Assembly: GCA_017520425.1 (NCBI GenBank)
Contig: JAFXFO010000012.1
Location: 1 to 42,651, forward strand
From: Lachnospiraceae bacterium
Lineage (GTDB): Bacteria > Bacillota > Clostridia > Lachnospirales > Lachnospiraceae
Direction of reading: 5' to 3'
DNA length: 42,651 bases
Shown here: one piece after another, positions 1-42,651 of the stretch
Numbering within the stretch: position 1 is the stretch's first letter
How the letters are laid out: the number at the start of each line of letters is the position of its first letter
Translations under genes and position numbers: made by a program
Notes under the pieces: generated by a model
Told to the model about the DNA's origin: nothing
The model's input: only the letters and a program-made list of their open reading frames with translations
Databases searched by the model: none

Positions 1-45
1 CTCATTATAACGGAAAGGTGATTTTTTTGTATAACAAACACTGCG

Positions 46-118
46 CACCCGCATAGCGGGTGGTTGTATGTTTCGTGCGTACGTCGTTTCTCTTTCGGAG
101 AAACTCGTAGCTACGCAC
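46..118. repeat. Nested palindromic intergenic element
   Basis: There are two adjacent dyads. A perfect 7-bp hairpin lies at 46-62 (CACCCGC, loop ATA, GCGGGTG). A nested hairpin lies at 75-118: outer arms GTGCGTA (75-81) and TACGCAC (112-118) enclose inner arms GTTTCTC (86-92) and GAGAAAC (98-104). There is no T-run, so it is not a simple terminator. Its layout resembles the element at 41764-41803, which suggests a dispersed palindromic repeat of this genome. Function is unknown. Confidence 0.55.
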
Positions 119-144
119 TCAACCAGGCTAAAGCCCATAACACA

Positions 145-174
145 AAAAGGCGTTCCCAATCGGGAACGCCTTCT
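145..174 (-). terminator. Rho-independent terminator of the Dabb gene
   Basis: A perfect 11-bp stem, AAGGCGTTCCC (147-157) with GGGAACGCCTT (162-172) and a 4-nt loop, lies 10 bases past the Dabb stop codon. On the minus strand the stem is followed by a short T-run. Confidence 0.85.
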
Positions 175-182
175 CTAATTGA

Positions 183-485
183 TCACACTTCATAATCCAT
201 ACAAGCTCTGGTCTTGGTGTAAGGTCTTACCTTGGTATCTGCCACTTCCACATGGGCGGGATGCACTGCATAGCCTTTCAAAGAAGCCTCATCCACAAAA
301 GTAGAATCCAGCATCACATCCACGTTAGAGGAAGCCAGGCAATCGGTCTGTACCTTGATTTCTACCAAACCGTCAATCTTGCCCTGTAATCCTTCTAAGC
401 CGGCTTTGATACCTGCCTTAATATCAGCCTTTTCCTCAGCACTAAATTCATCCTTTAACTGCCATAAAATAACATGCTTTACCAT
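183..485 (-). CDS. Dabb family (stress-responsive A/B barrel) protein
   Basis: This is a protein of about 100 residues beginning MVKHVILWQLKDEF, the typical first strand of the dimeric alpha/beta-barrel (Dabb) family, with the conserved early His and a central HVEVAD-like segment near the C-terminus. Family members are small cytosolic dimers; some act in stress responses and some are enzymes, and nothing here fixes a substrate. The start is one of clustered ATG codons (494, 488, 485) just after an AGAGG ribosome binding site at 499-495; 485 gives the family-like N-terminus, with 9 bases of spacing. An upstream in-frame extension to 575 runs through the lacZ terminator and is not credible. The gene stands alone between two terminators. 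Confidence 0.85.
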   Translation of the reverse strand: MVKHVILWQLKDEFSAEEKADIKAGIKAGLEGLQGKIDGLVEIKVQTDCLASSNVDVMLDSTFVDEASLKGYAVHPAHVEVADTKVRPYTKTRACMDYEV

Positions 486-534
486 CATTATCATCCTCTT
501 TCTTTCTGTTAATAAATCATCTGAAAATAGTATA

Positions 535-568
535 ACAAAAGGTACCGGAATAATCCAGTACCTTTTAT
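535..568 (-). terminator. Terminator between lacZ and the Dabb gene
   Basis: Perfect 9-bp arms AAAAGGTAC (537-545) and GTACCTTTT (558-566) enclose a 12-nt loop. The dyad is 36 bases past the beta-galactosidase stop, with A/T runs on both sides, so it could work in either direction. Confidence 0.7.
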
Positions 569-603
569 CTGACAACCTGCAAACCTAAACTTTTCTCCAA
601 TGC

Positions 604-3627
<3,024 letters not shown>

Positions 3628-3671
3628 TTATTCCAACGTTCCACAATTACTATCATAGTTACATTTTGCAA

Positions 3672-3720
3672 TTTATTGACGCATAAGTCAATAAATGATA
3701 TTGTCATTATATAACAATAT
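3672..3720. promoter_or_regulatory. Divergent lacZ/araC promoter with two inverted repeats
   Basis: A perfect 9-bp inverted repeat, TTTATTGAC (3672-3680) and GTCAATAAA (3687-3695), puts a TTGAC -35 box in each arm. Plus strand: TTGACG at 3676-3681, 17 bases, TATTGT at 3699-3704, reading towards the AraC gene. Minus strand: TTGACT at 3691-3686, 17 bases, CAAAAT, reading towards lacZ. A second dyad, ATATTGT (3698-3704) and ACAATAT (3714-3720), overlaps the plus -10. These are candidate operators for the AraC-type protein; the -10 boxes match only 4 of 6 positions. Confidence 0.55.
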
Positions 3721-3740
3721 GAACATGGAGATAAAATTTT

Positions 3741-4547
3741 ATGGCATTTTATGACTTTCCCATTATCGGTACCGAAAGCGAATTACCCCTCTACCTTGTA
3801 AATGTAGGACTTCATGAAAGACAGAACCACATCATCCGTGAAGAAGGCTTCAGCTATCCTCAGATACTTTATTGTACAAAGGGTAGTGGTACCCTGATTT
3901 TGGAAGGCAGACATTATAGTATCCACTCCTACATGGCCTTCTTTTTGCCTGCAGGCTGTCCCCACGAATACTGGACAGAAGAAGATATTTGGGACATTCA
4001 CTGGGTCGTACCATCCGGCTTTGCGGTAAATGAACTTTTGAACCATTTCGGTCTGAATAAGCCCGGAATCTTTGAACTGGGAGACACTCGTACTTTGGAC
4101 CATCATTTTCGAAAGTTACACGATGCCTTGATAGGAGACCGTATTTTCGGCAACTATCGCGCCGCCGGTTTTTTGTACGATTTTCTCATCGAGTTTTATC
4201 GTCTTACCTCTCAGGTCAACACCGACATTACTGCCCATTCCGCTGTTATCAGAGCCATGGATTATATCCACGCTCACTACCGTGAAGAGATAACCATGGA
4301 CGATCTCTGTGCTTGTACCGGCGTATCCAAGCAGCACCTTTGCCGCCTTTTTCAATCCACCTTGCATTCACGTCCTATGGAATATATTGCCAAGCGCCGA
4401 ATCCAGGCAGCAAAAGAGCTGCTCTCCAATACCCTTACTTCTGTGGAAGAAATCGCAGAAGAAACCGGGTTTTGTACCAGCAGCTACTTTTGTAAACTAT
4501 TTAAACGTTATGAAGGAATGACTCCTTCCCAATTTAGAAAAGGATAA
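3741..4547 (+). CDS. AraC family transcriptional regulator (cupin sensor)
   Basis: A 268-residue two-domain regulator. Residues about 15-140 form a cupin-like effector-binding domain (YCTKGSGTLILEGRHY, then FFLPAGCPHEYWTE). Residues about 165-266 are the double helix-turn-helix AraC domain: helix set one around TGVSKQHLCRLFQ, set two around EETGFCTSSYFCKLFKRYEGMTPSQFRK, the classical signature. Such proteins usually sense a sugar or glycoside and activate a neighbouring glycosidase gene, so control of the divergent beta-galactosidase is likely. GGAG at 3727-3730 lies 10 bases before the ATG. The ligand is inferred only from context. Confidence 0.92.
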   Translation: MAFYDFPIIGTESELPLYLVNVGLHERQNHIIREEGFSYPQILYCTKGSGTLILEGRHYSIHSYMAFFLPAGCPHEYWTEEDIWDIHWVVPSGFAVNELLNHFGLNKPGIFELGDTRTLDHHFRKLHDALIGDRIFGNYRAAGFLYDFLIEFYRLTSQVNTDITAHSAVIRAMDYIHAHYREEITMDDLCACTGVSKQHLCRLFQSTLHSRPMEYIAKRRIQAAKELLSNTLTSVEEIAEETGFCTSSYFCKLFKRYEGMTPSQFRKG

Positions 4548-4571
4548 AGTTTATCATTAAATAATACCGCT

Positions 4572-4853
4572 TTATTTTTCAAGTCTAATGTCATCTACCA
4601 TCAAATTCTTTGTAATACATTCCAACTTTACATTATGCTCCGGCATTACGAATCGAATGATTAGTCCTTTTTTATTGTGAAAATAACAGTTCAATTTTAT
4701 TCCGTCCAGATAAAAAGTATATTGCGTATCTGAAGCAATGCATTTATAGAAAATCTTGACTTTCTTGCCTGGTCTGTAAGAATCTCTTGCTCTTATATAG
4801 CATTCCTTCACTCCACAATAATCTACAGAATATTTTCTCTTCTTTTCTTTCAT
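4572..4853 (-). CDS. Small hypothetical protein
   Basis: A 93-residue lysine-rich protein with no signal peptide or membrane segment. Its body (SYRPGKKVKIFYKC, then TQYTFYLDGIKLN, then FVMPEHNVKLEC) is patterned like a short beta-sandwich repeat found at the ends of some Lachnospiraceae lipoproteins; that resemblance is from memory and tentative. The ATG at 4853 has AGAGG 7 bases upstream, whereas the ATG at 4859 sits almost on the Shine-Dalgarno and is less likely. It begins 33 bases past the lipoprotein gene and probably ends the same transcript. It could be a detached domain of that protein. Confidence 0.6.
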   Translation of the reverse strand: MKEKKRKYSVDYCGVKECYIRARDSYRPGKKVKIFYKCIASDTQYTFYLDGIKLNCYFHNKKGLIIRFVMPEHNVKLECITKNLMVDDIRLEK

Positions 4854-4886
4854 TAGCATACCTCTTAATATCCAAGAACCATTATT

Positions 4887-6242
4887 TTATTTTTCCCTTA
4901 CAGGAATACCTGTATTTCCTACAGTAAAAATACAAGCTTCTTCATTTGTATCAAAATCATCCAAAATCAAACAGTCAGGATTTAGAGGCAAAAAGTAAGT
5001 ATTCTCTGCCATATACGCAGGCGCAACATTACTTTCTCCTACTTTAATTAACTTTCCATCATTTACATTATATACTATCAGACGTATCTGGTTGTTTGCA
5101 GATTCACATCCTTCACAGAACAAATAAATATAATTATTATTATCCGATGTGTTTACATAATAAGGCTGGAATCCATATGCAAACACTTCTTCATAATGAT
5201 AGTATCCATCCAAATCAGTATAAATTCCAAAATCAGTATAATACCGCCCTGCATCATCATAATAACCGGAGCACTCCAACGTTTCTAAATCACCATTACC
5301 ATCTAAGTCTGCATAATAAGGTAAATCCAACGGCATCCGAACTATATAGGCTTCCGGAACATTCATATATTTACGATTAAATATTTCCGGATACTCCGCA
5401 AAAGAAACCTTGGCTGTCATATGACCATTTCCAGGTTCTGCCAAATCTCCCGCTGCAAAATAAAAGGTTACTCCATCATAATCCAGCGTCCAACTGATTC
5501 CATCCGACGTTGTATTCTTAAAATACTCATCTACAACATCCTCAGAGTAAAAATCCCCGGCCCAAAGGTGACTATTAAGCTCTTTTAAAACAATATCAGG
5601 AATGGGACTCATATCCAATATAACATCTGACAGTTCTAGTGCCTCACCGGTTTGTGTATCATAGTTACTTCCCCATAAACCTCTGAAATCTTCTATAAAA
5701 CCATAATCTGCATAGGAATCTGCTAAAAAACTTAATGCCACACTATCTGCTCTTCTAACCTGTACATCCAAAGTCGATATCTGTGTTACAAATTCCTCTG
5801 TTTTTTCATCCAGCATCCCCATTTCTATAGCAAAACTATAAATATTCTCAGCTTCATCATCATATGTTCGCATCTGCATTCCGGCTATTTCTGATAACCT
5901 TTGTTTCATATGAGGATACTGATTTTCTCCTTCTCTGAAAGTCAAGTTATTATTTTTACACATTATTACAAGTTTGTCATCTACCCAACGATAATCAGAA
6001 AAATACTGTTTTAGTAATAACAAAATCTCTACTTTTTTGTTATTCTCTCCTACTTCATCTTTCGGATTACTCCCTTGTTCAGACTGATTGTCTTTTACAG
6101 TCTTCTTCTGCTTGCTTTCTTCGGTTTCGCTTAAGTCAATTGTCTGTGTACTCTCCTTCTTAACTTCTGTCGGCTCTTTTCTGCACGCAACAAATATCCC
6201 TATTGTGCCAATCAACAATGCAGTTAATAAAATCTTTTTCAT
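4887..6242 (-). CDS. Lipoprotein with DUF3298/RsiV-like domain
   Basis: A 451-residue predicted lipoprotein. The start MKKILLTALL at 6242 follows a GGTGAG site and gives a signal peptide with a lipobox-like FVAC, Cys20. A low-complexity Glu/Lys/Ser linker follows (about 21-70). The middle (about 170-300, with YDTQTGEALELSDVI and DGVTFYFAAGDLA) resembles the DUF3298/RsiV-type extracytoplasmic domain. The C-terminal third begins with DLDGNGDLETL, a calcium-loop-like motif seen in FG-GAP and similar beta repeats. It should sit on the outer face of the membrane. It is 28 bases downstream of the DUF6935-like gene. The molecular function is unknown. Confidence 0.75.
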   Translation of the reverse strand: MKKILLTALLIGTIGIFVACRKEPTEVKKESTQTIDLSETEESKQKKTVKDNQSEQGSNPKDEVGENNKKVEILLLLKQYFSDYRWVDDKLVIMCKNNNLTFREGENQYPHMKQRLSEIAGMQMRTYDDEAENIYSFAIEMGMLDEKTEEFVTQISTLDVQVRRADSVALSFLADSYADYGFIEDFRGLWGSNYDTQTGEALELSDVILDMSPIPDIVLKELNSHLWAGDFYSEDVVDEYFKNTTSDGISWTLDYDGVTFYFAAGDLAEPGNGHMTAKVSFAEYPEIFNRKYMNVPEAYIVRMPLDLPYYADLDGNGDLETLECSGYYDDAGRYYTDFGIYTDLDGYYHYEEVFAYGFQPYYVNTSDNNNYIYLFCEGCESANNQIRLIVYNVNDGKLIKVGESNVAPAYMAENTYFLPLNPDCLILDDFDTNEEACIFTVGNTGIPVREK

Positions 6243-6270
6243 CAAAATCTCACCTTTCATCCCCTGTTTA

Positions 6271-6870
6271 CTATGCCCACTCATCCTGACTGGCAGGAAT
6301 CCGAATGTCTGCCAAACACTGAATATCATTAATAAACCACTGATTTGTTGACGGTTTTCTACGTAGCTTTACAGGTCTGGGCGAATCAGCACCACCACTT
6401 GTCACATAAAGTGTTGCCCAGTTTTCTTCATCAAAGGAATATGGATTCTCACTAACGGTTATTGTATAGGGAACGGAAGGAGTATATCCATTATCGGCTG
6501 TCGCACCTTTGAAAAAAGACAAAGTTTTATACTGTTTTCCCGAAAGGCGCTCTTTGATAAATAACATTTCCTTCTCATTCACACTTTCCGGTCCCTTTAA
6601 ATAATCAAGCATTTCCCATGTTGAATTTGCATCCTTTTCATAATTACAAAGTACAGCTATACACAAGGCTACCGACTTAAATGCCGTATCCAGGGAAGAT
6701 TCAGGTAATGCTTTTAACTGTATCACATTGGTAGGTAAATTGGCAAAGATAAAGGTTTCTGTGTGATTTCTTCCCTTTTCCACAGTCTTAACCTTTTCAT
6801 TCACAGTCTTTGCCACTTCTCTTTTCACTTGAGACATTAACTGGTTTTTAAGTATATCAAAAAATGCCAT
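6271..6870 (-). CDS. DUF6935-like protein
   Basis: A 199-residue protein. After a charged helical N-terminus (about 1-45, QLMSQVKREVAKTVNEKVK) comes a conserved-looking domain with LKALPESSLDTAFKSVAL, then SFFKGATADNGYTPSVPYTI, then GGADSPRPVKLRRKPS and a closing ADIRIP. I associate this pattern with DUF6935, an uncharacterised family in Firmicutes; the assignment is by memory of the family signature. There is no signal peptide. The start is the ATG at 6870, with GGGGGAG 6 bases upstream; an ATG at 6885 abuts the preceding stop codon and has no such site. It lies 15 bases after the acyl-reductase gene and is co-transcribed with it. Confidence 0.7.
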   Translation of the reverse strand: MAFFDILKNQLMSQVKREVAKTVNEKVKTVEKGRNHTETFIFANLPTNVIQLKALPESSLDTAFKSVALCIAVLCNYEKDANSTWEMLDYLKGPESVNEKEMLFIKERLSGKQYKTLSFFKGATADNGYTPSVPYTITVSENPYSFDEENWATLYVTSGGADSPRPVKLRRKPSTNQWFINDIQCLADIRIPASQDEWA

Positions 6871-6885
6871 TTTGTTCTCCCCCAT

Positions 6886-9837
6886 TTATTTCTTCCAATC
6901 ATATATCAGCAAGTATCGTAATCCTACTTTAGACCATTTAAACCCTAACTTCTGAAGCACACTCACCGTAAATATATTGCTTGTAGGAATATTTCTCGAT
7001 AGTGTGGCTATGGAATTATAAAATGCCAATACTGCAACATCAGCGTCGCCCTTCCACTCTTTTAATTTCTTTTCAAAAACAGCCTGTTCTGTTTTCTTGA
7101 TTCGATATAAAAGCCTTCGGCTGAATGCCTTAAGGGTATATGTATGCGGATTATACAAATGATAGATATTGTTTACTTTTTTATTAAAACATAGTTTGAC
7201 ATAAGCATCCGCACATTCATCAACCGGAGTAAAATCAATTAAATACTCTGCAAGAGCTTCCCCGTACAAACCTATTTTCAAAAGACCTCTGCACCGCTTC
7301 ACAAAACCGTTATCCTTGGCGTTTATTTGAAATTTACCATCTGATACTCTCCATGTCAAGTTACCAATACGGAAAATATTAGCTCTTAATCCTTCTTTTC
7401 TTGCAAGTAATACTAGCTCTTCTGCTTTATACTTAGAATGGATATATACATTCTGTGTATATTTTTGTCCAATATTAAGGCTGAATTCGTCAAATACTGC
7501 GTCAGGATATCCTTGTTCAACGGTTCCGGAACCGCTCACGCTGGCAGTAGATGTATGCTGTAAGATTGCATTAGCTTCCTTGCAAAACTCAATCACATTT
7601 TGTGTTCCCATAACATTGGTACGTTCAAAATCTTCATAATGTCCTGCATGGCTTACATTTGCGGCTGTGTGAATTACCATATCAATTCGGTTAACAAGTG
7701 TTTTATATACTTCATCAGAAAGACCGAACTTCCCTTTTTCAATATCGCCTTCCACTACAGAATAAGTAAAGCCAGTATATTCCTTCGGAAAATAATTTTC
7801 CAATACCCGTTTTAACTTGTAATAATCTCTCACCAGACAAACAATGGTTATGTTATGCTTGGTCAATTCACGCAAAATGTGAGAACCCAAAAAACCTGTG
7901 GCACCAGTCAGTAGCACGCATTTCATTTCTGCATCGTAATCCAGATTAGAATTGTGTTGAATCAGTTCGTTTACTTCATCACAATTATTTTCTATAAACA
8001 TCTTTTCCTCTTTCGAAACAAGATGATATTCCAGCATTTCTGCTGTTGGACTCGTATAAATATCCTGAACTTGCACTCCCAAAATAAGTGCCGCTTCAAC
8101 TGCTGTCAGACTCTCTCCCCCCATATCAAAGAAATCATCCCTAATACCAATCCTTGTCCGACCAAGTACTTCCTCAAATGCCTCAACAATCTTTTTCTGA
8201 ATAGCGGTAGACGGGGGAATATACTCTAACGCATTCTTTTGGATAGTATTATCAATCAACTGCATTGCTTCTTTGCGTTTGATTTTCAATGTAGTTGTTT
8301 TGGGGAATTCTCTTGCTATGAAATCAATCGCTACAATCTTTTTATATGTAGGAAGACTTGTATTAATCTTATTCAATTCTGTTCTTATGTCATTAATCCC
8401 TTGCGTATCACTGATATCTACCGGATGAACAGCAGCGCAAATTTTACCATCCCGCTCATATACCATTACATCCTTGACACCATCAATTGTCATAAGTTGT
8501 GATTCAAGTTCCTCCGGATATATGTTTTTACCATTGGAAAGAATGATTAGATTCTTACTGCGCCCTGTTATATAAAGATATCCATCCTCATCTAAATAGC
8601 CTAAATCACCTGTGCGGAACCAACCATCCTCGGTTATTACTTCCGCGGTGGCCTCCGGATTCTTATAATATCCCAGCATGACACAATCACCTTTTGTAAG
8701 TATATCACCCTGCTCAATCTTTACTGACATGCAAGCAATCGGTTTTCCTACAGAACCTAGTCTATTCTCCTTGGGACAATTGCTCGAAACCAAGGGAGCA
8801 CACTCCGTAAGACCATACCCCTGATATATATTTACACCAAATTCTTCGAAGGCTTTTGCCACTTCTATACGGAGTGCCGCTCCTCCTACAACAATACTTG
8901 TAAGATTTCCTCCAAATTTATTAAGCAAACTCTTATACAGTTTTCGACTTATATCAATTTTGAAAACCTTAAGAATACGGTTAATTCTCTTTGCTATTAC
9001 CATTTTGCGCTTATTCTTACCCGATGAAATACTTTCCATAATTTTCTTATAGAACGCTTCTATAATGGTTGGAACAACAAGTATAATCGCAGGCTTAAAT
9101 CGATTAAGGTTCAGTACTATATTCTCAAGCTTATCATTAATACATATGGTTATTCCGCGATATAACATTCCAAGATGACCAATGGTAAGCTCATATGTAT
9201 GATGAATGGGCAAGACAGACATTGCAACAGGCTCACAGTGAATGTTTTCAAGAATATTCATTCTATAATATTCCTTTATATTAGCAGTAATGTTCGTGTG
9301 ACTTAGCATAACTCCTTTACTGACACCTGTTGTACCTGAAGTAAATAATATTTCCGCAAGTCCCTCCGACTCGATTAGGGGAAGAATTGCAGGTATTGTG
9401 TGCAGAATCTCCTGAAAACACTCTCCGGAAAAACGAATCACCCTCATCTTTAGTTTTTCCTTCTGTTCAAAAGTTTTAAGTAAATGCTCAAATTCCTCAG
9501 ATACAAATACCAACTCTACATCACCCATTTCCAGAATATTCATCATCTCTTTCTCAGAAAGCATCCTGTCAACAGGAACAACAACATTAGCACTACCGGT
9601 AATACCCAAAAAGGCTGTTATCCATTGATAACTAGTCGCTCCAATAATAGCGATATGACGTCTGTAATATCCCTCCTGTACCAACCACGAAGCAATGCTT
9701 TTGGCATCTTTTGCCAACTCTGCATATGTCTTGTCAACAATCATATCATCAACAATATATCTGTAAGCAACTCTGTTGCTGTATTCCTCTTTCATTATTG
9801 TTACTAATTCCTGTAAATTCGTCAGTTTCGTAATCAT
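6886..9837 (-). CDS. Adenylation-carrier-thioester reductase (CAR-like) protein
   Basis: A 983-residue three-domain enzyme. The adenylation domain (about 1-530) has LFTSGTTGVSKG (164-175), YQGYGLTE (338-345), RTGDLGYLDEDG (408-419), GRSKNLIILSNGKNIYPEE and a C-terminal catalytic Lys in TTTLKIKR (about 518). A carrier domain (about 540-610) has DMGGESL with the pantetheine Ser at 576. An NAD(P)-binding reductase (about 640-983) has LLTGATGFLGSH and the YxxxK pair Y798/K802. There is no condensation domain, so the expected reaction is ATP-dependent activation of a free carboxylic acid, thioester formation and reductive release as an aldehyde. The adenylation part looks more like long-chain acyl-CoA synthetases than amino-acid domains. 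AAAGGA precedes the ATG by 9 bases. It needs a phosphopantetheinyl transferase encoded elsewhere. Confidence 0.88.
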   Translation of the reverse strand: MITKLTNLQELVTIMKEEYSNRVAYRYIVDDMIVDKTYAELAKDAKSIASWLVQEGYYRRHIAIIGATSYQWITAFLGITGSANVVVPVDRMLSEKEMMNILEMGDVELVFVSEEFEHLLKTFEQKEKLKMRVIRFSGECFQEILHTIPAILPLIESEGLAEILFTSGTTGVSKGVMLSHTNITANIKEYYRMNILENIHCEPVAMSVLPIHHTYELTIGHLGMLYRGITICINDKLENIVLNLNRFKPAIILVVPTIIEAFYKKIMESISSGKNKRKMVIAKRINRILKVFKIDISRKLYKSLLNKFGGNLTSIVVGGAALRIEVAKAFEEFGVNIYQGYGLTECAPLVSSNCPKENRLGSVGKPIACMSVKIEQGDILTKGDCVMLGYYKNPEATAEVITEDGWFRTGDLGYLDEDGYLYITGRSKNLIILSNGKNIYPEELESQLMTIDGVKDVMVYERDGKICAAVHPVDISDTQGINDIRTELNKINTSLPTYKKIVAIDFIAREFPKTTTLKIKRKEAMQLIDNTIQKNALEYIPPSTAIQKKIVEAFEEVLGRTRIGIRDDFFDMGGESLTAVEAALILGVQVQDIYTSPTAEMLEYHLVSKEEKMFIENNCDEVNELIQHNSNLDYDAEMKCVLLTGATGFLGSHILRELTKHNITIVCLVRDYYKLKRVLENYFPKEYTGFTYSVVEGDIEKGKFGLSDEVYKTLVNRIDMVIHTAANVSHAGHYEDFERTNVMGTQNVIEFCKEANAILQHTSTASVSGSGTVEQGYPDAVFDEFSLNIGQKYTQNVYIHSKYKAEELVLLARKEGLRANIFRIGNLTWRVSDGKFQINAKDNGFVKRCRGLLKIGLYGEALAEYLIDFTPVDECADAYVKLCFNKKVNNIYHLYNPHTYTLKAFSRRLLYRIKKTEQAVFEKKLKEWKGDADVAVLAFYNSIATLSRNIPTSNIFTVSVLQKLGFKWSKVGLRYLLIYDWKK

Positions 9838-9911
9838 ATGCTGTAATCCTTTCCGTTCTATCTCTTCTTTTTGATGTCAAATCCACCTGCCTATTAATGA
9901 CCCCCGGATTC

Positions 9912-9940
9912 TTGACTGTGTTTAGAACGTGTTATATAAT
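9912..9940 (+). promoter_or_regulatory. Strong sigma-A-type promoter of the solute-binding protein unit
   Basis: TTGACT at 9912-9917 and TATAAT at 9935-9940 are separated by exactly 17 bases, reading plus. The start point should fall near 9947, leaving a leader of about 245 nt before the ATG at 10192. This is the main signal in the 354-base gap between the divergent genes. Confidence 0.75.
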
Positions 9941-9958
9941 ATTAGTGCTTATTTTTTC

Positions 9959-10128
9959 AGGGGGTGGTCTCTGCGTTCGTTGGCGCGTAGACAGAGACTT
10001 TAATAGAGGATACCCCTTCTAAATTTGATACACCAGCATTACTTATATCCCCCTTCAGTAACGCATGCACATAATATATTAATGATTTCTCCGTTTTTGT
10101 CCCCCTCAATCCCCTCCATTTTGAGGGG
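9959..10128 (+). promoter_or_regulatory. Structured 5' leader of the solute-binding protein gene
   Basis: Near the predicted RNA 5' end, AGGGGGT (9959-9965) can pair with ACCCCTT (10012-10018, one G-U), enclosing a 7-bp hairpin GTCTCTG (9967-9973) with CAGAGAC (10092-offset: 9992-9998). Further on, CCCCTCAA (10102-10109) pairs perfectly with TTGAGGGG (10121-10128); a T-run begins around 10138, too far from the stem for a standard terminator. I do not recognise a known riboswitch class. The rest of the gap holds no credible gene. Confidence 0.4.
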
Positions 10129-10191
10129 AAAATGATATTTTTTTTGACAAATCGTGTGAATTCATGCGAAAAAGCCAGGGAGGTAATTATC

Positions 10192-11519
10192 ATGAAGAAA
10201 ATTTTATTACTATTGCTTAACATTGTATTACTGGTATTCTATATGACCGGTTGCGCAAAAAAATCAACCCTTTCTCCTAACAATCCAGTCACCTTAACTA
10301 TGTGGCATGTTTACGGAGATCAAGCCGATTCCCCTATGAACAAAATGGTTGATGAATTCAATTCAACAGTAGGACAGGATATGGGCATTGTAATCACTGT
10401 CACCAACGTAGCAAGTACATCCAAAATCCGCTATCAACTCTTAGATGCACAGGCAGGTAAACCCGGCGTACCCGATATGCCCGACTTGTTTTCCTGTCAT
10501 ACTAATATGGCCCTTGCCTTGGGTACAGAAAATCTAATCAACTGGAATGACTACTTCACAACCGAGGAACTGAGTGTTTACATACCGGAATTTATTGAGG
10601 ACGGAACTATGGAAGAACGTCTGGTAGTTTTTCCTGTTTCTAAATCTACCTACGCACTCTTTGTAAATGGGTCACAATTTGAAAGATTTTCTGCCGATAC
10701 GGGTGTTACCTATGATATGCTATCCACTTGGGATAGTTTCTTTGATGTGGCCGAAAAATATTATGTATGGTCAGGCGGAAAACCCATCTGTACATTTGAT
10801 TACTTTATTCGTCATATCGAACTTGATATGCAAGCTAAAGAAGCGAATTCGTATATACCGAGGATGGCTGGTACGATTTCACTAATCCGTCCCTATATGA
10901 TTCCTGGATGAAATTTGCTAAGCCTATGGCACAGGGACATATTGCAATTGCAGACCAGTACTCAAGTACTCAAGTCATGACAGGGGAAACCCTGATTGGT
11001 ATTGGCTCTACAGCCGGTATTTCCTATTACAATGATATTGTTACTTATCCCGATAATACCTCTGAGCCTATGAGTGTCCATGTTCTTCCTTTACCCCAAA
11101 CCGGAACTGGTCAGGAATATATGCCCCAGACAGGAGTAGGTATGTGTGCTTACAAGACCACCGAACAAAAAGCCGAAGCCGCTTCGGTTTTCGTTCACTG
11201 GTTTACAGAAGGTAATCGCAATCTGGAGTTTGTATCACAGACTGGCTATATGCCTGTAAATAATGAAGCTTTCGATGCTATTGAATCTTATACCTTTGAA
11301 AACAATGGTTATGCCAGTCTGTATGCAGCAATACGTGCTATGAAAGAAAATTATACCCCTGTAGTCAGACCTGACTTTGACAACTTCTACGAAAGCACAA
11401 ATATACTGTATACCGGTCTGCGTGAAATGCAACCTAACTTACAATCCCGTGCCAATAAAGGCGAGGATATCGAAGCATTGGCAAAAGAAACTTGGAATTT
11501 CTTTCAATCCGTCCGATAA
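10192..11519 (+). pseudogene. ABC sugar-type solute-binding lipoprotein, frameshifted
   Basis: An extracellular solute-binding protein split by a frameshift. The first part (10192-10911) has a signal peptide with lipobox MTGC (Cys21) and then the family start VTLTMWHVYGDQ. It stays in frame until about 10848-10857 and then runs out of frame to a stop at 10909-10911. The second frame resumes with TEDGWYDF and continues (MKFAKPMAQGHIAIAD, then GVGMCAYKTTEQKAEAA) to a stop at 11519. One missing base in the TATATA stretch near 10851-10857 would restore about 443 residues. AGGGAGG precedes the ATG by 8 bases. Family members bind sugars for ABC importers, but no permease gene is adjacent. A sequencing error is the main alternative to a pseudogene. 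Confidence 0.82.
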
Positions 11520-11534
11520 GGAAAAGGTGATATC

Positions 11535-13160
11535 GTGCGCGAATGGACTATGAAACGGAAGCTTTTCGGATATATGTTGCTTCTGACAGCACTACTTTTG
11601 CTGGCATTAATGTCAGGACTATTTATTTTGGGACGTTTTGACAGCACCGAAAAGAATACTTATGAATAATTAGAACTGCAAATGGATGTATTTGATACGG
11701 ATGTCTCCTCTCATTTTGATCGTTTAGCTGCTACTGCCATACAACTATCCGAGGATATGACAGAACTGTTGGAAGAATATTTGTTGTCCCAAGATATTAC
11801 TTTTCAGGATATTAATGATTCACCTGATAAGATTAGAGCATTACATGAATCTATGATAGTGCCTCTACGCATAAAGCTTTTACAAGAACATTGTTCGGGA
11901 GTCTTTGTAATGCTGGATGCTACCGTCAACAGTACCCTTCCCAACTCCGTTCTTTCAAAAACCGGACTATATCTTCAGATTAGTGGCTATGAAACAGCTA
12001 ATCAAGATGTAATTCTTTACCGTGGCTTATCTGATATTGGAAAGGAACACAATATTATGCCACATGGAAAATGGCATCTTGAATTTAATACTGATGAGTT
12101 CCCCAATTATAAGCAAATTACTGCAAACGCATCACTTCCTCTACATACATCCTATTACATTACAGATATGTTTACATTACCAGGAACATCTGATACGGCT
12201 ATACTATTAGTGGTTCCTATGATAAACTCCGATGGAACTCTTATCGGTATCTGCGGTTATGAAATCAGTACCAGCTTTTTTGCAACTTACCATGCACAAC
12301 CCACTAATATTTCACATCCTACCTGCCTCCTATTACCGGGGACTACGGATATCCTGGACACCGCTACCGGTTTTAGCTGTGGAATGTCCGGCGGTTATTA
12401 TCGCTCACCAAAAGGCCAGTTATCTAAGAAGGATGCCGGAAACGGACTTGTATACCTCTATGGAGACTCTATTCCATATATTGGTGTAACACGTACCATC
12501 TCCCTATCATCTAATAACCCTAAATATACATTAGCAGTTATGATGCCTAAATCTGATTATGACCACGCACGCAATAAAAATGCATTACAAAATATTATAC
12601 TTTGGTCCTTAATCTTATTTTTTGCAATTCACTGTTGCCTATTTTTCAGCAGGAAATTCTTATCACCTATTTTGATTGGATTGGAACAGGCAAAATGTAA
12701 CAACCGATACACATCCTCATCTTCTATCCCAGAGATTAATGATTTATTTGCCTTTCTTGCGGACCAGGACAAAGCACATGAAGATGCTCTAAATGCTTTA
12801 GAGCATGAAAAACAAAATGCACAAAAGGAAAAAGAGCGACTACAAAAAGAATACGAAAATGCTCAGTGCAAATATGAAACTGCTCAAACTGAAATAGCAA
12901 GACTGGCATATTCCAGAAAGCAAGAAATTGACCCAGATGATTATAAACAGTTTCTTGCCGGCATCGATACTCTTACTCCCACAGAGTATAAAATATTTGA
13001 GTATTATCTGGAAGGAAAAAATGTAAAAGAAATCATTAACATAGCAGGGATTAAGGAAAGTACCTTACGTTACCATAATCAAAATATTTATGGAAAACTG
13101 GGTGTCAATTCCTTGAAGCAATTATTACGTTATGCTGCTTTAAAACAACAGAATACTTAA
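11535..13160 (+). pseudogene. Membrane-bound LuxR-type regulator with in-frame stop
   Basis: The intact frame would start at GTG 11535 (AAAGGTGA just upstream; an alternative ATG lies at 11550), 15 bases after the solute-binding gene. Residues about 12-33 form a membrane helix. Codon 45, at 11667-11669, is TAA, and translation otherwise continues in the same frame to 13160. The remainder has an extracellular sensor domain (about 50-340), a second membrane helix near IILWSLILFFAIHCCLFF, a coiled coil rich in Glu/Lys/Gln, and a C-terminal LuxR-type helix-turn-helix (LTPTEYKIFEYYLEGKNVKE, then GIKESTLRYHNQNIYGKLGV). An internal ATG at 11682 could give a 492-residue product lacking the first membrane helix. 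With the broken neighbour, it suggests a decaying sensory operon. Confidence 0.8.
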
Positions 13161-13203
13161 AATAAGCCTCCTCGGAAACCCTTCCAAGGAGGCTTATTAT
13201 TTT
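13161..13203 (+). terminator. Terminator after the LuxR-type gene
   Basis: Perfect 12-bp arms AATAAGCCTCCT (13161-13172) and AGGAGGCTTATT (13187-13198), with a 14-nt loop and a following T-rich run, directly after the stop codon. Confidence 0.88.
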
Positions 13204-13276
13204 ACTATGTTCTTGCAATTAAGTACATTCAATTACCTACAAGTTTCTTTTACATTGTCCATCGGGTAATTGATTC

Positions 13277-13320
13277 AAAAAAGAGAACGAAATCCATATA
13301 AAGGATTTCGTTCTCTTTTT
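13277..13320 (-). terminator. Terminator of the nucleotidyltransferase operon
   Basis: An 18-bp perfect stem (13278-13295 with 13303-13320) includes an A-run on one side and a T-run on the other. It abuts the stop codon of the minus-strand nucleotidyltransferase gene and can act in both directions, separating the convergent units. Confidence 0.9.
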
Positions 13321-14088
13321 CTATTTGCTCTCTAAAACCTCTAAAAACACCTGATTCAGATCATTCCAATCCGCCACTCGGTCGTCTTCCATCTCCTTAG
13401 AAATCTGCTCATAGCGCTTGATTTCCTCTTGGATATAGTTATGAATAACAGGCATTCTGGGATTCAAATCCTTCTCATCGCTATTTGCCTTTATGGTTAG
13501 CATGGTTTGAATTTCATCCGACAATTCTTTGGGAAGCTGTTGCTTTAACAAATCATCAAATTTCACCGGCGGTATGGTTTCATACTGCTCGATATATTTG
13601 CAAGCCAGTAAGGGACGAAGAGCATAAATGTATTTCTTATACTTTACCTCTTCTCCCTGGAGAAACTGGCAAAAGGTACTATTGGCCGTTCCGTAATAAT
13701 GATACAGTGCCACCTTCTTAGAAAAGTACTTCTTACCAACCTCACTAATCTGCTCCCAGGCATCCGTAGTCTTATATACTACAGGAGAATTGGCCCACTC
13801 AAACAACGTGGCATTGCCCTTACGAAACTGTATCAGAGTCTTTCGAAGGTCCCAGCCGTTGATATCAAGTACCTCGTCCAGCTGCCACTCTATCACGTCC
13901 CTCTTCTTCTGCAAGGACAAATAATCTTCCTTGGTTCTTACATAAACAAATCTTACATCATAATCGCTGTCCGGCGATTCCACGCCCCAGGCTCTGCTGC
14001 CTGATTCCACCGCATACAGAACCCTTACATTCTCCTTCTTTTCAATTTCTTCCAGCTTTTCCAGTATTTCCTTCCTAATATCTCTCAC
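13321..14088 (-). CDS. Pol-beta superfamily nucleotidyltransferase (COG3541/RlaP-like)
   Basis: A 255-residue protein with the Pol-beta nucleotidyltransferase signature: ESGSRAWG (G30, S31) followed by PDSDYDVR (metal ligands D42 and D44). The downstream WANSPVVY and YHYYGTANSTFCQF segments fit the COG3541-type family, which includes YcgL and the RNA-ligase-associated RlaP group. Such enzymes transfer an NMP to RNA, protein or small molecules; the target is unknown. The GTG start at 14088 has GAGGGGG 6 bases upstream, and the gene overlaps the preceding nucleotidyltransferase gene by 14 bases, so the two are translationally coupled. No partner antitoxin-like HEPN protein is present, which argues against a MNT/HEPN pair. 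Confidence 0.82.
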   Translation of the reverse strand: MRDIRKEILEKLEEIEKKENVRVLYAVESGSRAWGVESPDSDYDVRFVYVRTKEDYLSLQKKRDVIEWQLDEVLDINGWDLRKTLIQFRKGNATLFEWANSPVVYKTTDAWEQISEVGKKYFSKKVALYHYYGTANSTFCQFLQGEEVKYKKYIYALRPLLACKYIEQYETIPPVKFDDLLKQQLPKELSDEIQTMLTIKANSDEKDLNPRMPVIHNYIQEEIKRYEQISKEMEDDRVADWNDLNQVFLEVLESK

Positions 14089-15106
14089 CGAAATCCCCCT
14101 CTATGGCCTTCCTGTTTACATACTCCACAAACTGCTCCACCTTTTCCATATCCGGATTGTCCGGCAGAGTGGTCTTGGCAGTAGCCACCTCTAAACGTTT
14201 TTCATAATCACTGAGTAAATCATAAAATTCCTTCTCATAAGTACCATCCGCCTTCTGAAAATCTCCCCGACGGATACTTTTTAGGAGCTCCAAATCATCC
14301 GTTCTATGGGTACGGATTTCCCCCTTTTCCAGGATATCGATAGCCATCATAAAGAGGCGGACCAGATGCATGGCATGCTTATTCAGATGGTTGTCATCCT
14401 TCTTCTTGTTACGTTTACCAATTTTATCGTAGTCCCGAATCACACTGTTCATCACGCCCAGCATGTTCTCGTAGTCTCGTAAGGGAAGATGCTTATAGTC
14501 TGCATCAATGAATATTTCCGTTTCAAGCTCCGGGTTCTGAGACTCATCTATGTAAATACGGATATTGCCCTTATCAAACATTTCATTCTTCCTTTGGAAA
14601 TCCTCCAAAGCATTCTTCACGGAACTATAAATATGCTGTTCCCTCTCCTGCTGCGCCATGGAATCTCTGGCTATAGCGTTCTGCAATCTTCTAAGCTGTG
14701 CGCTTGCATAACCACCAAAAGATTTGACAGCACGTTTGGATAAAAAGAGCCCCTTGTGATCCAGTAGCTCCTGTCCCAGCTCATTCTTAATTAGGTACTG
14801 GTCCTCATCCAGCCCCAGTAGCTCTATGGTATTGGGATTACACTCCAACAGTAGCTTCACAATCTTGTTAAAGGAATAAATCACTGTATCCGTACTACCA
14901 TCCTCATACTGTTCGAACTCTGTAAGCCCCAGAAGGTCCGATGGCAGATTCAGAGTGATTCCCCTGAAATCAATATCACTATTTTCATTATTGGTTCCGT
15001 AAGCATAGCTTCCGCCTAAACCCATAAGGATAATTCTATCCCCCAATCTGGGATGGTTTCGCAGGAAATCATATTCACTTGTGAGCATCAGCTTTCTAAA
15101 ATCCAT
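14075..15106 (-). CDS. Second Pol-beta superfamily nucleotidyltransferase
   Basis: A 343-residue protein with GLGGSYAYGT (G32, S33) and ENSDIDFRG (D44, D46), again the Pol-beta nucleotidyltransferase active site. The middle is helical and charged (KRNKKKDDNHLNKHAMHLVRLFMMA), as in COG3541 relatives. The ATG at 15106 sits about 8 bases after GGAGAG; a TTG at 15121 overlaps that site and is unlikely. It lies 17 bases downstream of the DUF4026-like gene and overlaps the next gene. Its sequence differs clearly from the neighbouring nucleotidyltransferase, so the two may be distinct subunits or have different substrates rather than being a recent duplication. Confidence 0.82.
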   Translation of the reverse strand: MDFRKLMLTSEYDFLRNHPRLGDRIILMGLGGSYAYGTNNENSDIDFRGITLNLPSDLLGLTEFEQYEDGSTDTVIYSFNKIVKLLLECNPNTIELLGLDEDQYLIKNELGQELLDHKGLFLSKRAVKSFGGYASAQLRRLQNAIARDSMAQQEREQHIYSSVKNALEDFQRKNEMFDKGNIRIYIDESQNPELETEIFIDADYKHLPLRDYENMLGVMNSVIRDYDKIGKRNKKKDDNHLNKHAMHLVRLFMMAIDILEKGEIRTHRTDDLELLKSIRRGDFQKADGTYEKEFYDLLSDYEKRLEVATAKTTLPDNPDMEKVEQFVEYVNRKAIEGDFGERY

Positions 15107-15123
15107 GAAGCATCTCTCCAATC

Positions 15124-16431
15124 TTACTTTTCCAATAAATAAATATCATCCGGGGAAATACGATTCTTTTCTGTGAAAATAAGCCAATCCGTAATATCCT
15201 CGTAAGGGTAGGTACCCATATCTCCCTCATGCATACCGCTAACCATATAAGGTTCCTGAGTCAGCTGGGCGGTAAAGGTATCTTCCGCCACGCTCTTTAA
15301 CTCAAACCAGATGTGCTCACGCTCGTTGGTCTCTGTTCTATGCTCTTCGTCAATCTTAAGGCCAACCTTTATCAACACTGCCTTCGCACCGTTTTCAAAG
15401 GCCTTTTTCATATAACTTACTCGCTCGATTGCCAGCGTTCTTAAGCGGTCTGTTTCCTCATTGGTATACATAAACATAGGGTTATTTTCCAACAACTTAT
15501 CATAAACCGACAGGTGAGAATACTTCTTATTCTCCATATCATCCGGTGACTGATATACGTAAACACAGCCGGTGTATCCATTATGACCGCCCTCATCATT
15601 TCTGTCAGCGGGACCACCTAATGTTCCCTTCTTTATCATCCCCATAGCCTGCTGCCAGGGAATCCAAGTTGCTACCAAGGGCTGATTGTTACACAATCTG
15701 GCCACATACATTGCACCTTCATTGTCCAAAGCATCCGGCTCATCAATCAATCGGGAAGCCATAGCCTCCAATACCCGGTAATGGCTTTGTGAGGCTTCTT
15801 TAGTAGATCCCAATACCTCCAGTTCCATAATGCCGCAACGATTCAATCCGTGCGTATGAAGCCATACATCCTTGCCGGCATAAACTGCTTGGGCTGTAAA
15901 TAAATATCTGGATGCCGGCGGAGTCTTACTCTTTGCTGCAAAAGCCAACCACTTTCCTGACAGAAGCTGTTCAGAGCCATAATCCAGCACAGCCAATGTT
16001 TCAGGGAAAATGGTATTTATAATCTTTAACTGTAAATGATAGGACTCTAAGGGTTTCTCAGAAAAATCCATAGCCACAATCAGTCCGGTGCTTTGTTTAT
16101 CGATTTCTTCTACATCCACGTCCGCAAAAAAGTGCTGTACCCGGAACATTTCAGGAATTCGATAGGGCTCCGGATAGATTAAAAACTCATATTTTTCTCC
16201 CATGTATTCTATCTCATGCCAAGGAGTCCCCTCTGCATTCTTTCCCATCTGAAGCAGCTTAAATTCTGTAGCATTCCTGATTCTATCCATCACCAATTGC
16301 ACATTTTGCAATTCCTCCGGATACTTCGGAATAGCCAGCATATATGACTTTTCTTTTATCTTCTTTACTTCAAACTTTTCTACCGGCTTCACTGCTTCTT
16401 TCTTTTTCTTACCAAAGTTAAATAATCCCAT
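15124..16431 (-). CDS. DUF4026/DUF2314-like protein
   Basis: A 435-residue, probably cytosolic protein. It starts MGLFNFGKKKK at 16431 after GAGGG; the 51-base upstream in-frame extension has a TTG start and overlaps the OLD gene end. The N-terminal two thirds (IPKYPEELQNVQLVMDRI, then MDFSEKPLESYHLQLKI and WLHTHGLNRCGI) look like DUF4026. The last 90 residues (EHIWFELKSV, then LTQEPYMVSGMHEGDMG, then ITDWLIF) resemble DUF2314, which often follows it. No catalytic activity is known for either. It is embedded between the OLD nuclease and nucleotidyltransferase genes with short gaps, so it probably belongs to the same operon. Confidence 0.72.
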   Translation of the reverse strand: MGLFNFGKKKKEAVKPVEKFEVKKIKEKSYMLAIPKYPEELQNVQLVMDRIRNATEFKLLQMGKNAEGTPWHEIEYMGEKYEFLIYPEPYRIPEMFRVQHFFADVDVEEIDKQSTGLIVAMDFSEKPLESYHLQLKIINTIFPETLAVLDYGSEQLLSGKWLAFAAKSKTPPASRYLFTAQAVYAGKDVWLHTHGLNRCGIMELEVLGSTKEASQSHYRVLEAMASRLIDEPDALDNEGAMYVARLCNNQPLVATWIPWQQAMGMIKKGTLGGPADRNDEGGHNGYTGCVYVYQSPDDMENKKYSHLSVYDKLLENNPMFMYTNEETDRLRTLAIERVSYMKKAFENGAKAVLIKVGLKIDEEHRTETNEREHIWFELKSVAEDTFTAQLTQEPYMVSGMHEGDMGTYPYEDITDWLIFTEKNRISPDDIYLLEK

Positions 16432-16478
16432 TGTTTTTCCCTCATTCTTTCTTTTGTATTTTATGGCTTTATGCCCTT

Positions 16479-18332
16479 TCAATCCTTCTTACGGCTGTCA
16501 AAATATACAAAGGCATCAATCTTTTCTAAAATATCAGCAAAATCCTCACGGGGTGCCAGCTCCAGATATTTTGTTAACAATTCTGTTTCCCTATCACGGA
16601 ACGGACCATAAAAAATATCATACAAATTATGACCCCGCATATAGATTTTAAATTCTTCAAAATATGCTTTCAAATCCTCTATGGATTCTAAATCCTTCCC
16701 AAGCACCTCTTTTAAATGCATACCGCTCTTTATACGATGCAGGTACTGCTTCCATTTATCAAACAGAATCTCCCAAAATTGCTCCACACTTTCCACCACA
16801 CCGATTTTGACCATGATTTCCGGATTCAGGAAATAATTTTCAAAGGAATAATACTTAAGGATTAGCACATTCTGAGGCCGTACTCTGGGGAGCTTATCGA
16901 TATCCTGCTGATTTCTCTCACTATAATAACTGCAGAGCTGTCCGGTAAGTTCCTCCGGATTCTTGCCATCCCCGTCACGAATCATCAGAAACTGGTCCCG
17001 CAAATAGAGCTGATTCATATATTTTAGATTTGCATAGGTCTTAATATTGGTACAGCTATTGGTCGTAATAATGGCAATTCGTGACAGCTGCCCTTTCTTG
17101 TCATATATCTCCGTATAATATTTCTCCAGCAGTAATGGGAAACGACTCTTATCCTGCTTTCCTTCCACAATAAATACAAAATCCACATTTAAGAAATCAT
17201 TTGCACTATAACCCAAATCATTCAAAACATTATCAATATCCACATTTTGGCGAGCTATGGAATACCCCTCTTCATCCAAAGCCATCTGGCAAACCTGTCC
17301 CCTAGTAAAATTCACGACCATATTGGGAGAATGTGTAGTAAAAATCACCTGATTTTTCTTTGATAACTGATACAGAATTTTACTGGCTTCTTTCTGCAAA
17401 GATGGATGCAAAAACAATTCCGGATACTCTACCATAATGATACTCTGCATCCGCTTTTCTTCCTCAACGTAGGTTTCCAGTAAAGATAGCATGTATATGT
17501 TCTTCATACCATTTCCCAGCTTTTCTACCGGGCCTAAACGTTTTAAATCCTCCTGCCAGACATCCGCCTGAATAGAAAAAAGCTTATCCGGTTCGTACTG
17601 CATGGAGTAAACAATTTCCTGAACACCACCGTTTTTCTGATAGTTTTGGTTCATACGAATTGCAAAATCATTCAGATTTAACTGATAAATCTTATATTCC
17701 AAAAGCTTTGCCGTCTCTTGCAGATGAAGCTCCTCGGGAGACTTCTTGTTAATCAATCCGATACAGTTGAAACAGTGATTACAGTTCTTCGCCTCGTTAA
17801 AAATACACGCGTTGGAACGTAAGCAACTAAGCTCCTCCGCCTTCTGAAAGATTAACAAATCCTCCTGAAAGGAGCTTATGTCACGAGTTGTATCCACAAA
17901 ATGCAGTTTGGGAAGTATCATGGGGATATACTGGTTATTCTTATGCATTCCATCGTCATACCGAATTTGACCGCCACGATTTATCACACATACAAAAGCC
18001 AGCTTCTCCTCCTCAAAGGTGGGGAGTTTTTTTAGGAAATCTCTTTCCCATGCATCATATCTCTTATAGGAACTAACAATTCCTCTGGCATGAAACTGCT
18101 GCAAATCCTCTTTTGAGATTTCAACCTCCATGGAAATTTCAATATTCTGCTTCTTTTCATTAAAATCCGATTCCTGTACCTGATAATTTCCCGTAACCGC
18201 ACGAATCGCATCCAAAACTACCGTTTTACCACTGTTATTCTTTCCCACCAGAATCAATGCATTTTCTATATCTGTGATTTCCAATCTCTGAATCGATTTG
18301 AAATTCACAATACATAAGGATTTTATCTGCAT
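16479..18332 (-). CDS. OLD-family AAA ATPase/TOPRIM nuclease
   Basis: A 617-residue ABC-type ATPase with a C-terminal TOPRIM. The N-terminal half has IVNFKSIQRLEI, Walker A GKNNSGKT (30-37), Walker B in IIMVEYPELFLHPS (about 298-311), where Glu replaces the usual Walker-B Asp, and an H-loop FTTHSPN. The C-terminal part has the TOPRIM signature VEGKQDKSR (389-397) and RDGDG (452-456). This is the class 1 OLD layout, a DNA or RNA nuclease family known from phage P2 and from defence systems such as Gabija. A cluster of five cysteines (170, 176, 184, 187, 190) may bind zinc or a cluster. AAGGAGG lies 8 bases before the ATG at 18332. No UvrD-like helicase is adjacent, so it is not a standard Gabija pair. 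Confidence 0.83.
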   Translation of the reverse strand: MQIKSLCIVNFKSIQRLEITDIENALILVGKNNSGKTVVLDAIRAVTGNYQVQESDFNEKKQNIEISMEVEISKEDLQQFHARGIVSSYKRYDAWERDFLKKLPTFEEEKLAFVCVINRGGQIRYDDGMHKNNQYIPMILPKLHFVDTTRDISSFQEDLLIFQKAEELSCLRSNACIFNEAKNCNHCFNCIGLINKKSPEELHLQETAKLLEYKIYQLNLNDFAIRMNQNYQKNGGVQEIVYSMQYEPDKLFSIQADVWQEDLKRLGPVEKLGNGMKNIYMLSLLETYVEEEKRMQSIIMVEYPELFLHPSLQKEASKILYQLSKKNQVIFTTHSPNMVVNFTRGQVCQMALDEEGYSIARQNVDIDNVLNDLGYSANDFLNVDFVFIVEGKQDKSRFPLLLEKYYTEIYDKKGQLSRIAIITTNSCTNIKTYANLKYMNQLYLRDQFLMIRDGDGKNPEELTGQLCSYYSERNQQDIDKLPRVRPQNVLILKYYSFENYFLNPEIMVKIGVVESVEQFWEILFDKWKQYLHRIKSGMHLKEVLGKDLESIEDLKAYFEEFKIYMRGHNLYDIFYGPFRDRETELLTKYLELAPREDFADILEKIDAFVYFDSRKKD

Positions 18333-18363
18333 ACCCCTTCCCTCCTTTTGCACTCAATTTCAG

Positions 18364-19152
18364 CTACTTCCACCACTCTTGAGGTAACTCATCCCTTTCA
18401 ATAATACAGGTTTCCTCTATGGCAAAAAACTTTTCACAGACCTCAAAAATCTTCCTTGCCTCACAAAGGATGCAATCCGCATCCCCGAATTTCACCGCTT
18501 TCGCCGCGCCTAAGTCGTAAAAGGCTTCCTTCATCTTGTCAAAACAATCGGAAAAAGCTCCGGTTTTCAATACCCTGTTATAATGGCGATACATATTCAC
18601 ATCCTTGATACTGCCGTCCGGCATCACAATATGCATGGGAGTAGGCTCGTCTGTCAGTCGGTCACCGATACCCAGCACCTCATCCACGCTATGAATATAA
18701 GTGTTTCTGCCGTGGGTTACTCCTAAAAGCAATATCTTAGCATCAATCTCTCGCAGTCTGTCCCAACAACCACCGGGAGGGCAGGGGGAGGTAGCATTTT
18801 CTTCTCCCCTTATAAATTCCTCAGCCTCTTTTCCATAAGCCGCAATGCTATGTGTAGCATGCAGGGAACGTACCACACCTTCCCTCTTACGGAATACATT
18901 GGGGATGATACCCACACAAGCAGGCTCCGTAGCCGGGTTAAAGGTATCATACTCCCGGCCCATCTGTGCCCAGGTGTGGGTAGGTGTCATAAACAGCCCC
19001 TCCTTGAAAAATTCCATGAAGGCATCTACTACCGTATCCGCACCACCCTCCACCTCACCGATGGATTTCATGGAGGAATGGACCATGATGGCTTCTTTTC
19101 CGGTCAGCCCCATATTCTTTAAATCATTTATGAAAGTCTCTTTTGTATGCAT
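18364..19152 (-). CDS. AAC(3)-fold N-acetyltransferase
   Basis: A 262-residue acetyl-CoA-dependent N-acetyltransferase of the Antibiotic_NAT/AAC(3) fold. Hallmarks are VHSSMKSIGEVEGGADTVVDA, TPTHTW, the HATHSIAAYG catalytic region and ILLLGVTHGRNTYIHSVDE. The family includes aminoglycoside 3-N-acetyltransferases, but also many chromosomal members (YokD/BA2930-like) with no proven resistance role, so the substrate should be left open. The ATG at 19152 follows AAAGGAG by 5 bases. It begins 78 bases after the alanyl-tRNA synthetase stop and ends 31 bases before the OLD start. A weak -10-like TATGAT in the 78-base gap could give a separate promoter. Confidence 0.85.
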   Translation of the reverse strand: MHTKETFINDLKNMGLTGKEAIMVHSSMKSIGEVEGGADTVVDAFMEFFKEGLFMTPTHTWAQMGREYDTFNPATEPACVGIIPNVFRKREGVVRSLHATHSIAAYGKEAEEFIRGEENATSPCPPGGCWDRLREIDAKILLLGVTHGRNTYIHSVDEVLGIGDRLTDEPTPMHIVMPDGSIKDVNMYRHYNRVLKTGAFSDCFDKMKEAFYDLGAAKAVKFGDADCILCEARKIFEVCEKFFAIEETCIIERDELPQEWWK

Positions 19153-19230
19153 GATTACTCCTTTGTCTGAACAAATCTAATATTAATCATACCACAAACT
19201 CACCCTAAATCATAGCCCTTCCCATGTTTT

Positions 19231-21003
19231 CTAGCCTTCTATCACAGCTTTAATTCTTCTTACGCCTGCCGAGGATGCCTCTTCTTTTAAGATTCTGAAA
19301 GAGCCCAATTCTCCGGTATTTTGTGCATGAGGTCCACCACAGATTTCCTTAGAGTATCCGGGTATGGTATAAACTTTTACTACCTCCTGATATTTCCCAG
19401 CAAAAACTCCCATTGCTCCACTATTGTAAGCATCCTCCAAGGGCATTTCCTCCAACTGTACCTCCAGTTTTTTCTCAATAGCTTCATTTACAATCCGAGT
19501 CACCAGTTCCAGTTCTTCCTTGGTTACTTTGCGCGGAAAAGAAAAATCAAATCGCAGTCTCTCTGCCGTAATATTACTGCCACGTTGATATACTTCCTCA
19601 CCTAACACCTTACGAAGAGCACCATTTAGCAAATGTGTGGCTGTATGAAGTCTTGCAGTCTGCTCACTTGCGTCAGCCAGTCCTCCTGCAAACTTCCCTG
19701 CTGCACCCTGTCTTGACTTGTTCTGATGCTCCTCAAACTTCTTATGAAAGCCTTCCATATCCACACTCTTGCCCTGTTCCTGTGCCAATTCTGCACTAAA
19801 CTCTACCGGAAAACCATAAGTGTCATACAGCTTAAAGGTCAGCTCACCATTCAAAGTGCCGCCCTCCTCTACCTGATTCAAATACTTCTGTGCCTTCTTT
19901 AAGCCCTCATCCAAGGTCTTGGAGAATAAAGCATGTTCTTTTTGCAGCTGCTCCCGGATAAAGTCCTGGTTTTCCAAAAGCTCCGAATACACTTCCCCGT
20001 ATTGGCGAATCAGCACCTTAGAAAGCTCACACAAATAATTGCCATTAATACCTGCCTTCTTAAACAATCGGATAACTCTACGAATCAGTCGCCGTAAGAT
20101 ATATCCCTGCTCCGTGTTGGAAGGTAGGATTTTCATGGAATCACCCAGGATAAAAGTAATGGCTCTCATATGCTCACAAATAATGCGCTTTTCTCTCAGT
20201 GTCAGCTCTTTACCTTCACCAATCAGGATTTCCTCTACCAACTTCATAACAGGCTGAAAAAGCTCCGTATCATATACATTGGTCTTACCGTTAAAAATTG
20301 TCAGTACGCGTTCCAAGCCCATGCCCGTATCCACATTCTTTTGCTTCAACTCTGTGAAACTGCCGTCAGATTCTTTGTTAAACTGCATGAAAACATTATT
20401 CCAGATTTCCACATATTTTCCGCAATGACAAGCCGGACCGCAATCCGGTCCGCATTTAGGCTGTCCCATATCATAAAAGATTTCCGTATCCGGTCCGCAG
20501 GGTCCCGTCTGACCTGCGGGTCCCCACCAGTTTTCCTTCCTGCCATAACGGTATATCTGCTCATCTTTAAGTCCCTTGGACTTCCAGATATCCACAGCTT
20601 CTTCATCTGCCGGGACCAGTTCATCCCCTTCAAACACGGTTACTGCCAAACGTTCCACAGGGATATTCAGATGCTTTGTCAAAAACTCAAAGCTCATGGA
20701 TATGGACTCCTGCTTGAAGTAATCTCCCAAGGACCAGTTTCCCAGCATCTCAAAGAAGGTACAATGGGTATCATCACCCACCTCGTCAATATCCTCCGTA
20801 CGGATACATTTCTGCACATCCGTAAGCCTTTTTCCTGCCGGATGTCTTTCGCCCAACAAATAGGGCACTAAGGGATGCATGCCTGCTGTGGTAAATAACA
20901 CGGTAGGATCATTCTCCGGCAGAAGGGAGGCCGAGGCGATTTCCCTGTGTCCTCTTTCCTTAAAAAAGTTTACATACATGGTTCTTAATTCGTTTGCTGT
21001 CAT
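19231..21003 (-). CDS. Short alanyl-tRNA synthetase (catalytic plus editing domains)
   Basis: A 590-residue class II alanyl-tRNA synthetase lacking the roughly 280-residue C-terminal DHHA1/C-Ala part of a standard AlaS (about 870). Visible are [31 protein letters not shown] (motif 2), a Cys-rich insert ([12 protein letters not shown]), [19 protein letters not shown] (motif 3, about 226-234), and the editing domain zinc ligands HTATH (about 453-457) and CGGPH (about 555-559). Both activation and mischarged-tRNA editing residues appear intact. The ATG at 21003 has GGAGG 8 bases upstream; an upstream TTG falls at the leader terminator. It is preceded by a T-box leader. It may be a second AlaS paralogue, not the only one; that cannot be judged from this window. 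Confidence 0.9.
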
Positions 21004-21033
21004 TTCGTTTACCTCCATTTCTGATAATTCTCC

Positions 21034-21325
21034 CAAAAAAACATCGCCCTAAGTCGATATATATATCAACTTAGGGCGAACTTCTCTGTCCGTGTTACCA
21101 CCTAATTTCAGATTTCTCTGCACTCTGCCAATACGGGATTTCTCCGATATTGCTTCCTACGTTAACGGGGGAACTCCGTTGAAGCCTACTAAGAATCCTC
21201 TGTTCGGTCCACAGCTCAGAGGCTGCTTCGATATTCGTTCCATGAAGATTCGCACCCACCATCTTCTCTCTGTAATATCCCGGATATCTACTATTCCTCG
21301 TCAAAGCCTTTGTTCTTTTGGATTG
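21034..21325 (-). promoter_or_regulatory. T-box riboswitch (alanine) upstream of the AlaS-like gene
   Basis: This fills most of the 398-base gap. Read on the minus strand, it has a Stem I region with AGAGAG followed by GGTGGGTGCGA, then the conserved T-box AGGTGGTAACACGG (21103-21090), then a terminator: CGCCCTAAGT pairing with ACTTAGGGCG (21045-21079) and a run of seven Ts (21040-21034). The candidate specifier is GCA or GCC, both Ala codons, in GAAGCAGCC at about 21228-21221. Uncharged tRNA-Ala would pair with the T-box, favour the antiterminator and allow transcription of the synthetase and probably of the genes behind it. Confidence 0.92.
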
Positions 21326-21330
21326 TAGCT

Positions 21331-21359
21331 ACTATATCACCACCTTGACCGTCTGTCAA
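21331..21359 (-). promoter_or_regulatory. Consensus promoter of the T-box operon
   Basis: TTGACA (21359-21354), a 17-base spacer and TATAGT (21336-21331) on the minus strand. The predicted start lies near 21324, just before Stem I of the T-box. Confidence 0.88.
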
Positions 21360-21401
21360 GGATAATTTGCTGCTAAATTCTCAAGCAGATAATGCGCGAA
21401 C

Positions 21402-23657
21402 TTACTCCACCGGTTCCAACACCACATCTTTTATCACATAATCTCCTGCAATGTTTCCAAAGTTATAGTTCAAATACCAGTCATAATTGGTATCCATCTC
21501 CATAGTAAACTGCATGGTATATTCCTGCAAATCCTCTGACACTTGGAACTCCTGCCAGAAACAGCCGGGATACTGACCGTTATCGTTACGGTTAATACCC
21601 AGATTCATAACCCCCGGTGTGGTACAGGAAACCTTAAAGGTAAGCTTATATGTCTGTCCTTGGTACAGAGTAATATTGTATGCCTGACACTGTATATCCC
21701 AAGGACTCTCCTTAGCATTTGGTACACGGACACAAAATGTATTCTCCTCTTTCTTTGCGGTAAATTCCGCATCACCGTAATACCCCCACCTCTCCACAGA
21801 CGCTACCATAGGCTTCGGCTCGCTACGGTCCTTACTGTAAAATGCATCCAGATATTTCTTCGCATATGCAGGGCGTTCATGGAAGAATTCACGCAAATGC
21901 TCCACATTATTGTCATAGCTATCCGCCGCCCACCCCAGTCCAAAGCGATAGAGGGTATCCTGCGTAACCGCCTTGTATGACTCTACATAATCATCCAATA
22001 GTGCATCCACTTTATCCGGTGCAAAGCAGGTATCTATAATTCGCAAATAATTTTCCTTAAACTGCTCTGCAAACTCCGGATTGGCCATCAGGTTATCCAA
22101 AATGGTCAGGAAATCATACACCGAACCGTCCGCACGATTGTTATTCAAGGAATCCCAGGCATATCCTGTATTTTCGCTATAATATAATCCACCGGCAAAA
22201 TCCATATCATAAAAGATAAAGCGCCATTTCGTATCTGCCTTTGGCAAAGACTCATCCACTGTCCTGGTATGCCAAATCTGCCAATTATTCACATAACCGT
22301 TTATCCAGTCCGCATTATTGATATAGGTCTCAACCATAACATAATCCATAAAGCTCTGCAGGTCCATGATTTCGCAGAAACGCTCATAATTCTCCGGCTG
22401 ACTCATATCCACTGCCTTCGCCCATGCACAGAACGCATTGAACTCCTCTAAATCACTGTCTTCTCCGCTTTCCACTTCTCCGTTTTTCAGGACGGCTACA
22501 TCATCCTTATCGATACCGTAGTGTGCCTCGATATAGTCATCATCGGGCTTTTCACGCAAAAGATAAAATCCCCAGAACTCGCCGTTTACAAACAGGATAC
22601 AGGGTTCCGAATCCATATAATCAGGCGCCAAATCCTTGGTTAAATCCTGAAAGAAGGCATCTCGGAAATGAAGGGTCTGGTTGTCATTTCCTCCGTTTCG
22701 TATGGTTACCTTTTTGTAGCTTTCAATAAGATTACCTTCCGCATCCGTCAATTCATTAAAAAAGGCATATTTCATTTTACTGGTTCCGTAATCTTTTCGT
22801 GCATACAGTCGAAAGCTCTTCTGCGCTGCCGCACGGGACCAATTGCCTGATAATCGGGTACCTACATTGGCACTATAAACCTCTTTTCCGTCTTCAAATA
22901 CCTGTATGGAAGTGGGAAATTCAGATTCCTTGCCATGTATATTGTAGTTGGTAGGATTATTGGCATCTCCGGGATCATACTCCTCATATTCATCGCTTTC
23001 CAGCCAATCATAATACCCTTTTCCCACCATATAAAATCCGGTATCCGGGTGAAACAGATTGTCCGCATGGGTGACCAGGGATATAACCTTCATCTCAGAA
23101 TAATAAGAATCCTTCTTTCCCACAAAATAACTATTGGTTACCACTTCGCTAAAGCTACCGTCCGCATTCCTTATGGCCGCCCGTACGATGATTCCCTTGT
23201 CCACAGGCTTATTGGGAGGATTGTAATCATTTAATGTAATATCCGTAATAGCACTCAAACGATTGGGTTCATTGGTGTTATTGTATATTCTGAGTGCCTT
23301 ATCATAAACCTTGGCCGTATCTGAATTTGTAGGGTCACTACCATCCAGTGTATAGTAGATTTCCTGCCCCTTTCCTGCACGGATAGTCAACTCAAACTCA
23401 TCCGTGTAAAAGCCGGCTTCTGCAGAAAATACAGGTAGCAGTACTTGCTCAACTTCCTCTGAATCCTCCTTTGTCTGAGGAACGGAAACCTCCATATCTT
23501 CAGGCTCTTTTGTCTCAGCTGAATCGACGTCCTGTGTATCCTCTACCACCTTGTCCACAGATTCTGTAGGTTCAGACTTCCCACATGCCGAAAAGCAAAC
23601 ACACACACAAATCATCCACAATAATATATAAACTCTATTTTTCCAATACTTTATCAT
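21402..23657 (-). CDS. CotH-kinase-family surface lipoprotein
   Basis: A 751-residue lipoprotein: signal peptide with lipobox FSAC (Cys25), acidic linker (about 28-72), chitobiase-type C-terminal-like Ig domain (about 75-180, with AGFYTDEFELTI and YYTLDGSDPTNS), CotH kinase domain (about 190-600) and a C-terminal carbohydrate-binding-like beta domain (about 640-751, YNITLYQGQTYKLTFKVS). CotH hallmarks are RNGGNDNQTLHFRDAF, FYLLREKPDDDYIEAHYG and the metal-binding FIFYDMDFAGG. Spore CotH phosphorylates coat proteins; surface homologues occur with adhesion and cellulosome functions. The ATG has AAAGGAG 10 bases upstream. It is only 28 bases after the receiver-GGDEF gene, so it may be an output of that signalling operon. 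Confidence 0.85.
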   Translation of the reverse strand: MIKYWKNRVYILLWMICVCVCFSACGKSEPTESVDKVVEDTQDVDSAETKEPEDMEVSVPQTKEDSEEVEQVLLPVFSAEAGFYTDEFELTIRAGKGQEIYYTLDGSDPTNSDTAKVYDKALRIYNNTNEPNRLSAITDITLNDYNPPNKPVDKGIIVRAAIRNADGSFSEVVTNSYFVGKKDSYYSEMKVISLVTHADNLFHPDTGFYMVGKGYYDWLESDEYEEYDPGDANNPTNYNIHGKESEFPTSIQVFEDGKEVYSANVGTRLSGNWSRAAAQKSFRLYARKDYGTSKMKYAFFNELTDAEGNLIESYKKVTIRNGGNDNQTLHFRDAFFQDLTKDLAPDYMDSEPCILFVNGEFWGFYLLREKPDDDYIEAHYGIDKDDVAVLKNGEVESGEDSDLEEFNAFCAWAKAVDMSQPENYERFCEIMDLQSFMDYVMVETYINNADWINGYVNNWQIWHTRTVDESLPKADTKWRFIFYDMDFAGGLYYSENTGYAWDSLNNNRADGSVYDFLTILDNLMANPEFAEQFKENYLRIIDTCFAPDKVDALLDDYVESYKAVTQDTLYRFGLGWAADSYDNNVEHLREFFHERPAYAKKYLDAFYSKDRSEPKPMVASVERWGYYGDAEFTAKKEENTFCVRVPNAKESPWDIQCQAYNITLYQGQTYKLTFKVSCTTPGVMNLGINRNDNGQYPGCFWQEFQVSEDLQEYTMQFTMEMDTNYDWYLNYNFGNIAGDYVIKDVVLEPVE

Positions 23658-23685
23658 AAAAGCACGGCTCCTTTTGTAAGCAATC

Positions 23686-25035
23686 CTATTTTCCCTTTGA
23701 TGGTCTCATGGTTTCAATATCAAATGTAATCCGGCAATCCTCAAGTACTCCATTGTTAATTTCATGGAATCTGCCAATCACTCTTCCGGCAACCTCCCTG
23801 CCGTCTGCCAAATCAGCATCCATAATGATTAGTACATATTGGGTGCTGCTGTATTGGGTACCCGTATCCACATTTCGTAACGAGGAAATCACTGATTGGA
23901 TAAACACATCCATTGCCTTTTCCTGCACCTCTTCCGGCGCTTCTATGGTGAATAGAACAATCTGTACCTTTCTTCTGTTTCGTATCACACAACGCATGGC
24001 AAAATCATACATTTTCTTAAACTCATTATACTCCACATGGAAAGCACCCTTGTTCTCAGCCATATCCTGCATCATCATGTTATGTATGCGTTCCAATGTG
24101 GCATTAGTATTAATCTGACTGATTTTGTCGGCAGATTCGTCAATATTTTCATCATAGATACGGTATGCATTCTTTCCGCCATTCTTCACCAGATATAATG
24201 TTTTGTCCGCCCTGTCGTAAAGCTCCTCAAAGGATTCCTCTCCCAATGTTATCTTGGCTCCGATAGAAACGGAAACAATTCCTCCATATCCCATGGCACC
24301 CATCTTGTCCGAAAATATTCTGATAATATCCGTAGCTTTTTGGGCAACAATCTCACGGTCCGTCAAATCTGTATAGAAGGTTACAAATTCATCCCCTCCC
24401 AAACGGCAGAGGATATCATCCTTTCTGGCAAACATTTTCAGGACCTCTGCAAAGGTCTTTAATACTTCATCACCAACCATATGACCATAGGTATCATTCA
24501 TTTTCTTGAAATTGTCCAAATCAATCATAAACAATGTACCGCTACGGTCATCATTGATTAATTCTCCCAGCTTTTTCTCCAAAAAAGGACGGTTATTCAA
24601 ACCTGTCAATGCATCTGTCAGAGATTTTTGCGTATTCTGCTCCAGCAGTGTTTCCAAATCCTTACGTTTCTCATGAGCATCCAGTATTTTTCCCACACGG
24701 CTTCTCATAACATCCGGAACAAACGGCTTTGTAATAAAGTCATCTGCACCAAAGCTCAGACACTCAGCTTCTGTCATAGGATTGGAATCTGCTGTCAGAA
24801 AAACAATTGGAATACTCTTCCATTCATCCTTTTCTTTTATTCTTTTTGCAGCCTCTTTTCCATCCATTTCCGGCATCTCAATGTCCATCAATATCAAATC
24901 CGGCAATTCCTCTTCCAAATATTCCAGAGCCTCCGTGCCGGAATATGCCATTGCCAATTCGTATTCTTGCACCAAGGCATGCTTTGCCAGAATACAATTC
25001 ATATTATCGTCATCAACTATCAGTATTTTCTTCAT
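23686..25035 (-). CDS. Receiver-GGDEF diguanylate cyclase response regulator
   Basis: A 449-residue cytosolic protein. The receiver (1-120) has the acidic VDDDN pocket, phospho-acceptor D51 in LILMDIEMPEMDG and the Lys in ITKPF. The GGDEF domain (about 140-295) has LTDALTGLNNR, IDLDNFKKMND and an intact GGDEF (213-217); the RxxD inhibitory I-site R204-D207 is correctly spaced, so c-di-GMP feedback is expected. Residues about 300-445 look like a second, degenerate GGDEF-like domain: LRNVDTGTQYSSTQYVLI stands where a GGDEF hairpin would be, without the catalytic acids. It lies 24 bases past the hybrid kinase, which is the likely phosphodonor. The start has AAGGGG about 10 bases upstream. Confidence 0.93.
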   Translation of the reverse strand: MKKILIVDDDNMNCILAKHALVQEYELAMAYSGTEALEYLEEELPDLILMDIEMPEMDGKEAAKRIKEKDEWKSIPIVFLTADSNPMTEAECLSFGADDFITKPFVPDVMRSRVGKILDAHEKRKDLETLLEQNTQKSLTDALTGLNNRPFLEKKLGELINDDRSGTLFMIDLDNFKKMNDTYGHMVGDEVLKTFAEVLKMFARKDDILCRLGGDEFVTFYTDLTDREIVAQKATDIIRIFSDKMGAMGYGGIVSVSIGAKITLGEESFEELYDRADKTLYLVKNGGKNAYRIYDENIDESADKISQINTNATLERIHNMMMQDMAENKGAFHVEYNEFKKMYDFAMRCVIRNRRKVQIVLFTIEAPEEVQEKAMDVFIQSVISSLRNVDTGTQYSSTQYVLIIMDADLADGREVAGRVIGRFHEINNGVLEDCRITFDIETMRPSKGK

Positions 25036-25059
25036 GTTCCGAATTCCCCTTATAATAAT

Positions 25060-27570
25060 CTATTTGCAATATTCTTTTGCCAGCTCTACCACCTGGTCAT
25101 ACAGCGTCATTACTTCCCCATGATGTTCCAGGATATAGCTGATATTTTCTTTCGTATCCTTATCCTCTCTAATACGTTTCCCGGCCATTTCCAGGCTCAG
25201 ACACTGCTCTGACAGCTGACTGCTGCCTATATTTAGTGCATTTGACTTCAGGGAATGAATCTGTATGGTATAACCGTTCCAATCCCCTTCATCGCTCATG
25301 CGTTGCAAGTCTTTTTTCTTCTTTTCAGCTTGTCCGCAAAACATTCCCAGGATTTCCCGATAAATCATTTCATTATTGTCACAATACTTCATCCCCACCT
25401 TAAAATCAATCAGGGGCTCCGCATCTTCTGTTTGCACTTCCTGAACCTGCGGTGCTTTCTCTTTGGGAACTTCCTGTTCCAAAGCAACCAGCTTTTCTTT
25501 GGGTAAATACTCCGCCAGTTTCGCCTCTAATACTCCGCCGTCAATGGGCTTACTGATATAATCCGCAAAGCCTGCCGCCAGATACATTTCTCTTGCACCC
25601 GAAATGGCATTGGCTGTCAATGCGATAATCGCCACATCCTTATTGAGGTTATTATCCAACTGTTTGGACCGTTTTAATGTTTCCATACCATCCAGTCCCG
25701 GCATCATATGGTCTAACAGGATTACATCATATTCATTCTTACACATTAAATCCAGTGCATCAAAACCATTTTCACAGGCAGTAATCTGTATCTGTGTCTT
25801 TTTCAAAAGGCTTTGAACCACCGTAAGATTAATCTGATTATCATCCACTACCAGAACATTGGCTGTGGGTGCTGTAAATGCAGGCACATATTTATGTGAA
25901 CGGTCTGCTTCCCGATTATCATACTTTTCAAAATCACCGATTGGTTCATCAGAAATAATCTTTTGCGCCAAATTTATGGTGAATACACTACCTTCCCCAT
26001 AAATGCTGGCAACCTCCATGCCACCACCCATCATACTTACCAGATTATGAGTAATAGCCAAGCCTAAGCCGGTTCCTTCTATGTTGCGGTTTGTTTCCAA
26101 ATCCAAACGTTGGAATTCTTTAAATAATTTGTGAATATCTTCTTCATGTATACCGATTCCGGTATCCTCAATGGACCAGATTAGTGCTGCCTCTCCCTTA
26201 TCCGGACTAGTCTTGCCGCTAACCTTTAGCCTTACCTCGCCTTCCTTGGTATACTTTACCGCATTATTCAACAGATTAATCAATACCTGCCTGATTCGCA
26301 CATCATCACCAAACAAAACACTAGGCAACTTATCATCCACATTTACCCGGAAACGCAAACCCTTCTGTTTTGCTTTCAACTCAATCATAATCGCCACATC
26401 ATTCAGCAATTCACCCAGCTTATATTCATGATTGACAATCTCAATCTTACCCGACTCAATCTTGGAGAAATCCAAAATATCATTAATGATAGACAACAGG
26501 TTTTGACTGGCAGTTTCAATATTATTAGCATATTCCAGAATGGTTTCATCCTGGCTTTCCCTTAAAATCATTTCATTCATTCCCAAAACTGCATTAATGG
26601 GCGTTCTGATTTCATGGGACATATTTGCCAGAAAATCACTTTTTGCATGATTCGCCTGCTCCGCGATTCTCTTTGCCTGACGCAAAGCATCACTTTCCTT
26701 TACCTTTTTCTCTGCTCCCAGCAAATAAATGGCTACTATTACCAACAATACCCATAACAATCCAAAGCACCATAATACCAACGGAATAATTAGGGCAATA
26801 TTGCTTGCCACCAAAGAAAGTGGGACATAACCCAATATGTAAAGACTGGTATAATCTGTTTCCGATACAAAGAGAACCTTGTCTTCCTCTGCCCTGCTAA
26901 TGATTGCAGCCGCCGAATTCACATTCATCTTTTTACGAATCGCTTCCATTGCTTTTGCATTTTTGCTCTCTGCGAAATAAGAAACCTCCAGCTTAGTCTC
27001 GTTCATCTGCAAAACCATATTGCCGTCTATATCTACAATCCCGCAAACGCCTTGTCCCTCATAACAGTTGATATCTATTTTCTCTGCCAGAACATGCCCT
27101 TCATACAGCTTGTACAAAACAAATTTTACATTATCACCACTGTAAACAGGCACCGAAAACAAAATAGTGGAATCCTTTCCGCAGGAAACAGTTGCATTTC
27201 CGTGGATGGCATCAATAATCCCCCTATATTCTCCCAAATCAAGTGCTTCTCCAAAGGCCGGACGACCATCAATATACAGGACACCGTAGGAAACACCTTC
27301 CTCCTGTGCAAGAAAGTTCTCCATTTCACCGCTCTGCATATCTACAAAGGTGGTCACTTCACTCAGTACCTGCAACTCACTTCTGAAATAATTGTTTACA
27401 ACCTCCGCAATCATTTCACTTTCCTTGGCTATATGCTCCTCCGTCTGTTTGTCTATAATGCCCCGCATCTTTAACCACATGGATACACACACTACCATCA
27501 GAACCAAAAAACTTAATAAAATACCAAAAAAAGGAGTCTTAATATCCTTAAAATGTATTCTTTTACTCAT
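25060..27570 (-). CDS. Hybrid histidine kinase (sensor-HisKA-HATPase-REC-Hpt)
   Basis: An 836-residue membrane phosphorelay protein. Transmembrane helices are at about 14-33 and 258-284, bracketing a roughly 220-residue extracellular sensor. Then come HisKA ([10 protein letters not shown]319), HATPase with N box LLNNAVKYT, G boxes DTGIGI and GTGLGL, a receiver (VVDDNQIN, D620 in VILLDHMMPGLDG) and an Hpt domain with IHSLKSNA (H772). The expected relay runs H319 to D620 to H772 and then to a separate receiver, most simply the next gene's receiver-GGDEF. Its ATG overlaps the stop of the second BMP gene by 8 bases, so binding protein and kinase are translationally coupled. Confidence 0.94.
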   Translation of the reverse strand: MSKRIHFKDIKTPFFGILLSFLVLMVVCVSMWLKMRGIIDKQTEEHIAKESEMIAEVVNNYFRSELQVLSEVTTFVDMQSGEMENFLAQEEGVSYGVLYIDGRPAFGEALDLGEYRGIIDAIHGNATVSCGKDSTILFSVPVYSGDNVKFVLYKLYEGHVLAEKIDINCYEGQGVCGIVDIDGNMVLQMNETKLEVSYFAESKNAKAMEAIRKKMNVNSAAAIISRAEEDKVLFVSETDYTSLYILGYVPLSLVASNIALIIPLVLWCFGLLWVLLVIVAIYLLGAEKKVKESDALRQAKRIAEQANHAKSDFLANMSHEIRTPINAVLGMNEMILRESQDETILEYANNIETASQNLLSIINDILDFSKIESGKIEIVNHEYKLGELLNDVAIMIELKAKQKGLRFRVNVDDKLPSVLFGDDVRIRQVLINLLNNAVKYTKEGEVRLKVSGKTSPDKGEAALIWSIEDTGIGIHEEDIHKLFKEFQRLDLETNRNIEGTGLGLAITHNLVSMMGGGMEVASIYGEGSVFTINLAQKIISDEPIGDFEKYDNREADRSHKYVPAFTAPTANVLVVDDNQINLTVVQSLLKKTQIQITACENGFDALDLMCKNEYDVILLDHMMPGLDGMETLKRSKQLDNNLNKDVAIIALTANAISGAREMYLAAGFADYISKPIDGGVLEAKLAEYLPKEKLVALEQEVPKEKAPQVQEVQTEDAEPLIDFKVGMKYCDNNEMIYREILGMFCGQAEKKKKDLQRMSDEGDWNGYTIQIHSLKSNALNIGSSQLSEQCLSLEMAGKRIREDKDTKENISYILEHHGEVMTLYDQVVELAKEYCK

Positions 27571-28663
27571 AGATTACCACCCCGTCAACATACCAATCCA
27601 TTCTTTCCAATAACAACTCATCGCTTATGGATTCACCCTCATTACAGCGAAGCTGACCTGAATTATCGTAGATTACCCCGGAAAAAACATCCTTACCGGC
27701 ATACAATTCGTTTTTCAAAGATTTGAGATATGTGCAAATATCCTCTTCCACCAAAGGAGAACAGTCTGCCAGTGCCACGACTTCTGTATTGATTCCGAAC
27801 CAATGTCTCTTAACGGAATTGGCCTTGCCCTGCATATACTCTCTCATAATCTGAAAATACAATTCATTCCAATTCCAAACAGCTGCCGTCAGATACTTTT
27901 CAGACAATCCTTCTGCAGCTTTATTGTAACCTATGGAATAAATACCTGCTTTATCTGCTGTCTGTACCACATAATTCTGGTTCTGATGACAGGTGATAAT
28001 ATCCACTCCCGCATCATCAATCAGCTTGTTCGTTGCTTCCGCCTCTATCTTTTCATCATCCCAGGTATTGGTCCAAACCACATAGACCTCTGCATCCGGA
28101 TTTGCCTTTTTAACCCCCAATGTAAATGCATTGATACCACGATTAACTTCGCTATTGGGCATGGCTGCCACGTAGCCTACCTTATTGCTTTCTGTTTTCA
28201 TACCTGCTACAATTCCGGCAAGATATCTGGCCTGATACATCCTGCCGAAATAGGATGTCATATTGTCCGCATAATACTCCGCTGAGATACCGTAAAAAGC
28301 AATCTTCGGATATGAATCAATCACATCCCTGGCTTCTTCCGGATAAGCGTAACTGGACAGTATAATCATCCCCGCGCCTTCCGTAGCCAGTTCCTTAATG
28401 GCTTCTGCACATTTTCCCGTACCTTCCTGCACATTCTCTTTCACAAGCAATTCGGCATCCAGCTGCTCACAGGCATATCTTACTCCTTGATAATGGGCAC
28501 CGTTCCAGCCACTTTCCTCCATGGAACCGGTTATAATCAAACCCACTTTGGGTCTGGCATCCCTTCTATTACCAATAAACAGAATAACCGCAAGGATAAT
28601 TAACAGAATCATCACCGCAGATATAAGTAACACTTTTTGTCGCATCTTGCCGCTACTTTTCAT
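27563..28663 (-). CDS. BMP-type binding protein, membrane-anchored (copy 2)
   Basis: A 366-residue protein of the BMP/PnrA-like periplasmic binding family, whose characterised members bind nucleosides. One N-terminal membrane helix (about 10-30) with no lipobox Cys suggests an uncleaved anchor. Family-like segments are KVGLIITGSMEESGWNGAHYQG, YFGRMYQARYLAGIVAGM and SEVNRGINAFTLGVKKANPDAEVYVVWT. It shares these clearly with the preceding gene, so the two are paralogues from an old duplication. It overlaps that gene by 11 bases and the hybrid kinase by 8. With no permease or ATPase nearby, a sensory role feeding the kinase is favoured. GGGAG lies 6 bases before the ATG. Confidence 0.88.
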   Translation of the reverse strand: MKSSGKMRQKVLLISAVMILLIILAVILFIGNRRDARPKVGLIITGSMEESGWNGAHYQGVRYACEQLDAELLVKENVQEGTGKCAEAIKELATEGAGMIILSSYAYPEEARDVIDSYPKIAFYGISAEYYADNMTSYFGRMYQARYLAGIVAGMKTESNKVGYVAAMPNSEVNRGINAFTLGVKKANPDAEVYVVWTNTWDDEKIEAEATNKLIDDAGVDIITCHQNQNYVVQTADKAGIYSIGYNKAAEGLSEKYLTAAVWNWNELYFQIMREYMQGKANSVKRHWFGINTEVVALADCSPLVEEDICTYLKSLKNELYAGKDVFSGVIYDNSGQLRCNEGESISDELLLERMDWYVDGVVIYE

Positions 28664-29744
28664 TTATAACTCCCTCTACATACCAATCAAATTCATTGAG
28701 CATCACATTGTCTGTTAAACACTCCCCTGCCTTGACACGTTCTCTTCCCAGATTGTCAATGATAGGACCATAAAAAACATCATACGTGCCGCTGCTCAAT
28801 CGTTCCATTTCTTTATTTACCACCTCATGAGTTCCGGCATTTACATTATCCGTGAACGGTGCAAGGGATACGATTCCTGTTTCCACACCTTCCCAATAAT
28901 GATTGCCTTCGATTTTTCCCTGCAGGCACTTCAATATGTTGGGCGTGTAAAAATCAGCCCAGTCCCATACCGCAGCCGTCAGATAGGTCTCCGGATAGTT
29001 TTTACTGTTATCCACATTATAGCCGATGGACATTACCCCTTCTTTTTCCGCAATCTCCAAAGGTCTCACCGAGTCCGTATGCATTGTCAGCACATCAATA
29101 TTGTGCTTCTCTAAAAGGGTATTGGTAGCTTCTTCTGCAGCCCGGTCGTCGTTCCAGGAATCGGTCCAACTCACGTAAACCTTAGCTTCCTTGTTTACAC
29201 TTCTCACTCCCAATGTAAATGCGTTAATCCCTCTATTCACCTCTGAAATAGGAAATGCCGCCACATAACCGATTTCATTGGTCCTGGTCTGCAATCCGGC
29301 CACAATCCCCGACAAATAACGAATCTGATACATTCTGCCGAAATAAGTGGTCAGATTCTTTCCCTCACCCACTCCGGTTGCATGAAAGAAATAAATCTCC
29401 GGATATTTTTTTGACATCTGATTAATACATTCCCCAAACTCAAAGGAATTTGCAATAATTATTTTACAACCATCTTTTACAAACCGGTCAACAATACCTT
29501 CAATAGTATCCACTGTTACCCCTTCTTCATAAAACATGGTTAAATTCAATTCTTTTGCTGTTTTCTCTAAACCCTCATAGTGAGACTGGCTCCAACTGTG
29601 GTCATCCACCATACCATTCAAAACCACCCCCACTTTGGTAGTCTCCTTGGTTACTTCTGTATCTGTTTCATAAATATTTATAAAGAAAATACCCGCAATA
29701 ATAGCCGCAATAATAATTCCGGCTATAATATAGATTTTTTTCAT
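28653..29744 (-). CDS. BMP-type binding protein, membrane-anchored (copy 1)
   Basis: A 363-residue BMP/PnrA-like binding protein, first gene of the signalling operon. After MKKIYIIAGI comes one membrane helix (about 3-22) without a lipobox Cys. Conserved parts are KVGVVLNGMVDDHSWSQSHYEG, YFGRMYQIRYLSGIVAGLQT and PISEVNRGINAFTLGVRSVN. The ATG at 29744 has GGAGAGAGG about 6 bases upstream; a GTG at 29765 lies before that site. The ligand-contact region differs from copy 2 (GVMSIGYNVDNS against GIYSIGYNKAAE), so ligand preference may differ. The ligand could be a nucleoside, but this is family inference only. Confidence 0.87.
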   Translation of the reverse strand: MKKIYIIAGIIIAAIIAGIFFINIYETDTEVTKETTKVGVVLNGMVDDHSWSQSHYEGLEKTAKELNLTMFYEEGVTVDTIEGIVDRFVKDGCKIIIANSFEFGECINQMSKKYPEIYFFHATGVGEGKNLTTYFGRMYQIRYLSGIVAGLQTRTNEIGYVAAFPISEVNRGINAFTLGVRSVNKEAKVYVSWTDSWNDDRAAEEATNTLLEKHNIDVLTMHTDSVRPLEIAEKEGVMSIGYNVDNSKNYPETYLTAAVWDWADFYTPNILKCLQGKIEGNHYWEGVETGIVSLAPFTDNVNAGTHEVVNKEMERLSSGTYDVFYGPIIDNLGRERVKAGECLTDNVMLNEFDWYVEGVINEK

Positions 29745-29780
29745 ACAAAACCTCTCTCCTTCCACTCATGAACCTTCTTA

Positions 29781-29790
29781 ATTATACCAA
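29781..29790 (-). promoter_or_regulatory. Extended -10 promoter of the BMP/kinase operon
   Basis: TTGGTATAAT on the minus strand (29790-29781) gives TG-N-TATAAT, an extended -10, placed about 30 bases before the ribosome binding site. No good -35 is present. The 176-base gap to the divergent HD-GYP gene also has a plus-strand TATAAT at 29871-29876 with a weak -35. I saw no c-di-GMP riboswitch here. Confidence 0.55.
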
Positions 29791-29920
29791 ACATTTCCTA
29801 CTCCTACCAGTTTTTTTACTGTATAACACAAAAAAGTAACAAAATACTACAATATTATCACAAGTTGAGTTATAATATAAATAGTTGTGTGATTATCTCG
29901 TTACAGGAGGGGTACCTAAG

Positions 29921-31828
29921 ATGAGCGCTTTACAGAAAAGAACCTATATCTTAACACTTATCGGAATAATAGTAGGCCTTATCGGAATGATGATTTATAA
30001 TCATTCTGCATTCTATATGAATGTAACGACAAAAATGCAGAACATGGGAATGGGCAATCTGAGCATTATCGCCAATACACTGGAGCGGGACTTGTCCAAA
30101 AATATCAGTTCTCTGCAGGTAACCGCAATCAACTTGGAATATATGCTGTCAGAGGATGCTTCTTCGGACGATATTGAAGACTTATTAATCCATCAATCCA
30201 AGGAATACGCCAAACAGGTCAATCCTAATTTTGCAGGAATATATGGTATACTTAACGGAGAATATATGCATGGAGGCGGTTGGACTCCGGACGAAGGCTA
30301 CGACCCTCGGCAAAGGGACTGGTATATCGCTGCAAAAACTGCCCAAGGAAAACCGGTGATTGTCTCCCCCTATTTTGATGCGATTACACACGCACCTGTA
30401 ATTTCCATAAGCCAAATGCTTTCCGATGGAGACAGTGTTATTTCCATAGATATCAGCACCAACGAGCTTCAACAGATTTTAGAAGAAACCTGCCCTAAGG
30501 ACTTAGGATATATATTTCTTGTAGACAAGGATGGTCTGGTTCTTTCCCACATGAACGAAGAAGAGAACGGTAAGAACTATTTGACCGCTCCCGAAACCAA
30601 GGAAATTATAGAAAGTATTCTGTTTGAAGGAAATACCTATTTTGAGTCTGTTGCAGACGGTGTGAACAGTCAGATTCTGGCATCCAAGGTTATGTCTGAC
30701 TGGCACATAGTAATGGTGGTAGACAAAAAAACCATGTTCCGGGGAGTAAATCGTTCCCTCTTCCTAAATTTACTATTGTGTAGCGCCATATCCGCATTAA
30801 TTGTATTTTTCTACATCTATACCTTCCGCAGAATACGTCACTCTGTGGTGCTTGAAAGAGAAAGTAACCAAAAGATTGAAGAAATCAACATGAATATGAT
30901 TCATGCCTTGGTACGTACCATAGATGCCAAGGACCGATATACCAACGGTCACTCCATCCGTGTAGCTGAATATGCCATGAGAATTGCACAGGAATTGGGC
31001 AAGAGTCCGGAGGAACAGCAATTAATCTACTATGCAGGCTTGTTGCATGATGTGGGCAAAATACGTGTTCCTGAAGATATCATTAATAAGCCCGGCAAGC
31101 TTACAAACGAAGAATATGAATTAATCAAAATCCACCCGGTTACCGGCTATCACATTATCAAAGACATCTATGATGACAAAACCATCGCACTGGGTGTGAA
31201 ATATCATCATGAACGTTACGACGGCAAAGGCTATCCCAGTGGCCTGACCGAGAAGAATATACCTGAAATTGCAAGAATCTTAGGTGTAGCAGATACCTAT
31301 GACGCCATGGCAAGTAACCGAAGCTATCGTAGGGCCTTGTCCCAGGAAAAGGTACGGGAAGAAATCCAAAAGGGAAAAGGAACACAATTCGACCCACAAA
31401 TTGCCGATATTATGCTTCGCCTGATTGATGCCGACAAAGAATACGACTTGAAAGAAAAAGCTTCCTTGGATAAAACCATTTTGGTAATAGATGATGATGC
31501 CATGAATGTGAAGATGACAGAACTCATCATGAAGGACGAACCCATGTACAAAATTATTAGTGCTTCCAGTGGCAAGGATGCCTTAGAATTGCTGGAAACC
31601 ACTTCTGTGGATTTAATCCTGTTAGACGTGGAAATGCCTGATATGGATGGATTTGAAACCCTGTCACATATCCGCAAGAAATATCATATGCCCATTGCAT
31701 TTATGACCGGAAACAAAGATATTGAAACCATACAAAAGGCTACGGAACTCGGAGTAAATGATTATATCAATAAACCATTTATACCGCTTGCTTTAAAAGA
31801 AACCATTCATAGTATTTTCAGTGCCTGA
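29921..31828 (+). CDS. Cache-HD-GYP-receiver c-di-GMP phosphodiesterase
   Basis: A 635-residue membrane protein: helix (about 8-26), extracellular dCache-type sensor (about 35-270; GGWTPDEGYDPRQRDWYIAA is the Cache signature), second helix (about 280-301), HD-GYP domain (about 322-505) and C-terminal receiver (about 517-635). The HD pair is in LLHDVGKIRVP (H376, D377) and the GYP motif in HHERYDGKGYPSG (437-439), so hydrolysis of c-di-GMP is expected. The receiver has VIDDDAMN, D569 and the Lys in INKPF. A receiver placed after HD-GYP is unusual; most are at the N-terminus. The ATG at 29921 has AGGAGGGG 8 bases upstream. It is divergent from the cyclase operon, opposing its activity. Confidence 0.93.
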   Translation: MSALQKRTYILTLIGIIVGLIGMMIYNHSAFYMNVTTKMQNMGMGNLSIIANTLERDLSKNISSLQVTAINLEYMLSEDASSDDIEDLLIHQSKEYAKQVNPNFAGIYGILNGEYMHGGGWTPDEGYDPRQRDWYIAAKTAQGKPVIVSPYFDAITHAPVISISQMLSDGDSVISIDISTNELQQILEETCPKDLGYIFLVDKDGLVLSHMNEEENGKNYLTAPETKEIIESILFEGNTYFESVADGVNSQILASKVMSDWHIVMVVDKKTMFRGVNRSLFLNLLLCSAISALIVFFYIYTFRRIRHSVVLERESNQKIEEINMNMIHALVRTIDAKDRYTNGHSIRVAEYAMRIAQELGKSPEEQQLIYYAGLLHDVGKIRVPEDIINKPGKLTNEEYELIKIHPVTGYHIIKDIYDDKTIALGVKYHHERYDGKGYPSGLTEKNIPEIARILGVADTYDAMASNRSYRRALSQEKVREEIQKGKGTQFDPQIADIMLRLIDADKEYDLKEKASLDKTILVIDDDAMNVKMTELIMKDEPMYKIISASSGKDALELLETTSVDLILLDVEMPDMDGFETLSHIRKKYHMPIAFMTGNKDIETIQKATELGVNDYINKPFIPLALKETIHSIFSA

Positions 31829-31834
31829 TATCAA

Positions 31835-31866
31835 AAAAATTGTCGCCTCTCAGGGCGACAATTTTT
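31835..31866. terminator. Bidirectional terminator between convergent genes
   Basis: A 13-bp stem, AAAAATTGTCGCC (31835-31847) with GGCGACAATTTTT (31854-31866) and a 6-nt loop, lies between the HD-GYP stop and the double-receiver stop and serves both strands. Confidence 0.9.
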
Positions 31867-32626
31867 ATTTCAAGTGTTTCCTTATTGCTTCTGCTAACAT
31901 TTTAGCATTTGCGGGTTTTAGCAGATATCCTGCCGGATGTAACTCCAATACTGCACGGATATGCTTCCCGTCATTCAATCCGGTCAAAAAGATAACCGGA
32001 ATATCCTTTGCTTCCTCCACTTCACGAATCATCTGCAAGGTCATCCTTCCATCCCATTCCGGCATGTCATAATCCAGGAATATCAAATCCGGCAGTCTCT
32101 GACCTAATAACGTTAATGCCTTCGCACCGGATGTAGCCATCTTGATATCGTAATCTTTTTTCAGTAATTCATTCAATATTCTCAACTGCATAGGGCTGTC
32201 ATCTACCAGTAAAATACATTTTCTTTTACTGTCAACACCCTTAACAATCTTACTGTTTACCTCATAATCAATATGAAGTAAAGTATATATCTCCTCTAAC
32301 AGTTTCTCATTATCAACCGGTGTCACCACTTCCTGGAAGGTTCCTTGTTCCAGTACCATGCTGAATCTGTCTTTCCCTTCCTCAGCACCCACGCATAAGA
32401 TAGGTATGTCAGCGTATGTAGCTTTGACCCGGTTAAGAAAAGTAATCATCTCACGGTCCAATTCTACCAGGGAAACCACCATAATATGCGGTTGATTTAA
32501 GTTCAACATATCGTTAATCAGTTTTTCATCATCCACACATACCTGCACACTAAAATACTCTGACAAAAAACTGTTCAGCTCTTTAAAAAACGCATTGATT
32601 TTGCCAATAAGAAATACCTTTTTCAT
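31865..32626 (-). CDS. Double-receiver response regulator without effector domain
   Basis: A 253-residue protein of two tandem receiver domains. The first (1-120) has lost the acidic pocket: the phospho-acceptor position in PHIMVVSLVELD is Ser or Val. It is a pseudo-receiver. The second (about 135-253) is complete: LLVDDSPMQ, D185 in LIFLDYDMPEWDG, FLTG and the Lys in LLKPA. With no DNA-binding or enzymatic domain, it may act as a phosphate sink, a relay intermediate or a protein-binding switch, as CheY/Spo0F-like proteins do. AGGAGAG precedes the ATG. It follows the second hybrid kinase by 63 bases and is its likely partner. Confidence 0.88.
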   Translation of the reverse strand: MKKVFLIGKINAFFKELNSFLSEYFSVQVCVDDEKLINDMLNLNQPHIMVVSLVELDREMITFLNRVKATYADIPILCVGAEEGKDRFSMVLEQGTFQEVVTPVDNEKLLEEIYTLLHIDYEVNSKIVKGVDSKRKCILLVDDSPMQLRILNELLKKDYDIKMATSGAKALTLLGQRLPDLIFLDYDMPEWDGRMTLQMIREVEEAKDIPVIFLTGLNDGKHIRAVLELHPAGYLLKPANAKMLAEAIRKHLK

Positions 32627-32689
32627 TAGTACTCTCCTATTTCCCCCTAGTTTTTTCGGCCCCTCTTCATAATCCTTCTTATTACCATT

Positions 32690-34567
32690 TTAATCCACAA
32701 TCAACTCTTTTGGCAAATATTTTCGTAAAATTTGTTCTAATTTGTGGTATATAATCGGTTTCGATAAGAAATCATCAAATCCCTCATCCACATACTTCTG
32801 TCGTTCTGACAAAATGGCATTGGCTGTCAGCATAATAACGGGTACTCCCGGACACATTCCCATCCTATTAATCTCATTCTTTGTCTCAATACCATCCATC
32901 TCCGGCATCATATGATCCATGAAAATAATATCCACTGTCTGCTCTCGCAGGATTTGCAGACATTCTGCTCCGCTGACCGCTTCCAATACCTGCATCTGTG
33001 TTGCTTTTAACAGACGCTTGAATACCTTACGGTTCATATCCACATCATCCACCACCAGGACTTTTGCGTTTGGTGCAACCAGGCTTGATTGATTTTCTGT
33101 TTCTTCCGAGTGGTTTGATTTATGGCTAAACTCTCCCAGAGGCTCCCTGTTCACAATCTTCTGCCTTAAATCAAAAGAAAACTCGCTTCCCTTTTCATAC
33201 TCACTCTCAATCTGAATCTCACTGTCCATAAGCTTGAGAAGCTGCTGAACTATATTCATACCCAGACCGGTACCCTCAATATTTCTGTTTTTATCCAAAT
33301 CAATTCGCTTAAACTCCTCATAGAGTTTTCCGATGTCCTCGGTCTTGATACCTATGCCGGTATCTTTCACCAAGCAGTGTAAAATCGCCGTATCTTCCAC
33401 TATATCACAATTGATTTTCAACACCACCTGACCAACCTTGGTGTATTTTACAGCATTGGACAACAGATTCATTAATACCTGTTTGATTCTCTTATCATCA
33501 CCATGCAATTCACTTGGAATATGAGGGTCGATATCAAATTTAAGCATTAAATTCTTTTCATTCGCCCGGACATCAAACATATGATACAAATCACTCAAAA
33601 GCTGGTTCATCTTATAATCCACGGGCACCAATTCCATCATACCGGATTCCAGCTTTGATGAATCCAGTATTTCATTCACAATATTCAACAAAACTACGGA
33701 CGAATCCTTTACGTCCTTAGCATAATTACGGATGGGCTCTTCTTCACTCTCTCGCAGAATCATCTCATTCATACCCATGATGGCGTTGATGGGAGTACGG
33801 ATTTCATGAGACATTCTTGCCAAAAACTTAGACTTGGCCTGATTTGCGTTCTCCGCTTCTATCTTGGCCTTTTCCAATTCATCTGTCAGCTTCGCCTTTT
33901 CCAGACTGCCGCTTACTATTCTCAAAATGCTGTTACAAACAAATACGGACGAAAAATATATAAGACATCTTGGTAACACAAAAAACAACAAAAGTGTATA
34001 ACCCGGATTACTATTTACAGTTGTAAGTAAGAAATGGTTGTCTGCCACATAATCTATCATTCTGTCCGAAGTTAGCAATACCATATTTGCATCACACAGT
34101 CCCCAATAATAACCACCATATACAATCACACAGGTACTGACTACGGTCAGCGCATAAATATACCGCATAAGCCTTTTGGAGGAATACAAGGTACCATACA
34201 GAAAAGGCAATAGGGACAATAATACCACATGATAGGTTATGGTAACTCCTATAATCGTGTAAACCACAATGATACTTGTAATAATATAGTATTTGACCCT
34301 TTCGTCGGACAAAGAAACCTTTCTCGACATTATGTATATAATGATATAAATAACTAATGAAGGCACAAAGCCATTGGCCATAACAATTTTATTGACAACA
34401 AATATCTCCAAAATATTTAAGATAAAAGATATCACATAACATATCATGGTAACACGAAAGCACTTCATTACATACTTATTCGCAACAGATTCCCTGTTCT
34501 CTAAGTACACTGAAATGTCGTCGTTTTGTGGGATATCCGTTGCATTCAGTCTGCTTCTCCGATTCAT
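32690..34567 (-). CDS. Hybrid histidine kinase with polytopic membrane sensor
   Basis: A 625-residue kinase. The N-terminal 215 residues hold about five or six membrane helices (for example 36-58, 67-80, 93-120, 133-152, 190-212), with little extracellular domain, so it may sense a membrane or lipophilic signal. A coiled linker leads to HisKA ([10 protein letters not shown]254), HATPase ([21 protein letters not shown]) and a receiver (VVDDVDMN, D551 in [13 protein letters not shown]). It has no Hpt domain, unlike the BMP-linked kinase, so another Hpt would be needed to pass phosphate onward. AGGAGGT is 6 bases before the ATG. Its HisKA/HATPase core resembles the other kinase. Confidence 0.92.
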
Positions 34568-34595
34568 GGCAATACCTCCTGTAAGAATTACTGTA

Positions 34596-34624
34596 ATTAT
34601 AACATTTCAAGCAGGTTTCTTCAA
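34596..34624 (-). promoter_or_regulatory. Promoter of the second hybrid kinase operon
   Basis: On the minus strand, TTGAAG (34624-34619), 17 bases and TATAAT (34601-34596), about 29 bases before the kinase start. Confidence 0.75.
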
Positions 34625-34681
34625 TCTAAACTGCTGGTGAAAGGATAAAATACATCCCATCCTTATCATTTTATCCCACAT

Positions 34682-34711
34682 AAAAAGGCCCTGCCTTACA
34701 GCAGAAGCCTT
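34682..34711 (-). terminator. Terminator of the BlaI/BlaR-like operon
   Basis: An imperfect stem, AAGGC-CTGC (34685-34694) with GCAG-AGCCTT (34701-34711), followed on the minus strand by TTTTT; it lies just past the M56 peptidase gene. Confidence 0.65.
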
Positions 34712-34718
34712 CTCATAC

Positions 34719-36560
34719 CTAATTTCTCATCCAAGCCTGGCGGCCTAATATCTTGTCTGTAATCTGTTCCTTTAAACGTTCTTCATATATATTCTTGGGC
34801 ACTTCTTTCCCATCTACTTCATAGTAAGGATAAGGGTCAGTACTATTTTCAGGCACCAACTCAACACGGGCAAAAAAGTGATGAATATCCACCTTTTCTC
34901 CCTTATCAGAATAACGGAAGATGGTGTAACTTGTATTCCCACTATTATCATACTGTCTTACCATGGTTCCGTCTACCAACGGGTAATCCCGGCAACTCAT
35001 TTCCGACGCATCACTGTTCCAGCAATGCAACTGCCCGGCCTCATAGTGGAACACACCATTGTAGCTTGTGGGTTCATTCACCATCTGTACCAATAGCTCT
35101 ACTGTTCCATCGCCATCCAAATCCATGTAAGTATACTCATACTCCATAATACCGGCACTTCGAAAATCCGGTATCCACCACTGTATGGTGTCATTATTCA
35201 CAAGTGTTTGATTGCCGGATAACAGAGCTGTATAGGCCTGTATAGCTTCGTTTTCGGGGGAAATACCGGATTGTTGTTCCTCTGTCAGCCCGGACTCTTC
35301 TGAGCCATTCATTCGCTGAGTTCCAAGCTGTATTTGCTCCGCTATCGCCGTATGGTTAAACGCAAGTTGTTTCTGTTCATCATTCAATGTTATTACTATT
35401 GTATCACCGATTTCAAAATCATCAAAGAGGAGATTTCTCACATCATTTTCCGCATCATAATTAACATAAATAAGTGCGTCATCCTGAACTGCTTTCCTGC
35501 AATCAAGAGCACATTTCTCTCCGAATATGGCTTTCGACTTGTCAATATCACTCACATAAAATATGCGATTTTCTTTATCTATGCCGATAATTCGGGCATT
35601 TAAACCTGAATGCATTGTTTTCTTTGCAGGCGGATTGGTCAAAAAACATATTCCCACTACCAGACAGGCAACCATGGATGCCAGAATAACCCAAAAGGCA
35701 GGCCGTTTATAATTCATAACAGATTTCACGCGTTCTTTCACGCCCACCTCACCAAAAGCCAACGGACATGCTGCAATCATACGACGATTTATGCTGCAAG
35801 CCACAAGGGCCTGGGTATAATCCGCTCTTTGCACATGGTCCAGCTTCCGAATCACCTTTTCATCACAGGCCAGCTCAATGTCACGGCACAAAAGTACATA
35901 GGCCAACCAAATAAGAGGATTAAACCAATAAATGGTCAGAAGCAAAAATCCAAGAGGCTTCCACCAATGGTCCTTACGGCTAATATGGGCCTGTTCATGC
36001 GCCACCACGTACTCCAATCTTTCTCCTTCCGCATGAAAGGGCAGATAAATGCGTGGTCTTATGATACCTAACACAAAAGGGGTAGCCACATTTTCACTCT
36101 GATAAATATTGTCCCTATAAAGAACAGCAGTTGCTACCCGACGACGCAAACGCAGATAGCTTATAGTGGCATAAAGCAGCATAATAGTCATGCCGATCAG
36201 CCAAACTACGGACGCCAGTAAAATCCATATCTGCAAGGGGTTCACTGTCGTGGTCGGCTGTGGCGTAAAAATCTCTGAAAGAACAGGATTTATTACATTG
36301 TTGATAGAATCGATACCACTGTTAATAGTCGGTTCCGTTTTCATGTCTATGTTCAGTGGAATGGTTTCCGCACTTGGTACCAGACTCACCCTACTTTCAA
36401 AAGAAATAGGGCATATCAGTCTCACTGCCACTATACCCCAAAGCAATACATTAATCCACTTAGGTGCCTTCTTTAACAAGAAGCGAAGTATCAGAACCAC
36501 CGGAATCAGCCAGCTTGCAGAAATACCTGAATTGACAACCTTTAAAAAAAATTGGTTCAT
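34719..36560 (-). CDS. BlaR1/MecR1-like M56 peptidase with non-PBP C-terminal sensor
   Basis: A 613-residue membrane zinc peptidase. Membrane helices are at about 15-30, 36-52, 110-133 and 288-307. The cytosolic M56 domain has the HExxH site AHEQAHISRKDHWW (H188, H192) and the ELACDE segment (229-234). When triggered, such proteins lead to cleavage of the cognate BlaI-type repressor. After helix four, where BlaR1 has a penicillin-binding sensor, this protein instead has about 300 residues with YVSDIDKSKA, VITLNDEQ and a DLDGDGTVELL loop; no SxxK/KTG transpeptidase motifs were seen. So the signal is probably not a beta-lactam. Its start overlaps the repressor stop by 4 bases (ATGA). Confidence 0.87.
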   Translation of the reverse strand: MNQFFLKVVNSGISASWLIPVVLILRFLLKKAPKWINVLLWGIVAVRLICPISFESRVSLVPSAETIPLNIDMKTEPTINSGIDSINNVINPVLSEIFTPQPTTTVNPLQIWILLASVVWLIGMTIMLLYATISYLRLRRRVATAVLYRDNIYQSENVATPFVLGIIRPRIYLPFHAEGERLEYVVAHEQAHISRKDHWWKPLGFLLLTIYWFNPLIWLAYVLLCRDIELACDEKVIRKLDHVQRADYTQALVACSINRRMIAACPLAFGEVGVKERVKSVMNYKRPAFWVILASMVACLVVGICFLTNPPAKKTMHSGLNARIIGIDKENRIFYVSDIDKSKAIFGEKCALDCRKAVQDDALIYVNYDAENDVRNLLFDDFEIGDTIVITLNDEQKQLAFNHTAIAEQIQLGTQRMNGSEESGLTEEQQSGISPENEAIQAYTALLSGNQTLVNNDTIQWWIPDFRSAGIMEYEYTYMDLDGDGTVELLVQMVNEPTSYNGVFHYEAGQLHCWNSDASEMSCRDYPLVDGTMVRQYDNSGNTSYTIFRYSDKGEKVDIHHFFARVELVPENSTDPYPYYEVDGKEVPKNIYEERLKEQITDKILGRQAWMRN

Positions 36561-36928
36561 GCCCCGCCTCCTTTCCGGATGCGGTCAATCATATGTTGCA
36601 CCTCATCCAGTTCCGCATCCGATATATCCTGACGCTTGGTAAAAGCTGCAATAAAAGCGGGCAGGGAACCTTCAAACTTTTTCTCCACCAATTCATTAAT
36701 CTCATAGTCCTGGGCATCTTCCTTGGATATAAGGGAAGTAATGATTCCTTCCCGATTTTGTAACACGCCCCGCTCTCCAAGACGCTTAATAACGGTATAG
36801 GTAGTGGTTCGCTTCCAGCCCAGCTGCTTCTGGCAAAGCTTTACCAGCTCCACAGCCGTAAGCGGCTCGTGCTCCCACATAATCAAACAAAATCGATATT
36901 CGCTCTCATGAATCTTAGGTATTTCCAT
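36557..36928 (-). CDS. BlaI/MecI-family transcriptional repressor
   Basis: A 123-residue winged-helix repressor: HESEYRFCLIMWEHEPLTAVELVKL and GWKRTTTYTVIKRLGERGVLQNREG are the BlaI DNA-binding signature, and the C-terminal helices (about 75-118) would dimerise and carry the cleavage region. It is coupled to the M56 gene by an ATGA overlap. AAGGAGG lies 7 bases before the ATG. Two tandem operator-like repeats overlap and follow its promoter, so autorepression of this two-gene operon is expected, relieved by the membrane peptidase. Confidence 0.92.
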   Translation of the reverse strand: MEIPKIHESEYRFCLIMWEHEPLTAVELVKLCQKQLGWKRTTTYTVIKRLGERGVLQNREGIITSLISKEDAQDYEINELVEKKFEGSLPAFIAAFTKRQDISDAELDEVQHMIDRIRKGGGA

Positions 36929-36942
36929 AACTACGCCTCCTT

Positions 36943-36995
36943 GTCTACTGCATTAGACTCACCTTTAGTCTACACCATTAGACAGACTTTGTCAA
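36943..36995 (-). promoter_or_regulatory. blaI-type promoter with two tandem operators
   Basis: The minus-strand promoter is TTGACA (36995-36990), 17 bases, TAGACT (36972-36967). Two near-identical 16-bp dyads, GTCTACTGCATTAGAC (36943-36958) and GTCTACACCATTAGAC (36968-36983), are spaced exactly 25 bases apart. The upstream copy covers the -10 and the other covers the start-point region. They differ from the classic TACA-N-TGTA BlaI/CopY core but fit a dimeric BlaI-family repressor. Confidence 0.75.
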
Positions 36996-37012
36996 GAAAA
37001 TCGACCAAACTC

Positions 37013-37840
37013 CTACACAAACCGCTGTGCATAACCACATCTTTTACACAGTTCTTCCGTTGCCACTCCACACTTAAAGCCCTCCACCAGCTTCAGCGCC
37101 CTTGGGGAATTGAGGATAGATTCGATATCCTGCTCAAATATATTACCCAAGTTGATAACACCATCACTATCCAGACAGCAAGGTACCACGGTACCGTCTG
37201 CCAGGATACCGAATTGGTCCTTCAGACCATAGCAAAAATAAGCATCTCCCTGTATTCGTGCTTCCATGTCCGGCCACTCAAACCGTTCTCCAACCGCCAG
37301 ATAGATTTTGTTTCTTATGCGGATGCCGCGGGGACTTTCTACCCAATCGCCAGGTATCTTTTCTTTAAGAAGGTCGTGTGCCACTTGGTTTTTACCATGG
37401 TCAAAGCCCTTATTCCAAAGGCGGAAAATCACGATGGTTCCTTTTTCTTCCGCTTTTAAAGCGAAATCGGCAAGGTCACATATGTACTGCCTATAATCAT
37501 CTTCCGTACCCTTCTCAAAACTGTGCAGGGAGATGTTTACTTTATGTACTCCTGCTGACAAAAGTTCCTCCCCTCGCTTCTTTAAAAGCGTGCCGTTGGT
37601 GGTGATAATAGATTTGTATCCACATTCTTGCGCCAATTTGATGAACTCAGGAAGTTGCGGATGGGTAAGAGGCTCACCCATTAAATGATAATAGAGATAC
37701 CCCGTTTGCCCTTTGAGTTTATCAAGAATCCCGGTAAACTCCTCTGTATTCATTCGCTTGGGCGGCCTTTTATGCCCGTGACAGAAGGAACAGTTCATAT
37801 TGCAGATATTTGTAATTTCGATATAAACTTTATTGTACAT
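37013..37840 (-). CDS. Radical SAM/SPASM domain protein
   Basis: A 275-residue iron-sulfur enzyme. The radical SAM site is CNMNCSFC (C13, C17, C20), with the following GEPLTHP glycine-rich SAM-binding strand. The C-terminal SPASM part (about 205-275) has CYGLKDQFGILADGTVVPCCLDSDG, then CGVATEELCKRCGY, enough Cys for at least one auxiliary cluster. SPASM proteins commonly modify peptides or act as maturases, but many have unknown targets. No obvious precursor peptide lies next to it; the Cys-rich partner encoded just upstream overlaps by 11 bases and could be a substrate or redox partner. GAAGGAG is 4 bases before the ATG. Confidence 0.9.
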   Translation of the reverse strand: MYNKVYIEITNICNMNCSFCHGHKRPPKRMNTEEFTGILDKLKGQTGYLYYHLMGEPLTHPQLPEFIKLAQECGYKSIITTNGTLLKKRGEELLSAGVHKVNISLHSFEKGTEDDYRQYICDLADFALKAEEKGTIVIFRLWNKGFDHGKNQVAHDLLKEKIPGDWVESPRGIRIRNKIYLAVGERFEWPDMEARIQGDAYFCYGLKDQFGILADGTVVPCCLDSDGVINLGNIFEQDIESILNSPRALKLVEGFKCGVATEELCKRCGYAQRFV

Positions 37841-38285
37841 GGGACTCCTTCGCTTGTAATATTTCGTCCACTATCTCCGTGGCACACTGAATCATTTTAG
37901 GGCATGTGATATGAAATAAATCCAGCTCCATGATCTTCTGCTTATCTTCCGGCTTCGTAAGGTCATATCCCAGTAATTCACGGCATACCACGGTACCATT
38001 CTTCTCTATAAACCGGTTCATAAAGTCTTCTGCGATGCTATATGCGTTAGCCTTTTCTTCCGGTGCATCATAGTGATAATGGCCGTATTTTAGCCCTAAT
38101 ACCATCAAAGCTCCCGATACGGCCCCGCACATTTCGCCCTTTCTTGCACCACCGCCAAATTGGGTTGCTACCTTTAGTGCCATTTCTTCCGATAGGCCGA
38201 AATCTGCTGCAAATGTGGCCAGCAATGCCTGTGAGCAGTTAAATCCATTCTTAAAATAATTTAATGCCTTTTCCACATTATTCAT
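37830..38285 (-). CDS. C_GCAxxG_C_C family redox-type protein
   Basis: A 151-residue protein of the C_GCAxxG_C_C family, named for its cysteine pattern: FNCSQALL, then GEMCGAVSGALMVLGLKYG, then CRELLGYDL and a late ITCPKMIQCATEI. Members are small, probably cytosolic, and suspected of redox or metal roles; some occur with iron-sulfur or oxidoreductase genes. The ATG at 38285 is 9 bases after GGAGG; the in-frame GTG at 38291 is only 3 bases away and unlikely. It overlaps both the MarR gene (8 bases) and the radical SAM gene (11 bases), so all three are translationally coupled. Confidence 0.9.
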   Translation of the reverse strand: MNNVEKALNYFKNGFNCSQALLATFAADFGLSEEMALKVATQFGGGARKGEMCGAVSGALMVLGLKYGHYHYDAPEEKANAYSIAEDFMNRFIEKNGTVVCRELLGYDLTKPEDKQKIMELDLFHITCPKMIQCATEIVDEILQAKESHVQ

Positions 38286-38721
38286 ATTCACTATCCTCCA
38301 CTATTCTGCATGCCTCGTTGTATATTTTTAAGGACTCCACTACCTGTTCCCTCTTGTCTTTGGGAATCTGCTCCAGTATGCTTTTAAACTTGTCATACAT
38401 ATCATGCTCAATCTTTTCAAAACGCTCCTGCCCCTTGGGTAACAGATTCAGGGTGACAAAGCGTCTGTCTGTAGCAGATGGTTTCCTCTCCACATATTCT
38501 TTCTGCACCAAATCCTCCACAAATCGACTGATACCGCTTTTATCAACTCGCATGATTTCGGCCAGTTCTTTCACGGATATATCCGGCTTTCTGCCAATCT
38601 CCACAATCATGAAACACTGTGATTTATTTATTTCACCGCAGCAGCAATCAGCGTTGTTGATGTTGCTGAAATGACAATTTAGCTGTCTGGAATATTCACG
38701 AAATTGCTTGATTAAGTCCAT
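38278..38721 (-). CDS. MarR family regulator with Cys-rich segment
   Basis: A 147-residue winged-helix regulator: ISVKELAEIMRVDKSGISRFVEDLVQKEYVERK is the recognition region and SATDRRFVTLNLLPKGQE the wing. A cluster at about 26-36 (DCCCGEINKSQC) is not part of the basic MarR fold and could be a thiol, metal or metalloid switch. It is the first gene of the MarR, C_GCAxxG and radical SAM operon. AAGGAGG lies 8 bases before the ATG. A 6-bp dyad (38769-38787) overlaps the -35 of its own promoter, so autoregulation is likely. Confidence 0.9.
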   Translation of the reverse strand: MDLIKQFREYSRQLNCHFSNINNADCCCGEINKSQCFMIVEIGRKPDISVKELAEIMRVDKSGISRFVEDLVQKEYVERKPSATDRRFVTLNLLPKGQERFEKIEHDMYDKFKSILEQIPKDKREQVVESLKIYNEACRIVEDSEYE

Positions 38722-38755
38722 ATTTGGGACCTCCTTATGGTTTTATTTTGGTTGT

Positions 38756-38787
38756 ATTATATTGCATTTAGTTGTTTTTGTCAACTA
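38756..38787 (-). promoter_or_regulatory. Perfect consensus promoter with MarR operator candidate
   Basis: On the minus strand, TTGACA (38784-38779), 17 bases, TATAAT (38761-38756): a full consensus match. An inverted repeat TAGTTG (38769-38774) with CAACTA (38782-38787) and a 7-base spacer overlaps the -35, a good place for MarR repression. Confidence 0.85.
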
Positions 38788-38809
38788 TTGTTTGTGTCAA
38801 CTCCCTGTC

Positions 38810-38862
38810 AAAAAGAGAGCCATTGGAAGAAAGCGCAAATATTCTCTCCCAATGGCTTATTA
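38810..38862. terminator. Terminator after the Nudix gene
   Basis: A 9-bp stem, AGCCATTGG (38818-38826) with CCAATGGCT (38849-38857) and a 22-nt loop. The minus strand ends in TTTTT, matching the Nudix gene just upstream. Confidence 0.72.
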
Positions 38863-38864
38863 TT

Positions 38865-39386
38865 TTAACTCACTTCCGTAAAGAAGTACTCCAGTGTCCC
38901 TACGAACATTTTCTGTTCATACAAATCTCTAATTTGTTCCCTATCCATCCAAGTAACTTGTGCTACTTCATCTGTTGTAGCATCACTTAAGTTAACTTCT
39001 CCGTCATAATCAAACAGCCAAACATCTACAATATCATTAACAATTTTGCCTTCCATGATTTTACGCACTTTTGTAAAAAGAACATGTCCTTTGTCCGGTT
39101 CTAAATCAATCCCTACTTCTTCTTTTACTTCTCTGATAGCACCCTGCAAGCTATCTTCTCCCTTCACAACCGAACCGCCTACACATTCCCACATAAGAGG
39201 ATATCTGGATCTATTGACAGAACGTTGTGAAATAAGATACTCTCCCTTTGAATTTCGAATCCACACATGCACTACCAAATGGTATCCGTCTATCGGGAGC
39301 TGCTCGCCTCTGATATGGTCTCTCCCAAGAAGTTCTCTGTTTTCATTATATAAATCCCAGAGTTCTGTATCCGGCGAATTTTTCAT
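38865..39386 (-). CDS. Nudix hydrolase
   Basis: A 173-residue Nudix enzyme. The Nudix box is GGSVVKGEDSLQGAIREVKEEVG, matching G-x5-E-x7-REUxEExGU with all acidic metal ligands. N-terminal elements (NENRELLGRDHIRGEQLPIDGYHL) and the ISQRSVNRSRYP segment resemble the isopentenyl-diphosphate isomerase/YfcD-like branch, so the substrate is a pyrophosphate compound not defined here. The ATG at 39386 follows AGGAGG by 6 bases; an upstream in-frame extension to 39449 overlaps the previous gene and lacks a site. It lies 55 bases downstream of the 314-residue protein gene. Confidence 0.9.
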   Translation of the reverse strand: MKNSPDTELWDLYNENRELLGRDHIRGEQLPIDGYHLVVHVWIRNSKGEYLISQRSVNRSRYPLMWECVGGSVVKGEDSLQGAIREVKEEVGIDLEPDKGHVLFTKVRKIMEGKIVNDIVDVWLFDYDGEVNLSDATTDEVAQVTWMDREQIRDLYEQKMFVGTLEYFFTEVS

Positions 39387-39441
39387 AATATTCCTCCTAT
39401 AAGCTCCTAATCCAACAGAATTTTTACAACAATCTGCCCCC

Positions 39442-40386
39442 TTACACAACCGTTACCACATCTTTCACAAACAATCTGTTTTGAGAATCCACAAAAACAG
39501 CCTGTGAACTTCTAAAAGAACACATTTTTGCAAGCAGGTTTTTATCGTTATACACAAAATTAACCCCTTCATATCCCTTCAATTGCTCACCTTCTGTTGT
39601 CTCAGCGAAAAAGTCAAAATGTTTGTTATAACCACCATCATGAATAATTGTCCGCCCATCTTTGGCAATCAGAAAAAGACTAAATCCATCGTTCTGCTTT
39701 TTAGGTTTATATACTACATCCCTATTAAAATCCGTTTTCACCAAATTAAAATCCGTATAATAGTAATACCAGACGTGATTCTTTTCATCTATATTTAAAG
39801 CATAACAATCACAAATATCGGCATCTGCCTGCCACTTTATTTCGCCATTTTGAGACCATACAATCAGTCCACAGTTCCCGATAGGTTGTTCCCAACCCAA
39901 ATTGCCAAAAACACCCTCATCAAAATAACTGGTAATAATGTCTCCTGAATCCGTAACAATACAATCCTGAATACCGTCGCCCAGACAAAATTCTTTCACC
40001 ACATTCCCCATTACATCCACTATTACTGCATTTTTCTCCGGCCCCGGGTTTTCGTAATACATGCATCGCGCACCCAAAAGCAATATATTCTCTCCAATAG
40101 GCTGAATAAAATGGAAGTTCATATTGTGATTGCCAAACTCTATCAATTCATGGTGTACCACTTCTCCACTTTCCCAGTCTACGCTTAAGCGAATCGCAGA
40201 ATACTCCGTATTGGCCTTTGTGTCCACAAACATCCCCTGTATACGCTCCGGAATGTGTGCACTCAGCAAAATATATACCCTTGCATCATAACCGATTTGT
40301 ATATTGACCAGAGAATTCATGGAGCAGTTATAGAACTCGAAAAGCTCCTTGAGGTCTATATGACTTGTCATATGTATGGTTTTCAT
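39442..40386 (-). CDS. Hypothetical beta-rich (propeller-like) protein
   Basis: A 314-residue protein that I do not recognise. There is no signal peptide and no membrane helix. It is rich in aromatic, beta-strand-like repeats (GDGIQDCIVTDSGDIITSYF, then NGEIKWQADADICDCYAL, DEKNHVWYYYY, KDGRTIIHDG, DSQNRLFVKD), spaced about 40-50 residues apart, as in beta-propeller proteins. Family assignment needs a profile search. Its ATG shares one base with the stop of the polytopic membrane protein gene, so the two are translationally coupled. Confidence 0.7.
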   Translation of the reverse strand: MKTIHMTSHIDLKELFEFYNCSMNSLVNIQIGYDARVYILLSAHIPERIQGMFVDTKANTEYSAIRLSVDWESGEVVHHELIEFGNHNMNFHFIQPIGENILLLGARCMYYENPGPEKNAVIVDVMGNVVKEFCLGDGIQDCIVTDSGDIITSYFDEGVFGNLGWEQPIGNCGLIVWSQNGEIKWQADADICDCYALNIDEKNHVWYYYYTDFNLVKTDFNRDVVYKPKKQNDGFSLFLIAKDGRTIIHDGGYNKHFDFFAETTEGEQLKGYEGVNFVYNDKNLLAKMCSFRSSQAVFVDSQNRLFVKDVVTVV

Positions 40387-41633
40387 TAATGATGTCCCCT
40401 TTTCGTTTCTCCTAATTTCTCCTCCAGCATCTTCTGTACCCGGTATCGTGAAAAATTATATTCATACCATCTCTCCGGTTCATCCCTATACTGTTGACTA
40501 ATCCAACTGTTCACAATATGCATGCGGGAATCATTCTGATAAAATGGTTCTATCGTTATTTGTGCCCACTCATCCTCTTCCAACAGTCCCAGAATTGCAG
40601 GTGCCGTATCAGCACATGAATCAATCACTCTTGACTTCTGCGCATGGCTTAATTCCTTGTAGAAATCTCCATCCCTTACCATTTCTTTTACAATCCAATA
40701 CTGTGGCATGCTGAATGTGGTCAAAAGAATCATTGTCATATATGTTGCTAACATAACTCTTATCGTAGGCCGCTTGGGTGAATAAATTGCAATCATTATT
40801 CCCACACCGGACAATACCGGGAACAACAAATCCTGCAGAGCATACAAATGAAGCATACCTAATGGCGTACCATTAGTTGCCAAAATCATAAAATCCTCTA
40901 TTGCAAGATATCCCAATACAATTTCCATCACAATAAGCAACGGCACAATGATTACTGTAAGACATAATCTTAGTTCCTTGGAATCCGGAAACATCCATTT
41001 ACATATGGCTATATACGCCAAACAATATACCGTGCAAGGCAGAAAAATAAAACATAACAACCCATAATCCGACAGATTTAAATCAATCAAGTGAATATAT
41101 CGCACAAGAGTAAATGGTGGTACTAATAGATATCCTCCGACCAGATAACGTAATACTACAAAGACTCCGTTCTTTACATTAAAATCCAATTTTTCCCTTT
41201 TTAGAAATACTCTTTGCACCAGCAAAATAAGGAACCATACATCAACAACAAGAATACCTGCATTAGCAACTATTTGAGTGAATCTTTGAATATCATAATC
41301 ATTTATCACATAATCCAGTATATAATATAAAAACTGAAATTCCATTTGAATCAAATATAAAACAACTTCACAAGCGGCAAAAATCAGAAATACCACAATC
41401 CCTAATCCCATCAAATATCTGTTTTTATTTTTCTCAGAAGTGATTCTCTCAAAACAGGATTTTCCAATGGTATACACTAACACTCCCACTGCCAGAAAAG
41501 GAAGCGGCCAGCGAAATGTCCCATAATCCGTATAAAAAAACGCTAGCACAAGTAAAAAAATAAATATCAAACAAATACAAAACTCTTTCCTTTGAAAAGT
41601 TTTCTTAAAACGTTCCTTCATAATATGCTTCAA
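40386..41633 (-). CDS. Polytopic membrane protein of unknown function
   Basis: A 415-residue protein with about nine hydrophobic helices (first at about 17-34, last at about 300-318) and a roughly 90-residue charged C-terminal tail, probably cytosolic, with LGLLEEDEWAQITIEP. I recognise no transporter or enzyme motif. The start is uncertain: TTG at 41633 has GGGGA about 8 bases upstream, whereas the ATG at 41621 is about 15 bases from the nearest AAGGA. It begins the transcript that continues into the propeller-like protein and Nudix genes. Confidence 0.68.
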   Translation of the reverse strand: MKHIMKERFKKTFQRKEFCICLIFIFLLVLAFFYTDYGTFRWPLPFLAVGVLVYTIGKSCFERITSEKNKNRYLMGLGIVVFLIFAACEVVLYLIQMEFQFLYYILDYVINDYDIQRFTQIVANAGILVVDVWFLILLVQRVFLKREKLDFNVKNGVFVVLRYLVGGYLLVPPFTLVRYIHLIDLNLSDYGLLCFIFLPCTVYCLAYIAICKWMFPDSKELRLCLTVIIVPLLIVMEIVLGYLAIEDFMILATNGTPLGMLHLYALQDLLFPVLSGVGIMIAIYSPKRPTIRVMLATYMTMILLTTFSMPQYWIVKEMVRDGDFYKELSHAQKSRVIDSCADTAPAILGLLEEDEWAQITIEPFYQNDSRMHIVNSWISQQYRDEPERWYEYNFSRYRVQKMLEEKLGETKRGHH

Positions 41634-41763
41634 CCATCCTTCCCCTCAAGTATCACTAATTATATCACACCTTCCCCAATGATTCTATTGTTTTCCGGCA
41701 AGTTACCAATCTGCACTTTGATGATGTATAACATATGGTTATTCTCTCCTACTCGCGATGCAC

Positions 41764-41803
41764 GTCAGCGACCTGCGGTCACTGACTACGCGCGCAAGCG
41801 CGC
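41764..41803. repeat. Paired palindromic element downstream of the sortase remnant
   Basis: Two hairpins in tandem: GTCAGCGACC (41764-41773) with GGTCACTGAC (41777-41786, one mismatch), and GCGCGC (41790-41795) with GCGCGC (41798-41803) around AA. Its GC content stands out from the AT-rich surroundings. The minus-strand core, GCGTAG then a hairpin then GACGT, is shared in layout with the element at 46-118. Confidence 0.6.
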
Positions 41804-41816
41804 TATATCTGCAAAT

Positions 41817-41861
41817 AAAAAAGCACTGCTTAGCAAGTAAACTTGCCAGCAGTGCTTTTTT
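41817..41861 (-). terminator. Long terminator inside the sortase reading frame
   Basis: About 20 paired bases: AAAAAAGCACTGCT (41817-41830) with AGCAGTGCTTTTTT (41848-41861), and inner GCAAGT (41833-41838) with ACTTGC (41841-41846). Poly-A and poly-T flanks make it functional in both directions. It lies exactly where sortase homology ends. Confidence 0.88.
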
Positions 41862-42338
41862 ATTTTCCTGACCTTCAAAATCCCGATACAAATAATAATT
41901 TTCATCTTCCGGTGTCTGCATAACAGGATAATCTATTTCAGTTCCTTCTATATGGAGCCAACCTATTAAATCATTATTCTGCTCATATAATACCTTGTAC
42001 TCATCAAGCATGACAGGAGAATAAATTGGCTCATATTCCTTATTCATAATTTCTTCTAGTATAGTTGCCACACCTGCTGTTTGCATTTTGAAAGGCTCGT
42101 CTGAACTCACATCTGTATTCTCTATTTGTGTTTTTAATCCTTCCTGTTGTTCTTTTAATACCTCATCTTCTTTCCAATCCTTATAAAAGTAATAAGAGCA
42201 TACAAACAAACTAACAGCACAAATTATACTTATAAATAGCCAAACATATTTCTGTCCATACCGAAAAGAGGGCAGGTGCCACCTGCCACCTGCCCGTCTT
42301 TTCTTAGCAACAGTTTTTCTACTGTTTTTATGTCTCAT

Positions 42339-42651
42339 TTAGTTTTCCTTTTTTAACACTAATCCTTTTTTACCAAAGTATAGTGCTCCAATTCCGCTGA
42401 CTAAGGCAAGCATAAACCATACATATGCGATGCTTGCATCTCCTGTCTTTGGAGCTTCGTCTTTTACATTATTATTGCTTCCGTCAGTTGAACTTCCACC
42501 ACCGGTATTTCCACTATCTGTGCTTCCGCCACCTGCATTTCCGCCATCTGCGCTTCCACCACCGGTATTTCCACCACCGGTATTTCCACCTCCAGAATTA
42601 TTCTGCTGATCAACATACGCAAGAGCATATGTTGAAAATTGGTCGGTTTCA
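42339..42651 (-). CDS. C-terminal end of sortase-anchored surface protein
   Basis: A partial gene running off the right edge; about 104 codons are visible. They encode a Gly-rich linker of repeated GGGNTGG/GGGSTDS-type units (about 42440-42600), then the cell-wall sorting signal: PKTGD, a hydrophobic helix (SIAYVWFMLALVSGIGALYF) and a basic tail KKGLVLKKEN, stop TAA at 42341-42339. PKTGD is an LPXTG-like motif. The linker probably spans the cell wall. The following gene is a broken sortase; if it was dedicated to this protein, another sortase must now serve it or the protein may stay membrane-bound. Confidence 0.9.
   Translation of the reverse strand, partial: ETDQFSTYALAYVDQQNNSGGGNTGGGNTGGGSADGGNAGGGSTDSGNTGGGSSTDGSNNNVKDEAPKTGDASIAYVWFMLALVSGIGALYFGKKGLVLKKEN

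Follow-up and report, generated by a model that had tools for sequence, protein, structure and literature searches.

Histidine kinases can take a separate binding protein as partner, and LuxP-LuxQ is such a binding-protein/kinase pair. XylFII-LytS is a pair of the same type (PMC10384115 and PMC9602780, both in excerpt). The locus described here lies in a 42,651-nucleotide stretch of Lachnospiraceae DNA, the whole of which is called the window, and it encodes two binding proteins, BMP1 and BMP2, next to a hybrid kinase with an extracytoplasmic domain, as in binding-protein/kinase three-component systems. It differs from the two pairs above in having binding proteins of the BMP/AtzT family, present as two paralogues and with c-di-GMP as their candidate output. 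CuaD-CuaS-CuaR of Ruminiclostridium cellulolyticum, a three-component system likewise found in Clostridia, also has a dedicated signalling binding-protein gene adjoining the kinase gene; unlike the window, its output is a DNA-binding regulator and CuaD is a cellobiose-binding lipoprotein (PMC10384115, in excerpt).

In the Hk1-Rrp1 c-di-GMP phosphorelay of Borrelia burgdorferi, as in the window, a kinase with an HK core-REC-Hpt architecture shares an operon with a REC-GGDEF protein, and the input resembles a substrate-binding protein (PMC4013479, in excerpt). Hk1, however, carries SBP_3 binding domains within the kinase (same excerpt), whereas the HisKA-HATPase-REC-Hpt kinase of the window contains no binding-protein domain, its outer domain being a double Cache, and is accompanied by two separate BMP proteins and a divergent HD-GYP protein. 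NspS-MbaA of Vibrio cholerae resembles our proposal in that a periplasmic binding protein sets c-di-GMP, but it does so by direct control of a GGDEF-EAL receptor, with a polyamine ligand and, in the excerpt of PMC8967002, with neither kinase nor phosphorelay. Purine sensing by dCache_1PU receptors can also change c-di-GMP, as it would here, and in these the Cache domain itself binds the purine (PMC11245519, in excerpt). In the window the BMPs would bind it instead, and a loose, self-written form of the aromatic/Arg Cache ligand motif (dCache_1PU/dCache_1AA) was found in 0 of 63 kinase sensor rows. Finally, AtzT (6pi5) is regarded as an uptake protein (PMC6834077, in excerpt), whereas the BMPs of the window have a membrane anchor and a kinase for a partner. 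Our literature searches, which did not extend to the main review on signalling binding proteins, showed no BMP-kinase or BMP-c-di-GMP system among the papers listed, and an earlier mention may exist.

Layout and conservation of the locus

Open reading frames and Pfam domains place BMP1, BMP2, the hybrid kinase, a REC-GGDEF protein and a CotH protein in a single tight operon on the minus strand, with spacings of -11, -8, +24 and +28 nt in gene order, divergent from a dCache-HD-GYP-REC gene. A first-pass annotation had listed these genes, domains and close spacings, all of which were recovered. BMP1 (28653..29765), a PnrA/AtzT-like binding protein with a membrane anchor, was called from a GTG, while an alignment of relatives prefers the ATG at 29744, its likely start. 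BMP2 (27563..28663; PF02608, E 1.8e-57), the second membrane-anchored BMP protein, is 38% identical to BMP1, and the two score 195.1 and 181.5 bits against the PF02608 profile, whose curated cut-off is 24.1. The kinase (25060..27570) reads TM-double Cache-TM-HisKA-HATPase-REC-Hpt, with the double Cache at about residues 31-259. Pfam and motifs identify the REC-GGDEF response regulator (23686..25035) as a diguanylate cyclase with an I-site; its C-terminal part, at about 296-449, has no Pfam match. On the plus strand, the dCache-HD-GYP-REC phosphodiesterase (29885..31828) was called from a TTG and likely starts at the ATG at 29921, which follows an AGGAGG-like site, and the divergent promoters would lie between the two likely start codons, in 29745..29920. 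The active-site motifs are intact (SHEIRTP, LLDHMMP, IHSLKS of the Hpt, LMDIEMP, RxxD-GGDEF, HDVGK and HHERYDGKGYP). Farther along, on the minus strand, Pfam finds a C-terminal receiver protein (31865..32626), its N-terminal half receiver-like by eye, and a second hybrid kinase with a membrane N-terminus and HisKA-HATPase-REC (32690..34567); each is a possible extra relay partner.

The double Cache of the kinase was absent from the first-pass description. A Trp occurs somewhere in this outer domain in 21 of the 63 sensor rows, and the list of 50 structures obtained with the kinase sensor did not include LuxQ, which excludes nothing.

The first-pass annotation had proposed to check whether the neighbourhood is conserved, and its BMP-kinase linkage proved to be so. 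In 299 family genomes a BMP gene adjoins 17/17 strong kinase-sensor matches, 16 of which had entered the profile, and no strong match without a BMP was found in these genomes. Against the proposal made below, a strong match occurs in just 16 of the 299, and a same-genus genome lacks the triad. When the sensor was searched class-wide in 391 genomes, the one match was the genome of the window itself. The BMP1 and BMP2 frames overlap in 71/71 pairs of related loci and the BMP2 and kinase frames in 69/70. The closest relative, L093, has a divergently oriented relative (62%) of the HD-GYP-REC gene on the same side of BMP1; it is cut off past BMP1 and says nothing on CotH. In L094 a 59% relative of the second hybrid kinase lies directly upstream of BMP1, and in loci with one BMP gene, L117, L131, L160 and L168 among them, a relative of the 31865-32626 protein comes after the kinase, with a receiver alone found by Pfam in L117.

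The N-terminus of each BMP holds a hydrophobic anchor and, by eye, no lipobox-like site, and the predicted structure of BMP1 begins with a helix at 2-37. A lipobox-like site is present in 4/80 BMP1 and 0/73 BMP2, versus 11/13 ABC-linked BMPs of relatives (those whose next gene was a Pfam-checked ABC ATPase), which agrees with the earlier call of membrane-anchored proteins. The kinase-linked BMPs also form their own tree branch (100/99), apart from transporter-type BMPs. The linkage, the overlapping genes and a search of the 90.4% complete host genome that found no BMP permease support the earlier reading of the BMPs as sensory partners of the hybrid kinase, a reading in which BMPs and kinase would be in contact.

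Predicted pockets and ligands of the two BMPs

The predicted pocket consists of W58, S107, E175, W204, H229 and D231 in BMP1 and of W53, S104, E172, W201, H226 and N228 in BMP2. Both contain the aromatic sandwich and the Ser, Glu, His/Asn and Asp/Asn of purine-base binders of the type of AtzT, whose pocket residues were taken from the excerpt of PMC6834077, and of 3s99, a Brucella BMP. All mapped contact positions carry the AtzT or 3s99 residue except for a backbone contact (Phe98 of AtzT; Tyr in BMP2), a position occupied by Ala in 10/80 BMP1. The Asp is kept in 75/80 BMP1 (the BMP1 of locus L119, split into two frames, was kept so and excluded from pocket counts), and the equivalent position is Asn in 73/73 BMP2 (the locus set together with the window). 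The same Asp occurs in 3s99 with adenine bound and in almost every other BMP that was checked, and the Asn is that of AtzT with guanine bound (PMC6834077, in excerpt). If the proposal holds, the two-paralogue design with its nearly fixed Asp/Asn difference gives a sharp ligand prediction.

The first-pass annotation had proposed to measure nucleoside binding by the BMP domains. A nucleoside-type PnrA pocket is not our first choice because sequence and fold both put 3s99 and AtzT on top, the base binders ranking 8 Z units above the nucleoside binders in the fold comparison, and the predicted pockets, like the fold, favour purine bases over nucleosides as the ligands. The conserved pocket is no proof of ligand, since ABC-linked BMPs have the same pocket as kinase-linked ones and nearly all of the Bmp members examined in one survey are predicted there to bind sugars (PMC9602780, in excerpt). 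An extension that we offer as speculation, and consider doubtful, is that BMP1 and BMP2 read different purine bases for one kinase, so that a purine ratio or sum, not a single ligand, would set c-di-GMP through the opposed cyclase and phosphodiesterase receivers in gut Lachnospiraceae. Taken together with the BMP-chemoreceptor pairs of relatives, BMPs would then be a general purine-sensing front end in the family, recruited at least twice.

c-di-GMP genes beside the kinase

A c-di-GMP gene is directly adjacent in 40/65 triads, compared with 7/39 other hybrid kinases of eight triad genomes, an odds ratio of 7 to 11 among loci that are mutually related, with p-values on the optimistic side. A c-di-GMP output is therefore not universal, because 25/65 triads have no directly adjacent c-di-GMP gene, and the excess is a roughly 7- to 11-fold one in odds, not absolute, since control kinases can also have such a neighbour. 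One relative, L166, carries a natural kinase-HD-GYP fusion, and relatives of the REC-GGDEF protein covering at least 75% of its length occur in 23/80 loci. Of the first-pass view of a phosphorelay setting c-di-GMP, the comparison supports c-di-GMP enzymes as frequent partners.

For these counts, 7 of the 80 loci, all 80 being from metagenome assemblies, were dropped as their triad was not callable by script: L093, L105, L109, L129, L137 and L153 are cut by a contig end and L134 has overlapping gene calls. Eight further loci with no neighbour on one side were also outside the counts. The control set was 40 hybrid kinases fetched from the eight triad genomes, where 56 matches were listed, 9 being triad kinases; of the remaining 47, 7 were left out, four near a triad (G200:C26:94556, G200:C26:84007, G268:C9:162347 and G000:C5:32693) and three others (G096:C30:25545, G017:C16:28026 and G268:C43:2986). 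Among 58 weaker sensor matches, the 20 inspected, mostly open frames of 620-780 aa, were all GGDEF or GGDEF-EAL proteins and were not used as control kinases.

The proposed relay, its alternatives and the end of the operon

We consider it probable that the operon is a LuxPQ-like, binding-protein-dependent phosphorelay that couples extracellular purine bases to c-di-GMP. Its two BMPs, though related to purine-uptake proteins, appear to provide the sensory input of the kinase and not to work in transport. N-terminal helices would hold BMP1 and BMP2 to the outside of the membrane, where BMP1 would bind an adenine-like base and BMP2 another purine. With or without ligand, they would dock on the double Cache and switch the kinase, and phosphate would pass from HisKA to REC to Hpt and on to the stand-alone receivers: that of the co-transcribed REC-GGDEF, which would synthesise c-di-GMP, and that of the divergent HD-GYP protein, which would degrade it. 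The extracellular purine level would in this way set c-di-GMP; we infer both the transfer of phosphate and the direction of the response. The proposal is supported by gene content, intact motifs, BMP-kinase linkage, c-di-GMP enrichment, the HD-GYP fusion, the BMP branch and the purine-base pocket. If true, it would bring into signalling a family of binding proteins known from the uptake of nucleosides and bases, with an anchor in place of a lipobox and a frame overlap with a hybrid kinase as a recognisable mark for finding more cases, and would give the uncultured gut Clostridia, a group with poorly charted sensory inputs, a link from purines outside the cell to c-di-GMP.

Ordinary uptake, with the BMPs serving a purine ABC transporter whose genes lie elsewhere and the kinase placed beside them for regulatory reasons or by accident, would fit the description of PF02608 as ABC transporter binding proteins. 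It would also fit 13 of 23 other BMP genes of relatives, whose next gene by Pfam is an ABC ATPase and which share the pocket; in the remaining cases the next gene is a chemoreceptor (MCP with sCache_3_3) in nine and an APH match in one. This set was first named by gene size, and the tandem locus L054 is outside the Pfam check. We nevertheless rejected an ABC transporter role and hold uptake to be very improbable. No ABC permease or ATPase lies beside BMP1 and BMP2 in the window, as the first-pass annotation had noted, and BMP and PF02653 (BPD_transp_2) searches of the host genome returned no other BMP protein and no BMP transporter; the assembly is 90.4% complete, so a transporter could be missing. 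Its sole PF02653 permease pair belongs to a Liv operon with its own binding protein, and the anchors, the separate tree branch and the overlap with the kinase gene likewise argue against uptake.

The BMPs might instead signal through the kinase mainly to other receivers, c-di-GMP genes being frequent beside many kinases. The triads with no adjacent c-di-GMP gene, the control kinases that have one and the receiver-like next gene of L117, L131, L160 and L168 would suit this reading, which we find unlikely given the odds ratio, the L166 fusion and the REC-GGDEF gene of the window, 24 nt downstream of the kinase in an operon with no other kinase. Unlikely, too, is the same circuit with another ligand, be it a nucleoside, a modified base, a sugar or a plant-derived aromatic: AtzT also binds 2-hydroxyatrazine (PMC6834077, in excerpt), other BMP structures in the fold comparison hold nucleosides or riboflavin, and the sugar survey and the Ala at the Phe98 position point the same way, against which stand the matching contact positions and the fold ranking.

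In the product of the last gene of the operon (21402..23657), likely a lipoprotein, Pfam finds a CotH-kinase domain together with CBM_4_9 and Fn3-associated domains; the earlier lipoprotein assignment held with a relaxed lipobox (FSAC) only, both strict patterns giving no match. CotH lies outside the conserved core, with a match in 1/80 loci (29% identical) and in 1/14 loci of a further set, about 6 kb distant, and we dropped it as a conserved surface output, the role first suggested for it. Rfam at gathering thresholds found one RNA family in the whole window, a T-box leader at 21313-21069, which together with a promoter-like site at 21359-21331 lies between CotH and an alanyl-tRNA synthetase-like gene.

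The BMP operon of the window

The window lies in a host assembly of 2.9 Mb (42 contigs, 90.4% complete). The first-pass annotation had claimed that two BMP genes form a tight operon with a hybrid kinase, a receiver-GGDEF cyclase and a CotH gene, divergent from an HD-GYP-receiver gene, and this arrangement was confirmed by gene order, spacings and Pfam domains. On the (-) strand, BMP1 (28653-29765; Bmp), BMP2 (27563-28663; Bmp), the hybrid kinase (25060-27570; HisKA-HATPase-REC-Hpt), the cyclase (23686-25035; REC-GGDEF) and the CotH protein (21402-23657; CotH and CBM_4_9) follow one another at spacings of -11, -8, +24 and +28 nt, and the dCache-HD-GYP-REC gene occupies 29885-31828 on the (+) strand. 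The kinase, the cyclase and the phosphodiesterase all retain their catalytic motifs. Judged by spacing, CotH is in the operon; its proposed role as surface output is not supported by conservation in relatives, with a CotH match in 1/80 loci of the 80-locus set described below and in 1/14 loci read from 299 family genomes (L045, about 6 kb off).

The dCache part of the HD-GYP protein carries Y-x4-R-x-W-Y at residues 139-147, like the amino-acid dCache motif, and the same loose Y/R/W/Y pattern occurs in six of nine similar-sized HD-GYP proteins of related loci. The phosphodiesterase may sense a signal that differs from that of the BMPs. Residues 296-449 (approximately) of the REC-GGDEF protein have no Pfam match, and relatives align across residues 1-445. 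Next to the operon, an alanyl-tRNA synthetase-like gene (19231-21313, (-) strand) has just 601 codons behind a T-box leader, apparently without the usual C-terminal part.

Linkage of the BMP genes to the kinase and to c-di-GMP genes

Two separate searches were run over the 299 family genomes, one with BMP1 as query and one with a profile of the kinase's extracytoplasmic double-Cache part (the sensor). The profile hit 17 sites spread over 16 genomes at E <= 2.8e-77, after which matches fall to 5e-22. A BMP gene adjoins all 17 (14 loci and genome G233 were read, together with the window, and G168 was assigned from coordinates). The BMP-kinase linkage, one part of the BMP-hybrid kinase-GGDEF neighbourhood whose search had been proposed as a check, is conserved; the test is partly circular, since 16 of the 17 were first found via BMP and built into the profile. 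What the profile search added is that it revealed no BMP-less strong match among the 299 genomes and that the single new match has a BMP. Of 58 weaker sensor matches, 20 were fetched (L173-L192), all GGDEF or GGDEF-EAL proteins; one of them, L175, has a divergent neighbour that encodes a GntR-family regulator, and beside several more lies a divergent gene of similar size.

We also examined the top 80 among 356 relatives of BMP1; all come from metagenome-assembled genomes, many from herbivore guts. In this 80-locus set, frames overlap in 71/71 BMP1/BMP2 pairs and in 69/70 BMP2/kinase pairs, most often by 11, 14 or 8 nt; these overlaps are possibly overstated because the first in-frame start codon was taken as the start. 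A single BMP precedes the kinase in 6/73 called triads of BMP1, BMP2 and kinase (L117, L131, L156, L160, L165, L168). In L119, an intact BMP2-kinase-HD-GYP run is preceded by a BMP1 split over two frames, by gene breakage or sequencing error.

Genes for c-di-GMP enzymes were called with an EAL search and with profiles made from the GGDEF and HD-GYP domains of the window's proteins. Such a gene immediately flanks 40 of the 65 triads that have a neighbour on both sides (22/31 once BMP1 was clustered at 75% identity), compared with 7/39 for a control of 40 hybrid kinases outside the triads, drawn from eight genomes that have a triad. When the range is widened to 5 kb, and loci are limited to those with 4 kb of flank on both sides, the counts are 36/49 and 13/38. 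Among 24 loci of other BMPs (the comparison BMPs), such a gene is adjacent in 0/22 and within 5 kb in 2/19. The host genome holds 20 GGDEF, 9 EAL and 8 HD-GYP matches, so a random neighbour should seldom be a c-di-GMP gene. The 25/65 triads with no adjacent c-di-GMP gene count against the link. L093, the closest relative among the best 80 (81%), keeps the divergent HD-GYP gene (62%) ahead of BMP1; in L094, L095, L097 and L098 the kinase is followed in a single run by REC-HD-GYP and REC-GGDEF; and L166 (12175-17703) is a natural fusion, an 1842-aa frame of BMP kinase, second kinase, receivers, Hpt-like domain (slightly below Pfam's cut-off) and HD-GYP.

Of 391 genomes sampled across the class, the window's own was the only one to give a sensor match at E <= 1e-30. 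In G022, a genome of the window's genus, the sensor profile had no match and the BMP1 search gave only a remote BMP, so the triad is unevenly distributed even inside the genus. One triad (L159) was found on a contig whose label, Fibrobacter sp. (UBA1765), places it outside Clostridia, through transfer, mislabelling or a binning error.

Predicted ligand pocket and mechanism

The purine-binding BMP AtzT sandwiches guanine between Tyr45 and Trp194, with side-chain contacts from Ser97, Glu165, Asn218 and Asn220, and binds guanine with a KD of 0.11 uM and adenine with 2.5 uM; the same paper describes the structure 3s99 as modelled with adenine (excerpts of PMC6834077). By alignment, the predicted BMP1 pocket is the 3s99 set (W58, W204, S107, E175, H229, D231), and that of BMP2 is W53, W201, S104, E172, H226 and N228. 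Across the 80-locus set and the window, BMP1 position 231 is Asp in 75/80 and Asn in 5/80, and BMP2 position 228 is Asn in 73/73; loci of the 299 genomes, partly the same, gave Asp in 11/13 and Asn in 12/14. In 13 ABC-linked BMPs the Ser, Glu, Trp and His are invariant (13/13 each) and the Asp occurs in 12/13, so the pocket informs the ligand class and not signalling; what sets BMP2 apart is its Asn. At one site, kinase-linked BMPs have Trp (76/80 BMP1, 72/73 BMP2), whereas ABC-linked BMPs have Tyr (12/13). In a survey of 49 model bacteria, sugars are predicted as ligands of almost all Bmp members, and receptor action is given as known for 13 of the 22 binding-protein families found, a figure not specific to Bmp (PMC9602780).

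Probably, base-carrying BMPs would dock on the Cache domain of the kinase, which would relay phosphate to its own Hpt, and this would supply two receivers, that of REC-GGDEF and that of HD-GYP; ligand binding may switch the kinase either on or off, and either receiver may be preferred. A receiver protein (31865-32626) and a second hybrid kinase (32690-34567) are possible further members, because their relatives adjoin triads elsewhere. The individual parts are already known: CuaDSR and XylFII-LytS are binding-protein-triggered kinase systems (PMC10384115), in NspS-MbaA a binding protein sets c-di-GMP (PMC8967002), and Hk1-Rrp1 joins a REC-Hpt kinase and REC-GGDEF with binding-protein-like sensors (PMC4013479). 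No paper joining BMP to a kinase or c-di-GMP appeared in the literature searched, whose coverage is incomplete.

Other associations of BMP genes

The next gene encodes an ABC ATPase in 13 of 23 loci of the comparison BMPs and, in nine, a single-Cache methyl-accepting chemotaxis protein (sCache_3_3 and MCP signalling domains), starting within about 30 nt of a lipoprotein-type BMP gene. Two of these nine (L050, L052, L193, L194, L196, L199, L201, L204, L211) were seen individually; the set as a whole follows from the Pfam tally by elimination. Their BMPs form one supported group (98/96), nested in a branch that also holds ABC-linked BMPs. This looks like BMP-dependent chemotaxis, perhaps towards purines. 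Since BMPs are paired with kinases and with chemoreceptors, they seem to have been recruited into signalling at least twice in the family, once by each.

Four proteins of about 650 aa (L056:1800-3746, L057:7895-9838, L058:8602-10560, L059:8090-10087) consist of an N-terminal half of ~300 residues followed by a BMP half; having no obvious signal or anchor, they are perhaps a cytoplasmic BMP regulator. One relative has three comparison-type BMP genes in tandem (L054:7627-11659).
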